A program made the position numbers and the translations under genes. This document shows, one piece after another, positions 1 through 64,000 of a stretch of DNA of 64,000 nt. The first letter of the stretch is position 1. Every line of letters begins with the position of its first letter. Where the stretch lies: assembly GCF_013414195.1 (NCBI RefSeq), contig NZ_JAATTV010000015.1, forward strand, positions 1-64,000. Direction: 5' to 3'. This DNA is from Psychrobacter sp. BI730. GTDB taxonomy: Bacteria; Pseudomonadota; Gammaproteobacteria; Pseudomonadales; Moraxellaceae. The notes under the pieces were generated by a model that was given only the letters and a program-made list of their open reading frames with translations, was not told the origin of the DNA and ran no database searches.

Positions 1-56
1 CCGATTGTACCGACGTTGACGTGTGGCTTGTTACGTTCAAACTTGGCCTTTGCCAT
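1..56 (-). CDS. tuf: Elongation factor Tu, N-terminal fragment
   Basis: Only the first 18 codons are inside the window; the gene runs off the left edge. The reading begins MAKAKFERNKPHVNVGT, the standard start of bacterial EF-Tu, the GTPase that brings aminoacyl-tRNA to the ribosome. A purine-rich AGAGGAAAT lies just before the ATG. It is the last member of the rpsL-rpsG-fusA-tuf order, all on the minus strand. A separate sigma70-like promoter lies in the fusA-tuf gap, so it can be transcribed on its own as well as by read-through. Confidence 0.95.
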   Translation of the reverse strand, partial: MAKAKFERNKPHVNVGTI

Positions 57-171
57 GGGTATTTCCTCTTTTTTTGGGGTTCAAGACTTAACTCATATAA
101 ATACGATTATTAAGACGATTTTGACCACATTAAGATAATTGTTAAAAGGTTGCACATACTAATGTGCAGAT

Positions 172-199
172 ATTATAAGAAAATCGCGGCCAATAACAA
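172..199 (-). promoter_or_regulatory. Candidate sigma70 promoter for tuf
   Basis: On the minus strand a perfect TATAAT (177 to 172) is preceded by TTGTTA (199 to 194) with a 16-base spacer. The predicted start falls near 165, inside a perfect 7-base inverted repeat, TGCACAT/ATGTGCA, at 151-168. The -35 box overlaps one arm of the hairpin at 189-220. Confidence 0.5.
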
Positions 200-264
200 G
201 TCTTTTAACAAGTTATTGGCGTATTCTTTAGTGACAATACACAGACGTACTCTATATTGTCACT
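189..264 (-). promoter_or_regulatory. Two hairpins between fusA and tuf
   Basis: Two perfect stems sit side by side. AGTGACAATA (230-239) pairs with TATTGTCACT (255-264), and GCCAATAAC (189-197) pairs with GTTATTGGC (212-220). On the minus strand the second is followed by a T-rich stretch, CGCGATTTTCTT, so it could be a weak terminator or an RNA processing site separating fusA from tuf. Confidence 0.4.
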
Positions 265-279
265 TTCAGTAAGTTTTAT

Positions 280-2406
280 TTACTCGTCATCATCTTTAGA
301 GTTGAACTTAGAGATGATTTCAGCAGCAACTGATTTTGGAATTTCAGCGTACTTTTGGAATTCCATTGAGTAAGTTGCACGGCCTTGTGACATAGAGCGC
401 ATTTGAGTGGCATAACCAAACATTTCCGCTAATGGTACTTCAGCACGAATCTGTTTAGTACCGCCAGGTAGATCTTCCATACCCTGTACCAAACCACGAC
501 GACGGTTAAGATCGCCCATGATGTCGCCCATGTAGTCTTCAGGTGTTTCAACTTCTACTTTCATTACTGGCTCAAGTAGCGCTGGATCAGCTGCTAAGAA
601 ACCTTTTCTGAAGGCCATAGAACCAGCCATCTTAAATGACAATTCATCAGAGTCAACGTCATGATAAGAACCATCATACAAGGTCGCTTTTACGCCAACT
701 ACTGGGTAGCCTGCAAGTACGCCGTTTTTCATGCGCTCTTGGATACCTTTATCAACAGCACCGTGGAATTCTTTTGGTACAGTACCACCAACAACTTCTT
801 CAGCGAATTCATATTCAGTGTCGCCAGCTGGATCAAGTGGCTCAAGACGTAACCAAACGTGACCAAACTTACCACGACCACCTGTTTGACGTACGAATTT
901 GCCTTCTTGTTCAACAGTGTTACGAATCGTCTCACGATAAGCAACCTGAGGTGCGCCGATGTTTGCTTCAACGTTGAATTCACGCTTCATACGGTCAACA
1001 AGAATCTCTAGATGTAGCTCACCCATACCACTGATGATCGTCTGACCAGATTCTTCGTCAGTGTGTACACGGAACGATGGATCTTCTTTTGCCAAACGGC
1101 CAAGAGCGATTGACATTTTTTCTTGGTCAGCTTTGGTCTTTGGCTCAACAGCTAGAGAGATAACTGGATCTGGGAATTCCATACGCTCAAGAGTGATCAC
1201 GTTGTCTTCATCACATAGCGTATCACCAGTAGTCACATCTTTCATGCCGACTAGAGCTGCGATATCACCAGTACGAATCTCTGCAAGCTCTTCTTGAGAG
1301 TTTGCCATCATCTGTACGATACGGCCAACACGCTCACGCTTCATTTTAACTGGGTTATAAACACTGCTACCCTGCTTCATTACACCAGAATAAACACGTA
1401 CGAAGGTTAAGTTACCAACGAATTTGTCATTCATGATTTTGAACGCTAGTGCTGAGAAAGGTGCTTCATCTGATGCTTCACGGCTGCCTTCGCTTTCGTC
1501 TTTGTCATCAAGAATACCTTTAATAGCAGGTACGTCAATTGGTGCAGGTAGATACTGAATAACGGCATCTAGCATCTTCTGTACACCTTTGTTCTTAAAG
1601 GCAGTACCACAAAGAAGCGGGATGATTTCGTTATCGATAGTTAACTGACGAATAGCACCGTGAATTTGTTCTACAGTCAATTCACCGTTTTCTAGGTATT
1701 CGTTCATCAACTCTTCGTTTGCTTCAGCAGCGTTTTCTACAAGATGCTCGCGGTATTCTGCTGCTTTTTCTTGTAGTTCAGTTGGGATTTCGCGCTCATC
1801 ATACTGCATACCTTGAGACGCTTCGTCCCAATAGATAGCTTTCATGGTCACTAGATCAACAACGCCTTCGAAGTCATCTTCTTTACCGATTGGAATAACC
1901 AATGGTACAGGGTTACCGCCTAAGCGAGTTTTGATCTGTTCGATAACACGATAGAAATCAGCACCAACACGATCCATTTTGTTTACAAATGCAAGACGTG
2001 GTACTTTATATTTGTTCGCCTGACGCCATACGGTCTCAGACTGTGGCTGAACGCCGCCTACTGCACAGTAAACCATGCAAGCGCCATCAAGTACACGCAT
2101 AGAACGTTCGACTTCGATCGTGAAGTCAACGTGACCTGGGGTATCGATGATGTTGATACGGTGTTCGTCAAACTGTTTAGCCATACCTGACCAAAAACAA
2201 GTTGTTGCCGCTGAGGTAATAGTAATACCACGCTCTTGTTCTTGCTCCATCCAGTCCATAGTGGCTGCGCCATCATGTACTTCGCCAATTTTGTGGCTAA
2301 CACCGGTATAGAATAAAACACGCTCTGTAGTGGTTGTCTTACCAGCATCGATGTGCGCTGAGATACCAATATTGCGATAGCGTTTTAGGGGAGTTTTACG
2401 AGCCAT
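280..2406 (-). CDS. fusA: Elongation factor G
   Basis: This 708-residue translocation GTPase moves tRNA and mRNA through the ribosome and helps recycle ribosomes. The G1 loop AHIDAGKT is at residues 17-24, the G3 motif DTPGH at 88-92 and the G4 motif NKMD at 142-145. The domain II, III and IV/V regions follow in the usual order and the length is normal for bacterial EF-G. It is the third gene of the str operon, downstream of rpsG, and its acidic C-terminal end (KDDDE) is complete. Confidence 0.98.
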
Positions 2407-2748
2407 AGTGTTTTCCTAGGAAAAGTCGTGTATATAATAATGTATTGTGTCTCTACCTCATACTCTATGACAAAGCGTTCAGCTTCGTAATATTACTTAC
2501 TGATTATTGAGCCTAATACGGACAAAAAAAGAGCAAATACTAAGAATAGTGCGGCATCAAATTTGGGATGCTCTCCAGCAAAAACTGTATTTGTTAAGAG
2601 AGACATCTGGATAGATGTCCGCCACCTCAGTCATCAATAAATAACATTTATATATGACCAATGATGATGGCGGCAATCAATAGAATAAACAACAATGTAA
2701 GATTAGATGGCATGAGCCTCTAATCTCAAGCTACTATTAAAAAGTAGC
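2407..2748. other. fusA-rpsG intergenic region with hairpins
   Basis: No gene is seen in these 342 bases. Three inverted repeats can be read. AAGCTACT/AGTAGCTT (2728-2735 and 2743-2750) overlaps the rpsG stop codon. AGATTAGA/TCTAATCT lies at 2700-2707 and 2719-2726. GACATC/GATGTC lies at 2602-2607 and 2614-2619. None has a proper T-run on the minus strand, so they look like mRNA processing or stability elements rather than terminators. Confidence 0.35.
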
Positions 2749-3222
2749 TTAGAAACGGTAATGAGAGAATGCTTTGTTAGCATCTGCCATGCGGTGAACT
2801 TCGTCACGCTTTTTCATAGCAGCGCCTTTGCCATCAGCAGCATCATTCAATTCGCCAGCTAAACGCAAAGCCATTGATTTTTCAGAACGCTTAGCAGCAG
2901 CTTCAGCTAACCAACGCATAGCCAATGCAGTACGACGGGAGGGGCGTACTTCCATTGGTACTTGATAGGTTGCACCGCCAACGCGGCGAGCTTTTACTTC
3001 TACCATTGGGCGTACATTTTCTAGCACTTCTTCGAAGAAAGATACTGGATCTTCAACTTTACGCTTCTCACTTACTGTCTCAAGTGCACCGTAAACGATA
3101 CGCTCAGCAGTAGATTTTTTACCATCACTCATTACATGGTTGATGAATTTTGCAACAGTTTGGCTACCAAACTTAGGATCCGGTAGGATCTCACGGGCAG
3201 CAACGACGCGACGTCTTGGCAT
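2749..3222 (-). CDS. rpsG: 30S ribosomal protein S7
   Basis: This 157-residue primary rRNA-binding protein nucleates the head of the 30S subunit. The sequence begins [20 protein letters not shown] and contains the conserved [13 protein letters not shown] loop, both typical of bacterial S7. The length is standard. It lies between rpsL and fusA on the minus strand. In E. coli S7 represses translation of its own operon; whether that holds here cannot be read from the sequence. Confidence 0.98.
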
Positions 3223-3440
3223 AATAAATTTCCTTATCTTCAGGAGTGTCTAACATTCACAACATCGACTACTTACCATTAGGATATAGCAGTGAGTTAT
3301 CAGTTAGCCTTACTGCATGGTGGTATGTTTTAAGAGTAAATCCCAGATATATATTTATATAAAAGCGATATTACTACTGACACCAAACCCATGCACAGTT
3401 ATTGGGTAGTGCAAAAAGCTTATCTAATAACGTTTAGTTA

Positions 3441-3815
3441 TTAAACTTTAGGCTTCTTAGCACCGTACTTAGAGCGACCTTGCTTACGGTCTTTAACGCC
3501 TGCGCAATCTAATGCACCGCGAACAGTGTGATAACGTACACCTGGTAGATCTTTTACACGACCACCACGGATTAGAACAACACTGTGCTCTTGTAGGTTA
3601 TGACCTTCGCCGCCGATGTAGCTTGATACTTCATAGCCTGAAGTCAAACGTACACGACATACTTTACGCATGGCAGAGTTAGGTTTTTTTGGCGTGGTAG
3701 TATATACACGAGTACATACACCGCGACGCTGTGGGCACGCTTCCAACGCAGGAACTTTTGACTTTTCCTTGATGGTTTTGCGACCTTTACGAATCAATTG
3801 GTTAGTTGTTGCCAT
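3441..3815 (-). CDS. rpsL: 30S ribosomal protein S12
   Basis: S12 lies at the decoding centre and affects translational accuracy. The start chosen is the ATG at 3815 ([13 protein letters not shown]), preceded by AGAAGGA. A longer in-frame reading from 3860 would add 15 residues with no family support. The resulting 124 residues match the family. Lys43 (TTPKKPNSA) and Lys88 (GRVKDLPG), the two classical positions of streptomycin-resistance substitutions, are both wild type. It is the first gene of the str operon. Confidence 0.97.
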
Positions 3816-3847
3816 AAGGCATCCTTCTCCCGTTTGGTATAAAACAA

Positions 3848-3908
3848 AAAAATGGGCCAATGCACCATCTATCTGACAATAATTGCAGATTTCGGGGCAC
3901 CCATTTTT
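3848..3908 (-). promoter_or_regulatory. Attenuator-like hairpin in the rpsL leader
   Basis: Reading the minus strand, AAAAATGGG (3908-3900) pairs with CCCATTTTT (3856-3848). An inner ATCTG/CAGAT hairpin lies between the arms, and a T-run (TTTTTTTGTTTT) follows at once. It starts only a few bases after the predicted rpsL transcription start, so it would form as soon as the transcript emerges. Terminator function is inferred from the shape. Confidence 0.4.
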
Positions 3909-3918
3909 AGGACAGTGT

Positions 3919-3947
3919 ATTATAAAGAGTTGTTGCTGCTATTTCAA
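3919..3947 (-). promoter_or_regulatory. Sigma70 promoter of the str operon
   Basis: On the minus strand TTGAAA (3947-3942) and TATAAT (3924-3919) are separated by exactly 17 bases. The predicted start is near 3912, giving a leader of roughly 97 bases before the rpsL ATG at 3815. This is the best sigma70 match noticed in the window. Confidence 0.7.
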
Positions 3948-4126
3948 CCACTTATGAATGGTTTCGCTTTACAACATTTGATAGATATGCATTCAGCCTC
4001 TCATTGTATCACTTTATCGTTTTTTCGCCGAAAAATAGCGTAATAAATAAAGTAAACAAAGTGAGCTCAAGCATCATTAAGAAAAGATGTTTAACATTGA
4101 AATGGTACTTGATAGTAACTAAGTGG

Positions 4127-4182
4127 TGGTATTTATCCTAATTTTCAAGTCATGTTGCTCAATCAAACTAAGATAAATACCA
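4127..4182. repeat. 11-base inverted repeat downstream of the EcsC gene
   Basis: TGGTATTTATC (4127-4137) is perfectly repeated in inverse as GATAAATACCA (4172-4182) with a 34-base spacer. It lies in the otherwise empty gap between the rpsL promoter and the EcsC-family gene, on the 3' side of the latter. No T-run follows, so a terminator role is not supported. Confidence 0.4.
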
Positions 4183-4250
4183 TCGTGCTTATAAATATAT
4201 AACCCAACTAGCAAATAATATGTCTATTACTTGGCTTTTTTATCAGACGT

Positions 4251-5348
4251 TTACTTGTCTGCGTCTTTTTTACTGCTAGTTTCTTCTTTACTAGCTTCTT
4301 CTTTATCAGTAACTTTTTCTGAGTTACTGCTTTTTTCTTGGCGCTCTGTGTCTTCTTTCGCCTCATCAGTATCAGCCTTTTCTACTTTAGCCTCACTACT
4401 GCTGTCATCAGTAATAGCACGATTGGCCAATTTTGCTTCTGGTGCAAAAGTCGCTTGAGCAACGCCAATAACTTCGTCAATCAATTGGCTGTTATAGTGC
4501 ATGCCGATCGCTACTGCAGTGACAGGAATAAAACGACGAATCCATGATAAGTTGATCTGATCTAAATCTACACCTACTTGACTGGCGACTTTGTCTATTT
4601 GCTCAGCATAGAAATTTACATTTTTATTTTTTAGACCGAGATTTTTAAGTTCACTATGTAGTCCATTGCTTTGAGCATTATCGAGCAAACCTTTACCGAT
4701 ACCTAGACCAGCTAGTAGCGCTTGTTTTTCTTGCATTTTGCTCAAATCAGCGTTTGATAGTAACTCGTACGCCATCTTGACGCCTTGCTTACCTGTCAGC
4801 GGCTTATTATATACAGCAGCAATCTGATAAACCGTACGTAATGAAACCAGTAATAGCCATAGTGTATCAGCGAGCAAACCTGGTAGACCTGCCAAACCCG
4901 TCAAACCACCCATCATCGCAAGCGCACGGTTTTGATTAGCGATATCAGTAGCTAGCGCATAACGCTCTTCGTCATCTAAAGTAGCAATATTGGCAAAGCG
5001 ATGTTCATTAGGTAAGTCAAGTTGACTCCAGTTGGCAGCGAGATTGGCAACTTGGGCAAATGCACCGTCAACTGTCGACTGGAAAAAACTATTCGGCACG
5101 ACTTTCTTGGCATATTTACCATAAGTAGCAAAACGTGGTCCTAAAAGTTGCTGCGTCGCCTTCAACGTTTGCTCACGAAACAAGTCTTGTTGGTAGTCTT
5201 CATCGCCTAGGTCGACGGCTTTATATTGACGCGGTTTGCCGGTTTTAGCGTTTACGCTATCAATCATAGCCCCTACACGCTCTAGATTGTTTCGAGTAAA
5301 AGAGCCAATGGTATTGATGCTTTTAGAAAGAATACTACGCTTTGCCAT
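4251..5348 (-). CDS. EcsC family protein
   Basis: This 365-residue protein resembles the EcsC family, whose biochemical role is not established. A glycine- and leucine-rich hydrophobic stretch, MMGGLTGLAGLPGLLAD, lies near residue 145 and is followed by LWLLLVSLRTVYQIA, as in other EcsC-like proteins; it may associate with the membrane. The last 50 or so residues are a low-complexity tail rich in Lys, Glu, Ser and Asp. It stands alone on the minus strand with no evident operon partner. The family call rests on overall resemblance, with no catalytic motif visible. Confidence 0.65.
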   Translation of the reverse strand: MAKRSILSKSINTIGSFTRNNLERVGAMIDSVNAKTGKPRQYKAVDLGDEDYQQDLFREQTLKATQQLLGPRFATYGKYAKKVVPNSFFQSTVDGAFAQVANLAANWSQLDLPNEHRFANIATLDDEERYALATDIANQNRALAMMGGLTGLAGLPGLLADTLWLLLVSLRTVYQIAAVYNKPLTGKQGVKMAYELLSNADLSKMQEKQALLAGLGIGKGLLDNAQSNGLHSELKNLGLKNKNVNFYAEQIDKVASQVGVDLDQINLSWIRRFIPVTAVAIGMHYNSQLIDEVIGVAQATFAPEAKLANRAITDDSSSEAKVEKADTDEAKEDTERQEKSSNSEKVTDKEEASKEETSSKKDADK

Positions 5349-5836
5349 CGTGATGTCCTTAATATAATGAGTTGGTTTTTTAATATAGTTGTATTTTAAT
5401 ATGATAGTTAATTATTAATAATAATGAATCTATGATTTTAGCCAGTTATCGTAACTGGTGTCAGTGCGAACAATGTTATTAGAATCACAAATTTTGTATC
5501 TAAAGTATAATTCCGTCCATAGCCAGTAGCTAGGCTTACTTCTCATTTTTTCATTCAGTATTGGGTCATAAGCGTTATTTTGTCGTTATTTTGCACTTGC
5601 GCAAAGATTTCGAAAGCTTGATACGTTATCATGTGCCATAATTCACAGTACACTTGTACTTTATTTATAGATTACCATTTATAGAGCATCGATTTTTCTA
5701 TGGTTTATATGATGGCGATAAAGTACGACGGCACTTAACATCGATTGATAGAACCAATATTTAATTAATAGAACCAATATTTAAAAACGATTATTGAAAG
5801 CAATTCTGAAGGATTGTTACTCATAAGGAATAGAAT
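5349..5836. other. Divergent intergenic region upstream of fabB
   Basis: These 488 bases separate the divergent EcsC and fabB genes and should carry both promoters. The one distinct structure is a 17-base direct repeat close to fabB (5748-5764 and 5768-5784), listed separately. No open reading frame of note is present. Confidence 0.5.
5748..5784. promoter_or_regulatory. 17-base direct repeat before fabB, possible operator
   Basis: ATAGAACCAATATTTAA occurs twice without mismatch, at 5748-5764 and 5768-5784, a period of 20 bases, ending about 50 bases before the fabB start. Two copies at about two helical turns suggest cooperative binding of a regulator. The regulator is unknown; it does not resemble the E. 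coli FabR or FadR palindromes. Confidence 0.4.
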
Positions 5837-7072
5837 ATGCGTCGCGTAGTTATTACTGGAGCAGGGATTGTCTCTTGTATCGGACATGATTTAGACACTG
5901 TCACCACTGCCCTTAAAGAAGGTCAGTCTGGCATCACATTTAATGATTCTTATGCTGAGCACGAGTTTAAATCACACGTGAGCGGTAGCATCAATCAATC
6001 AGAACTTGATACCAGTGGTATCGATCGTAAGCTGAAAAGGTTCTTTAGTGACGCCAGTCTCTATGCTTACGTCAGTGCGCTAAATGCGATTGAGCACTCA
6101 GGACTATCGCTTGGTACTATTAATAACAACCCACGAGTGGGTGTAGTGGCAAGCTCGGGCGGCGCCTCAACAGAAAATATCGTCAATGCTATCGATGCTA
6201 TGCGCGAAAAAGGTTTACGCGGTGTCGGCGCAATGGCCGTACCAAAAACAATGGGCAGCTCGGTATCAGCCGCTTTAGCAACTGGTCTAAAAATCCAAGG
6301 CGTCTCCTACTCGCTCGCCTCTGCTTGCGCGACTTCAACACACTGTATCGGTCATGCTGCTGAGCTTATCCAACTGGGTAAAGCGGATGTGATATTGGCT
6401 GGTGGTAGTGAAGCTGAGCATTGGACGCAGTCTTGTATGTTTGATGCTATGGGCGCAGTTAGTACTCAGTATAACGACACACCAAAACTTGCCTCAAGAG
6501 CCTATGACAAAGACCGTGACGGTTTTGTGATTGCTGCTGGTGGCGCGATGGTGGTTGTAGAGAGTCTGGAGCATGCTCAAGCACGCGGTGCCAATATTTT
6601 GGCTGAAATCGTTGGCTATGGTGCCAGCTCTGATGGTGCAGAAATGGTTGCGCCAAGTGGTGAAGGTGCTGTTCGCTGTATGCAACAAGCCTTGGCCGAA
6701 GCGGGTCTAGAAAGTGTCGATTACATCAATAGTCATGGTACTAGTACACCGCTAGGTGATATTACTGAGCTTAAAGCGATTGCTAAAGTATTTGATAATG
6801 ACGTCAGTAAGGTACCTGCTATCAGCTCAACCAAATCAATGACAGGTCATAGCTTGGGTGCTGTTGGTGCACAAGAGCTGATTTATTGTCTACTAATGCT
6901 ACAGGACGGCTTTATCGCTCCGAGTATCAATGTTGATAACTTAGATCCTGCTGCTGAAGGTTTTGATATCGTCACCGAAATGCGTGAAGCAAATCTTGAA
7001 ACTTTGATGAGTAATAGCTTTGGCTTTGGTGGTACTAACGCTACGCTAATTATCAAAAAGTTTGACGCTTAA
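5837..7072 (+). CDS. fabB: 3-oxoacyl-ACP synthase I (beta-ketoacyl-ACP synthase)
   Basis: The enzyme condenses malonyl-ACP with acyl-ACP in fatty acid elongation, and FabB-type enzymes are needed for unsaturated fatty acids. The thiolase-fold Cys-His-His set is complete: Cys164 in SACATSTHC, His300 in [11 protein letters not shown] and His338 in STKSMTGHS, with Lys333. The 411-residue length is near the E. coli FabB length. The start ATG follows AAGGAATAGAAT. pabB begins three bases after its stop codon, so the two are probably cotranscribed. Confidence 0.93.
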
Positions 7073-7075
7073 CCC

Positions 7076-8821
7076 ATGCTTGTATCAAATCACAATACAA
7101 CTGAGCAGACAGATTCTGCGCCATCGCCAGCTAGCAAACCTAGCTGGCGTTTTGGTGATTTGTCTGCTGCAGAGCTGATGCCGCAGCTACAGCGTCACTT
7201 GCTCGACCAAGATATTAAAGCAAACTGGCAGCTTGTTTGGCTCAATAACGATGGTCGACCAATAATCGGCTTACTCCCAAAAGTCAGCTGGTCTGTCTAT
7301 CCCAATGATGAGCAAGCTCTTAATAGTTCACCCAATATTTATAAGGTGATTAAGAGTTGTCGCAGTACTGGCGTGCGTCGCGATATTGATGTAAATAGCG
7401 ATAACAATAGTTATGCTGGCACGACAGCTTATATGAGCTATCTACAATGGCAAGAGGAACTAATCGCTTATAGCAATACTCAAAAAGCCAATCACGACAC
7501 GTCATATATCAATAGCGAAGAAAGCTCGAAACCTAGTTATAATCATGGGCTAATCGGTTTTATTGGTTATGATATTGCAGCTCATGAGCTAAGTCCTGCC
7601 GATAGGATTGAATTGGCAATGCAGCCGTGTGCCTCGTTGGGACATTATGATATTTATCTAACACCTACGGCACATACTGATACAGGTTGGGCGTTAAAGA
7701 CTCATCTAACTAACGATGACACTTCTGAGAGTATTGGTCATAAGACAAACGATAATTTTATAACGACTCTTACCTCTTACCTAGACGAACTGGATCGAAA
7801 ACTGTCTGATAAATATCTCAATAAACCACAGTTTAAAGATGCATCAAGCATCACTCCCCTAGTTTTAAGTCCACGATGGAGTAAGCTTGATTATCAACAA
7901 GCATTTAATCGCACACAAGACTATCTACAGCAAGGCGACTGCTATCAAATAAACCTGACACAGAAATGGTCTGGCAGTTTAGCGTGTAAAAATAACGATG
8001 TTCAATCAGCCTTTTCGCTTATTGACTATTTGCCTGCGCTATATCGCAATACAAAAGCGCCTTTTGCAGGATATGTGAGCGTTAAGGGCAATGATGGTGA
8101 TTATCTAAATAGAAGCAACAGCTTTAACGCAGACAGCAATCATTTTGAATTGCTAAGCTGCTCACCTGAGTTGTTTTTCACATTCACTAGAGAGGTCGAC
8201 ACTGGCAAACACTCTATTCGCACAAAGCCTATCAAGGGAACGATGCCGCGAGGTACTACTGACGAGCAAGATGAGATGTATAAGCAGCAACTGGTCAATA
8301 GCGAAAAAGACCGCGCCGAAAATGTCATGATTGTGGATTTACTGCGCAATGATTTGGGCAAATACGCCAAAATTGGCAGTGTAAAAGTACCACAGTTATT
8401 TGCGATTGAGAGCTTTAGCAATGTGCATCATATGGTTAGTACTATTACTGCTGAGCTAAAAACTGATACTCATCCATTGGCTGTATTGTTTGGTAGTCTG
8501 CCTGCTGGCTCTATCACTGGCACACCAAAAAAACGCGCCGTTGAGATCATTGCTGAACTGGAGTCTACGCCACGCGGTGCTTATTGCGGCACTATGGGTT
8601 ATATGAACTTTGATGGTAGTGGTCAATGGAATGTACTTATTCGTACACTGCAAGCCAATGCTTCGTCAGATAATAGCCTTAATGAAGAAAGACACATCAA
8701 CTTGTGGGCAGGTGGCGGTATTACGGTCGCGTCCGATTGTGATGCTGAATACCAAGAATGCTTAGATAAAGTAGGTAATTTATTATCAGTACTGGCTCAA
8801 AAACCTAAAATAGTAAACTAA
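7076..8821 (+). CDS. pabB: Aminodeoxychorismate synthase component I
   Basis: PabB converts chorismate to 4-amino-4-deoxychorismate with ammonia from PabA, the first step toward p-aminobenzoate and folate. The chorismate-binding core is C-terminal. The PIKGT motif with Lys387 separates PabB from anthranilate synthase TrpE, which has Ala there. Other family motifs are QINLTQKW, LLSCSPELF, NVMIVDLLRNDLG and GSLPAGSITGTPK. At 581 residues it is longer than E. coli PabB, with a divergent N-terminal region. It is tightly linked to fabB, and a strong terminator follows. Confidence 0.92.
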   Translation: MLVSNHNTTEQTDSAPSPASKPSWRFGDLSAAELMPQLQRHLLDQDIKANWQLVWLNNDGRPIIGLLPKVSWSVYPNDEQALNSSPNIYKVIKSCRSTGVRRDIDVNSDNNSYAGTTAYMSYLQWQEELIAYSNTQKANHDTSYINSEESSKPSYNHGLIGFIGYDIAAHELSPADRIELAMQPCASLGHYDIYLTPTAHTDTGWALKTHLTNDDTSESIGHKTNDNFITTLTSYLDELDRKLSDKYLNKPQFKDASSITPLVLSPRWSKLDYQQAFNRTQDYLQQGDCYQINLTQKWSGSLACKNNDVQSAFSLIDYLPALYRNTKAPFAGYVSVKGNDGDYLNRSNSFNADSNHFELLSCSPELFFTFTREVDTGKHSIRTKPIKGTMPRGTTDEQDEMYKQQLVNSEKDRAENVMIVDLLRNDLGKYAKIGSVKVPQLFAIESFSNVHHMVSTITAELKTDTHPLAVLFGSLPAGSITGTPKKRAVEIIAELESTPRGAYCGTMGYMNFDGSGQWNVLIRTLQANASSDNSLNEERHINLWAGGGITVASDCDAEYQECLDKVGNLLSVLAQKPKIVN

Positions 8822-8843
8822 AATCTTCTTATTAATTTAAAGC

Positions 8844-8883
8844 AAAAAAAAGCCTGCCAACGTTATGTTAGCAGGCTTTTTTT
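8844..8883 (+). terminator. Bidirectional terminator between pabB and hisC
   Basis: GCCTGC pairs with GCAGGC around a loop containing CGTTATG, with A-runs before and T-runs after, so it can end both pabB (plus) and hisC (minus) transcripts. Confidence 0.9.
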
Positions 8884-8962
8884 AATACTTATTAATGTTG
8901 TTTTGCGTTCTGAATAAATAGGCTTACCTATTCATATTCTATATTAAGCTATCAATATAATA

Positions 8963-10093
8963 TTATTCAGCAACGCTAGCATCAACTTGCAAGGCTTTGA
9001 GAGCATCAATCAAACGGTTGTTCTGCTCTGCCGTACCGATAGTAATACGCAAGTACTCTGCAATACGCGGCTTATCAAAATGGCGAACAATAATACCCTG
9101 CTCGCGTAACGCACTCGCAACAGCGCTAGCATTGCCATCTTTTGGACGAGCAAATACGAAGTTGGCATGCGACGGTAGGACCTTATAGCCCAATGTAGTC
9201 AACTCTGCTGTCAGCGACATACGTAAATCAATGACTTGCTGACGGGTCTGCTCAAAGTAATCAGTGTCTAACACACTCGCAGTCGCCCCAGCTTGAGCCA
9301 ACTTATCCAATGGATAGCTGTTAAAGCTATTTTTCATACGTGTTAGTGCTTCAATCAACGATGCATTACCAAAAGCCATACCAACGCGCAATCCAGCAAG
9401 CGAGCGTGATTTTGAAAAGGTTTGGGTCACGATGACGTTATCACATTCATTGATTAGGCTAACTGCTGAGACTGGAGCATCTGCATTGCTCTCGTCTATC
9501 TGAGCAAAATCGATATACGCTTCGTCAATAACAATGACTGCATTAGAATGCTCACTCGCAAGTTTTCGAATATCAGCAAGCGACAGCAGTAAGCCTGTTG
9601 GTGCATTAGGGTTGGCGATGATGATACCGCTACAAGGCTGACGATAAGCATCAGGGTCAATGCTAAAGTCTTCTTCTAGAGGAATCTGTACAAGCTCTAC
9701 ACCGAACGTCTGCGCATATACTGGATAAAAACTATAACCAATATCAGGTGATAGCAGCGGACGCTCTTTTAGAAAGAAGCTAGCAAATACTAACGCCAAG
9801 ACTTCGTCTGAGCCATTACCGACAAATACTTGATTGATATCAAGGTTGTATGACTGTGCTAATGCAGCACGTAGGTCATTAGATTCAGGAGCAGGATACA
9901 AACGTAACTCATCAGCTTGCTGTTCCAAAACCTTAGCAATAGCCTCCCCTACTTTTGGCGAGGGTGGAAACGGGTTTTCATTAGTATTTAGTTTGCATAG
10001 ATTGTCGTGTTGCGGCTGCTCACCTGGAACATAAGGTGACAAGTTGCGCGCTTTAGACGACCATAGTCTGGTGTCTATCTTTGACTCACTCAT
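8963..10093 (-). CDS. hisC: Histidinol-phosphate aminotransferase
   Basis: This PLP enzyme transfers an amino group between glutamate and imidazole acetol phosphate in histidine synthesis. The PLP-binding lysine is Lys228 in TFSKSRSLAGLRVG. The fold type I motifs NENPFPPSP, ANPNAPTG and VIDEAYIDF are visible. The 376-residue length is normal. It follows hisD by about 75 bases on the same strand and is probably cotranscribed with it. Confidence 0.95.
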   Translation of the reverse strand: MSESKIDTRLWSSKARNLSPYVPGEQPQHDNLCKLNTNENPFPPSPKVGEAIAKVLEQQADELRLYPAPESNDLRAALAQSYNLDINQVFVGNGSDEVLALVFASFFLKERPLLSPDIGYSFYPVYAQTFGVELVQIPLEEDFSIDPDAYRQPCSGIIIANPNAPTGLLLSLADIRKLASEHSNAVIVIDEAYIDFAQIDESNADAPVSAVSLINECDNVIVTQTFSKSRSLAGLRVGMAFGNASLIEALTRMKNSFNSYPLDKLAQAGATASVLDTDYFEQTRQQVIDLRMSLTAELTTLGYKVLPSHANFVFARPKDGNASAVASALREQGIIVRHFDKPRIAEYLRITIGTAEQNNRLIDALKALQVDASVAE

Positions 10094-10167
10094 AAATTAT
10101 CCTACTATTAGCCACAAAGACTATTAAAAATAAATATCAAAAGTAAAAGCTAAAAATTCAAAATCCA

Positions 10168-11463
10168 TTACTGATAACGATAACGAGCTGAACGCGCATG
10201 GGCTTCTAAGTCCTCACGCTGCGCTAAAATATCAGCTGTCTCAGCCAAAGGCTTACTACCGGATTCACTGCAATAAATGATGGATGATTTCTTTTGAAAA
10301 TCGTAAACACCTAACGGCGAAGAAAATCGCGCTGTGCCTGATGTTGGCAGTACATGGTTCGGTCCTGCACAGTAATCCCCAATAGCTTCAGGCGTATGAC
10401 GACCCATAAAAATAGCGCCGGCATGACGAATATCATTCAATAGTGCGTCAGGATTATCAACAGATAACTCTAAATGCTCAGGAGCGATACGATTGATAAG
10501 CGCCATACCTTCGCTACGATCTTTTACCAAAATCAGTGCACCGCGGTTCTGCAATGATTCACGCGCGATATCAGCTTTTGGCAGCTCAGTCAGTGCTCTT
10601 TCTATCTCTAACGCGACTTCGTTGAGCTGCTCTTCGCTAGTCGTCACAAAAATAGCTTGTGCAATACGGTCATGCTCAGCTTGAGACAATAGATCCATTG
10701 CTAGCCAGTCCGCTCTATCTTGTGCTTCGCCTTCTGCATATACCAATACTTCTGAAGGTCCAGCAATCATATCGATACCAACTTGACCAAATACTGCGCG
10801 TTTGGCTGCAGCGACATATTTGTTGCCTGGTCCTGTGATTTTGTCCACGGCTGGAATCGTTTCAGTGCCGTAAGCTAAAGCTGCTACTGCTTGAGCGCCA
10901 CCAATAGTAAAGACGCGATCGACTTGGGCCAAATGAGCCGCTGCCAACACTAACGGATTGAGCACGCCTTTAGGCGCTGGTACGACCATGATAACTTCAG
11001 TGACGCCAGCTACCTTAGCAGGAATAGCATTCATCAATACTGACGAGGGATAAGAGGCCAAACCACCCGGTACATAAATCCCAACGCGATCAAGTGGTGT
11101 GACTTTTTGACCCAGTCGGTTGCCTAGCTCATCCTCATACTGCCATGTTTCTTGTACTTGGCGCTCATGGAATGTCTGTACCCGAGTTGCGGCTGTGGTC
11201 AACGCTGTTTTTACTTTTTCATCAAGATTGGCAAATGCTTCAGCAAGCGCTTCTTTAGACAGCTCTAACTCTTGCATCGACGTTGCTGGATGTTGGTCAA
11301 ACTGCTGAGTCAATGCCAATACGACGCTATCACCATCAGCACGTACTTGGGCGATGATATTATCGACGGTATGTAATAGTTCAGCATCATTGACTGTTTC
11401 AAAGGCAAGCAATTGTGTTAATTGACTATCAAAATCGGCATCTTGGGTACTTAACTGGCGCAT
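10168..11463 (-). CDS. hisD: Histidinol dehydrogenase
   Basis: HisD catalyses the last two steps of histidine synthesis, oxidising L-histidinol to L-histidine with NAD and a zinc ion. The signature region is clear: [39 protein letters not shown], then SQAEHD and, near the C-terminus, PEHLEL. The 431-residue length matches the family. It is separated from upstream hisG by 251 bases that include a strong hairpin, so it probably has its own promoter. Confidence 0.96.
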
Positions 11464-11617
11464 GACCTAATCCTATATCTGAGCATAAAGTAGTGCTAAA
11501 AATGAACGGTTTGGAACTGAGTAAAGTAGATTTGTACGGTAAGAGCATTGTGACTTATTCGATGGCTTCTTATCTAAATTTTATGGTGATTTTATATTTT
11601 CGCAAGCTAAGACAACA

Positions 11618-11664
11618 AAACCAGTTTAGCACGCTACGTCACTCATAGCCTGCTAAACTGGTTT
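11618..11664 (-). terminator. Terminator-like hairpin between hisG and hisD
   Basis: AAACCAGTTTAGCA (11618-11631) pairs perfectly over 14 bases with TGCTAAACTGGTTT (11651-11664). On the minus strand the 3' arm is followed by TTTTGTTG. It lies after hisG and before hisD and could end or attenuate the murA-hisG transcript. Confidence 0.65.
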
Positions 11665-11714
11665 AAAAATTTGTATAACCATGCTTTATTTTACCAATGA
11701 CTTGCACTGGACAA

Positions 11715-12407
11715 TTAGCCATTGGCGATACTATTTTTAAAGCTATCTAAGATTGGTTCTAGTAGTGCAAATTTGCGCTTATAGCTGACCTGATTGACGA
11801 TCAGACGTGATGAAACATCGCAAATGTGATCGCGGGCTTCAAGTCCATTAGCGCGCAATGTGTTACCTGTGTCGACCACATCGACAATCAGATCACCCAA
11901 GCCGACCAATGGCGCAAGCTCCATCGAACCGTAGAGTTTAATGACATCAACCTGCTGACCTTGGCTCGCAAAATAAGCACGAGCGACATTGACATATTTG
12001 GTCGCGATACGCAGACGACGATTTGGCAGTGGTACATCTTTCACACCCGCAGTCATCAGTTTGCACTGAGCAATCTGCAAATCGAGCAATTCATAAACAT
12101 GATTGGCACCATGCTCAAGCAGCACATCTTTACCCGCCACCCCAAAGTCAGCAGCGCCATGTTCGACATAGGTCGGCACGTCGCTGGCACGCAAAATCAA
12201 TACACGCACATTTGGATTTGAGGTTGGAAAAATAAGTTTACGTGAGGCTTCAGGATCTTCTAAAAGATCAACGCCAGCTGCACGTAGCAGTGGCATGGTC
12301 TCTTCTAGAATGCGACCTTTTGATAAAGCCAAGGTTAGACCTGAAAACTCATCGTTTACTTCGTTTAATAAACCGCTGGCTGGTAAAGATTTGCTTGTCT
12401 CAGTCAT
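11715..12407 (-). CDS. hisG: ATP phosphoribosyltransferase, short form
   Basis: HisG joins ATP and PRPP in the first committed step of histidine synthesis. The sequence shows [14 protein letters not shown], the [11 protein letters not shown] block and the PRPP-binding stretch [18 protein letters not shown]. At 230 residues it is the short form lacking the C-terminal ACT-like regulatory domain; such enzymes work with a HisZ partner, which is not in this window. It lies 94 bases downstream of murA, an arrangement also known in Pseudomonas. Confidence 0.95.
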
Positions 12408-12501
12408 AATGACATCGTGTCCATGTGCAGTCCCCTATTGAAAGGGGAGTTTTTAATTTATAATGTAATATGGGTAACAGTCGATATTGAGTCAATCAAT
12501 A

Positions 12502-13782
<1,281 letters not shown>

Positions 13783-13881
13783 CTAGCGATGAGTATAGAA
13801 AATTATGAAAACCAGAACTACAGCGCTCAACCATACATATGGCCGATTCAGTAATATCTAGTCATATAGACAGCTATTTGA

Positions 13882-14133
13882 TTAGCCTTTTGATTGAACG
13901 TCCCACTCAGCAGGCGTCAGCGCTTGGATATTGAGTGCGTGAATATCGCCACTCGCAATCTTATCATTGACTAACGCATATACTGCTTGCTGACGTTGAA
14001 CCGCGCGTTTGCCTTCAAAGCTGGCATCGACCACGCGTACGTCAAACTTATTACCTTGGTTGGCAGCTTGAATAAAAGCGTCTGGGAAGTGAGTCTGTAA
14101 AAATGCGATCAAATCGTCAGCGTTCATGCTCAT
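13882..14133 (-). CDS. ibaG: BolA/IbaG family protein
   Basis: This 83-residue member of the BolA fold works with monothiol glutaredoxins in iron-sulfur and acid-stress physiology. The RVVDASFEGKRAVQRQQAVY stretch matches the BolA core, including the loop where BolA ligands sit, and the C-terminus reads HALNIQALTPAEW. It is immediately upstream of murA, as in E. coli (ibaG-murA), which supports the IbaG rather than BolA call. Either of two ATG codons two residues apart could be the start; neither has a strong Shine-Dalgarno sequence. Confidence 0.88.
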   Translation of the reverse strand: MSMNADDLIAFLQTHFPDAFIQAANQGNKFDVRVVDASFEGKRAVQRQQAVYALVNDKIASGDIHALNIQALTPAEWDVQSKG

Positions 14134-14297
14134 AGAATGGTCTGCCTTAAAGTTTAGAATAGGGTATAGATTTAAAGTGATGACATTATAACAAGAGTTT
14201 GCATATCTTACAGTACTGTCTTACTCAAGTGTGTTTGAGCATTGAGACAGTGCTATCAATTAAACGGTCAAAAGTGATAGACATGCATAGTGATAAG

Positions 14298-15293
14298 CTA
14301 TTTGAGCGTTTTATCCAAGTACGTCAACACTTGCGCACGCACATCATTTACCCAGCGTAGCGGCGGTGCCATAGCGCCTATACTGGTTGCGTGACTGGCC
14401 CCTTCGATCTCACCCGTCTCAACCGTTGCGCCTGCTTTTTTAAACGCTTCTGTCATTTTGATTGTATTAGTCACATGTACAATTTTGTCTTTTTCTGCGG
14501 TTAATAATAAATACGGTGGCTGCGCGCCTTTAATCTGGCGATCTGGCATCACCTCATCAGGTGTGGCATTGGGGCCAAACGCTGTTGCACTACTGAACTT
14601 GCGGAAATCATAGCTATAAGGACCCGCAATTCCGATAACGGTTGCAATATCTGTTGGCTTAATACCATAAGGTGCCAAAAAGTCTTCGTTGGCAACGGCT
14701 GCAACGGCATTAAACGCGCCAGCAGAGTGCCCCATTACCGCTAGGCGTGACGGATCAGCATGGAGACTGGTCGCATTTTCAATACTCCAAGCAATCGCTT
14801 GAGCCGCATCTTTGACATAATCAGGATAGACGTGTTCAGGCGCTTTACGGTAATTAATCACTGCGGTGACATACCCTGCTTTGGCTAAGCTCTGACCGAC
14901 AAAGGCGTATTGTTCTTTATTGCCGCTCTCCCATGAACCACCATGGACAAATACCACCATAGGATAGCTAGTGTTGATAGCACTCTGAGATTTCATTGCT
15001 TGCGCTAGCGGTTTTGGATAATAGATATCTAAGTCTTGTGAAGGCTGATCACCATATAAGATATCCTTACTTACCCCAACGCCACCACTAGAAGTAATCC
15101 CATTGACGATAGCTAACGGTGATAATGCCTGTGCGTTTTGCGTGGCTAACGCGATACTGCCCAATGCCAATAGTGCCGCACCACCAAATCTCAATGTTCG
15201 TGTTTTCTTATGAGCAGGTTTATTGTGTATCCCTATATTACTAATGACGCTTGTTTCTTCATTTGGTTGTATATTTGCCTGTGAATCCTTCAT
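14298..15293 (-). CDS. Alpha/beta hydrolase, esterase/lipase type
   Basis: The protein has the oxyanion motif HGGSW, the nucleophile elbow GHSAGAF, a late Asp in the AEKDKIVH region and a C-terminal His in GASHATS, as in hormone-sensitive-lipase-like esterases. An N-terminal hydrophobic segment (GGAALLALGSIALATQNAQA) suggests export or membrane anchoring. The ATG at 15293 (MKDSQANIQ) is preferred because TAGGATAC sits eight bases before it. An upstream TTG at 15323 has no such site. The substrate is unknown. It stands alone between ibaG and dolP. Confidence 0.78.
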   Translation of the reverse strand: MKDSQANIQPNEETSVISNIGIHNKPAHKKTRTLRFGGAALLALGSIALATQNAQALSPLAIVNGITSSGGVGVSKDILYGDQPSQDLDIYYPKPLAQAMKSQSAINTSYPMVVFVHGGSWESGNKEQYAFVGQSLAKAGYVTAVINYRKAPEHVYPDYVKDAAQAIAWSIENATSLHADPSRLAVMGHSAGAFNAVAAVANEDFLAPYGIKPTDIATVIGIAGPYSYDFRKFSSATAFGPNATPDEVMPDRQIKGAQPPYLLLTAEKDKIVHVTNTIKMTEAFKKAGATVETGEIEGASHATSIGAMAPPLRWVNDVRAQVLTYLDKTLK

Positions 15294-15530
15294 GACCAGT
15301 ATCCTATTATATTTATTTATCAATCAGTAGTAACAGGCTAACAGCGATAATGGTTCATCCATTAGCCAATGAGGTGTTTGATATTAGTACCGTTGGCTAA
15401 TGCACTGACTCTGCTACCTTTTGCTATTGACATAATACTCACTGGCCGAAGATTTCTCGTGCCTTTACTGTTATTACTATTTAGGCTTATTGTGATTAAC
15501 GTCATTTATCGCTTGGCGAACTAAGGTTTT

Positions 15531-16331
15531 CTATTGATTCTGATAAAGGTCAATATAAGGGCTTGATGACGGCTGCGTAGTAGTGGCCTCTTCTTCCGTT
15601 ATGATAATAGGCGTTGCTGTGCTGATAGTAGTATCTTGGGCAGCTGGCGCTACTGCAGGGTTGGCCAAATTATTCTCATACATGATGTCATCATTATTTA
15701 TTTTCACCCCTCTATCGTCAACGACAGTTGTCAGCAATACCAACTCGGTGACCCCAACAGTACTATTGGCGATATCAATCAGATGACTCTGCTGAGTGGG
15801 TGTCATACGGCCCATAATATAGACCACACCATTATTGGTAACGGCTTTAATTTGTGACGCACTCACACCATCGCTGGCGGCTATTTTGGCAAGCAGCTTT
15901 GAGGTGATATAACCATCATGAACCGTTGAGCTATACCCTTTTGACGCACTCACCTCCATCTCATTGTAGACACGGCGTACATCTGGCATAGAGCTAACGA
16001 CTTTTTCTACTTCTGCTTTGAGCGTTTCAGTTGGTACTTCACCTGTGAGCAGCACTTCGCTATTGAAACTATCGATACCCATACGGCTGGTTTGCTGCAA
16101 GTCTTCTTTTAGCCCGTATATATTGATTTTGGCAGTATGTTCAATACTACGATCGAGCAGACGCTGCGGAATCGTGCGCTCAGTCATTGGCACACCATAA
16201 GTCCCTTCTGTACTGTTGGTCAGATAGTTGGTGGCACAACCTGTACTGACAACGCAGACAGCAATCATAATGCCAGTCGTAATACGGCGTGATGAACCGA
16301 AAATAGCAGTGCGCAAATGCATCCGTGTCAT
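15531..16331 (-). CDS. dolP: BON-domain outer-membrane lipoprotein, DolP/YraP-like
   Basis: The N-terminus is a lipoprotein signal ending in VVSTGC at about residue 32, so Cys would be lipidated. Two BON domains follow (roughly residues 60-130 and 135-205), with the pattern KINIYGLKEDLQQ...FNSEVLLTGEVPTE and NGVVYIMGRMTPTQ. DolP in E. coli supports outer-membrane integrity and the BAM machinery. Here a Thr/Pro-rich C-terminal extension of about 50 residues is added. Nearby yraN and rsmI repeat the E. coli neighbourhood, which supports the call. Confidence 0.8.
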   Translation of the reverse strand: MTRMHLRTAIFGSSRRITTGIMIAVCVVSTGCATNYLTNSTEGTYGVPMTERTIPQRLLDRSIEHTAKINIYGLKEDLQQTSRMGIDSFNSEVLLTGEVPTETLKAEVEKVVSSMPDVRRVYNEMEVSASKGYSSTVHDGYITSKLLAKIAASDGVSASQIKAVTNNGVVYIMGRMTPTQQSHLIDIANSTVGVTELVLLTTVVDDRGVKINNDDIMYENNLANPAVAPAAQDTTISTATPIIITEEEATTTQPSSSPYIDLYQNQ

Positions 16332-16598
16332 TATTTACCTCTTAGAACATGGTTGTGACAATTTTATAAATTAAACAAACCTTAATCTAGGCCGTGTTTT
16401 TATTTTGGAGAAAACACGCTCTAGTAGTGACGAGCTAAACGTAGCAATAAGCTAATACTGTATCTGATTTATAGGAACTTGACTATAACCGCTACTTTAC
16501 TTAATTTTGGCCATCAGTGGTTAGCTTTTTAGTAACGAACCTTACTTGTCAGATGTGGTTAGATGCTTTACTTGGCAGCATCTATCTTATTTACTCTA

Positions 16599-17084
16599 TT
16601 ACCATGCACTGGCTATAAAAGCATTTTGAATCCATTCTGGTTGATGGTCTAACTGCTCATTTCTTGAATTTGACTTACTCATCGTGTCGTAAGCAATGAC
16701 ATCAAACCGGCAATCATAATGAGCATACTCAGGATGCTGCTGCAAAAAGGACTGCGCTGTCTTAATAACTTTGCGCTGTTTGCTTGCTGTCACGCTGAGT
16801 GCTGCATCGCCATAATTCGAGGACTTGCGCTGACGAACCTCAATAAATACCAGTGTTGACCATGCTGAACCTGTCTCAATCATGACCAGATCCAGCTCAC
16901 CTACTTTTGGCTGTTGCCAATTTTGCGAGACTAACCTTAACCCTTGAGCTTGTAAATACTCACACGCCTGCTGCTCAAACAGGCTGCCTTGACGCTGTTT
17001 TGGTGAGGTTAAAATTAAATGCTTATGGTTCGGCATAAGGTTGATTGGTCTGATTAACATTTGAGAATTATCATAGCACAACAT
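16599..17084 (-). CDS. yraN: YraN/UPF0102 family nuclease-like protein
   Basis: The protein carries the UPF0102 core: GSLFEQQACEYLQAQG, VGELDLVMIE, LVFIEVRQRKSSNYGDAALSV and KQRKVIKTAQSFL. The E-x-D-L plus E-V-[KR] pattern is that of restriction-endonuclease-like folds; the cellular role is not settled. The 161 residues include about 30 uncertain N-terminal residues. Starts at 17084, 17060 (MLIRP) or 17036 (MPNHK) are possible and none has a clear ribosome site. It is divergent from rsmI, as expected for this neighbourhood. Confidence 0.88.
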   Translation of the reverse strand: MLCYDNSQMLIRPINLMPNHKHLILTSPKQRQGSLFEQQACEYLQAQGLRLVSQNWQQPKVGELDLVMIETGSAWSTLVFIEVRQRKSSNYGDAALSVTASKQRKVIKTAQSFLQQHPEYAHYDCRFDVIAYDTMSKSNSRNEQLDHQPEWIQNAFIASAW

Positions 17085-17227
17085 GCTAAACTAGCCACTT
17101 CTGCGCATTCTACTCTCACAATCTATTGATTTCCTCACTCATTATTTGGCTGAAAAACCATAGACAACGACTGTACATACTAGCGCATTATTATTTTCTA
17201 ACGTCTTTTTAACGACCCGAGGTTTTC

Positions 17228-18184
17228 ATGTCTACCCCTACTGCGATGCCAGCTTGTCTCTATATCGTTGCCACGCCGATTGGCAATATGTCCGACATGA
17301 CAACGCATGCAATTGATGTCTTAAAGCAGGTCGCCATTATTGCCTGCGAAGACACCCGCACCTCAGGTAAACTACTGTCACATTTTGGCATCGATACCAA
17401 AGGCAGTAAGGCTGACGAGACAAAAGACTCAGAGACTCGTCCTGCCAAAAGCAGTATCGAAAATGATGACACGACCACAAAGCAAAAAGGTCACAATAAG
17501 CTATGGGCCTATCACGAACACAATAGCGCCATTCAAACGCCCAAAATTATCGAAATGATTGAGCAAGGTCATTCGGTTGCCTTGATTAGTGATGCAGGCA
17601 CACCTCTAGTCAGCGATCCAGGTTATCAACTGGTACAAGCCGCGCATGAAGCTGGCGTAACCGTATCACCTATCGTGGGGGCTTCTGCTGCAATTGGCGC
17701 ATTGTCAGTAGCAGGGTTACCCTCTGATCGATTTAGCTTTATTGGGTTCTTGCCAGCCAAAACACATGGTCGTCAAAAACAGCTGAGCGATCTAATCGCA
17801 CGTACCGAAACTTTAATCTTTTACGAAGCGCCGCATCGCATCGTAGCTAGCCTAGAAGACATGGCAACGATATTTGGTGCAGACCGTGCAGTGACTTTTT
17901 GTCGGGAATTGACTAAGACGTTTGAAACGGTACATAAGAGTACCCTTGGTGAGTTGGTTGAGTTTGTCAAAGCAGATGATAACCAGCAACGTGGTGAAAT
18001 AGTCGTGGTCGTCGCTGGCGTCGGTGTGGCAAAGGATACTGACGACATCAGTACGCATGATAAATTGCTACAGCGTTTGCTAGAGGATTTGTCAGTCAAA
18101 AAAGCAGCTGCACTGGCTTCTGACATCACTGGCGTGAAGAAAAATGCACTTTATCAGCGCCTACTAGAGTTGCAAGCAGACTAA
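17228..18184 (+). CDS. rsmI: 16S rRNA 2'-O-methyltransferase (C1402)
   Basis: RsmI methylates the ribose of C1402 in the 16S decoding centre using SAM. The tetrapyrrole-methylase-like fold is recognised from YIVATPIGNMSDMT, ACEDTRTSGKLL, ALISDAGTPLVSDPG, LPSDRFSFIGFLPAK and REL[TK]KTFET. The protein is 318 residues, longer than E. coli RsmI (286). The extra length is mostly a charged insertion at about residues 58-90, just after HFGIDTKG, where E. coli has a short turn. Confidence 0.94.
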   Translation: MSTPTAMPACLYIVATPIGNMSDMTTHAIDVLKQVAIIACEDTRTSGKLLSHFGIDTKGSKADETKDSETRPAKSSIENDDTTTKQKGHNKLWAYHEHNSAIQTPKIIEMIEQGHSVALISDAGTPLVSDPGYQLVQAAHEAGVTVSPIVGASAAIGALSVAGLPSDRFSFIGFLPAKTHGRQKQLSDLIARTETLIFYEAPHRIVASLEDMATIFGADRAVTFCRELTKTFETVHKSTLGELVEFVKADDNQQRGEIVVVVAGVGVAKDTDDISTHDKLLQRLLEDLSVKKAAALASDITGVKKNALYQRLLELQAD

Positions 18185-18238
18185 TTTTTAATAATAAGAA
18201 AGACAACCATTTATAAATGAATTGAGGAGAGATAAGCA

Positions 18239-19258
18239 ATGTACGATGTAATGGCAATAGGCAATGCGTTGGTTGATCACGAATATGTGCTATCAGATGC
18301 GGCACTAGAAGAGACCGAGCTGACCAAAGGTAATATGACGCTGGCTGGTATTGAAGAGCAGCAGCAACTACTGGCTTACTTTAAACTGGCCGAAATTGAG
18401 CCATCAAAACAAGCAGGCGGCGGATCAGCAGCCAATACGATGTTTACCTTTGCAAGCTTAGGCGGTAAACCTTTTTATGCTTGCCGCGTTGGTGATGATG
18501 ATCAAGGGGCGTTTTATCTCAGAGACTTGCACGAAGCAGGTGTCGCGACTTCAGACAAATCTATTTATGCAGGCGGCGTGACCGGCTCATGTGTGGTTGC
18601 CGTTACCGAAGATGGCGAGCGTACCATGCAGACCTATCTTGGCACCTCAAGTGAGATTGCCGCTGACAATGTTGATTTTGACGCATTGACGCAAGCAGAT
18701 TGGCTATATATCGAAGGCTATCTGGCGATGTCTGAGAGCATCCAACCAGCGATGACTCAATTACGTCAACAAGCCGGCATTCATAATGCAAAAATTGCGG
18801 TGAGCTTTGCTGACCCTGCGGTAGTAAAATTTGCCAAAGATGGCTTGCTTAATATGCTCGGCAACAAAGTCGCTGTGATATTCTGCAATAGCGAAGAAGC
18901 CAAGCTATTCACTGATAAAAAACAAGTCAAAGCAGCAGCGCGTGCCCTGCTTGAATATTGCCAAATTGCCGTCGTCACTGATGGTGCCAATGGTGCGGTC
19001 ATCGCCCACCAGCCTAATGACGATGCAGAAGTTGAAGTCCATGACGTTGCAACGCCAGCAGTGGCCAACGTCATCGATACCAACGGTGCAGGCGATAACT
19101 ACGCTGGTGCTTTCTTATATGCATTATCGCAGCAGTATAGTCTGCCCGAATGCGGTCGTCTTGCCAGCGAAATATCAGCACAAGTTATTCAACAGTTTGG
19201 ACCGCGTCTTGCCTCGCAGGATTATCGAGATATCGCGCAGCGTGTACTATCTGCTTAA
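18239..19258 (+). CDS. PfkB family sugar/adenosine kinase
   Basis: A ribokinase-like kinase of 339 residues. The N-terminal substrate region shows QAGGGSAANTMFTFASLGG, and the C-terminal PfkB signature with the catalytic Asp is DTNGAGDNYAGAFLYALSQ. The overall form resembles the adenosine-kinase-like members common in Proteobacteria, but the substrate cannot be fixed by eye. An AGGAGAG ribosome site precedes the ATG, and rsmI ends 54 bases upstream. A bidirectional terminator follows. Confidence 0.85.
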   Translation: MYDVMAIGNALVDHEYVLSDAALEETELTKGNMTLAGIEEQQQLLAYFKLAEIEPSKQAGGGSAANTMFTFASLGGKPFYACRVGDDDQGAFYLRDLHEAGVATSDKSIYAGGVTGSCVVAVTEDGERTMQTYLGTSSEIAADNVDFDALTQADWLYIEGYLAMSESIQPAMTQLRQQAGIHNAKIAVSFADPAVVKFAKDGLLNMLGNKVAVIFCNSEEAKLFTDKKQVKAAARALLEYCQIAVVTDGANGAVIAHQPNDDAEVEVHDVATPAVANVIDTNGAGDNYAGAFLYALSQQYSLPECGRLASEISAQVIQQFGPRLASQDYRDIAQRVLSA

Positions 19259-19283
19259 TCGTTAAATACATATTTGACGCAAA

Positions 19284-19322
19284 ACAAAAAGCCCATATCA
19301 AATCGATATGGGCTTTTTTTAT
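19284..19322 (+). terminator. Bidirectional terminator between the kinase and metY
   Basis: AAAGCCCATATC pairs with GATATGGGCTTT around AAATC, followed by a T-run on the plus strand and, for metY on the minus strand, by the complementary run. Confidence 0.92.
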
Positions 19323-19368
19323 ATTAGACTTGCTTAAACAGTTGGCTCAATTTAATAAGCGCTTGTTG

Positions 19369-20691
19369 TTAAGCAGAAGCTAATGCTTGCGCGAGATCGG
19401 CTTTAATGTCTTCGATATGTTCGATACCAATCGATAGTCGTACCATATCAGTACTCACGCCTGCATTTGCTAGCTCTTGCTCATTTAACTGACGATGGGT
19501 CGTCGTCGCTGGATGACAGGCCAATGATTTCGCATCACCGATGTTTACCAAACGAGTTATCAGTTGCAGCGCATCGATAAAGCGCGCACCAGCTTCTAGT
19601 CCACCTTTAACACCAAAGGTCAAAATGGCAGAAGGCGTGCCTTTCATGTATTTTTTGGCAAGCTCGTGCTCAGGATGGTCAGACAGACCTGCGTATTTCA
19701 CCCACGCAACTTTGTTATGGTCACGCAGATATTCTGCGACGGCTTGTGCGTTTTGCACATGACGCTCCATACGTAGACTTAGCGTCTCCATACCTTGTAA
19801 GATACCAAAGGCATTTAGCGGGCTAAGTGCTGCCCCAGTGTTACGTAGTGGCGCAACGCGGGCACGAGCGATAAAGGCTGGCGCGCCTACGTCTTTGACG
19901 AAGTTCACACCGTGGTAACTATGATCTGGTGTGTTCAACAGTGGGAAACGCTCAGGATAATCGCCCCAAGCAAACTTGCCACTATCGACAATCGCACCAC
20001 CAATTGATGTACCTGTTCCACTCATATACTTGGTCAATGAGTGAATCACGATATCTGCACCGAACTCAAATGGACGGCATATCGCAGGGGTTGCCACCGT
20101 ATTATCAATCACGACAGGTACGCCGTATTCGTGAGCGACATCACTGAGCGCTTGAATATCCACAATATTACCTAGTGGGTTACCGATACTCTCGGCAAAC
20201 ACCATTTTAGTTTTGTCATCAATTAGATCACGAATGGCTTCTGGGTTTTTATGATCAAAGAAGCGCACTTCGATACCTTGACGCGGCAATGCATGGGCAA
20301 ATAAATTGTAAGTACCGCCATATAGCGTTGATACAGCGACGATATTGTCGCCTGCTTCGCAAATAGTCTGAATCGCATAAGTAATGGCAGCCATACCAGA
20401 AGCTACGGCAAGCGCACCGATACCGCCTTCTAACGCAGCCACACGCTCTTCTAGCACCGCGTTGGTCGGATTCATGATACGAGTATAGATGTTGCCTGCA
20501 ACTTTTAAATCAAACAGATCTGCACCATGCTGAGTATTATCAAACGCATATGAACTGGTATGATAAATAGGCACAGCGACTGCTTTGGTCGTTGGCTCTA
20601 CACTATAGCCGGCATGAATCGCTAAGGTCTCAAGACGTTGAGGGGTTTCTAATTGTTGAGCTGTTTGCTGGTCTGCTGATCCATCACTCAT
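19369..20691 (-). CDS. metY: O-acetylhomoserine sulfhydrylase
   Basis: A PLP enzyme of the Cys/Met metabolism family that makes homocysteine from O-acetylhomoserine and sulfide. The PLP lysine is in HSLTKYMSGTGTSIGG, and the family blocks YTRIMNPTNAVLEERVA, ASGMAAITYAI and ESIGNPLGN are present. The length and the VYAIPT-like LYGGTYNLF region fit MetY rather than MetB. The start is the ATG at 20691 (MSDGSADQQ), eight bases after AAGGA; an upstream in-frame extension of 20 residues lacks a ribosome site. Confidence 0.9.
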   Translation of the reverse strand: MSDGSADQQTAQQLETPQRLETLAIHAGYSVEPTTKAVAVPIYHTSSYAFDNTQHGADLFDLKVAGNIYTRIMNPTNAVLEERVAALEGGIGALAVASGMAAITYAIQTICEAGDNIVAVSTLYGGTYNLFAHALPRQGIEVRFFDHKNPEAIRDLIDDKTKMVFAESIGNPLGNIVDIQALSDVAHEYGVPVVIDNTVATPAICRPFEFGADIVIHSLTKYMSGTGTSIGGAIVDSGKFAWGDYPERFPLLNTPDHSYHGVNFVKDVGAPAFIARARVAPLRNTGAALSPLNAFGILQGMETLSLRMERHVQNAQAVAEYLRDHNKVAWVKYAGLSDHPEHELAKKYMKGTPSAILTFGVKGGLEAGARFIDALQLITRLVNIGDAKSLACHPATTTHRQLNEQELANAGVSTDMVRLSIGIEHIEDIKADLAQALASA

Positions 20692-20780
20692 AGTACATTC
20701 CTTTATTTTGATAAAAGATGATTTATTGACGACGTATCGCTCAAAAGTCATCTTAAAAAACTGTCTGCTAAATCATAGCA

Positions 20781-20813
20781 ATAAAAAAAGCTGAGTTCAT
20801 CATAACTCAGCTT
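20781..20813 (-). terminator. Terminator after nfuA
   Basis: On the minus strand GCTGAGTT pairs with AACTCAGC around a six-base loop, followed by TTTTTTTAT. It separates nfuA from metY, which share the strand. Confidence 0.85.
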
Positions 20814-20945
20814 CTTTATTAAAAGAATAGCAAAATACTCATCTCTTCATGACAAATATTCATAAGCAGCAAACCAAACAGGCATATCTATACTAGAGAT
20901 ATGGCCACCTTTATAGCAGCCAATTGCTTTTAACTATTTTTCATT

Positions 20946-21629
20946 TTATTTATAGTAAGCATTCTCTGTACGAGTATGATCAGTCTCGTCAACCACTTGG
21001 GTCAACTCTGGAATTTGCTGTTTCAACTGTACTTCAACACCTTGGCGTAAAGTCATATCAACCGCTGAACACCCTTGGCAACCACCGCCGAATTTCAATA
21101 CAGCGGTTAAACCAATGCCTTCTTCATCAATCAGCTCAAGCAACTGTACGTCACCGCCATGTGCTGCCAAGCCAGGGTTAATCTCTGACTGCAATACATA
21201 GTTGATGCGCTCTTCGACACTGGCATCAGCGCCTACTTTAGGTACTTTAGAGTTTGGCGCGCGGAAAGTCAGCTGACCACCGAAACGGTCTTTGTTATAG
21301 TCGATGACCGCGTCTTCTAGATAAGGTACTGACGCCGCTTCAATAAAGGCAGAGAAGTTTTCATACGTAAAACGCAAATCAGCGCTGTCTTCTTCGCCCG
21401 GCTGATTATAAGCCATGCAACACTCTGCACGCGGCGTACCAGGATGCTCAACGAAAATACGCACACCGATACCATCGGTATCCTGCTTAGATAACAAATC
21501 TGCCAAGTAGCCCTGAGCTGACTCAGTGATAGTGATGTTGCTTTTCGCTTCGACTTGCTCGGTATCTAGGGCTGATTCATAGCCAGCAGTTTGGTCTAGT
21601 TGGTTATCAGCTTGGTTTTGCTCACTCAT
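20946..21629 (-). CDS. nfuA: Iron-sulfur carrier protein NfuA
   Basis: NfuA carries and delivers [4Fe-4S] clusters to target enzymes. The N-terminal half (about residues 30-130) is a degenerate A-type carrier domain that has lost the usual cysteines. The C-terminal Nfu domain has the cluster-binding C-x-x-C in [19 protein letters not shown]. The 227 residues exceed E. coli NfuA (191), mainly through an acidic, Gln-rich N-terminal extension. Confidence 0.95.
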
Positions 21630-22212
21630 AATGTTTCCTATGCGTTATGACACAAACGCTATATCTATTATGGCTACTGTGTCGTGAATTTGGATTTTTA
21701 AAATGTTTACGATTTATATAAGACATGCAGACTGGCAATGATTGGTATTTATTATTGTATGACATTGGCCGACATGAGTATAAAGTTTAATCCGTCTATA
21801 GCAGTCATTATACCTGAATCACACATCAATTCCGACCACGCTACTGTGAATTGAATAGCGACAGTTGTAAATGGTCGTCATTGGTTTTTTTAATGATGCT
21901 AACAGGTGGTAAAGTAACTTCATATTTAAACCATGACAGATAAACACGCTGAATGATTGTGTAGGCTGCCAAGTTATTCTCTATATAAAGACAGCTGTGC
22001 CATTTATCAAGCGCACTCAGCATTTTCTATATGCCATACCGTTCACATCTAGTCCGAGCAAGTCAGCTGGTTTTGACGTAGTATTGATAATTTGAATGAT
22101 TTTATTCATTAGTGTTATGAGCATGGTAGCTTTTAATTGCCTTATATAAATATCAGCTTGTATAAATATCGACTTGTATAAAGATTACGTATTTTTTGGA
22201 TAGGATCATTTT
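21630..22212. other. Intergenic region between nfuA and a hydrolase
   Basis: These 583 bases between divergent genes contain no gene I can support. Close to the hydrolase start lies a tandem repeat: TATAAATATCAGCTTG (22145-22160), TATAAATATCGACTTG (22161-22176) and a partial third unit. A 60-codon minus-strand frame at 21841-22023 was considered and rejected. Confidence 0.5.
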
Positions 22213-23202
22213 ATGATGACACGGACGTTGCACCTAGTAAATACCAAGGACGATGAGAAAATTGCCGTTTGGAAAGTAGTTGATAATTCAGACAAAGATA
22301 CGATAGCCAATACGTCAGAAAACAGCCTGCCTGACATCACACCGCAAAACATATTTTTGACGCATGGTACGTTTTCTGACAAGCAAACTTGCCTCAAAAT
22401 CGCCGAATATTTTGCAGGGCTTGGTCATCATTGCTACATCATGGAATGGCGCGGGCATGGTAATAGCTCGCTACCGAAAGAAAAATTCAACTTTGAGACT
22501 GTCGCCACTTATGACTATGAAGCGACTTTTCGCTATTTCTTTGAAGAATTAAAGCTCAATAACCTGCATTGCGTCACTCATAGTGGTGGCGGTGTTGGCC
22601 TGACCATGTTTCTTGTCCAAAACCCAAGCTATATCGATAAGGTCAATAGCATCAGTATGTTTGCCTGCCAAGCTTTTGGCGCGGCGCAAGACTCGACCAG
22701 CTACACGAAAATCCTTACAGCCAAGGTACTTACGCGATTGGTCGGCTTTATACCCGCTAAGCAGTTCAAGGTAGGCCCTTTTAACGAAAGCTACTATACG
22801 ATGACCCAATGGTATGATTGGAATTTGCGTAAAAACTTTAAAAGTAGCTTTTTGAAAAAGGCTAATTTCGATAAAGGCAGGACAAATACAGAAGAAATGA
22901 ACGAAAGCATTAATCAGCAGAAAAGTACTGGTGATGACTTTATCGACTATCGTCATCATATGCCACAGATTACCATTCCTGTTTATTCTATCAGTGCAAA
23001 AGGTGATGCCTTCATCTCCCCTACTCGCGGCTGTCGTTTGTTTTTTGAAGGCTTTAACAATTCAACCAATGTCTTTCGAGAGTACTCGATTAGTAACGGC
23101 GATTTAGATGACTATACACACAGTCGCATCATGATCAGTCGTAACGCAGCCACAGAGATTTGGCCAACAGTAACGGCATGGATAGAAAAGCATGCCAGTT
23201 AA
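22213..23202 (+). CDS. Alpha/beta hydrolase
   Basis: A 329-residue alpha/beta-hydrolase-fold protein. FLTHGTFSDKQT and MEWRGHGNSSLP correspond to the oxyanion and strand-4 regions, THSGGGVG is the nucleophile elbow with Ser, and SAKGDAFISP carries a likely acid residue. The catalytic His is probably in DYTHSRIM. No signal peptide is seen, so it is probably cytoplasmic. The first of two adjacent ATG codons is preferred because AGGA lies seven bases before it. Substrate unknown. Confidence 0.75.
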   Translation: MMTRTLHLVNTKDDEKIAVWKVVDNSDKDTIANTSENSLPDITPQNIFLTHGTFSDKQTCLKIAEYFAGLGHHCYIMEWRGHGNSSLPKEKFNFETVATYDYEATFRYFFEELKLNNLHCVTHSGGGVGLTMFLVQNPSYIDKVNSISMFACQAFGAAQDSTSYTKILTAKVLTRLVGFIPAKQFKVGPFNESYYTMTQWYDWNLRKNFKSSFLKKANFDKGRTNTEEMNESINQQKSTGDDFIDYRHHMPQITIPVYSISAKGDAFISPTRGCRLFFEGFNNSTNVFREYSISNGDLDDYTHSRIMISRNAATEIWPTVTAWIEKHAS

Positions 23203-23340
23203 GTAAATATATCTATTGGACGATTTCGATAATGACACACCCCTAAACATCTTTGCACTTGTCAGAAAGTCATGGGCTGTGTCAGTATTAGCGTCATTAA
23301 TTTTTAATCAATAAAAATAAGTCGTAGGAAGTTGGCGTCT

Positions 23341-24408
23341 ATGAGTGAATTATCAGAGCAACAGTCAGATAAGCAGAACCTAGATCAGAAAAGCAGTAAA
23401 CACTACCGTTATCTAGTCTTTATCGGTCGCTTTCAGCCATTTCATGCGGGCCATAAAGCCGTTATTGATGAGGCGCTCAAACGTTCGGATGAGGTCATCA
23501 TGCTCATTGGCTCGGCCAATTTGCCACGCAGCTTACGCAATCCGTTTAGCGTCGCTGAGCGTGCTACGATGATTAAGGGCGCTTACTCAGCAGCAGACGC
23601 TGCCCGTATCCACTGCGTCGGGCTAGACGATGCCCTCTACAACGACACGCGTTGGCTACAGTATGTGCAAGCGGGTGTAAAATCTGTCACGGGTAACTTG
23701 CAGACAGATATAGGCCTGATTGGGCATTCAAAAGACAGCTCCTCCTACTATTTGTCATTATTCCCCAACTGGGCATCGGTGTCAGTGCCCAATTACCATA
23801 ACTTATCGGCCACCCCTATCCGCGACAGCTACCTGATGGGTGCCACGCCGACCCCTGAGCGCACGCCTGAGTCAACACGCAAAGTGCTCAACGATTTCAA
23901 AAAAACTGACGACTATCATCAGTTGCACGAAGAAGCCGACTTTATCGATAAATACAAAAGACAATGGGAATCAGCACCTTATCCACCCACCTTTATGACT
24001 GCCGATGCGTTGATTGTACAGTCAGGTCATATCCTCTTAGTTGAGCGGCGCAGTATGCCAGGTCGCGGATTGTGGGCACTACCGGGCGGGTTTTTGAACC
24101 CAAAAGAAACGTTATTTGACGCCTGTATCCGTGAGCTACGTGAAGAGACACGCCTCAAAGTGCCTGAGGCTGTATTGCGTGGCTCTTGCCACAGTCAGCA
24201 TACTTTTGATGATCCATATCGCTCGGCACGCGGTCGTACGATCACCCAAGCGTTTTATTTTCAACTGAAAAATGATCCAAAAGGCTTGCCAAAAGTAAAA
24301 GGCGGTGATGACGCTGCCAAGGCGTTTTGGTTACCATTGGCGGAGCTTAACGCAACCATGATGTTCGAAGATCACTATGCAATTATCACCAAAATGGTTG
24401 GGTTATAG
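23341..24408 (+). CDS. nadM: Bifunctional NMN adenylyltransferase / Nudix hydrolase
   Basis: The N-terminal domain (about residues 20-180) has the nucleotidyltransferase motif GRFQPFHAGHKAV and the SATPIRDSY loop, and would adenylate NMN to NAD. The C-terminal domain is Nudix, with the box G-x5-E-x7-REL-x-EE beginning GGFLNPKETLFDACI; such domains cleave ADP-ribose. The last Gly of the Nudix box is replaced (REETRL). The ATG at 23341 is preferred over a TTG at 23332, which sits too near the AGGA. nadV follows, giving nicotinamide to NMN to NAD salvage. Confidence 0.92.
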   Translation: MSELSEQQSDKQNLDQKSSKHYRYLVFIGRFQPFHAGHKAVIDEALKRSDEVIMLIGSANLPRSLRNPFSVAERATMIKGAYSAADAARIHCVGLDDALYNDTRWLQYVQAGVKSVTGNLQTDIGLIGHSKDSSSYYLSLFPNWASVSVPNYHNLSATPIRDSYLMGATPTPERTPESTRKVLNDFKKTDDYHQLHEEADFIDKYKRQWESAPYPPTFMTADALIVQSGHILLVERRSMPGRGLWALPGGFLNPKETLFDACIRELREETRLKVPEAVLRGSCHSQHTFDDPYRSARGRTITQAFYFQLKNDPKGLPKVKGGDDAAKAFWLPLAELNATMMFEDHYAIITKMVGL

Positions 24409-24543
24409 CATCATTTTCTATCATGATTTATCACTTTTATATGCAACTTATTAGCACCCGAGTCGATAGACGACAAGGGTTTATCGCCGCCACTGTTCTT
24501 TTATTAAAGCAGGGGCGGCATCTCAAAGCAGAGGAGTTCTGTG

Positions 24544-25941
24544 ATGTACACCAGCAACCTAAACAACCTAATCTTAAACAGCGACAGCTATAAAACCTCA
24601 CATTGGGTGCAATACCCAAGCGGTAGTGAGTATCTGTCAAGCTATATCGAAGCGCGAAAAGGTGACTATGATGTGGTGTTTTTTGGCCTGCAAGCCTTTA
24701 TCAAAGAATACCTAAGCACGCCTATCACCCATCAAGATATCGATGAGGCCGAGATGGTCATTCAAGCACACGGTTTGACTTTCAACCGAGCAGGATGGGA
24801 GCATCTGGTCGATAAACATGACGGCTACTTGCCACTACGCATCGAGGCCGTCGCCGAAGGCAGCATAGTACCCGTATCTAACGTGGTTTGTCAGATTACC
24901 AATACTGACCCTGAGTTTTATTGGCTGCCAAGCTATATCGAAACGGCACTATTACGTGCGATTTGGTATCCATCCACGGTCGCTAGTGTCTCTCACTATT
25001 GCAAAGACATTATCCGTCAAGCGTTAGAAAAATCAGCGGACAATACAGAGTCCCTGCCTTTTCGCTTGCATGACTTTGGCGCGCGCGGTGCATCGAGCCA
25101 AGAAACAGTTGCACTTGGTAGCTTAGCGCATTTGGTCAACTTTGCTGGTACTGACTCGATGACAGCGCTTATCGCTGCTAGTCGCTGGTATCAAATGGGC
25201 GACGATATGCCTGCATTTTCTATTCCAGCGGCCGAGCACAGTACGATGACAGCTTGGGGACGTGATGGCGAGACTGCTGCTTTTCACAATATGATCGAGC
25301 AGTTTGGCGGTAAGGATAAAGCATTCTCAGTTGTCTCAGATAGTTATGACTTATGGAACGCGATTGATAATATCTGGGGCGATACTTTAAAAGAAGACGT
25401 CAAAAACATGGGTGGTACGCTGGTCATCAGGCCAGACAGTGGTGAGCCTACTAAAGTCGTCCGTGAAGCATTAGAGCGTCTAGCGGTGAAATTTGGTACG
25501 ATTATAAACAGTAAGGGCTATAAAGTACTGCCCGATTACGTGCGGATTATCCAAGGGGATGGTATTAGTGCACAAAGCTTGAGCAATATCATTAATGTGG
25601 TCATGAAAGCAGGCTTTAGCGCAGAAAACGTAACATTTGGCGTGGGCGGCGGATTGCTACAGCAAGTCAACCGCGACACCATGAGCTGGGCTATGAAATC
25701 GAGCGCCATCTGTATCGATGGTGTATGGAAAGATATCTACAAAGACCCTATCACCAGTCGCTCAAAGCGTTCGAAAAAAGGACGATTGGCACTAGTAAAA
25801 GACGACAGCGGCCAGCTCAAAACCATCAAGCAGCAAGAAATGAGCGATGTGGCGGACAACCTATTGCGTGATGTCTATATCGATGGCCAACTGTTGATTG
25901 ACGACAGCCTCACGACTATTAGGGAACGTGCAGGATGGTAG
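24544..25941 (+). CDS. nadV: Nicotinamide phosphoribosyltransferase
   Basis: NadV (NAMPT family) makes nicotinamide mononucleotide from nicotinamide and PRPP. The family blocks NSDSYKTSHWVQYP, FRLHDFGARGASS, AAEHSTMTAWGRDGE, VSDSYDLWNAID, GTLVIRPDSGEPTKVV and TFGVGGGLLQQVNRDTM are all present. The start is the ATG at 24544, seven bases after AGGAG. The product feeds nadM immediately upstream. Its stop codon overlaps the start of the next gene in ATGGTAG, implying translational coupling. Confidence 0.95.
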   Translation: MYTSNLNNLILNSDSYKTSHWVQYPSGSEYLSSYIEARKGDYDVVFFGLQAFIKEYLSTPITHQDIDEAEMVIQAHGLTFNRAGWEHLVDKHDGYLPLRIEAVAEGSIVPVSNVVCQITNTDPEFYWLPSYIETALLRAIWYPSTVASVSHYCKDIIRQALEKSADNTESLPFRLHDFGARGASSQETVALGSLAHLVNFAGTDSMTALIAASRWYQMGDDMPAFSIPAAEHSTMTAWGRDGETAAFHNMIEQFGGKDKAFSVVSDSYDLWNAIDNIWGDTLKEDVKNMGGTLVIRPDSGEPTKVVREALERLAVKFGTIINSKGYKVLPDYVRIIQGDGISAQSLSNIINVVMKAGFSAENVTFGVGGGLLQQVNRDTMSWAMKSSAICIDGVWKDIYKDPITSRSKRSKKGRLALVKDDSGQLKTIKQQEMSDVADNLLRDVYIDGQLLIDDSLTTIRERAGW

Positions 25942-26789
25942 ATACCAGCAAACTAACTTCTGTCGCAAGAGATGTCTTACTTGCCCCTGTGTATCTCTAT
26001 CAGGGTCGTAAGATTAAACGTGATACGGTTCGCCTGCCTGAGCCAAACGGCGAGCGGCACGGAATAGTTGAGTTGAGTTGCTCAAGCGTATCGGCTGATC
26101 GTAAGCAAACGCTCAATTTAATGGTCGTGGGCGACTCAGCAGCAGCAGGTGTGGGTAGTCAAACGCAGCAAGAAGCATTGGTCGGTAAGCTCATACCGAT
26201 ACTGGAGCAAAACAAAGCTATCCAATCGAACTTTGCTCGTCTCAATTGGTCATTACAAGCGACAACAGGTCATACCAGCTTTGATATTCTACGCAGGTTA
26301 TATGTCTTACCTGCTCCTGAACAGCCTATTGATGTGATGTTGCTAAGCGTAGGGGTCAATGACACGACGTCCAATGTCTCTGTGCATAAATGGCAACAGC
26401 AAATTGAAGACATTATCAATATCGCACAGCGCAAATTTGGCGTACGAGAACTGGTTTTTTTAAGTTTGCCGCCGATGGCGCAAATGCCTGCAATTCCTGC
26501 TCCGCTCAATAACTTTGTGGGTGCAAAAGCATCGGTACTTGATGGGATATTACAGCAGGTCTGTGCGGCTCATGCTGGTGTTACATATATGGCAACCGAC
26601 TTTACAAGGATGCTAGAAGAGCATGCAAATGGCTCGGCTATCGATATCAATGTGATGTTTGCCAGTGATGGATTTCATCCTAGCAGTCTGATGTACGGCT
26701 ATTGGGCGCAGCAAATCGTAGAGACTATTATTCAGTTACTAGATTCTATTCAGTTATTGGACTCATCTACTACTGAGTTTGAGCGCTAA
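25935..26789 (+). CDS. SGNH/GDSL-type hydrolase
   Basis: A 284-residue hydrolase of the SGNH class. The nucleophile block is NLMVVGDSAAAGVG, block III is LSVGVNDTTSNV with the Asn, and the catalytic Asp-His pair is in SDGFHPSSLMYG. Members include lysophospholipases, thioesterases and carbohydrate esterases, and the substrate here is unknown. It overlaps nadV by seven bases, so it belongs to the NAD-salvage transcript. Whether it acts on NAD-related compounds is unclear. Confidence 0.85.
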   Translation: MVDTSKLTSVARDVLLAPVYLYQGRKIKRDTVRLPEPNGERHGIVELSCSSVSADRKQTLNLMVVGDSAAAGVGSQTQQEALVGKLIPILEQNKAIQSNFARLNWSLQATTGHTSFDILRRLYVLPAPEQPIDVMLLSVGVNDTTSNVSVHKWQQQIEDIINIAQRKFGVRELVFLSLPPMAQMPAIPAPLNNFVGAKASVLDGILQQVCAAHAGVTYMATDFTRMLEEHANGSAIDINVMFASDGFHPSSLMYGYWAQQIVETIIQLLDSIQLLDSSTTEFER

Positions 26790-26836
26790 AAAGACTGTTA
26801 GCTTTATTTTTAGATAATAGAAAATAAAACACAATA

Positions 26837-26867
26837 AAAAACCGCTGAATAATCAGCGGTTTTTTAT
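26837..26867 (+). terminator. Bidirectional terminator
   Basis: AAAAACCGCTGA pairs with TCAGCGGTTTTT around ATAA, with T-runs on either strand. It ends the plus-strand NAD cassette and, on the minus strand, rpmE2. Confidence 0.92.
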
Positions 26868-26902
26868 TGCTTAGCGAAATATATTTACACCATAAGTGTA
26901 AA

Positions 26903-27181
26903 TTATTCAGCAGCGTCTGCAGCTTTCTTGCTACGGCCACCAAATGCGCCAAAGCGTTTGTTGAAGCTTGCAACACGACCTTCAGTAGAAGTTTTACGTT
27001 GCTCACCAGTATAGAACGGATGCGACGCACTTGAGATATCAAGTGGGTAGTATGGGTATTCTTTACCTTCGTATTCACGAGTCGCTTTAGTCTTAGCAGT
27101 TGAGCGAGTCAAAAAGAACACGTCAGCGTTAGTGTCGTGGAATAAAACTTCTTGGTAATTAGGATGGATATCTTTACGCAT
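26903..27181 (-). CDS. rpmE2: 50S ribosomal protein L31, type B
   Basis: This 92-residue L31 begins [20 protein letters not shown] and contains [11 protein letters not shown], the type B form. It has no cysteine at all, so it lacks the zinc ribbon of type A L31 and does not need zinc. In many bacteria type B copies are zinc-repressed replacements for type A, but no clear Zur site could be read upstream. The C-terminus is basic then Ala-rich. It stands alone, convergent with the NAD cassette. Confidence 0.95.
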
Positions 27182-27683
27182 AATATACTCTCTAGGTCCG
27201 ATGTATGTACAACGTCTAAATACAGCATCAGCGATGATGTATCAAACAAATAATGACATACGTAACTGAGGCACTAAGGACATTACAAGTATGGCAACTG
27301 CGTCACTGGCTTATTCCAGCACCCAACACCACCCTTCTGTTCGCTTAGCCTTTCCCCAGCGGGAAAATTAAACCGCGATTTTAACGGTTTTTGACGTAAG
27401 ACGCAAGGAGCAGTTGTGATAGAGATATGTGATAAGTTGTCAATAATAGAGAAATAGTGTTGAGATGTATGAGTTAACCCAGTACAATGTTTTGGTTAGA
27501 TATATTAATCAATTACATTTTTATATGTAGTTAATCTAACCAAATATAGGTTGGCTGCGCTATTTATTTATCGCAACTCTAGGACACATAGCTACAATAT
27601 ATTTACTCATTTTTTACAAAAAATGTTTTCTTCTTTGTTCATCGGCGAGCACCAATACCCTAATACTATGTAAGGACTATTCA
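27182..27683. other. Divergent intergenic region between rpmE2 and yceI
   Basis: No gene is seen in these 502 bases, which should carry the promoters of both divergent genes. The main structure is the inverted repeat at 27491-27544, listed separately. Confidence 0.5.
27491..27544. promoter_or_regulatory. Long inverted repeat upstream of yceI
   Basis: TTTGGTTAGAT (27491-27501) is matched perfectly in inverse by ATCTAACCAAA (27534-27544). Inside, ACAT/ATGT and TTAAT-like pieces continue the symmetry around a TTTTAT centre. There is no T-run, so this is more likely an operator or a cruciform-prone site than a terminator. It ends about 140 bases before the yceI start. Confidence 0.4.
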
Positions 27684-28268
27684 ATGAAAACCACTACAAA
27701 AGCCCTATTGATCAGCTCAATACTTTCTATCACTACCATGGCAAGCGCTGCACTGCCGACTCAGTGGCAACTAGATAACTCTCACACTCGTGTCGGTTTC
27801 TCAGTTGATCACATGGGATTTTCTACGGTCATGGGACACTTTAGCGATGTAGACGGTACCGTTAAATTTGATCTAAAGAACCCTAACCAAACCCAGCTGA
27901 ACTTTGTCATTGATACAGACAGTATCGATACTGCTTGGGCTGCCCGTGACAAACATTTAAAAACGGAAGAGTTCTTTAACGTTAAAAAATACCCTACTAT
28001 GAGCTTTAAATCTACTCAGGTTAATTTTGTAAATCCGCAGCAAGCAAAAGTAACTGGGGACTTTACTTTACTGGGTCAAACCAAGCCGCTAACTCTTAAT
28101 TTAACGCTGAACAAAATCGATAACAGCCCTCTGACCAAAGAGCCAGTCGTTGGCTTCCGTGCTACTGGCACTATAGACCGTGCAGCTTATGGTATGACAG
28201 CCTACTCTGCTGGTATTACGACCAATGTTCCTATTCAAATTGATGGTGAACTGGTAGAAAAGAAATAA
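27684..28268 (+). CDS. YceI family periplasmic lipid-binding-like protein
   Basis: A 194-residue secreted protein. Residues 1-23 are a signal peptide (KALLISSILSITTMASA then cleavage near ALPT). The mature part has the YceI pattern WQLDNSHTRVGFSVDHMGFS, VMGHFSDVDGTVKFD and FNVKKYPTMSFKST. YceI proteins are lipocalin-like and bind isoprenoid or other hydrophobic ligands in the periplasm; the ligand here is unknown. An AAGGA lies before the ATG. A hairpin terminator follows. Confidence 0.9.
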   Translation: MKTTTKALLISSILSITTMASAALPTQWQLDNSHTRVGFSVDHMGFSTVMGHFSDVDGTVKFDLKNPNQTQLNFVIDTDSIDTAWAARDKHLKTEEFFNVKKYPTMSFKSTQVNFVNPQQAKVTGDFTLLGQTKPLTLNLTLNKIDNSPLTKEPVVGFRATGTIDRAAYGMTAYSAGITTNVPIQIDGELVEKK

Positions 28269-28310
28269 CTGTAAGCTTATAGCTCTCTAATAGCTTTCGA
28301 CCAGAACGAG

Positions 28311-28356
28311 AAAAGCAGCCTATCCTCATTTATAGAGGCAGGCTGCTTTTTTATTT
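28311..28356 (+). terminator. Terminator after yceI
   Basis: AAAGCAGCCT pairs with AGGCTGCTTT, with an inner TCCTC/GAGG stem, followed by a T-run. It is a near-perfect inverted copy of the terminator at 29668-29710. Confidence 0.88.
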
Positions 28357-28500
28357 CCTATAGATTCGTCTACGCTCTAATCCTATATATTCATTATTTT
28401 ACATAAAAGGTTTTTATATACTTGAAGGCTTCATATTTTGTTGTTATATTCGTATATACGGATTTACGAATATATAACGCAACACTGAGGGAGCAGCAAC

Positions 28501-29592
28501 GTGGATACAGTACAAGTTAATTACATAGCGATAGATGCTGAGTGGGATAAGAAGGTATCAAATCATCATTTTGATATATACCACTTATCTGGTTGGATTG
28601 CGGCCTCAGCTGTCATCGACAAGGGCAAACCTCAAGGCATCATCGCTCACTATAAAAACAAGGAAGTATTGTTACCTATTATAGTTAGAGACATTGACTC
28701 AGAGCACTGGGATGCTACTTCCACTTATGGTTACGGTGGCCCGTTGATGGACAAAACCCTCACTGATGCCGAGTTAGACATCGTACTAGATGAGATAAGG
28801 GCTTTTCTTTGCGAGAGAGGCTGCGTGTCTTTGTTTATGCGGTTGCATCCGATTATTAATAAAGAATGGATACCCACAGTTGGCAAAGCACTGACTCACG
28901 GGCTGACCTTGATGTCTGATTTAAGTAAGTCAGAAGAAGAGCATTGGAGCGAGACACAAAATCGGCATCGCCGCGGTATCAAAAAAGCCATGAAAATGGA
29001 TGTTGTGACAAAAACAGAGTTCTTGACCCGACAGAACGCCATGGTGTTTTCAGACATTTATAAAGAGACAATGCGACACGTCAAGGCCAGTGATTATTAC
29101 TTCTTTGATGATGATTATTTTTTTAATTTGCTTGAAAACCTTCAAGAAAAAATACTATTGATAACTGCCTATCAAGACGATAAACCAATCGGATCTTCTA
29201 TATATACGCTCTGCCAAGAGTCAGGCATTATGCAGTTTCATCTTGGCGGTACGCTGAACGCCTATACACATCTACAACCTTCTAAACTTATCACTCATGT
29301 CGCTCGCAACTGGGGACGAGAGAACCGTTATGAAGTGCTACATCTTGGTGGCGGCGTTGGTTCCAACTTAGACTCTTTATATGAATATAAAAAAGGCTTT
29401 AGCTCACAAGAGTTACTATTTAAGACTTACAGGCTCATCGTCAACGCAGCGAAATATACAGAGTTGGTGACGGATATCTGGTTCACGGAAAGTGATCTGC
29501 TCTCAGACTTTTTTCCTTTATATAGAAAAGAGCCTAGCAAAGAAGAAGTGCTAGAGACTATTCAGATTGAGCCTTTAGCAAAGGTGACATAA
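28501..29592 (+). CDS. FemAB/GNAT-like acyl- or aminoacyltransferase
   Basis: A 363-residue protein with a GTG start, seven bases after GAGGGAG. YGYGGPLMD near residue 77, the basic helix NRHRRGIKKAMKM near 155 and the block FHLGGTLNAYTHLQPSKLI near 245 match the FemAB-like/GNAT proteins that add amino acids or acyl groups to cell-wall or polysaccharide precursors. Next comes LHLGGGVGSNLDSLYEYKKGFS, typical of the C-terminal GNAT fold. The exact acceptor is unknown. It is a single-gene unit, flanked on both sides by near-identical hairpins. Confidence 0.78.
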   Translation: MDTVQVNYIAIDAEWDKKVSNHHFDIYHLSGWIAASAVIDKGKPQGIIAHYKNKEVLLPIIVRDIDSEHWDATSTYGYGGPLMDKTLTDAELDIVLDEIRAFLCERGCVSLFMRLHPIINKEWIPTVGKALTHGLTLMSDLSKSEEEHWSETQNRHRRGIKKAMKMDVVTKTEFLTRQNAMVFSDIYKETMRHVKASDYYFFDDDYFFNLLENLQEKILLITAYQDDKPIGSSIYTLCQESGIMQFHLGGTLNAYTHLQPSKLITHVARNWGRENRYEVLHLGGGVGSNLDSLYEYKKGFSSQELLFKTYRLIVNAAKYTELVTDIWFTESDLLSDFFPLYRKEPSKEEVLETIQIEPLAKVT

Positions 29593-29667
29593 TACAAGTC
29601 ACATCTATTATTAGAGAATATACGCACGGTAGTATTCTCGATAGCGGAAAATAGAACCAAAAAAATA

Positions 29668-29710
29668 AAAAGCAGCCTGCCTCTATAATTGAGGGCAGGC
29701 TGCTTTTTTG
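29668..29710 (+). terminator. Terminator after the FemAB-like gene
   Basis: AAAAGCAGCCTGC pairs with GCAGGCTGCTTTT, with an inner CCTC/GAGG stem, followed by TTTTTT. It can also serve the lipoprotein gene on the other strand. It is 37/40 identical to the reverse complement of 28311-28350. Confidence 0.9.
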
Positions 29711-29747
29711 CGTTAACGTTTTCGAGTCAGTTTATATCTAATGCATA

Positions 29748-30185
29748 CTATTTACTTGGGATAACATGCCAAACGCCAAGTTTATCATCCCCGTCTTTGT
29801 CACCAACTTTTGTGTCATTAGCATAGAAGTATAAAGGCTTACCGTTCATTGCCCACTGATATTTGCCATCTTCACGCTTAAAGGCAGCGAACTGACCTGA
29901 GGCTTTAGCATCACTAGGCGCTTTGAAAATTGGCCACACAACTTGGCAAGCTGCACCGCAATCTGACTGGTTCATAGAGTCTTTATCAAACGTATATAAC
30001 GTCATATGGTTGGTAGCATCCACCAACACCCCATTCTTGCTAGTGACTGGTGCTGTATTATTGCTCGTTGCCTGTACTTCATGCGTACCTGACATATCAT
30101 TACCGACTACGTTTTTTAAGGTAGTACAGCCAGTTAGTGCCAATACACCTGTTAGTGCCGATAACATCATTATATTTTTCATCAT
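29748..30185 (-). CDS. Lipoprotein with COG4315-type secreted repeats
   Basis: A 145-residue lipoprotein with the signal LSALTGVLALTGC, lipobox Cys near residue 20. The mature part has the pattern NHMTLYTFDKDSMNQSDCGAACQVVWPIF and YQWAMNGKPLYFYANDTKVGDKDG, the paired repeat of the secreted-repeat family of unknown function. Two Cys in the SDCGAAC loop may form a disulfide. The second of two adjacent ATG codons (30182) sits at better distance from AAGGA. Confidence 0.82.
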   Translation of the reverse strand: MMKNIMMLSALTGVLALTGCTTLKNVVGNDMSGTHEVQATSNNTAPVTSKNGVLVDATNHMTLYTFDKDSMNQSDCGAACQVVWPIFKAPSDAKASGQFAAFKREDGKYQWAMNGKPLYFYANDTKVGDKDGDDKLGVWHVIPSK

Positions 30186-30742
30186 AACTTCCTTGTAATT
30201 TTAGTCGTATTTTTTATAGCGATAAGCTTGTTGTCGTTTACTTTATCGACTGTCCCTTTTGTTAATTTTGACATTTGTAATTTTGAACAGTTCTCAAAAC
30301 AGAACCGACACTTCTTGCTAAGCAAAATAAATATAGCATATGGTTTTATATTATCTTGATAATCAATATACACGCTTACAAAAGTGGTCGAATTTTACAA
30401 AACAATAAAACGACCTTGTTTTTGATTTCACAAGTTTGCCACCTCTCTCGTTTACTCTATATTTAGACAGACTCATTCATCTGGAAAACTTCACACATAT
30501 AGCGACTCGTTGACAAAACTCATGCATCTTCTTACGTATTTCCCATCATATTGCCTGTAGTTCTTCGTAAAATAAACCTATAGAGATGAAGAATGGCTAA
30601 ACAATAGAAAAGATGACTATTGAAGTTCAGATTTGTGTGTTGAACTTAATTACCTTCGCACGCATATCAAGAAATATAGAACATTGAATAAATATACCGA
30701 GTACGGCCTAATACAGATGCTATTAAGGATACAACGACGACA
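30186..30742. other. Divergent intergenic region before the flavoprotein gene
   Basis: These 557 bases separate the lipoprotein gene and the flavoprotein gene. No gene, hairpin or long repeat stands out. The region is AT-rich and should contain both promoters. Confidence 0.4.
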
Positions 30743-32362
30743 ATGACTCAGTCTTTTGATAAAAATTACGCTCAATCCTTTAATCGTGATGCTCATTCTG
30801 GGGTGTTAACTTATGGGGCACAAAACACTCAACCTAAAAAGCGCGTTGGCATTTTGGGCGGCGGTACTGCGGGATCGACGATTGCGATTCGACTTGCTGC
30901 GTTAGGATTAGAGACCTACTTATTTGAAAAGAAAAAATCTCTCATTGATGGACCACCTATGTGTCATTTGCATGCAGGTGGTAACTTGTACCGTGAAATA
31001 CCGGACGAAGATTGCGTAGCGCTGCTTAAGCAATGTATCGATATTTTGCGTTTGTATCCGCACACTATTGACGTCCGTCCTACTGTGTTTGCTGTACCGA
31101 CACGTGACGAAGGACTGCCTGAAGATTTACTACCGCGTTTAGACATTTTGACCGATGCTTATCAAGAATTGATCGAGCAAGATACTAATAATAAGGTATT
31201 GGGTGAGCCTGAAGATTACTATCAACTCTACAGCCATGAGCAATTGATTGAGCTGTCTGAACGTGAGCAAGTCGCTGTACCAAGTACGATTGATGAATGG
31301 ATGATTCCAGTCGCTAGATACTTGGATTTAAACAAAGTTAAATTTCCGTTAATTGTTGTCCAAGAATATGGTTGGAACATTTTTCGTTTAGCCGCTTCTG
31401 CCAAACTTGCACTTGAAGAATACGATAATGCGCACGTATTTACCGAAACTGCTGTGCAAAAAGTCGTACCAGTAGATTGTGAGAACTGTACCAACGCTGA
31501 CCATCATGTCACTAAATGGCGTATCGACTATCAACAAATCCATAATCAAGAACACGCCTCTCAGCCTGAGTCTATCGAAGTTGATTATTTAGTCAACGCT
31601 TGCGGATTTCGTACAGGTGTCATCGACGATATGGTTGGTGTCGAAGTAACACGTATGGTCGAGTTCAAATCGTCTTATGTGACTCATTGGGGCGATGCTG
31701 GTGGACAGATACCAGAGATCATCGTTTATGGTCAACGAGGAACGCCAGAAGGCATGGCGCAGCTTACTCCCTACCCTGGTGGATATTTTCAGATTCACGG
31801 TATGAGTAAAGCCATTACTCTGTTTGATGATGGTCTTGTCGCATCAAGTGAAGACAGTGCGCAGCCCAAACTACCGCAGCAATACGTGCATTATATTGAA
31901 GACGGTTGGGATAAAGCACCCCTACAGGCACGTAGTCAGCAAGCGATTGAGTATGTGGCGGAGTTTGTACCAACATTCAACAGCGCACGTACTGTTGGTA
32001 ACGCGCTATACGGTGGGCAGCAGATTCCTGGACAGGATGATACGCTGCGAGTCGCTGACGTGAGCTTGTACTCTAATATACGCTATGCCCGTGCAGAAAA
32101 CGTCAAAGCATCTTCAACCTTGATTGCCGCTGATCAAATCGTTAATGAACTAACAGATCTAGGCTTGATAGAGAACGATACACCTCTAAATCGTAGTCGC
32201 TATGCTCATGAGTGGTCGTACCTTGTCCATAATGATAGCCTCGCTGTCGATGAGGTTGCACGTGAGCTCGCTGAGCAGCGTGGATTCCCGATAGCGATGG
32301 CTCATGTCAATCATAGCATTCGTGAAGTAGCATTGGAAGATCTCACGCCTGCTGATGCCTAA
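30743..32362 (+). CDS. FAD-dependent oxidoreductase
   Basis: A 539-residue flavoprotein. The N-terminal Rossmann dinucleotide site is KRVGILGGGTAGSTIAIRLAA at about residues 33-53, followed by LETYLFEKK, the acidic end of strand two. A later VDYLVNACGFRTG is the usual second FAD-contacting stretch. No close match to a named enzyme was recognised, so the substrate is unknown. No signal peptide or membrane segment is seen. It is a single gene with its own terminator. Confidence 0.75.
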   Translation: MTQSFDKNYAQSFNRDAHSGVLTYGAQNTQPKKRVGILGGGTAGSTIAIRLAALGLETYLFEKKKSLIDGPPMCHLHAGGNLYREIPDEDCVALLKQCIDILRLYPHTIDVRPTVFAVPTRDEGLPEDLLPRLDILTDAYQELIEQDTNNKVLGEPEDYYQLYSHEQLIELSEREQVAVPSTIDEWMIPVARYLDLNKVKFPLIVVQEYGWNIFRLAASAKLALEEYDNAHVFTETAVQKVVPVDCENCTNADHHVTKWRIDYQQIHNQEHASQPESIEVDYLVNACGFRTGVIDDMVGVEVTRMVEFKSSYVTHWGDAGGQIPEIIVYGQRGTPEGMAQLTPYPGGYFQIHGMSKAITLFDDGLVASSEDSAQPKLPQQYVHYIEDGWDKAPLQARSQQAIEYVAEFVPTFNSARTVGNALYGGQQIPGQDDTLRVADVSLYSNIRYARAENVKASSTLIAADQIVNELTDLGLIENDTPLNRSRYAHEWSYLVHNDSLAVDEVARELAEQRGFPIAMAHVNHSIREVALEDLTPADA

Positions 32363-32399
32363 TAGGCATGATTCGCTGATAGGTTGTTAATACATATGA

Positions 32400-32443
32400 C
32401 AAAGGAGCAAGTAACCGAGATTTGGTTATCTGCTCCTTTTTTG
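32400..32443 (+). terminator. Bidirectional terminator
   Basis: AAAGGAGCA pairs with TGCTCCTTT, with an inner TAACC/GGTTA stem, followed by T-runs. It lies between the flavoprotein gene and the convergent LOG gene. Confidence 0.9.
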
Positions 32444-32493
32444 CAATAGCTTTTAATATTTAAGCATTTACTGTGTATGAATAGCTATAAGGC

Positions 32494-33177
32494 TTAACTA
32501 TTACTACCAGCCATTTTCTCCGTATCCACAGCATCATCTATGGTCACTACTGTTTGTAGCATATCGATCGCTTCGCTGATGGTATTGCACACCACTAGAC
32601 GATCTAAATCTTCCTGCTTCATAAAGCCTTGCTCAGTGGTATATTTCAAATGCTCAATCATACGGTCATAAAAGCCATTGATATTTAGAATAATCATTGG
32701 TTTTTCGTGCTGGTACAATTGACGCCACGTAGCAATTTCCATAATCTCTTCTAACGTTCCTAGCCCGCCCGGTAGCGTGATAAAGGCATCGGCATACTCT
32801 GCCATGACGGTCTTACGCGTGTGCATAGTGTCAGTCAAATGCAAGCGAGTCAGCTGCTCGTGAGCAATTTCGTGCTTGAGCATAAAGGTTGGAATCACGC
32901 CCACTGCTTGCGCGCCGCCATTAATTACTTCATCCGCAACTGCGCCCATTAGACCGATACTAGCGCCACCATATACTAGTCCCATGCCATTATTTGCTAA
33001 TGCACTGCCGAGCTCGCGTGCCGCCTGTTCATACACGTCACCATTGCCCAAGCGTGAACCGCAATACACAGCCACGAGCGGCATTGATAGGGCAGACTTG
33101 TCGACTGCTTTTTCAATGTTTGTAATGTCTTTGCTTGTGATTACGTCATAAGTATCATCGTTGATTTTCATTTGCAT
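32494..33177 (-). CDS. LOG family protein (TIGR00730-type)
   Basis: A 227-residue Rossmann-like protein of the lysine-decarboxylase-like/LOG family. The nucleotide motif is LPGGLGTLEEIMEIATWRQL, with GSRLGNGD near the N-terminus and LVYGGASIGLMGAVAD. Characterised members release the base from cytokinin- or nucleoside-5'-monophosphates; the real substrate here is unknown. An AAGGA precedes the ATG at 33177. An N-terminal extension of some 25 residues precedes the core. Confidence 0.88.
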   Translation of the reverse strand: MQMKINDDTYDVITSKDITNIEKAVDKSALSMPLVAVYCGSRLGNGDVYEQAARELGSALANNGMGLVYGGASIGLMGAVADEVINGGAQAVGVIPTFMLKHEIAHEQLTRLHLTDTMHTRKTVMAEYADAFITLPGGLGTLEEIMEIATWRQLYQHEKPMIILNINGFYDRMIEHLKYTTEQGFMKQEDLDRLVVCNTISEAIDMLQTVVTIDDAVDTEKMAGSNS

Positions 33178-33480
33178 ATAGCTTCCTTAATTACCTGTCA
33201 GTTTTTATTGAGTGCTTGTTATTAGTGAAGGCTGCATACCGACACCTATCATTTATATTGTCATGCACATGATTCATAAGACAAACTCAGCCAAGCTATA
33301 CGAAACTTGGAAGTCATATTTGAGCAACTGTCTTGCCAGTATTTATCTTAACATAAGCAATGCTACCACATAGTCACAACGATTTATCACTACGCAACGA
33401 CTACACTTTCAAGATGCGCATTTATTGTTCATCATAGTTCGATATTCATTATCTACTAATAAAAATACTAAGGTATACCC
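33178..33480. other. Divergent intergenic region
   Basis: These 303 bases between the LOG gene and the plus-strand hydrolase show no gene or marked repeat. Confidence 0.4.
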
Positions 33481-34446
33481 ATGGATAATCACAACACCTC
33501 TCCTACTGCCGAGCTATCAAGCTCTGTGGTTAATAGCAATCTCACTAGTAAAAGCAATACGAATGACGCGAGCAATATTGATACTTACTCATTAAGCATC
33601 ATGACCGATCGCAACCAAGCATTGGTAGCCACGGTCTATCGCCCTAAAGATGCAACAAAAAAAGCCGTCATGATGGCACCTGCCACAGGTATTAAGCGTC
33701 ACTTTTATCATAATTTTGCGACCTACCTAGCAGAAAGCGGCTTTGGAGTGCTGACCTTTGATAATGAAGGAATCGGTGAGTCACTATCGACCGAACTGGC
33801 AAAATGTAGCGCTTCCTTGATCAGTTGGGGTCGCCATGACATGCCAGCTGTACTTGATGCTTTACAAGATGAGTTTCCTGATGCCTCTTATCACCTCATC
33901 GGTCATAGCGCGGGTGGTCAGCTCATTGGCCTGATGCCCAACTATCAGGCGATTGGCTCAGTGTTCAATGTCGCTTGCTCGTCAGGGCGTATCAAAAATA
34001 TGGGCATGCCCTATAAACTCAAAGCCATGGGTTTTATGGATGCGTTTATTCCATTCACTAATTTAACACTGGGCTATACGCCGTCAGATAAAATCGGTAT
34101 GGGTGAGCCGCTGCCACGCGGCGTGGCTCGTCAATGGCGTGAATGGTGCAATGGCGCGGGCTATATCAAAACCGCATTTGGCAAAAGCATACACACGCAT
34201 TTCTATGATGAGCTCAGCATGCCGGCATTGTGGCTTGGCTTTAGCGATGACGATATCGCCAACAGTGAAAACATGGACGATATGATAAGGGTATTTACAA
34301 AGATGCCCGTAGAAAAGCGTTTCTTGGACCCTGAGGATTTTGGTCTAAATCATATCGGTCATATGCGCTATTTTAGCAGTAAGACCAATATCAAAGCGCC
34401 GCAGCTATGGCAGATGGCGGTGACATGGTTGCACGACCAACCATAA
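33481..34446 (+). CDS. Alpha/beta hydrolase, serine aminopeptidase S33-like
   Basis: A 321-residue protein of the COG4757-like alpha/beta hydrolases. MAPATGIKRHFYHNFATYLA and LTFDNEGIGES occupy the first strands, GHSAGGQLIGL is the nucleophile elbow with Ser, LGFSDDDIANS supplies a likely acid residue and LNHIGHMRYF the catalytic His. The first 35 residues are Ser/Asn-rich and variable. No signal peptide. The substrate is unknown. AAGG lies seven bases before the ATG. Confidence 0.8.
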   Translation: MDNHNTSPTAELSSSVVNSNLTSKSNTNDASNIDTYSLSIMTDRNQALVATVYRPKDATKKAVMMAPATGIKRHFYHNFATYLAESGFGVLTFDNEGIGESLSTELAKCSASLISWGRHDMPAVLDALQDEFPDASYHLIGHSAGGQLIGLMPNYQAIGSVFNVACSSGRIKNMGMPYKLKAMGFMDAFIPFTNLTLGYTPSDKIGMGEPLPRGVARQWREWCNGAGYIKTAFGKSIHTHFYDELSMPALWLGFSDDDIANSENMDDMIRVFTKMPVEKRFLDPEDFGLNHIGHMRYFSSKTNIKAPQLWQMAVTWLHDQP

Positions 34447-34456
34447 TTTTATCGTC

Positions 34457-34483
34457 ACGTAGCCCCTTATATATTGGCTACGT
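34457..34483. terminator. Hairpin between convergent genes
   Basis: ACGTAGCC (34457-34464) pairs with GGCTACGT (34476-34483) in the short gap between the convergent hydrolase and exonuclease genes. No T-run follows on either strand, so termination is likely but not assured. Confidence 0.4.
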
Positions 34484-34494
34484 AATAACTTAGA

Positions 34495-35217
34495 TTACTT
34501 TTTTGCGTTTTCTGCCTCTTCCATTTGTAAGCGTTTAGTCAGTGCCGAATACAGCGACGGCTGCATATTATGAATATTGCCTATCATCCATTTAACATAG
34601 CTGATAGGCACATCTTTGATAGGTTTGCCTTTATGTTTACCAAACGGCATTTTGCTCACAGGGGTCGCTTTATTAGAGATAGCATGTGCCGCTGCAAAGT
34701 CTGTCGGCGCAATCTCTAGACGCTCGCAGCATGCCTGATACAGCAAATAGCACATTCGAGCATCGCCAAGCGCGTCATGAGCGGCAATCGTCATTGCACT
34801 CGCTTCACCCTTGCCCAATAACTGCTCGATACACTTAGACTGACCGTAAGCGCGCCATTCTGGAAAAGCTACCCGCGCAAGTCTCACTGTACAAATCAGC
34901 TTAGCAGAAGGACTGCCAATCACTCGCCAATCAAAACGTACGTTATGACCAATCAAGTACTCTGGTAATTCAAACTGCTCCAACTCAAAGCGCTCAAGTC
35001 CAGCCACATCATCATCGGTAATACCATGCACCTTTATGACAATGGGTGAGATAGATCGACCACTGTTAAAGTATTTCATCCATTCAAAGCCAGTTGCTAC
35101 ATTGATAGTAGCAACTTGGATAGGTCTAGGATCACTGCCCTGATCTGTTTCAGTATCGATAACCAGCGCTGTTTCGCGCGTGGCAGAAATATCAGTAGGC
35201 TTAAAAGCATCATTCAT
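34495..35217 (-). CDS. DnaQ-like 3'-5' exonuclease with C-terminal DUF3820
   Basis: The N-terminal DEDDh exonuclease domain shows LVIDTETDQGSDPRPIQ (Exo I), HNVRFDWRVIG (Exo II) and AHDALGDARMCYLL (Exo III, with His and Asp). The C-terminal 60 residues, with MPFGKHKGKPIKDVP and YVKWM, match the small DUF3820 domain also found on E. coli ExoX. The architecture and 240-residue length suggest an exodeoxyribonuclease X-like enzyme. It is a single gene on the minus strand. Confidence 0.85.
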   Translation of the reverse strand: MNDAFKPTDISATRETALVIDTETDQGSDPRPIQVATINVATGFEWMKYFNSGRSISPIVIKVHGITDDDVAGLERFELEQFELPEYLIGHNVRFDWRVIGSPSAKLICTVRLARVAFPEWRAYGQSKCIEQLLGKGEASAMTIAAHDALGDARMCYLLYQACCERLEIAPTDFAAAHAISNKATPVSKMPFGKHKGKPIKDVPISYVKWMIGNIHNMQPSLYSALTKRLQMEEAENAKK

Positions 35218-35315
35218 AAAGTATTAACCATCAGTAGCAACTGTCTATGCTCAGCAGAAATGTTAAGTAGATAAAACTATATTTGCTGTCTATATTCTTA
35301 ACCATAAGAATATCT

Positions 35316-36005
35316 ATGGGGGTAAAAACGATAGATAACAATGCGATACATACGTTGTTAGACGAAGCTTTTATAATCAAAACTCAAATGACATCAAATA
35401 TATATGAGACATCAATGCTAGCAGATGGAAATAACCAGCCTCCCAGACCTTCTTTTTTTAGTCGTTTAATAAGCCTATTGATTAAGGCTATCGTATTGCT
35501 AGCACTGTTATTTGTCTTTGATAAGCTACTACCCAGTATCAGTCAACAAACGCAGTCATTTGTGGTTGCCAAATGGCAGCAATTGAGTCTATTGCAACAA
35601 GAACTGCCGACAGAAAACAGCTTACCCAGTCCACTACCAGAACGAAACCTGACAGACACTTGGGGCGCGGCACGTAGTCAAGGCCGCTCCCACGAAGGTA
35701 TCGATATCTTTGCGCCGCGCAACACTCCCGTACAGTCGACCACGCAAGGCGTAGTAAGCAAGGTTGGTGAGAACACATTGGGTGGACGCGTGGTTGTGGT
35801 GGTAGGACCTGGTGGCGCAGGACATTACTATGCCCACTTAGAAGACTATGCTGACATCTCTCCCAATGACTGGGTCAATCAGGGCGATGTAATAGGTTAT
35901 GTGGGTGATAGCGGTAATGCAAAAGGAACACCAACACATGTCCATTATGGTATCTATATTAATGGCAGTGCGGTCAATCCTTATCCGCTTTTGCAAAAGG
36001 ATTAA
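35316..36005 (+). CDS. M23 family metallopeptidase, membrane-anchored
   Basis: A LytM-type peptidase. A hydrophobic segment [16 protein letters not shown] near the N-terminus would anchor it in the inner membrane facing the periplasm. The M23 domain keeps its zinc ligands: His and Asp in SHEGIDIF and the H-x-H pair in THVHYGIY; the GNAKGTPTH loop is typical. It probably cuts peptidoglycan peptides. The start is uncertain. The ATG at 35316 is chosen; ATGs at 35388 or 35415 would still keep the anchor, and a TTG at 35283 is less likely. Confidence 0.8.
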
Positions 36006-36112
36006 CGAACACAGAAAAGTATGTCGTTAACCTAATTTGAAATAATGATAGGTTTAGATTAATCAAAAAACTTAAGCCGAAAAAACAACGCTAATACAGA
36101 CTAGAAGTCATA

Positions 36113-37204
36113 TTAATTGGCTGTGACGGATCTGACGTAATTTGAGGGAAATACCACACTAAATGTCGATCCTTCCCCTTCTACTGAATCGATTTGCAAT
36201 TGCGCTTCGTGCTGGTGCAGTACGTGTTTTACAATCGCTAATCCCAACCCCGTACCACCTGTTGCACGGCTACGACCTTTGTCGATACGATAGAAACGCT
36301 CTGTCAAACGGGCGATATGCTCTGACGCAATACCGATCCCATCATCTTCGACCGCGAAACGGCAGCCATCAGACGTCCTTGTCCAGCTGATAGTGATATT
36401 ACCGCCCTTTGGCGTATATTTGATTGCATTGATTACCAAATTGGATAGCGCACTATTCAAGTACATCTCTGACCCGTACAGCCCATCGTACGTATCTATA
36501 TGCAAATGAATGATGTGTTTGTACGCTTGGTTGTAAGCCTGTGCATCGTCGTAGATATTGGTCAGTAGCTTAGTCATATCTATGTAATGCAGCTCGTGTG
36601 ACTCTTCGATTTCAATCTTAGACAGTAGCAGTAAATCGTTCACAATTCTGTTCATACGGGCTGTTTGCTGGGTCATCAGCTCAAAACCGCGACGCCATTG
36701 CGGCGGCATATCTGGCTGATCGGAGAAATTTTCTAGGTAGCCCATCATTACCGTCAATGGTGTTCTAAGCTCATGCGAGACATTTGCGACAAAATCCTGA
36801 CGCATTTGCTCTAAGTGCCGCAAGCGGGTCACATCATATACAAACAGCAGTTTTTCATCACCGAAAGGGGTCAGTTCACACTTTAAGTAGCGACTAGGAT
36901 CTCGCCATGATTCTATATGGACGCCGTCGTTAGGTATCGTTGTACCTTCATAATACTGGCGGAACTCAGGTATAGTAATAAAGTCAAAAATATTTTGACC
37001 TTTATCTTCTGGCTGTAGCAGCAATAAGTCTTGTGCCGCCTGATTCCACCATTCTAGTCCATCATGATTGTTGAGCAAAATCACTGCATCGCGCAAGGCT
37101 CGTAGTGCACTGCCGATTTTTTTGAGTTGCTCCGCTGTACTTTGAGTAGATATTTGCTCTAATAGAGCTGATTGCTCACTCTGTGCTGGCGCTATCTTGT
37201 CCAT
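36113..37204 (-). CDS. phoR: Phosphate regulon sensor kinase PhoR, lacking membrane segments
   Basis: A histidine kinase partner of PhoB. A PAS-like region (about residues 25-125) is followed by the H-box FVANVSHELRTPL with His144, the N-box NLVINAIKYTPKGGN, and the G-boxes DDGIGIA and GTGLGLAIVKH. At 363 residues it is about 70 shorter than E. coli PhoR, and the shortage is entirely N-terminal: no hydrophobic segment exists. phoB ends 58 bases upstream, leaving no room for a missing piece. It would be cytoplasmic unless tethered by other proteins. Confidence 0.9.
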   Translation of the reverse strand: MDKIAPAQSEQSALLEQISTQSTAEQLKKIGSALRALRDAVILLNNHDGLEWWNQAAQDLLLLQPEDKGQNIFDFITIPEFRQYYEGTTIPNDGVHIESWRDPSRYLKCELTPFGDEKLLFVYDVTRLRHLEQMRQDFVANVSHELRTPLTVMMGYLENFSDQPDMPPQWRRGFELMTQQTARMNRIVNDLLLLSKIEIEESHELHYIDMTKLLTNIYDDAQAYNQAYKHIIHLHIDTYDGLYGSEMYLNSALSNLVINAIKYTPKGGNITISWTRTSDGCRFAVEDDGIGIASEHIARLTERFYRIDKGRSRATGGTGLGLAIVKHVLHQHEAQLQIDSVEGEGSTFSVVFPSNYVRSVTAN

Positions 37205-37262
37205 TTTTTATCCTTACCACTATCCGCGGCCTTTATATTGCTGCGGCATTATTTGTACAAGA

Positions 37263-37967
37263 TTAACTTGGCTCAATCAGGCTAGAAAATCGGTAGCCTG
37301 TTCCACGTACTGTCTGTATCAATGTATCACAGTCATAAGGTCGTAGTAATTTACGTAGACGTTTGATATGCACATCAATGGTTCGGTCTTCGATATATAC
37401 ATTGCCGCCCCATACCTGATCGAGCAGCTGCGTTCGTGTATAGGCGCGCTCAGGGTGACTCATAAAAAATGCTAATAGGCGATACTCTGTAGGCCCAACA
37501 TCAACGATTTTACCTGCAGCTGTCACGCGCTGACTCTTGGTATCTAAACTTAACTGTCCAATTTCGATAGGTTTATCGCTACTCATAGCACTACTGCGGC
37601 GTAGTACGGCTTTGATTCTAGAAATCAGCTCACGAGTCGAAAAAGGCTTGGTCATATAATCATCTGCGCCTGCATCTAAACCATGAACTTTACTGTCTTC
37701 TTCACTTTTTGCCGTTAGCATAATGACTGGTATTTCAGAGAGTAGCTCGTCGTTTTTAAGCATACGACAAAAATCCACACCGCTCTTGTCACCCGGCAAC
37801 ATCCAGTCTAACAGTATCAGTGACGGTCTATGATCGACCACTTGCTGATGCGCCTCTGACACGTCAGCCGCTTGCAAGCTATCAAACCCAGCCATTTCTA
37901 GCGTCATGACAACCATTTCACGAATCGCAGGCTCATCTTCCACAATCAAAATTTGCTCATTATACAT
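37263..37967 (-). CDS. phoB: Phosphate regulon response regulator PhoB
   Basis: An OmpR-type regulator of 234 residues. The receiver domain has the acidic pocket at Glu10-Asp11, phosphoacceptor Asp54 in LILLDWMLPG and Lys106 in LTAKSEE. The C-terminal winged helix ends VRGTGYRFS. It activates phosphate-starvation genes. The family name is supported by the linked PhoR and by a Pho box about 90 bases upstream, pointing to autoregulation. phoR follows after 58 bases in the same operon. Confidence 0.95.
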   Translation of the reverse strand: MYNEQILIVEDEPAIREMVVMTLEMAGFDSLQAADVSEAHQQVVDHRPSLILLDWMLPGDKSGVDFCRMLKNDELLSEIPVIMLTAKSEEDSKVHGLDAGADDYMTKPFSTRELISRIKAVLRRSSAMSSDKPIEIGQLSLDTKSQRVTAAGKIVDVGPTEYRLLAFFMSHPERAYTRTQLLDQVWGGNVYIEDRTIDVHIKRLRKLLRPYDCDTLIQTVRGTGYRFSSLIEPS

Positions 37968-38038
37968 AGGACATTCTCGGTGTTAGCGGACAAAATCTAG
38001 CATGTAAAAAGGCGATATATACTCACCAGTCTCTACCT

Positions 38039-38072
38039 ATTAAACGGATTAATTATGACAGCTTGATGACAC
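38039..38072 (-). promoter_or_regulatory. Pho box and -10 element of phoB
   Basis: On the minus strand GTGTCATCAAGCTGTCAT (38072-38055) matches the Pho-box consensus of two CTGTCAT units 11 bases apart, with one mismatch in the conserved heptamers. A TTTAAT -10 element (38044-38039) begins ten bases downstream, the spacing expected when PhoB replaces the -35 contact. It lies between dtd and phoB. Confidence 0.75.
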
Positions 38073-38079
38073 TCTAAAA

Positions 38080-38532
38080 TCAGATTTCTAGTAAAAAATT
38101 GAGCGGCCCATCATTGACGCTCGACACTTGCATATCAGCACCAAACTGACCAGTTGCCACATTTGGGTGCTTAGTTTTGGCATAATCGACCAGTTGTTCA
38201 AATAGCGCTTGCGCCGCAGCAGGTGCCATCGCACCACCGAAGTCTGGTCGGCGACCTTTGTCTGTTTTTGCCATCAAGGTAAATTGTGAAACTAATAATA
38301 GCCCACCAGCAACCTGCTGAACGTTTTTATCCAGTTTACCAAATTTAGCAGGATCATCGTCATTTTCAAAAACGCGATAGGTCAATATTTTGTCAATCAT
38401 ACGCTGTGCAGCGGCAAAATCGTCTTCATGCCCTAAGCCAATATATGCCAATACCCCATGCCCAATCTCACCAATACACTGCTGATCGACGACCACACTA
38501 GCCTGCTTCACCCGTTGTATGAGTGCTTTCAT
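38080..38532 (-). CDS. dtd: D-aminoacyl-tRNA deacylase
   Basis: DTD hydrolyses D-amino acids mischarged onto tRNA. The 150-residue protein has the two family motifs, LLVSQFTLMA and the C-terminal GPLNFLLEI (the G-x-x-N-F form of the cis-Pro loop), together with MKALIQRVKQASV at the N-terminus. The length is normal. It ends just before the phoB promoter on the same strand; any read-through into phoB would be independent of phosphate control. Confidence 0.95.
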   Translation of the reverse strand: MKALIQRVKQASVVVDQQCIGEIGHGVLAYIGLGHEDDFAAAQRMIDKILTYRVFENDDDPAKFGKLDKNVQQVAGGLLLVSQFTLMAKTDKGRRPDFGGAMAPAAAQALFEQLVDYAKTKHPNVATGQFGADMQVSSVNDGPLNFLLEI

Positions 38533-38645
38533 TTACTAATTCCTTAACAGATTATGGCCATACAATAATATGCTGTCCATGATAAAATACCGTCATTAAC
38601 TTAACTATTATTTCTTACATTACACCTTATTTTGGTAGCCTTATT

Positions 38646-39479
38646 ATGAATGTATTTACCACCTTACAACAGCTTGTGCCGCAGCAAAAGCTCAGTAAAG
38701 TCGCTGGACGTTTGGCCGCCAGCCGTCACCCTTATGTCAAACGCACCTTTATCCGTAGCTTTGCCAAAGCTTATAATATCAGCTTAGACGAGTACGAGCG
38801 CCAAAGCCTTAACGCTTATGAAAGTTTTAATGACTTTTTTACCCGTGAGTTAAAAGAAGACGCTCGTACCATCGACGCTACTGTAAACGGCATCGTGAGT
38901 CCTGCGGACGGTATTATTTCTCAGCTAGGACAAATCGAAGACCATAAACTACTACAAGCCAAAGGCCGTCACTATGATGTCGGCCAATTGCTTGCTGATA
39001 GTGAAGATGGCAGTTATTTCGCTGATGGTAGTTTTGCAACTATCTACTTAGCACCTAGCAATTATCACCGTGTGCATATGCCGTTTACTGGCACATTGAC
39101 CAAGACTCGCTATGTACCTGGTACACTGTTTTCGGTCAACAATACTACGGCGGCTAACGTGCCGGACTTGTTTGCACGTAATGAACGTCTGGTCTGTATG
39201 TTTGATACCAAGTACGGCAAAGCAGCTGTCGTGATGGTTGGTGCTATGATTGTCGCTGGTATCGAAACCGTCGCGACAGGCAAGATTGCTCGTACTGACG
39301 ACATATTCGAGTCTGATCATGACATGCAGTTTGCAGCAGGCGAAGAGCTCGGACGCTTCTATCTAGGCTCAACGGCTATCGTAGTATTACCAAAAGCAGC
39401 AAAGGCTGACTGGCTAGATGGTATGCAAGCCAATAGCGTCGTGCAAATGGGTCAATTGCTAGGAATGGCAAACGCTTAA
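38646..39479 (+). CDS. psd: Phosphatidylserine decarboxylase
   Basis: Psd makes phosphatidylethanolamine at the inner membrane. It is a pyruvoyl enzyme that cuts itself at the LGST motif, here residues 240-243 with Ser242 becoming the pyruvoyl group of the small subunit. The self-cleavage triad is completed by Asp88 in VSPADG and His144 in YHRVHMPF. The 277-residue length fits the proteobacterial type I enzyme. A terminator follows. Confidence 0.96.
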   Translation: MNVFTTLQQLVPQQKLSKVAGRLAASRHPYVKRTFIRSFAKAYNISLDEYERQSLNAYESFNDFFTRELKEDARTIDATVNGIVSPADGIISQLGQIEDHKLLQAKGRHYDVGQLLADSEDGSYFADGSFATIYLAPSNYHRVHMPFTGTLTKTRYVPGTLFSVNNTTAANVPDLFARNERLVCMFDTKYGKAAVVMVGAMIVAGIETVATGKIARTDDIFESDHDMQFAAGEELGRFYLGSTAIVVLPKAAKADWLDGMQANSVVQMGQLLGMANA

Positions 39480-39511
39480 TAACATGCTTGTATAAAAGCA
39501 CTTAAAGTATC

Positions 39512-39555
39512 AGCCCAGTTAAGCGTAAATTATCATGCTTAATTGGGCTTTTTTA
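39512..39555 (+). terminator. Bidirectional terminator after psd
   Basis: AGCCCAGTTAAGC pairs with GCTTAATTGGGCT with one G-T pair, followed by TTTTT. It lies between psd and the convergent HD-domain gene. Confidence 0.9.
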
Positions 39556-39575
39556 TGCCTGCTACTTATGCAGAT

Positions 39576-40205
39576 TTACGCATCAATCAGCCAGCCTTGC
39601 TGAGTTGCATACTCAATATTATGTGAGAGCCAATCATGAATAGGAGGAAAGCTGTCTTTGATAAATGCATGCGCACCTGCCACTTGCGAGCGCGTAACGC
39701 CAAGCTCAATCCACGTTTTACCGTTGGTATTTAGATTGAGCAAAAACGGCAATAAGCGGTCGACCACTCTGAGTAACTGACTTTCTTTGCTACTTCCTGT
39801 TTCCTGCGCTTCCCAAACCTTACTCAAATCACTAATGCCATTGCCTCGCTCACGTTGCAATCTGGCAATGCCTGCACGCTCTTCGACGTGTGCATCAGTA
39901 CGGGTATCGGCATACAAAAAAGTATCGCCCGCATCAATCTCACCCAAATCATGAACCAATGCCATCTTCAGCAATTTTTCATGATTGACGTCTAGCGCAA
40001 ATAATTCAGCAATCGACCAACAGGCCATCGCTAAATGCCAAGAATGTTCGGCAGAGTTTTCTTTACGAGAGGTCTGTGTCACATAGCTACGGCGATTCAC
40101 GCGTTTGAGCGCATCTAACTCCAATAAGAAATGAGTGACATCGTCGATGTCGATATGTGAAGTAGATTTGGAATTAGTGAGTGATATAGAGCTGGCTTGC
40201 GACAT
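39576..40205 (-). CDS. HD-domain hydrolase, YfbR/HDDC2-like
   Basis: A metal-dependent phosphohydrolase of about 209 residues. The HD superfamily ligands appear as ENSAEHSWHLAM (first His), MALVHDLGEIDAGD (His-Asp pair) and a later Asp in WIELGV-type helices. The pattern is that of 5'-deoxynucleotidase YfbR and HDDC2. The start chosen is 40205 (MSQASSIS), behind a GAGAAA stretch; a longer frame to 40274 adds a basic tail without ribosome site. The exact nucleotide substrate is unknown. Confidence 0.82.
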   Translation of the reverse strand: MSQASSISLTNSKSTSHIDIDDVTHFLLELDALKRVNRRSYVTQTSRKENSAEHSWHLAMACWSIAELFALDVNHEKLLKMALVHDLGEIDAGDTFLYADTRTDAHVEERAGIARLQRERGNGISDLSKVWEAQETGSSKESQLLRVVDRLLPFLLNLNTNGKTWIELGVTRSQVAGAHAFIKDSFPPIHDWLSHNIEYATQQGWLIDA

Positions 40206-40439
40206 TGATTTTCTCTGGTTTTCTCTAGTTATTGGTTTTAAATATTTATGAGTTCTGGCGATTTTAAATTTCATTGTTCAAGATATTATAGTTAGTTTGA
40301 TATCTAACAATGGTTAAAAGACTATTACCGTTACCAAAAAAATAGCGCTTATTTTACCAAGCGCTATCTATTATAAATTAGAAGATAAATGGTTAAATTG
40401 ACATTTATCCAAGCCTTTAAGCACCTAGATATTAGCCAC

Positions 40440-41015
40440 CTACTTGATCAAATTAATAATGGTTTTAAACGCAGGATCTTCGCTGCTACGGCACAGCTCA
40501 AATAAGATTGATTCGACAGTACTGATTACCCCGCCCGCACGGCGAATACGACGAATTGCTTGCTTTTTATCATAAGGAAAACGAGATCCCACCGCGTCGC
40601 CAATGATGACAGGCTGCATACCATTATCCAATAAATCCAGGGCCGTCTGCATAATACAGACATGAGCCTCAGCACCAAAAAGCAGAACAGTACTACGGTT
40701 CTGCTGCGCTAGATGGTGCCATGAATCATTATTATCACAGGCACTAAAAGTAACCTTTTCAAAGCTCTTGGCATTATCTCCTTCAAGTACGTCGCGCAGC
40801 TCTGGTAAGGTATCGCCCAAGCCCTTTTTATATTGTTCATTGAGCATGATTGGAATATTGAGCGCTTGCAGCCCTTTAATCAAGGTAACGGTTTTTTTGA
40901 CGATATTTTCGTGGTCATAGATATGCGGCGTTAAGCGTTCTTGCACATCGACAATCATCGCTTGGGTATTCTCACGAGCGATTCGATAGGTGCGATCATT
41001 AATCATAGTAGACAT
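40440..41015 (-). CDS. Isochorismatase-family cysteine hydrolase
   Basis: A 191-residue hydrolase. The catalytic set is Asp23 in AMIVDVQERL, a Lys in AKSFEKVTFSAC and the Cys in LLFGAEAHVCIMQTA, arranged as in nicotinamidase/isochorismatase-fold proteins and most like the YcaC-type group of unknown substrate. The ATG at 41015 (MSTMINDRT) sits behind an excellent AAGGAG; the in-frame extension to 41090 is not supported. It lies downstream of fadBA but after that operon's terminator. Confidence 0.88.
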   Translation of the reverse strand: MSTMINDRTYRIARENTQAMIVDVQERLTPHIYDHENIVKKTVTLIKGLQALNIPIMLNEQYKKGLGDTLPELRDVLEGDNAKSFEKVTFSACDNNDSWHHLAQQNRSTVLLFGAEAHVCIMQTALDLLDNGMQPVIIGDAVGSRFPYDKKQAIRRIRRAGGVISTVESILFELCRSSEDPAFKTIINLIK

Positions 41016-41206
41016 AGTACACTCCTTGTACGGCTGACAGTTGCAACTAAAAACTATTTTAGAATTATCATAAACAGTGCCATGGTTCATGTTTCTCTTA
41101 TTTAGTCATAGTTTCATGAATGCGTCAATGGAGATAATTTTTAATCGCTGTAATACTGTGTTTTTTGAATCCGTGTTTTATTAGCTTACCAACCATTAAT
41201 TTAACC

Positions 41207-41245
41207 TATAAAAAAACCTCCAGCCGTTATGACTAGAGGTTTTTC
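41207..41245 (-). terminator. Terminator after fadA
   Basis: AAAAACCTC pairs with GAGGTTTTT around a loop with CCGTTATGAC, T-run on the minus strand. It separates fadBA from the isochorismatase-like gene. Confidence 0.8.
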
Positions 41246-41300
41246 GTTAGCGAGTAGCTATTTATTAAGTGTTCAAATAATCTTGTTTATATAAATAAGA

Positions 41301-42518
<1,218 letters not shown>

Positions 42519-42703
42519 TTACGACTATTACCTTGTTAATCCCACTCAAAGTACAATAGGTACATTTGCGCTTGATTTACTCGTAATAGTCTTAAACTGA
42601 ATCAACTATGATCGTACGTTCGCTATTGGAGACGATTCATGTCTCAATTGCTTTCATGCAAAATAGCAAACGTACTGCACTTCATCCTAGTAATGACTGA
42701 CTA

Positions 42704-44863
42704 TTACGCTGTTGCGTAAAAAGTCTCGCCTGCGGCTGCCATGTCGCGAATCTTTTGTGGCGCTTCATAAGCTTTGCCAAGATGTGCGTATTTTTCACAT
42801 AGTGCCAAGTAGTTATCTAGACCCATTTGGTCGATATAACGGCATGGGCCACCACGGAATGGAGGGAAACCTACGCCCATAATCATCGCCATATCGGCCT
42901 CGCTTGGCGTACTCACGATGTTGTCTTCTAAGCAGCGTACTGTTTCATTACAGAAGGCTAACATAGTGCGGTCGATGATCGCTTGATCATCAAACTCTTG
43001 TTTTTCACTGTCTGTTGTGGTTTTTAGCAGCTCATAAGTGGCTTCATCAGCAACTTTCTTTGGCTTGCCGCGCTTGTCCATTTCATACTTATAGAAACCA
43101 ACACCGTTTTTCTGACCTAGACGCTCGTTCTCATATAGATACTGAATCGCACCTTTATAATCAGGCTTCATACGATCTGGGAAACCATCTGCCATCACTG
43201 CTGCGCCATGTACGCCCGTATCTAGACCAACTACGTCGATTAGGTATGCAGGACCCATTGGCCAGCCGAATTTTTCCATAACTTTATCGACATGAGCAAA
43301 ATCAGCACCTTGCTTCAGTAGCAAGTCAAACGCGCCAAAGTATGGGAACAATACACGGTTTACGAGGAAACCTGGGCAGTCGTTAACTACTACTGGCACT
43401 TTACCCATTTTAGAAGCAAGGGCAACCGTAGTCGCGATGGCTTCTTCAGATGATTTCTCACCGCGGATAACTTCTACCAATGGCATACGATGTACTGGGT
43501 TGAAGAAATGCATACCAACGAAGTTTTCTGGACGCTCAAGCGCTTCTGCTAGGAACGTAATAGAGATGGTCGAGGTGTTTGACGCTAGGATACAATCGTC
43601 TTTTACTAGACCTTCTACTTCTTTAAGTACCGCACGCTTCACGTTTGGATTTTCTACGACCGCTTCGATAACGATGTCAGTTTCAGCAAAATCACCATAG
43701 TTCAAAGTAGGACGGATACGGCTTAAGGTTTCACCCATTTTTGCTGGGGTCATCTTGCCGCGTTCTACCATTTTGCCAAGCAGTTTGCTTGCTTCGCCCA
43801 TACCAAGGTCTAATTGCTCAGACTTGATATCTTTCATGATGATTGGCAAGCCTTTGCTGGCTGCTTGATAAGCAATACCGCCACCCATGATACCAGCGCC
43901 TAGTACAGCGGCTTCGTTGATGTCATGTGCTTGTTTGCTATGCTGTTTTGCTAACTTTTTAACTAATTGATCGTTTAAGAACAAACCAACCAAGCTTTCT
44001 GCTTGTGGGGTTTTAGCCGCTTTTGCAAAACCAGCCGCTTCTACTTCGATTGCTTTGTCACGTGATAAATTAACGTGCTTTTCAATCGTTTCGATAGCGA
44101 TTGCTGGTGCTGGGTATTGCTTAGGATTGGCTTTAGCGAAAATAGCACCTTTGGCACTGTTGAACGCCATCGCTTGCTCAAGCTGGTTTAGCTTAACTGG
44201 AGCCAATTTCTCTTCACGTTTTGCTTTCCAATCAAGCTCACCTGAGATACATTTTTTGACTAGGTCAATTGCTGCATCTTGCAAGTCATCAGCAGGAACC
44301 GTCGCATCAACCAAGCCTAGTTTTAATGCTGCCAATGCTTTCTTTGGGCTACCAGTCGCGATCAGCTCAAGTGCGTTATCGATACCGATGATACGCGTAC
44401 TACGAACTGTACCGCCGAAACCTGGGAAGATACCTAGCTGAGTTTCTGGCAAACCGATGATGGCTTTGTCACTCATGACACGGTATTCACAAACCAAAGT
44501 CATTTCACAACCGCCGCCCATTGCCGCGCCATTGATAGCCGCAACTTTAGGGAATGGTAGGTCTTCAAAACGATTGAAAGCGTCATTAACATGAACGACC
44601 CAATCTTTGATCTCGCTTTCTGATTTTTTGAAAGAACCGACGAATTCTGTGATATCAGCACCAGCGATAAACACGCCTTTGGCTGAAGTAACGATAAGAC
44701 CTTTTACGTTGTCGGCTTTTTCTAACGCACTAACTGCTTCACCAAACTGCTTGTTGGTTTCGGCATCAAATTTGTTCACGCTCTCATTTTCGGCGTTGTA
44801 CTGCATGTTGGCGATGCCATCCTCTAGCATTGTCACCGTGATGCGATTTCCTTGGTATACCAT
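42704..44863 (-). CDS. fadB: Fatty acid oxidation complex alpha subunit
   Basis: A 719-residue multifunctional enzyme. The N-terminal crotonase domain (about 1-190) has the enoyl-CoA oxyanion pattern [13 protein letters not shown] and [19 protein letters not shown]. The 3-hydroxyacyl-CoA dehydrogenase begins near residue 310 with [19 protein letters not shown], and [19 protein letters not shown] carries the catalytic His. Length and order match E. coli FadB. It is the first gene of fadBA. The upstream gap is long (866 bases). Confidence 0.97.
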
Positions 44864-45729
44864 TTGAAACTCCTTTCTATATAACGAAAGCTACGTTTTG
44901 AATTAAAATAAATAGCCAGTTACTGTTAGTAAAATGGGTAATAGCACTGTGCGCTTGTCATGTTATAAAGACAAACATATAACCAGCTCACAAGTGAAGA
45001 TGTCTTTATTATCCAGCGTTCATCATGATGCACGTATTTTGCGTCTCTTGCATGACATCATATGACGCTTCATTTATATACTGCTGTTGCAGGTACTGAT
45101 GTTCAAAATATTGACTGAGACTTGGTCTAACACTCGGTATCGACGATTGAACATCCTGAGAAAAAACCCAGTAGGGTCATCATCAGACCATTTTCACGTC
45201 AATTAGTGTAGGGGATTATGCCCCTAACTGTCACAAGCTAATACCATACTCGCAAGTCACTCTTAAATCACTTGCAAGCATTTACCTTGCGCTAAAAGTG
45301 TTTTAGTGAATAAATGTATACTGAATTGTTAATTTAGATTTATTTCGTGTTGTTGGCTCAATGCACGATATCTTTAGAATGATAGTCCGTTAGCGCTACT
45401 TAATAAGTGCCAATTGATCGATGCTACTTGGTCAGTGCTAGTATTTAGTACCATTTTTCTACGGTAATAAGATGAACGTGCCAGCCTAGCTTGCTCTTTT
45501 ATCAGAACATATTCAACCAGAGAGTGACATCATCCATCGGTAACGAAATCTTGTCGTTATATTGCAGCTAAGATTGCACTGTTTTTAAATAAACTTCGGT
45601 AGAAAAACGCAAAAAACAATCAATTGATACCGTGTGTCACATAAGCGATAAGACCTATCATGCTACACTAATAGCGTTTTTATCTTATCCCTAATAAGTT
45701 TTACTGTATCCCTGATAAATGGTTGGATT
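44864..45729. other. Large divergent intergenic region between fadB and ispA
   Basis: No gene is seen in 866 bases. Noted structures are a 16-base direct repeat with three mismatches (GCTACTTAATAAGTGC at 45395-45410 and GCTACTTGGTCAGTGC at 45423-45438), and an inverted pair GCAAGT/ACTTGC at 45252-45257 and 45270-45275. ACTTGGTCTAACA at 45120-45132 faintly resembles half a FadR operator. The promoters of both genes must lie here. Confidence 0.4.
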
Positions 45730-46806
45730 ATGACTGTTTCCTTTACTTCTAGCACTACCTCTACTGGCGTTATCCCTTCTAACTTTGTCTCTTTTCAAAG
45801 CACTGAGCAGTTTCATGGTGCTGTGCGCGAGCAATTGGCGCAAGATATTGAGGTGTTGTTTGATTATGCCAAGCTTCCTAGCCCGCTAGTAGATGCCTGC
45901 CGTTATGTCATGACGGGTCAAGGCAAACTGGTACGCCCACTGATGGTTGCCAGCGCTTTTGCCAGTATTAATAGCAGTAATAATGAACGTACAGACGAGC
46001 TTAATGATGATATCGACACTCTCGATACTGATCTGGACGCGCTACTAGAAAACGACTCAGACTATGATATGTCGCGCCGTGCCGCATTGGCAGTAGAGCT
46101 ATTGCATACCTATTCGTTGGTGCATGATGATTTGCCGTGTATGGACGATGATGAGCTGCGCCGTGGGCAGCCGACCGCGCATATAGCCTTTGATGAAGCA
46201 ACGGCTCTGCTGGCAGGAGATGTATTGCAAACGCTAGCATTTGAAGTATTAACCGCAGAGATGCCAACTTTTTCGCCATTTAATGCAAATATCGCAAGTC
46301 AGCTCATGGCAATATTTGCGCCGCGCGCCAGACGCATGGTGTCGGGTCAAATGCTAGATCTCAATGCCGAAGCCAGCATCAGTATCGCGCAGAATGATTT
46401 GGAAGCCATCCACCGTGACAAGACAGGGGCATTGATTGAAGCGGCGATGCTCATGGGCGGCGTCTGTGCTGGTGCAACTGCCCCGCAGCGCATGGCATTG
46501 CAAGAATGCGCGCAACATATCGGTCTAGCGTTTCAAGTCCAAGACGATGTGCTAGACGTCACGATGACGACTGATACGCTTGGTAAGCCTGCGGGTAGCG
46601 ATGAAAAACTAGACAAATCTACCTATGTAAAACTAATGGGCGTCGATGAAGCGACCAGCTATGCGCAATCGCTGTTTAATGATGGGCGCGCTGCTATTAT
46701 GCGCGAAATGAGTAATGGTGATTTGAACAGTAGTACCGACAACATTGACACAGACAACGACGCACTATTGGCATTAATTGAGTGGCTCTGGTCGCGTAAA
46801 AATTAG
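45730..46806 (+). CDS. ispA: Farnesyl/polyprenyl diphosphate synthase
   Basis: A trans-prenyltransferase joining IPP to allylic diphosphates. The first aspartate-rich motif is HDDLPCMDDDELRRG (Asp133, Asp134, Asp139, with the four-residue spacing of bacterial FPP synthases), and the second is FQVQDDVLDVT. GKLVRPLM lies near residue 65. At 358 residues it is about 55 longer than E. coli IspA, partly from an acidic insertion at residues 81-112 and an Asp-rich tail. No dxs or xseB neighbour is present. Confidence 0.88.
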   Translation: MTVSFTSSTTSTGVIPSNFVSFQSTEQFHGAVREQLAQDIEVLFDYAKLPSPLVDACRYVMTGQGKLVRPLMVASAFASINSSNNERTDELNDDIDTLDTDLDALLENDSDYDMSRRAALAVELLHTYSLVHDDLPCMDDDELRRGQPTAHIAFDEATALLAGDVLQTLAFEVLTAEMPTFSPFNANIASQLMAIFAPRARRMVSGQMLDLNAEASISIAQNDLEAIHRDKTGALIEAAMLMGGVCAGATAPQRMALQECAQHIGLAFQVQDDVLDVTMTTDTLGKPAGSDEKLDKSTYVKLMGVDEATSYAQSLFNDGRAAIMREMSNGDLNSSTDNIDTDNDALLALIEWLWSRKN

Positions 46807-46877
46807 CTTGTCGAATAGCAGCTGAAAACAGATATCGTAGCAAACTTTATTACCCAAAACGGCAGTGAGTGGTCAAC

Positions 46878-47696
46878 ATGGACAGTTCCCCTACCCCGCG
46901 TATTTACCTTGGCACTGGTGGCTATAGCGATACCGACCTACTCGGTACGCTGTATCCTACTGGCACCAAGAAGACAGACTTCTTACGTGAGTATGCCAAG
47001 CAATACGGGGCGGTCGAGATCAACAGCAGCTTTTACGCACCTATCGGGCAAAAAGCCTTTGCAGGTATTGTTGATAAAGCTTATGTACAAGCCGACAGCC
47101 AGTTAAAGTTCGCCGTCAAACTGCATCAAGACTTTACTCATGCACGTAAAGGCACTGCCGAACACGCACAAGCATTTCTAAACGCCTTATCTCCGCTTAT
47201 CGAAGCAAATGCTCTAGCGCCATTATTACTCCAGTTCCCACACGGCTTTGATCGTACTCGCGAGCATCGTCTCTATCTGGCAGAGCTTGTCAGTTGGTTT
47301 CAAGACTATCCACTCGCCGTTGAGTTTCGTCATAACGGCTGGCACACACCGCAAGTGGTCGATAGCTTTCGGCGGCAAGGACTCATTTGGTGTAGTGTTG
47401 ATTACCCTAAGGTCAGCGGATTACCGCCGTCACGGTTGATATTCACTGAACGCACTGGCTATCTTCGGATGCATGGCAATAACCTAAACTGGTGGGATGC
47501 GATGAGTGCGGCCGATCGCCATGATTATCGCTATAGCGAAGCTGAGATGCAGGACTGGGCGCAAGCGATTGCTAATCAGCGTCAGCACTTTGATACGCTC
47601 TATATTTTCTTTCAAAATACCGTCAATGCACACGCTTATTATAATATTGCGATGCTGCGAGAAGCGTTGAGTCAGTTTGGGTTTGAGGTGCTATAG
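46878..47696 (+). CDS. DUF72 domain protein, YecE-like
   Basis: A 272-residue TIM-barrel-like protein of the DUF72 family, biochemical function unknown. Typical blocks are RIYLGTGGYSD, YAKQYGAVEINSSFY, FAVKLHQDFTH, PLLLQFPHGF, LAVEFRHNGWH, YLRMHGNN and YIFFQNTVNAHAYYN. The ATG at 46878 is preferred over a GTG nine bases earlier. It follows ispA by about 70 bases and may share its transcript. Confidence 0.88.
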   Translation: MDSSPTPRIYLGTGGYSDTDLLGTLYPTGTKKTDFLREYAKQYGAVEINSSFYAPIGQKAFAGIVDKAYVQADSQLKFAVKLHQDFTHARKGTAEHAQAFLNALSPLIEANALAPLLLQFPHGFDRTREHRLYLAELVSWFQDYPLAVEFRHNGWHTPQVVDSFRRQGLIWCSVDYPKVSGLPPSRLIFTERTGYLRMHGNNLNWWDAMSAADRHDYRYSEAEMQDWAQAIANQRQHFDTLYIFFQNTVNAHAYYNIAMLREALSQFGFEVL

Positions 47697-47750
47697 GCCT
47701 AACAATACAACAATATATAGTTGAAACATTAGTCTAAGGATTGAGAAAAA

Positions 47751-49115
47751 ATGCCCCATTTACACGATATGGAAGAATTGATAAGTAGCATCGAAGATAA
47801 TCAAGTTAAAGACTACATGAAAGAAGCTATGTCTTGTTATATGGCTAATGCATATAGAGCTTGTATTGTACTAACATATTTAGCTCTTTTTGATGATATT
47901 GTTAAGAAACTCGGTGAGCTTGGTAAAGTAAATAAAAAAGCAAAAAGAATATATGATGAAGCTCAAAATAAAATTCATGAACAAGACGTTTATGAGAACT
48001 ACTTAATTGAGCAACTAGCTTCAAACTCATTAATTCCCAAGCTAGACACTAGTTTTCTTAATATTCTTCGGCAGCTTAGGAATAAATCGGCTCATCCATC
48101 TGGACACAGTGCCTCAGCAGAAGAAGCTAGATTTGTATTCTATGAATCTATAAATCGCTTTTTATCTAAGCCTATACTTACCACTACTCAGTTAGTAGAC
48201 AATATTTTAGCTCGTTTAGATGATCAGCATTTTTTCCCATCAAGTAGCGTAAGCAAAATAGCTGATATCGTCAAAAAGGAAATACTAAATATTCATCAGG
48301 AAACATTTCCATATCTTGTTAATAAACTTTTAGATAAATATTTAAACTCTAACTCTGATCTTAATAAAAATTCCGGCTTTTTCTTAAATGGACTCGCCCA
48401 TTTAAAAGATGATCAACTGTCAAGCTGCTTGAAAAAATATGTTATAGAATCTAAATGTTCAGACTCAAAATGCTCAGGACTTATATTACAAATAGTATCA
48501 GTTAACGGTTCTCTGTTATTGAACTTAGAACCAGTTACTTACGATAGATTGAGATCTGTTATCTCCGAAAAAATAAAGAACTTAGATCTAACTTATAATG
48601 ACTCTGAACTCTCTCATCCATCTATGGTGTTGAGCTCTATACTAGAAAGCTGTGGCGAAAAATTCGTGATTAACCATTTTAAAGATCAATTGACTGAACT
48701 TTTTCAGAAAAACATTTTCAGTATTAGCTTCATATCACACATGTCAGGTAATAAAGAAATAACAAAACTTTATTTAGAAGAAGCATATATTCAGGCGGGG
48801 TCAGGTGATTATAATATAGCAAATAATTTTTCAAGAAATGTATCTGATATTGACAGCTATTTATCTGAATCATTAACAGAAGAACAAGCTTTCTTGCTCG
48901 TTGCTAACATAATGAAGGCAGCAGAATGGGGTGCATGGGCTGCTCAGTCCTTGAAAAGTTCAAAGTTTTCTTCAATTCCCAAAATAAGGAAGGCTTCTAT
49001 TGATTATCTTCAATACGATAAGGTAGCAGCTAAGGCTAATTACAAGGAGCTTGGACATAGTGATGAAGACTTTAATAATTTAGTTCATGAACAGCTTTTC
49101 GACCTTGATTCATAG
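47751..49115 (+). CDS. HEPN-motif protein of unknown function
   Basis: I do not recognise a named family. The first 140 residues look like a HEPN four-helix domain: MSCYMANAYRACIVLTYLAL is a typical first helix pair, and ILRQLRNKSAHPSG contains R110-N111-x3-H115, the R-x4-H motif of HEPN ribonucleases. The remaining 300 residues are predicted helical with no known motif. The DNA is clearly AT-richer than its neighbours (13 of 60 bases G+C at 48301-48360). It is a single gene beside a decayed sodB copy and an IS element, which points to transfer. A defence or toxin role is possible but unproven. Confidence 0.6.
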   Translation: MPHLHDMEELISSIEDNQVKDYMKEAMSCYMANAYRACIVLTYLALFDDIVKKLGELGKVNKKAKRIYDEAQNKIHEQDVYENYLIEQLASNSLIPKLDTSFLNILRQLRNKSAHPSGHSASAEEARFVFYESINRFLSKPILTTTQLVDNILARLDDQHFFPSSSVSKIADIVKKEILNIHQETFPYLVNKLLDKYLNSNSDLNKNSGFFLNGLAHLKDDQLSSCLKKYVIESKCSDSKCSGLILQIVSVNGSLLLNLEPVTYDRLRSVISEKIKNLDLTYNDSELSHPSMVLSSILESCGEKFVINHFKDQLTELFQKNIFSISFISHMSGNKEITKLYLEEAYIQAGSGDYNIANNFSRNVSDIDSYLSESLTEEQAFLLVANIMKAAEWGAWAAQSLKSSKFSSIPKIRKASIDYLQYDKVAAKANYKELGHSDEDFNNLVHEQLFDLDS

Positions 49116-49167
49116 TCAGCTTGCAATTATGGTTTAAAGACATGATAGCTCAAACTTATATATCAAA

Positions 49168-49198
49168 CTAAAAAAGGACACCTCACCGTGTCCTTTTC
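49168..49198 (+). terminator. Terminator after the HEPN-motif gene
   Basis: AAGGACAC pairs with GTGTCCTT around CTCACC, with an A-run before and T-run after. It is homologous to the terminator at 51336-51369 and belongs to the decayed sodB copy. Confidence 0.85.
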
Positions 49199-49314
49199 TT
49201 ATCCAAACCCTCAATAGCTAAAAACTCCCTTTCAACGCTAACCTCTTAACCTTTATGCTTTACATCTGCATAGACACAATAGATAAACTTATCTAAAAAC
49301 AAGCATACAGAATC
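49168..49314 (-). pseudogene. Decayed 3' end of a second sodB, with its 3' UTR and terminator
   Basis: The minus strand at 49226-49314 reads FLDKFIYCVYADVKHKG then a stop, against FLDKLVNWDYANAKYKG in intact SodB (9 of 17 residues identical); the next Gln codon has become TAA. In an ungapped hand alignment about two thirds of some 70 bases match, and many differences are G-to-A on the plus strand. Homology continues through the 3' UTR at the same length to a matching GGACACC hairpin. The rest of the gene is missing; the IS630 element lies just beyond. Confidence 0.8.
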
Positions 49315-49363
49315 GCTCTACTTATTCGTCTTGCACACTGGTAACTTATACCAATCCCAATAA

Positions 49364-49822
49364 TTAAAGTTGCGCCCAAGTACGAGTAGTTAAAGACCGA
49401 AACCTCTGTGGCTGTTTAAGCAGATTATTCCAAGCCAAGCAAGCAGCATCGACAATAGCCTCATAACTTTCATAACAACGATTAGATAGCTCATTTTGCT
49501 TAAGGTACTGCCATATTCTTTCAGAGGGATTAAGCTCAGGTGAGTAAGGCGGTAATCTAAGCATAGTGACATTGCCCTGATTCAAGCTTGGTTGATGCCA
49601 CAATGCACCGTCCATCACTACGACCGCATGGCGTCCTTTTGGTACGGCTTTACTAATCTCAAGCATATGCAATAACATTGTATGTTTATTGACTGAAGGC
49701 AATACTAAACCTACCGCCTCTGCTGTCGCTGGACAAAAGGCACCAAACAGATAAGCGGAATTAAACTGCTGCTGCTTGATCAGTCGAGGTCGCTCACCGC
49801 GGTAATGCCAAACTCTGGTCAA
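49364..49822 (-). CDS. IS630 transposase, catalytic ORF B
   Basis: The DDE catalytic half. VVVMDGALWH carries the second Asp and LNPSERIWQYLK the Glu, in the IS630 pattern. The first Asp (DIWFQDETRIG) lies before this ATG: the same frame is open without a stop back to 49924, so the true product begins in ORF A and shifts frame. As written (152 residues) the ORF alone would be inactive. Confidence 0.85.
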   Translation of the reverse strand: MTRVWHYRGERPRLIKQQQFNSAYLFGAFCPATAEAVGLVLPSVNKHTMLLHMLEISKAVPKGRHAVVVMDGALWHQPSLNQGNVTMLRLPPYSPELNPSERIWQYLKQNELSNRCYESYEAIVDAACLAWNNLLKQPQRFRSLTTRTWAQL

Positions 49823-49914
49823 TGACCCTTGTTGTCCTATTCGAGTTTCATCTTGGAACCATATATCTACGTGATCTAGGCTTACCTCAGTAGGTAGGGA
49901 CGCCTCAACCTGTG

Positions 49915-50400
49915 CTATAAAGTTTTTTTAAAAGCGTCTTGAGCTTGTGGGTCTGCTTTTGGATGCTGACTACGAGCACTTATCCAACTCATATCAATAC
50001 GTTTAAGCAGCTCGTAGATACCATTGACGGTATAGTGGGCGTTGTAATGTTCTTTAGCCAATTGCTGAATATCTTTACCGGTCAAACGACCGCCAGCTCG
50101 CTTGTCTTGTTCAGAGACTATCATGGCTTTAAAAGCGTCTGTGTCTGCTTCTGCCAGTTTACTATGCCGACCTTTGCGATGACGATCATAGAGACTCTCA
50201 AGTCCTCGTTCATGATATCGTTTCAAGGTACGCCTGGCAGTTTGAGGGTGAATACAAAGATCTTTGGCAATATCGTTAGTGGCTTTGCCTATACTATATT
50301 GGTATAAGATAAGCAGGCGTAGGCGGGCTCTGGGGTTACTCTCGGTCTTTGAGTGTTTGCCAAAGTCATGCTCTTCTAGGTTATGGATTGGTATAGTCAT
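49915..50400 (-). CDS. IS630 transposase, DNA-binding ORF A
   Basis: This 161-residue N-terminal half holds tandem helix-turn-helix regions: IGKATNDIAKDLCIHPQTARRTLKRY near residues 37-62, then a winged-helix stretch TGKDIQQLAKEHYNAHYTVNGIYELL. It ends at a run of seven A (49929-49923, minus strand), where a -1 shift enters the ORF B frame: ...AFKK then NFIAQVEA. This may be programmed frameshifting, known in IS630-type elements, or a simple inactivating deletion. Confidence 0.85.
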   Translation of the reverse strand: MTIPIHNLEEHDFGKHSKTESNPRARLRLLILYQYSIGKATNDIAKDLCIHPQTARRTLKRYHERGLESLYDRHRKGRHSKLAEADTDAFKAMIVSEQDKRAGGRLTGKDIQQLAKEHYNAHYTVNGIYELLKRIDMSWISARSQHPKADPQAQDAFKKTL

Positions 50401-50517
50401 AAGTGGATTATACTATATATTTTGGGTTTGGTATTATAATCCTATGAATCAAAAAATATCAGTCAAAACGCAATATAAGCGTACTGATATTCACTTATAC
50501 TATTGGAGAAAGTATCG

Positions 50518-51258
50518 ATGACAACACTAAAAAATAAAGTCGCGATTGTAACCGGTTCATCAAAAGGTATCGGCGCACAGATAGCCTTATCACTTGCAGA
50601 ATCAGGGGCTAAAACCGTCATTAATTATGCAAATGATGATTCAGCAGCCAATGATATCGTAAGTCAGATTAAATCCGCATGCGGTGAAGCCATTGCCGTT
50701 CAAGCTGATGTCAGCAATACCAAGCAAGTCGAAGCAATGTTTGATGCCACTATCAGCGCGTTTGGTAAGCCAGATATTTTGGTCAATAGCGCAGGTATAA
50801 TGATTAATAAACCCATTGCCGAGACCACCGATGAAGACTTTGACCGTATATTTGCTATCAATGTAAAAGGCACGTTCAATACATTGCGTGAAGCCGCGAC
50901 TAAACTCAATGACGGTGGTCGTGTTGTAAACCTCTCAAGTACGACCACTCGTATGCTGCTACCTAGTTACGGCACCTACTGTGCTACCAAAGGTGCCATA
51001 GATCAGCTGACCAGAATCTTCTCTAAAGAAGTTGGCGCGCGAGGAATTACAGTCAATGCAGTCTCTCCTGGCCCTACTGACACTGAGCTATTTCATCAAG
51101 GTAAAGCAGATGAAACGGTAGAGAGACTTGCTAGCATGTCACCGTTTAATCGTATCGGTGAACCAGTCGATATTGCTCATGTGGTAGCATTTTTGGTCAG
51201 TGAAGAAGCCGCTTGGGTTACTGGACAAAATATCGGCGCAAATGGCGGTATCGCCTAA
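50518..51258 (+). CDS. SDR family oxidoreductase
   Basis: A short-chain dehydrogenase of 246 residues. The NAD(P) site is VTGSSKGIGAQIA, with NSAG at the strand-4 turn. The catalytic Ser lies in NLSSTTTRM and Tyr-Lys in YCATKGA. VSPGPTDTEL and the C-terminal VTGQNIGANGG fit the classical family, most like 3-oxoacyl-ACP reductase-type enzymes. The ATG at 50518 is preferred, behind GGAGAAAG; an earlier in-frame ATG at 50503 is within the upstream region. It stands alone between the IS element and sodB, substrate unknown. Confidence 0.88.
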   Translation: MTTLKNKVAIVTGSSKGIGAQIALSLAESGAKTVINYANDDSAANDIVSQIKSACGEAIAVQADVSNTKQVEAMFDATISAFGKPDILVNSAGIMINKPIAETTDEDFDRIFAINVKGTFNTLREAATKLNDGGRVVNLSSTTTRMLLPSYGTYCATKGAIDQLTRIFSKEVGARGITVNAVSPGPTDTELFHQGKADETVERLASMSPFNRIGEPVDIAHVVAFLVSEEAAWVTGQNIGANGGIA

Positions 51259-51335
51259 TATCGTAATGGCGATGCTCTATCAAAAATATGTTTTAATCAA
51301 ATATCGAAATAGAAAGCTATATAGAAAGCTACCAC

Positions 51336-51369
51336 AAAAAAAAGGACACCTCGCGGTGTCCCTTTTTTC
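51336..51369. terminator. Bidirectional terminator between the SDR gene and sodB
   Basis: GGACACC pairs with GGTGTCC around TCGC, with A-runs and T-runs on either side. The decayed copy is at 49168-49198. Confidence 0.9.
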
Positions 51370-51393
51370 AATCAAATACCTAGTCGTTAAAGA

Positions 51394-52023
51394 TTACTCT
51401 TCAACGCCAGCATCTTGACCTTTATATTTTGCGTTTGCGTAATCCCAGTTCACTAGCTTGTCTAGGAACGTGTCAACATAGTCAGGACGACGGTTACGAT
51501 AATCTACATAGTACGCGTGTTCCCATACATCACAAGTCAATACAGCGACTTGGTCATGTGCAAGTGGGGTGTCAGCATTAGCCGTTTTGGCGATTGACAA
51601 TTTGCCACCGACTTTATCAGCAACTAGCCATGCCCAACCTGAACCAAACTGAGTCAATGCTGCGTTTTTGAACTCTTCACGGAACTTGTCGTAGCTACCG
51701 AAATCTTCTTCGATTTTTGCTTTTAGATCGCCAGTAGGTTCGCCGCCGCCGTTCGTTGGCGTCATGCAGTTCCAGTAGAACGTGTGGTTCCATACTTGAG
51801 CTGCTTGGTTGAACATACCTTGCTTGCTGTCATCTTTAGCAGTCGCTACGATGATTTCTGGCAATGTTTTATCTTCTAGACCAGAACCTGGTAGCAAATC
51901 GTTAAGCTTAGTCACGTATGCATTATGATGCTTGTCGTGATGATACTCTAGCGTCTCGGCACTGATATGTGGCTCTAGTGCGTCTTTTGCATATGGTAGG
52001 TCTGGTAAAGTAATGTTTGACAT
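51394..52023 (-). CDS. sodB: Superoxide dismutase (Fe)
   Basis: SodB removes superoxide in the cytoplasm. The 209-residue protein has the metal ligands His28 (LEYHHDKHHNAYV), a His in QVWNHTFYWNC, and Asp and His in CDVWEHAYYVDYRN. QFGSGWAWLV and the order of residues fit the iron type of E. coli SodB. A second, decayed copy of the gene's last 30 codons lies 2.2 kb upstream on the plus coordinates. Confidence 0.95.
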   Translation of the reverse strand: MSNITLPDLPYAKDALEPHISAETLEYHHDKHHNAYVTKLNDLLPGSGLEDKTLPEIIVATAKDDSKQGMFNQAAQVWNHTFYWNCMTPTNGGGEPTGDLKAKIEEDFGSYDKFREEFKNAALTQFGSGWAWLVADKVGGKLSIAKTANADTPLAHDQVAVLTCDVWEHAYYVDYRNRRPDYVDTFLDKLVNWDYANAKYKGQDAGVEE

Positions 52024-52575
52024 AATTATTTTATCCTTGCTGTTTAGCCGTTAGTTTATAAAAACTTGCTTATAGAAACTGAATTTTACGCTATTTTTAC
52101 ACCGCAAAAAACACTATAAAATAGCAGACTAAATTGGCTGAGTTTATTGTTTGAAATGAACTTTATCGCTTGATACACAGTACTGCTCAATACAATATCA
52201 CGTATCATTATGAATCCAAAATCAACCTGTCGGTTACTTATTGCTATTATTCTTCGTCAAAAAGCCAAGTCTCTGACTTTATAGACTTTTATTAACTTAA
52301 TATTCACAAGCCATAAGATATAATTCACTGTAGCTTGTCTCCTATTATAGCAATAGCAACCAATAATATCAGTTACCAAATGTTATAGCCCGTACAATCT
52401 ACATAGCGATTGGTTATTTATTAAGCAGGAATTGCACGCACTCCAAACTCATGCGTTATCATTATTAGTATAACTACTTCAATCGTCAAATAATTTATCG
52501 ATTAGCGCTACAAAAGATAAATAAAGCCCACTCGAATGATAGTTTTTCATCATCTTTATATAATGGACTGACTCT
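52024..52575. other. Divergent intergenic region between sodB and rdgB
   Basis: These 552 bases between divergent genes contain no gene, clear hairpin or long repeat that I can support. Both promoters must lie here. Confidence 0.4.
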
Positions 52576-53229
52576 ATGAGCACCACTGATACCTCGTTAA
52601 CTGCTACCCATCCGACATCTGGCAACCAATGGGTACTGGCTAGTAACAATAAGGGCAAATTGGCTGAGTTTAAACGATTATTTGCCGAAGCGAACTTGGA
52701 CGTGACGATTGTCCCGCAAGGTCAGCTCGATATCGAAGACGCCATCGAGGATGGTCTAAGCTTTGTGGAAAACGCCATTATCAAAGCGCGTCATGCCAGC
52801 CGTATCAGCGGATTGCCTGCGATTGCCGACGATTCAGGCTTGTGCGTACCAGCATTGGGCAATGCACCCGGCATTTACTCTGCTCGCTATGCAGGCGAGC
52901 ACGGCAATGATGGCAAAAACAATGCAAAGCTCATCGCTGACTTGCAGCCTATCCGAGCAGCGAAGCCAGATGCTCCTATTAAAGGTACGTTCGTTTGCGT
53001 ACTGGCAATGGTGCGTCATGCCGATGACCCGCTACCGATTGTCGCCCAAGGATTATGGCATGGCGAAATCTTGGATACGCTACATGGTGACGGCGGTTTT
53101 GGCTATGATCCATTGTTTTGGTTACCTGACTTGCAAGCCAGTGCGGCTAGTCTAAGCGCTGCTGATAAAAACAGCATCAGCCATCGTGGTCAGGCAATCC
53201 AACAGCTATTGGCGCAGCTACCTTTATAA
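52576..53229 (+). CDS. rdgB: XTP/dITP diphosphatase
   Basis: The enzyme hydrolyses non-canonical purine triphosphates such as dITP and XTP to prevent their incorporation. Family motifs are complete: WVLASNNKGKLAEF at the N-terminus, IADDSGLCVPAL, PGIYSARYAG, GDGGFGYDPLFWLP and the C-terminal SHRGQA. The 217-residue length includes about 20 extra N-terminal residues. It is a single-gene unit on the plus strand. Confidence 0.95.
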   Translation: MSTTDTSLTATHPTSGNQWVLASNNKGKLAEFKRLFAEANLDVTIVPQGQLDIEDAIEDGLSFVENAIIKARHASRISGLPAIADDSGLCVPALGNAPGIYSARYAGEHGNDGKNNAKLIADLQPIRAAKPDAPIKGTFVCVLAMVRHADDPLPIVAQGLWHGEILDTLHGDGGFGYDPLFWLPDLQASAASLSAADKNSISHRGQAIQQLLAQLPL

Positions 53230-53762
53230 GTATTTGTAGCTGTTCTATCCATAACTATCCGTAAGCGCGCTCAATGCTCATAATGCGCTTGCAACCTTAT
53301 CGCTGTTTCTTGTCCGTTATCTGATTTATTGAATACGAATCTGGCTAAATTTTTATATAAAATTAAGCCATACAAGAGTAAGCAACATAAGGAAACATGC
53401 TGTCAAAGAGATAATTTTTACTTTAATAAACAGATAGATTATACTGTTCTACTTTTAAAATTTTGTTGAAATCCGTTATTTGGCTGTATAATTCACCAAA
53501 AAGCGTTATTATGCGGTGCATTAACGGTTTATTATCGATATTTGATAGCATGGACAACCTCAGCAGGTTCACCTTTTGGTATCAGCGGCGATTGCTACTG
53601 GCACTGAATTTGACGTTGTGCGCTATCGCTATCCCCTATTTATTTCAACGGCAGCCCGTCGTACATGCTCGTAATTTGAGGCGCGGTCTGTCTATTACAA
53701 TTTAACCCTAAGTACTATTTCATTAATCAAACGTACTACTTAATCCTAAAGGTGTAATTAAC
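53230..53762. other. Leader region of tig
   Basis: These 533 bases hold no supported gene. A likely sigma70 promoter has TATAAT at 53487-53492 with TTGTTG at 53463-53468 (18-base spacer) or TTGAAA at 53466-53471 (15-base spacer). This would leave a leader of more than 250 bases before tig. A small AAGCGC/GCGCTT repeat (53263-53290) follows rdgB without T-run. Confidence 0.4.
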
Positions 53763-55106
53763 ATGGCTACAGATTTACAAGTCACAACCAATAAGCTATC
53801 TAATAAAGAAACCCAGCTAACGGTTAAAGTGCCCGTTGAAAAAATTCAAAACAAAGTTGAAGGCCGTATTCGCCAAGTTGCGAAAACTGCCAAGATTGAC
53901 GGTTTCCGTAAAGGTAACGTCCCTATGTCACACATCCGCTCTCAGTACGGTGCTGGCATTCAACAAGAAGTTATCAACGATGTCATCCGTGATACTGTAT
54001 TTGAAGCGATCAAATCTGAAGACATCCGCGCTGTTGGCATGCCTAACATCGACGACGTAAAACTTGAAGACGATTTCTTGGTATATCAAGCCACTGTTGA
54101 AATCTTCCCAGAAGTTGACGTACAAGGTATCGATGAGATCGAAGTTGAGCGTCACACTGCACAAGTGAGTGAAGAAGACGTTGATACTATGATCGAAAAC
54201 CTACAAAAGCAACGTGAAGAATTCGTTGAGAAAAAGGGCATGGCTGCGAAAGACAACCAAGTGACTTTTGACTTTGAAGGCTCTATCGACGGCGAAAAAT
54301 TCGAAGGCGGCTCTGCTGAAGACTTCAAACTAGTTATCGGTAGCAACCAAATGATTCCAGGTTTTGAAGCTGGTATCAAAGGCATGAAAGCTGGCGAAGA
54401 AAAAACTATCGACGTAACTTTCCCAGAAGATTACCAAGCTGAGAACCTAGCTGGTAAAGAAGCTCAGTTCAAAATCAACGTAAAATTGGTTGAAAAATCT
54501 AAGCTACCTGAAATCAACGAAGAGTTCCTTGAGCTATTCGGCGTAAAAGAAGGCGGCGTTGAGAAGTTGAAAGAAGACGTACGCAAAAACATGGAACGCG
54601 AAATCAAAAACGCTGCGCGTAGCCAAGTTAAGCAAGCGACTTTTGACGCATTATTAGAAAAGAACGAGTTTGATGTACCAAACGCTATGCTAGAGCAAGA
54701 AATCGAGCGTCAACGCAACATGATGATGCAACGTTTTTCTCAGCAGTTCGGCGCAAATGCTGATAGCTTCGATAAAGACATGCTGCCAAATGAGCTATTT
54801 GAAGAGCAAGCGCTACGTGCTGCCCGTCTTGGCATCATCGTTGCCCGTGTTATCGATACTAAAGGCCTAGAAGTAGATCAAGAGCGTGTAGAAACCTTCA
54901 TCAAAGAAGCCGCTGAAAACTACGAAGATCCAAGCGAGGTCATCGAGTACTACACCAATGACAAGCAGCAGCGCGCTAACATTGAGTCTGTCGTACTAGA
55001 AGACCAAGTAGTAGATTATTTGATCGCTCAAGGTAAAGTAACTGACAAAGAAGTTAGCTACCAAGACTTGCTAGCTGCTCAGCAACAACAGCAGCAAGCA
55101 ATGTAG
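53763..55106 (+). CDS. tig: Trigger factor
   Basis: A ribosome-bound chaperone and peptidyl-prolyl isomerase of 447 residues. The N-terminal ribosome-binding domain has the signature region [20 protein letters not shown] (family GFRxGKVP). The FKBP-like domain (about 150-245) shows [17 protein letters not shown] and [18 protein letters not shown]. The helical C-terminal arms end in a Gln-rich stretch. AAGGTG precedes the ATG. In many relatives clpP follows directly; here the urease cluster lies between. Confidence 0.97.
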
Positions 55107-55157
55107 TTGATACGACAAGCTGTCTTTTGAGATATGCTGTAGTCGGTTATCAAAACT

Positions 55158-55197
55158 AAAATGCGCCCCCGACCTTTTGATCGGGGGCGCATTTTTT
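55158..55197 (+). terminator. Strong terminator after tig
   Basis: AAATGCGCCCCCGA pairs perfectly with TCGGGGGCGCATTT around CCTTTTGA, followed by a T-run. It can also stop the minus-strand urease transcript. Confidence 0.95.
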
Positions 55198-55274
55198 ATG
55201 TTGTTCGATAGCTAGATAAAATCAGTCACAACTATCGAACCTACAAACATCGTACTCGTACTGCAAAGCGCGCT

Positions 55275-56027
55275 TTATACTAAAACGGGTGCGAATACGG
55301 CGCTCAATCCTAGCAGCACTAGCCCGCGCTGTAACCATAAGCTATCACTAAAGCGTTGCTGCAACTGTTGACTAATCAGCGTACCAACTGCATATAGCGC
55401 TAGCATCGTGACCATCATCCCTGCATAAAAACCCAGCTGTCCGCTCATACCTACATTCGCTGGTACTTCCATCGCATGTGCCATGCCATGAAACACCGCC
55501 AAACCACCAAAACCAAACAATGACAGCTGCTGAATGCTTGGCGTGCGTGCTGTATGAGTCTGCGCAGAGAATGCCTCTTGTCTACTTTTTTGGCTCATTA
55601 AGACCATAGCCAATACGACTACCGACAGTGATATCGCCACTTCAATCAACCCAGATGATGCAGCAAACGCGATACCGCCAATCAGTACGCCAGCCGTGCC
55701 CAATATCGCGCCTAATGACAACCCTGCGGTCAATGACATCATGCCTAAGCGCTGCTTTTGTAGCCCATAAAACAACATGCCCATACCTACGGCCAAAAAC
55801 AGATGATCAAGGCCAGTCACTGGATGCATCAGTCCTGCTTGTAACGTACCTAAAGACGATGACGCTTGCGCGGTAGTCGAATGAATATGCCCTGAATGCG
55901 CCTGCGCCAATGACGGTAGCATTAGTGATGCCATCATCACAGCCGAACCAGAAACGATGTGACGAGCTGAGAGCACTTGTGAAAAACGAGATTTTTCGAT
56001 GTGAAGACCTTTTGTATACTGTGTCAT
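55275..56027 (-). CDS. ureJ: HupE/UreJ family nickel permease-like protein
   Basis: A 250-residue membrane protein with a signal-like N-terminus ending SLMLPSLAQAHSGHIHS, which leaves a His-rich end on the mature protein. GLMHPVTGLDHLFLAVGMG is the metal-binding signature of HupE/UreJ in the first membrane helix; about six hydrophobic segments follow. Its role is probably nickel uptake for urease. It is the last gene of the ureDABCEFG-J cluster, after ureG. Confidence 0.9.
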   Translation of the reverse strand: MTQYTKGLHIEKSRFSQVLSARHIVSGSAVMMASLMLPSLAQAHSGHIHSTTAQASSSLGTLQAGLMHPVTGLDHLFLAVGMGMLFYGLQKQRLGMMSLTAGLSLGAILGTAGVLIGGIAFAASSGLIEVAISLSVVVLAMVLMSQKSRQEAFSAQTHTARTPSIQQLSLFGFGGLAVFHGMAHAMEVPANVGMSGQLGFYAGMMVTMLALYAVGTLISQQLQQRFSDSLWLQRGLVLLGLSAVFAPVLV

Positions 56028-56077
56028 GCGGTTTTTCCTTATTCTTTATGTTTTAATGGTAAAAGCTCATCTGCTCT

Positions 56078-56767
56078 TTAGGCAAGCATGCCATGTTCTT
56101 TAATAAAGGCGATAATCTCATTTAGCCCATCACCCGTTTTCATATTGCTAAAAACAAAAGGTTTGTCGCCACGCATTTTTTTGGCATCGCGTTCCATCAC
56201 TTCAAGCGACGCACCAACCATTGGTGCAAGGTCAGTCTTATTAATAATCAACAAATCAGACTTGGTAATGCCAGGTCCACCCTTACGAGGTATCTTATCG
56301 CCTGCAGAGACATCAATGACGTACAAGGTCAAATCAGACAACTCTGGGCTAAATGTTGCGGCTAGATTGTCGCCACCTGACTCAATAATAATCAACTCTA
56401 AACCTTCAAAAGTCGCTTGTAGCTCAGCAATCGCAGTCAGATTAATAGAAGCATCTTCGCGAATAGCTGTATGCGGACAGCCGCCCGTCTCTACACCGCG
56501 GATACGCTCAGCAGGCATGGCATCTTTACGGGTCAGAAACTCTGAATCTTCTTTGGTATAGATGTCATTGGTCACGACTGCCATATTGACCGTATCACGC
56601 AGGTTTTGGCATAGTCTTAATGTCAAAGCAGTCTTACCACTACCAACTGGCCCGCCAATACCAAGGCGTAAGCACGATAAGGCAGAAGATGGTTTCTGGC
56701 TATCACTATCAGTTTGTACATCTGATGCAACATTAGAGTTTTTTGGTTTGAGCGGAGTTAGAGACAT
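56078..56767 (-). CDS. ureG: Urease accessory GTPase UreG
   Basis: UreG is the GTPase that delivers nickel during urease maturation. The P-loop is [15 protein letters not shown] near residues 37-51. [15 protein letters not shown], the CPH metal motif in [26 protein letters not shown] and the NKTDLAP guanine motif follow. The 229 residues include about 30 extra at the N-terminus. It sits between ureF and ureJ. Confidence 0.97.
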
Positions 56768-56824
56768 ATTAATTTCCTAAAACAGTTTGTATATTAATAA
56801 GTATAAATAGAAATAAAAGTACAG

Positions 56825-57619
56825 TTATGAGCGGAACAACCGACTGTATTGCTCCTCATGCATGCTTGAGAGAATAGCCAAATTGGGCAAGTTATTAGAG
56901 ATATTAAGCGATTCATAGAGGTCTTGGCATAGCTGCTGACAGTCTGGTTCTTCACTTGTATCTAAGGTATCCATAGTATTTATCGATGTGATTAAAGCAT
57001 CGAAAGCCTGTTGCACATTAGCGCTTAGAGCATCAACCTGAGCACCCAGATCGCTTTGCAATTGCCACAGGATACGCTGACCTGCCATTTGTCCTAGCGG
57101 CACTGTCTTCACAGCAGCGAGTACCATATTCTCTAATTGTGCAAATCCATAAGTAGTCATTGACTGCGCTAGTGGCAGCTGCCAATGCTGAGCAATATGA
57201 GCAAATAGCGGCAAAAATCCATCTTCAGGTATTTCGGCCGGTATGCCAAGATTCAATACTTCGTTTAGCCAAGACACCATCGCTTGTGCCAACTGCTGCG
57301 ACTCCAGTACAAACTCTTTACTCTCGAGACCAGCGTGATAATCATGTGCTAGATTTGTCGCTAGCGCTTCATGACCTTGGCTGAGCGCGCACATTATTAG
57401 CCCTAATACGGGCAACTCGTAGCCAATCACTGCAAGCGCTAGATAGTCCTGCATAAATGTAAGCGTACTGGCTTCATCAGAGACAACCCCTGACTCAATC
57501 GCTGACTCCACACCTTGCGAATAGGTATAACTACCAATCGGCAAATTGCTCGATGCCAGCATCAGTAGCTGTCCAAGTTGGGTAGACTGAGTAGGCTGAG
57601 CACTGGTATTAACCATCAT
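56825..57619 (-). CDS. ureF: Urease accessory protein UreF
   Basis: UreF is an all-helical partner of UreD and UreG in activating apo-urease. Family blocks are LLMLASSNLPIGSYTYSQGVESAIE at the N-terminus (typical PxGxFxxSxGLE form) and VPLGQMAGQRILWQL. The 264 residues include a less conserved acidic C-terminal stretch. Its start overlaps the end of ureE by 11 bases, indicating translational coupling. Confidence 0.94.
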   Translation of the reverse strand: MMVNTSAQPTQSTQLGQLLMLASSNLPIGSYTYSQGVESAIESGVVSDEASTLTFMQDYLALAVIGYELPVLGLIMCALSQGHEALATNLAHDYHAGLESKEFVLESQQLAQAMVSWLNEVLNLGIPAEIPEDGFLPLFAHIAQHWQLPLAQSMTTYGFAQLENMVLAAVKTVPLGQMAGQRILWQLQSDLGAQVDALSANVQQAFDALITSINTMDTLDTSEEPDCQQLCQDLYESLNISNNLPNLAILSSMHEEQYSRLFRS

Positions 57620-58253
57620 TTGAACGACCTACAGGCGCATCATGATGACTATGGCTATGGCTATGGTGATGTCCGTGGCTGTGGCTTTCGTCATGGCTAT
57701 GACTTTTCTTATGACTATGAGAGTCACTATGCGAATGTGCATGGGAGTGAGCATGACCATGCGAATGCCCTTGTCCCGTTTGATAAGCGCCCGTTTCAGG
57801 CTCAAATGGCACTGAGGTAGACTCGATATGTAGACCAAGATTTTCTAACATTTGTGCAAGTACATGATCGTTTTCAAAATATAACGCATAGCCTGCATTA
57901 CCCTGATCAAAACTGTGGTCAAACATCAATGGCACATGACGGTTGCCCAAGTGATAAGCGCCTTTCATTAGTAGAAAGTCATCGTCAGCCGTCACTTTGG
58001 TCACCGCTTGCGGCTTGGCGATGACTTGCATCAACTCCCCTGCTGCATTGATAAGGACATCATTTCCTTTTAGTACACCTGTACGAGGCAAGTCAACACC
58101 AACTGCCTCACCTGAAACAGTAATGGCTCTAAAGCGGGAATGCTGACGAGTATCAAAATCCAATAGCAGGTAATCATCGGCTTGATACTGTTCTACCAAT
58201 TGTGCTTTTTGGGTATCGCTAAGCGTACTTAAACGGGTATTAAATATTTTCAT
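57609..58253 (-). CDS. ureE: Urease accessory nickel metallochaperone UreE
   Basis: UreE collects nickel for UreG/urease. The start chosen is ATG 58253 (MKIFNTRLSTLSD); the longer frame to 58340 adds 29 residues not seen in the family. Core motifs are FDTRQHSRFRAITVSGEAVGVDLPRTG, AYHLGNRHVPLMFD (metal-binding His) and VLAQMLENLG. The C-terminal 50 residues are a His-Ser tail with about 20 histidines, a nickel-binding tail as in Klebsiella UreE but longer. Confidence 0.93.
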   Translation of the reverse strand: MKIFNTRLSTLSDTQKAQLVEQYQADDYLLLDFDTRQHSRFRAITVSGEAVGVDLPRTGVLKGNDVLINAAGELMQVIAKPQAVTKVTADDDFLLMKGAYHLGNRHVPLMFDHSFDQGNAGYALYFENDHVLAQMLENLGLHIESTSVPFEPETGAYQTGQGHSHGHAHSHAHSHSDSHSHKKSHSHDESHSHGHHHSHSHSHHDAPVGRSNDG

Positions 58254-58417
58254 TATTCTTCTCTGGCTGTTGTTGCTCAAACTATTGGTCAATAGTATTG
58301 ATGGTAAAAGTATTGGGAATAAAGATACGATCTCATTCAAGAAACCAACTGACCATTGGCATACATGGTTTATGGCTCACTGTCTTAGAGAGCTCCTATA
58401 AACGTGCATCATAAGCT

Positions 58418-60607
58418 CTAAAATAAAAAATAACGCTGTGCCATGGGTAATACATCGGCTGGCTCACAGGTGAGTGTCTTACCATCAGCGCGTACTTCAT
58501 AGGTCTCAGGATTGATATCCATATCTGGGCAGTAGCTGTTAAAGCGCATATCGCTTTTACGAATTTTACGGATACCGTGTACTGGCTGAATGACTTTGGT
58601 CAATCCAAGCTGCTTATCCACTTGTTTGTCGATCGCCGCTTGCGACATAAAAGTAATGCTGGTTTGGGCAACCGATTTTGGATATGTCGCAAACATAGGA
58701 CGATAATGTACAGGCTGGGGTGTGGGAATAGAGGCATTGATATCACCCATCGGTACTGCAGCAATGAGCCCACCTTTTATAATGCATTCAGGCTTTACCC
58801 CAAAAAACTTGGGCGACCAGAGCACCATATCTGCCCATTTACCTACTTCGATTGAGCCGACCATATCGCTGATACCGTGAGTAATCGCAGGGTTTATTGT
58901 ATATTTTGCGATATAGCGTTTGATACGGAAGTTATCGTTGTCCGTGCTTTGATCATAGTCTGTCAAAGTGATGTACTGTTGCTCATCCTCAATGGTCGCT
59001 GTTGCATCTGGTGCTAGATGACCACGTTGAACTTTCATTTTGTGCGCGGTCTGCCACGTGCGAATGACTACTTCACCTACTCGACCCATGGCTTGTGAAT
59101 CGCTACTCATCATCGAGATGGCACCCAAATCATGCAAGATATCTTCTGCGGCAATGGTTTCTTGACGAATACGGCTTTCAGCAAAGGCCACATCTTCAGC
59201 AATAGCAGGACTTAGGTGATGACAAACCATCAGCATATCGAGATGCTCATCAATAGTATTGACGGTGTATGGGCGCGTTGGGTTGGTTGAAGATGGCAGC
59301 ACATGCGACTCGCCAATAGCCTTTAGAATATCGGGCGCATGGCCACCACCTGCCCCTTCAGTATGAAAAGTATGGATACAGCGGTTTTTAAAAGCAGCGA
59401 GCGTACTTTCGAGATAGCCACTTTCATTTAAAGTATCGGTATGAATAGCCACTTGCACATCATAGTCGTCAGCGACACTCAAGCAGTTATCGATGGCTTG
59501 CGGGGTTGTACCCCAATCTTCATGTAGCTTTAGCCCTACGGCACCTGCTTCGATTTGTTCAGCAATGGGTTCTGGTACACTCACATTTCCTTTGCCCAGT
59601 AATCCGATATTCATGGGAATACTGTCCGTAGACTTTAGCATTGAGGCAATATGATAAGCCCCTGGCGTACAAGTAGTCGCGAGAGTTCCTTGAGCTGGCC
59701 CTGTGCCGCCGCCCAGCATCGTCGTAACTCCTGACATAAGCGCTGTCTCGCATTGCTGAGGTGCGATAAAGTGGATATGACTATCGACGCCACCTGCTGT
59801 CAGAATTTTACCTTCACCAGCTATAATCTCAGTAGCACCGCCAATCGCAATATCGATGGCAGGCTGGATATCAGGATTGCCCGCTTTGCCAATGGCACTG
59901 ATACGACCATCTTTGATACCAATATCCGCTTTATAGATGCCTGTATAGTCAACGACTAATGCATTAGTAATAACCGTATCGGCAACTTCCGCGCCTAGTA
60001 ATTGTCCTTGCCCCATACCATCACGGATGACTTTACCACCGCCAAATTTGACTTCTTCACCTTTGATTTCAATAGGCCTGCTGCTACTTTCACCACTTTG
60101 CGACGTATCTGCTTGGTCAACAGTAGTATCCTTATGACTGGTTAAATCTGCTTCAACCTGTAGCCACAGCTCGGTATCGGCAAGACGGACTTTATCACCT
60201 GTGGTGGGACCAAAATGCTCAGCATAAATACGACGACTGACTCGCTTCTGCGAAGTAGCAGTTGCCTTTTTATCAGTAACACTCTCTGATGCTTCGTCTG
60301 GATGAGCGGCGCCCATGACGCGCCCAGCAAAACCATATACATCTTGCTTGCCAGCGTATGCTACCAATTCTACTTCCCGCGATTGACCAGGCTCAAAACG
60401 TACGGCGGTTCCAGAGATAATATTTAGGCGAAAACCTCGAGTCTGCTCTCTCTCAAAACTCAAGGCATCATTGACTTCATAAAAGTGATAATGCGAGCCG
60501 ATTTGGATAGGTCTATCACCAGTATTGCTGACACTGATGGTCTGCACCTGTCGACCTTGGTTTAAGATAATATCGCCATCTTGGATATGGTATTCGCCTG
60601 CTTGCAT
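58418..60607 (-). CDS. ureC: Urease beta-alpha fusion (UreB-UreC), single ORF
   Basis: One 729-residue frame joins two urease subunits. Residues 1-98 are UreB ([19 protein letters not shown] to GFAGRV), 99-122 a linker, and 123-729 UreC ([19 protein letters not shown]). All active-site residues are present at a constant offset of 143 from K. aerogenes UreC: nickel ligands His277, His279, Lys360 (carbamylated), His389, His415 and Asp503; catalytic His463 and Cys462. There is no stop or internal Met in the linker. Insertions occur at about 156-177 and 532-555. It hydrolyses urea with UreA. Confidence 0.93.
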
Positions 60608-60663
60608 GGTAGCCGCCTTATTTTATAGTGAGCATTTTAGTGCTATAACAATGGTATACAGCG

Positions 60664-60966
60664 TTACACGATGGGATTATGTACCGTGACCAGTTTGGTG
60701 CCATCAGGAAAGGTTGCCTCGATTTGCACTTCATCTACCATCTCTGCGACACCTTCCATGACATCGTCAGCCGACAGATAAGTGGCGCCCTCACTCATTA
60801 ATTCGGCAACTCTTTTGCCATCTCTAGCCCCTTCCATCAGCAGCATACTGATATAAGCGATCGCTTCGGGATAGTTAAGCTTAACACCGCGATTTTTGCG
60901 ACGCTCAGCCACCATACCAGCCGTAAATAGCATGAGTTTATCTTTTTCTGTTGGGGTCAGGTGCAT
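60664..60966 (-). CDS. ureA: Urease gamma subunit
   Basis: The 100-residue small subunit UreA begins [23 protein letters not shown] and contains [22 protein letters not shown] and the C-terminal [14 protein letters not shown], all standard. It pairs with the fused UreBC product to form the urease unit. It lies 56 bases upstream of the fusion gene and 118 bases after ureD. Confidence 0.97.
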
Positions 60967-61084
60967 GACAATTCCTTGTTGTACTTATCATTATATTTAT
61001 AGCAGATTAGGGGTTTTCAAAGCATTTGATATCGATTAAAAACAGTCGCAATATATCTTAATTTCATTATTAAAAGTGGCCGTA

Positions 61085-62113
61085 TTAAGTATCCCAAATA
61101 CGCGGACGACAAGGCTCAAGTTGCCACCAATGATCTCGTAAGACTTCTCTCAGCTGATAAAACGCTTCAAAACAACCGCGTACATCTGAGCCAATATAGC
61201 GGATATTGATCGCTTGGCAATTATGAGTGCAGTAGACAGGCAGTTGTGCTTGAGCAATAACTTGTCGCAATGCTGCTACAGTATTGTCTAGATAGCGGGT
61301 TAATGCCTGTTTGGTCGTGGCTAATGCCGTCTCCGTTGATTGCGTGGTTTGGGAGGCAGATAATGCACGGTTGTCATGTACATCGCTCAAACTCGGTACG
61401 GCCCAAAACGATCCATAAATATGCTGACCTGCCAGCCCCAAATTTGAGGAGAACCAGCGACTGCCAGCAGACTGATCTACACGTTCAGCAACGATAACCT
61501 TACCTTCTCGGTAGATATTTAATCCAGTATGGTAATGCCCTTGTAAGAACTGCTCGTCGTAAGCTTGCCGCCCAAATACGCTAATCTCCCATGTCAGCAA
61601 GCTAGAGGAATCAGCTAAATCAAAGCGACTCACTGCATGCATATTGGCTTCGTTATAAATGATACTCTCTTGGGGCAGCCATTCTAAACGGGTATCTGCT
61701 GCGAGGTTGGCTTGTACGTGTTGGCTCGCATAGGCAGCTATCTCGTCTTGGCTCATACTTCGGTGAGTAACGTCGTCGCCCAACGGAGCTTTATGTTTTT
61801 GACTGACGCTGTCTTTGCCATACCATTTACCTGCACCTGGTGTGGTGATAACAGCGTGGCTGCCACTATCTAAGTTTAGGTCTATGGACAGCGTATCGCC
61901 ACCTGCGATACCGGCTGGCGGGTACAACATCAGTATGTGACAAATACCCTGCTGTACGCTTGGCTCAGGATACAGAGCACGCTGTACCATCAAGGCACCC
62001 GTATGCTTACGATGATAAAGCCGCGTTTTTGAGTTATCAGCCGTACCCTCTTTGGCCGTACTTGTCCTGCTAACAGTGTCAAAGCTTAATGCTAAAGAAG
62101 AGGCCCAACTCAT
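61085..62113 (-). CDS. ureD: Urease accessory protein UreD
   Basis: UreD (UreH) is the scaffold that binds apo-urease for nickel insertion with UreF and UreG. Family patterns are LYPEPSVQQGICHILMLYPPAGIAGGD, ITTPGAGKWY and the LEWLPQESIIYNEA stretch, followed by a long C-terminal part. 342 residues. It is the first gene of the minus-strand urease cluster; a sigma54-type promoter and NtrC-like site lie upstream. Confidence 0.93.
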   Translation of the reverse strand: MSWASSLALSFDTVSRTSTAKEGTADNSKTRLYHRKHTGALMVQRALYPEPSVQQGICHILMLYPPAGIAGGDTLSIDLNLDSGSHAVITTPGAGKWYGKDSVSQKHKAPLGDDVTHRSMSQDEIAAYASQHVQANLAADTRLEWLPQESIIYNEANMHAVSRFDLADSSSLLTWEISVFGRQAYDEQFLQGHYHTGLNIYREGKVIVAERVDQSAGSRWFSSNLGLAGQHIYGSFWAVPSLSDVHDNRALSASQTTQSTETALATTKQALTRYLDNTVAALRQVIAQAQLPVYCTHNCQAINIRYIGSDVRGCFEAFYQLREVLRDHWWQLEPCRPRIWDT

Positions 62114-62317
62114 TTTGTATACTCATTTACCAATTAAATATGTTTCAGTATTTTATGTGACAGCTATCATTTGCTATCCGTTAAGAACTCTATTGCCAAT
62201 CGTTAATTACAGTTCATTAACTACAGTAACCTTAGAATAGTAACGGAGAAATACAGCGTATATCATTTATCGTGCCTAGCGCACCACAATAAATCAAAGC
62301 GTCAATGTTTTTATTGA

Positions 62318-62334
62318 TACAAGCACTGTGCCAA
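62318..62334 (-). promoter_or_regulatory. Sigma54 promoter of the urease operon
   Basis: On the minus strand TTGGCACAGTGCTTGTA matches the -24/-12 consensus (TGGCAC, five bases, TTGC) except that the -12 GC is GT and one base after the -24 box differs. The GG-to-GT distance is the required ten bases. Predicted start near 62306, about 190 bases before ureD. Confidence 0.6.
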
Positions 62335-62495
62335 CTCTTGATAGCAGATAATCAAATAGACAACCTTATCGGCTCAAAACCTTGATTTGTCTGCGCTTTT
62401 TTTTATTTAACTTAAATGATAAAAATAACCGTATATTTCCAGCTATTTTCTTAACGTTTTTTGAGCCTTATCTATTTATAAAATCAGCAGATATT

Positions 62496-62512
62496 TGCAC
62501 CAAAATAGTACA
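62496..62512. promoter_or_regulatory. NtrC-type enhancer upstream of ureD
   Basis: TGCACCAAAATAGTACA agrees with the enteric NtrC site TGCACCAAAATGGTGCA at 15 of 17 positions. It lies about 160 bases upstream of the sigma54 promoter, a usual enhancer distance. A weaker related half site begins at 62531 reading leftward. Confidence 0.6.
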
Positions 62513-62879
62513 TTTTGTCCATAACAGTGCATTTTTTAGCGTTATTGTTAGCGCAATACTTTATGAAGATGTTAGATAAGCAAAAATACTAAACGCATAA
62601 CTATTTGCAGGCTTAGTCAGTAAGATAGGTAGATTGTAGGGCTATTAATCAGGTATTCTATGTTAAAAAGTCAGGTCAGACATGATTTACGCTCTTTGTA
62701 TCGATATAGACACTGTCGATACAGGTACTATCAATATCTGTATGACTTGATAATAGATAAGATAGTATTTATCTACTTTTAGACGTATTTTTAGTATAAG
62801 TTTTAATATAAGCAATGAGTCCTAGACATATCGGAGGGTCACTTTTTCAGCTATTTTATGCACAAACCCATTTTATAGG

Positions 62880-62906
62880 CTTGAATAGTGAGCGCAGCCC
62901 CCTTAT
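62880..62906 (+). promoter_or_regulatory. Heat-shock (sigma32-type) promoter of clpP
   Basis: CTTGAA (62880-62885), 13 bases, then CCCCTTAT (62899-62906) fits the sigma32 consensus CTTGAA-N13-CCCCATnT. It ends 84 bases before the clpP start. ClpP is a heat-shock gene in E. coli, so the assignment makes biological sense. Confidence 0.6.
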
Positions 62907-62990
62907 AAACAACCCATTAGTCAAAAACTACTAGACAATAAAATCATTCAATCCATTTTTATTTTATACATTTATCGATAGGACTTTTCT

Positions 62991-63665
62991 ATGACAGATT
63001 ATGATCGCATCACTGCCAACCCGCATTTTGATATGCTGATGAGTGCGCACAAAGAAGTACAGACCACACAAGCGGCTTTAGTACCTATGGTGGTTGAACA
63101 GTCCTCACGCGGTGAACGCTCGTTTGATATTTTTTCACGTCTATTACGTGAGCGTGTTATCTTCTTGACCGGTCAGGTCGAAGACAACATGGCCAACCTT
63201 ATCGTCGCCCAGTTGCTATTCTTAGAAGCTGAAAATCCTGATAAAGATATCCATTTGTATATCAACTCACCAGGTGGTTCAGTAAGCGCTGGATTGGCTA
63301 TTTTTGATACCATGAACTTCATCAAACCTGAAGTATCCACTATCTGTATGGGCGGTGCTTATAGCATGGGTTCATTCCTATTGGCTGCTGGTCAAAAAGG
63401 CAAGCGCTACTCACTGGCTAATGCTCGCGTTATGATTCACCAGCCTTCAGGCGGCGCGCAGGGTCAAGCAACTGATATCGAAATTAACGCTCGTGAAATT
63501 CTTAAAACTCGTGCACGTCTAAATAGTATCTTAGCTGAGCGCACTGGTCAGCCAGTAGAGAAAATCGAAAAAGACGTTGAGCGTGATTATTGGTTAGATG
63601 CACAAGAAGCCAAAGAGTATGGTTTGGTTGACGAAGTATTAGAGCGTCGTCCTGAATCTTTGTAA
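62991..63665 (+). CDS. clpP: ATP-dependent Clp protease proteolytic subunit
   Basis: The 224-residue serine peptidase forms the ClpP barrel. The catalytic triad is Ser125 ([10 protein letters not shown]), His150 ([10 protein letters not shown]) and Asp199 (VERDYWLD). [19 protein letters not shown] forms the substrate channel region. The sequence between residues 1 and 25 would be removed as a propeptide. AGGAC precedes the ATG. clpX follows by 186 bases on the same strand. Confidence 0.97.
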
Positions 63666-63851
63666 TCTAAGCATTAACGTGATGCCTCTTCATTGAGAGT
63701 GCAATCATAAGACCTTTTATAGTTTATTTGCCGTACAGTAAACCGTTATCAATGTCATGCCCGACTATTAGATGGTATGACCATTGAATTGATACGATAA
63801 TCGACATACTACAAATAAACTAACCAGTTTTAAATTTTAGGAGCGCCTTTT

Positions 63852-64000
63852 ATGGCAGAAGATAATACCCCGCAGTGTTCGTTTTGCGGTAAAGCCAAAA
63901 GCGATGTACAGCAACTGATTGCTGCTGACGATGCCAACATCTGTAATGAATGTATCGAGCTATGTACTGACTTAATCGCAGACAGCGCAGAGCACGGTGA
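63852..64000 (+). CDS. clpX: ATP-dependent protease ATPase subunit ClpX, N-terminal fragment
   Basis: The gene runs off the right edge. The visible 49 residues begin [19 protein letters not shown] and carry the complete C4 zinc finger of ClpX (Cys-x2-Cys and [10 protein letters not shown]), which dimerises and binds adaptors. ClpX unfolds proteins and feeds them to ClpP. An AGGAG lies eight bases before the ATG. Confidence 0.97.

Follow-up and report, generated by a model that had tools for sequence, protein, structure and literature searches.

The locus described here raises the question whether UreB and UreC of a urease can be made as one polypeptide while UreA remains a chain of its own. 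The window, a stretch of 64,000 nucleotides from Psychrobacter sp. BI730 that was analysed as a whole, contains an open reading frame that joins the two subunits. To our knowledge, the described urease layouts comprise three separate chains, a fused UreA-UreB chain with a free UreC, and a single chain with all three parts. A natural UreB-UreC fusion was not found described in the titles and abstract openings of the open-licence literature searched, in which most subscription journals are missing, and entries of this kind may already exist in protein databases as plain 'urease subunit alpha'. Judged from sequence, the window very probably encodes a functional urease of the layout UreA + UreBC, with the fused gene made as one chain.

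The fusion proposed by a sequence-only reading of this DNA was borne out. In Pfam searches, Urease_beta (residues 4-99) precedes Urease_alpha and Amidohydro_1. The fused protein scored 140 bits with PF00699 (cut-off 25), 922 with TIGR01792 (680) and 141.5 with TIGR00192 (90.3); its UreB and UreC profile matches exceed the curated cut-offs, as in nickel ureases of the UreABC family. The UreC part is complete, with residue 122 to the last residue aligning to K. aerogenes UreC 3-567. The computed mass of 78,856 Da for 729 residues agrees with the subunit of about 79 kDa that had been predicted. The polar linker was found close to its proposed position (24 residues at about 60242-60313), its length being refined to 22 residues (Table 1). 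UreA is indeed a separate gene, so the Helicobacter-type arrangement of UreA joined to UreB beside a free UreC does not apply. Nor are there separate ureB and ureC genes as in three-chain ureases: a whole-genome search with the fused protein gave this single match and no second UreB or UreC elsewhere in the genome. Profile searches found no gamma part in the 729-residue chain, which sets it apart from the single-chain ureases of plants and fungi.

Table 1 Features of the urease locus, with positions in the window
Feature	Position	Strand	Basis or remark
HupE/UreJ-type membrane protein	55275..56027	(-)	Pfam
UreG accessory gene	56078..56767	(-)	profile matches
UreF accessory gene	56825..57619	(-)	Pfam
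UreE frame, histidine-rich tail	57609..58340	(-)	profile matches; listed start TTG
Fused UreB-UreC gene	58418..60607	(-)	ATG start, 729 codons, 78.9 kDa
UreC part, residues 122-729	58421..60244	(-)	alignment to K. aerogenes UreC 3-567; NF009686 residues 121-729
Insertion 2 in UreC, residues 534-552, 19 aa	58952..59008	(-)	alignment with K. aerogenes UreC
Insertion 1 in UreC, residues 159-182, 24 aa	60062..60133	(-)	alignment with K. aerogenes UreC
Linker, residues 100-121 (22 aa), polar	60245..60310	(-)	without in-frame ATG, GTG or TTG
UreB part, residues 1-99	60311..60607	(-)	Pfam PF00699 residues 4-99; TIGR00192 residues 1-99
UreA, separate gene, 100 aa, just upstream of the fused gene	60664..60966	(-)	profile matches
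UreD accessory gene	61085..62113	(-)	Pfam

The nearest solved UreC structures were 8hcn_C and 1ejw_C. Residues 96-163 (60119-60322) matched a solved 99-residue urease fragment, 2mm8_A (E 8.2e-8), and in a search with residues 100-157 the stretch 103-155 aligned to the same fragment; this likeness seems to come mainly from the conserved UreC start and not from the linker. AlphaFold2 run on the window protein alone gave a mean pLDDT of 32.8, and the model was not used.

The accessory genes UreD, UreE, UreF and UreG all adjoin the structural genes, as expected of a nickel urease. The tail of UreE is long and rich in His and Ser, and the listed TTG start of this frame is probably too early, the true start being an internal ATG. 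UreG carries about 30 additional polar residues ahead of its family match.

HIH and six further active-site motifs (GLKxHEDWG, VAxHxDTLNE, [27 protein letters not shown]), which we take to be the nickel-site and catalytic motifs of UreC, occur in every one of the 61 fused family loci, that of the window included. The active-site motifs are kept, in agreement with the sequence-only reading. Stricter patterns around HIH were matched in 59 and 60 of the 61 loci.

These loci came from the survey across Psychrobacter and other Moraxellaceae that the sequence-only reading had proposed. UreB was matched in 147 genomes of a family sample of 299, namely in 79 of the 105 genomes of the genus and in 68 others. 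The fused gene is present in 58 of the 79 urease-positive genus genomes (L001-L030, L041-L068); 22 genomes of the genus carry an unfused urease, and G013 alone carries both. Beyond the genus, the fusion was found in three of the 68 urease-positive genomes (G110, G135, G186), belonging to two other genera, and in the remaining 65 UreB does not lie in a frame of fused length. The fusion thus marks a clade that extends over three or more genera of the family; it is not peculiar to the window organism.

The fused frame could have arisen through an assembly error that hides a stop between ureB and ureC, or it could be a decaying pseudogene, and two of the 61 fused genes are in fact broken: L054 has a stop inside UreB and L062 ends prematurely. 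However, 60 further family loci share the open junction of the window, each of the 61 in a genome of its own, and the 59 linkers that were measured are all in frame with 13-48 residues. With dN/dS below 1 and the active-site motifs kept as well, this reading is refuted for the fused clade and can be given next to no probability. In G013, the fused gene with the internal stop (L054) is accompanied by the unfused urease L081, which looks like a urease replacement in progress.

Leaving out L054 and L062, linker length and dN/dS were assessed on 59 of the 61 genes. The linker was most often 22 or 13 residues long. Its dN/dS was 0.47 among 27 close genes and 0.29 in a second group of 20 genes, compared with 0.012-0.093 for the UreB and UreC domains, insertions excluded; these values cover 27 + 20 of the 59 genes and derive from a simple counting method, with the linker alignment being uncertain. 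By these ratios, the linker is shown to be under weak constraint, fast-changing yet evolving as protein. In each of the nine family junctions that were examined, stops interrupt one or both of the other two frames, and in seven of the nine they interrupt both. That all 61 family loci keep the junction open, although other frames hold stops, goes beyond chance. Stops in at least one other frame were found in ten of eleven junctions when the distant family f271 (see below) was included; the exception, L132 of that family, has no stops in any frame, so that an open junction by itself means little in that case.

A fused frame might still give two subunits, through internal initiation, for example at Met98 or a linker GTG, or through proteolysis of the linker. 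A polar, weakly constrained linker is what an exposed, cleavable stretch would be. The window linker itself has no Met for a separate UreC start, as had been noted, the only in-frame ATG nearby being Met98 within the VMG motif of UreB. This Met is present in 60 of the 61 fused family loci, in some of them with AGG or AGGG 7-10 bases before it, and 16 of the 61 linkers hold at least one in-frame ATG, GTG or TTG, eight of these sharing a GTG at the same valine (KRV/KKV/KQV motif) near the UreC start. Met98, however, is part of a UreB motif that is mostly common to unfused UreB proteins, and an AGGAGG-like site before it, as judged by eye, is not kept. The other start codons are not kept through the clade either: in 45 of the 61 loci, the window among them, no in-frame ATG, GTG or TTG lies between the VMG motif and the UreC core, and no start codon recurs in all of the linkers of the 61 family loci. 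A conserved internal UreC start is thus not supported across these loci, and we regard separate initiation of UreC or cleavage of the linker as unlikely. The preferred reading is that one chain would be made and would be active.

Both insertions that had been proposed in UreC (about 156-177 and 532-555) are present; their limits were refined (Table 1), and they proved unlike in kind. Insertion 1 is lineage-variable. Its region comprises a single residue in 7 of 59 fused genes, 25 residues in 22 of 59 and 57 at most; L061, L065-L068, L091 and L092 are without the insertion, and L093 has a short one. The loop that holds insertion 2 (residues 532-555) has 24 residues in 57 of the 59 fused genes and 31 in the other two. 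Nine unfused relatives and six distant fused genes were compared, and in these the loop is short, with a few more residues in L098. As the loop is long in all 59 fused genes and short in the relatives compared, insertion 2 seems to be characteristic of the fused clade. A guess would be that it packs beside UreB.

The origin of the fusion within the family was traced in UreC trees. A careful tree of 48 rows, calculated under one model, included 12 of the 61 fused family loci, 6 of the 21 fused loci of f271 and 30 of 57 unfused loci, and a larger quick tree of 92 rows included 29, 8 and 55 of these, respectively. L040, from the same genome as L078, is in neither tree and L034 was dropped for its short UreC; the 48-row tree also omits the long-branched L094, L136, L139 and L144, and L100, without a UreC match, is outside all counts of unfused loci. 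In the 48-row tree, the fused genes of the family group together as a single clade (support 100/100), whose sister is formed by unfused ureases of the family genera g9, g11 and g15 (100/99 for the pair). The quick tree agrees. Other unfused family copies (L094, L099, L139) were placed elsewhere in the trees. The unfused ureases of the genus form two groups, both placed with ureases of other families, and for this reason we read them as acquired and not as reversions.

Across the unfused loci, ureB and ureC lie in the same frame in 8 of 57. In g15 (L031-L039) this is the case for four of nine loci, three of which have ureB and ureC separated by a single stop; in the unfused copies of the genus (L069-L090), the two genes overlap in another frame in 21 of 22. 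The same-frame, single-stop arrangement in these living relatives suggests that the loss of one stop would be an easy route to the fusion. The stop between adjacent ureB and ureC would have been lost in the ancestor of part of the family, after which ureB would have been read on into ureC through the former spacer, with the old ureC start no longer needed. Since then the linker has drifted in length under weak constraint. In some unfused relatives, additional DNA separates the two genes: 448 bases lie between ureB and ureC in the unfused locus L034, and in plasmid records such as NZ_CP026416.1 a GNAT acetyltransferase is annotated under the match. The plasmid search returned 165 matching records, the best 15 of which were all from Acinetobacter, 12 with a separate ureC and urease subunit beta and three without annotation; on this ground, g15 may be Acinetobacter.

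Outside the family of the window, no real fusion was found in the order sample (UreB in 147 of 293 genomes, seven of these from the genus of the window), in the class sample (88 of 369) or in the phylum samples around L101 (32 of 149) and L125 (6 of 149). The few frames of more than 570 residues outside the genus in the order and class samples were matches below the cut-off, and long UreB frames in G1080, G1166, G1014, G1066, G1059, G1115 and G1227 were rejected as fusions, with UreC lying in another frame. A degenerate pattern of the UreC N-terminus of the clade, searched in genome contigs from which close relatives of the window genome may be missing, hit 30 stretches, none of them with a urease by blastp with UreA, UreB and UreC queries. 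Two scans of viral contigs for relatives gave one partial urease (L171) and none, respectively. The wider genome samples overlap and are thin, and more fusions may exist beyond them.

One further real fusion, in G1056, emerged from a phylum search of 398 genomes (UreB in 149 among the matches listed). In its family, f271, UreB was found in 64 of 75 genomes, and 58 of the 67 matches listed lie in frames of at least 684 residues. The 21 loci that were read (L132, L151-L170), from 21 of the 64 genomes, all encode UreB and UreC as a single frame, and three are cut short. The six active-site motifs were found in 17-20 of the 21; the misses concern the truncated L169 and, in the case of ESRIR, L155-L157 as well. 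HIH with its context was found in 19, as L169 ends just before it and the 547-residue frame of L167 is without it. The same domain order and the similarly short linkers, 16-18 residues in f271, would fit one ancient UreBC urease that spread horizontally to both families. In the UreC tree (48 rows, one model), however, the two fused sets are placed away from each other and lie among unfused genes, and forcing them into one clade comes at a cost of 68.9 log units (AU p = 0.00028). Neither insertion is present in the f271 genes that were read. Spread from a single fused ancestor is therefore highly improbable; a single common fused clade is rejected, and by these trees the fusion arose separately in f271.

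Compared with known systems, the locus resembles the K. aerogenes-type UreABC urease in the set of UreA and UreD-G, the active-site motifs, the N-terminal region of UreB and the alignment over full-length UreC. It differs in that UreB and UreC are separate chains there, with neither linker nor insertions 1 and 2. With the Helicobacter-type urease (6qsu, 8hc1) it shares two structural polypeptides instead of three, but the joined pair is UreA-UreB in that enzyme, with UreC free, and UreB-UreC in the window, with UreA free. The gene named ureA in H. pylori is described as combining what are ureA and ureB in other bacteria (PMC6737895), and the operon of Arcobacter butzleri is given as ureD(AB)CEFG (PMC2147049). 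Jack bean urease (3la4, 4g7e) likewise has a beta-like part followed by an alpha-like part in one chain, whereas the stretch equivalent to window residues 93-122 has 49 residues there and 29 in the window; plant ureases are also described as joining a gamma part in front (PMC6737895). A curated fused family, NF009671 (bifunctional urease subunit gamma/beta), matches residues 3-113 with its beta part. It represents an A-B and not a B-C fusion, and the window protein scores 127.9 against its cut-off of 243.

Three UreA and three UreBC chains would form the usual trimer of trimers, (UreA-UreBC)3, in which the linker would span from the C-terminus of UreB to the N-terminus of UreC, as in the single-chain plant enzymes. 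Tied to UreC at its C-terminus, UreB would be made in a 1:1 ratio and would be unable to leave UreC, and any movement of it during nickel loading by UreD, UreF and UreG could extend no further than 13-48 linker residues reach. At the other end, an alignment of four fused proteins shows G4, E5, L15, N16 and R19 of UreB unchanged in every row. For K. aerogenes, residues 1-19 of UreB have been described as a hinge that proper activation requires, and a gating role has been suggested (PMC6332059). With this N-terminal tether region kept and a covalent tie at the C-terminus, UreB would be held at both ends. Normal assembly with a fixed UreB:UreC ratio of 1:1 and limited UreB movement is expected from the sequence features.

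In the terms used here, A+BC completes the set of order-preserving urease fusions and arose at least twice. Whether UreB moves while nickel is inserted, as one model holds, can be tested on such naturally occurring enzymes. Should they activate normally, the travel of the UreB C-terminus would be no longer than the reach of the shortest linkers, for which about 13 residues would give a distance of the order of 45 angstroms when fully stretched. A bolder view, which we consider rather doubtful, is that A+BC is a separate, repeatedly evolved architecture in which the tie and the extra UreC loop found throughout the clade replace nickel loading with a moving UreB by a clamped route; a changed or reduced role of UreD-UreF would then be needed in these ureases.

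The genes tig and clpP usually adjoin each other. In the window, the urease operon sits between two genes, at 53763-55106 and 62991-63665, which we take to be tig (trigger factor) and clpP. Both flank the urease operon in eight of nine close relatives (L172-L180); in the ninth, L178, clpP is present and tig was not within the stretch examined. Seven more distant loci (L181-L187), two of them with unfused ureases, had neither gene within the stretches examined. In the fused locus L066 (G077), ureE, ureF and ureG lie on the strand opposite to ureD-A-BC, an arrangement that differs from the other listed fused loci of the family.
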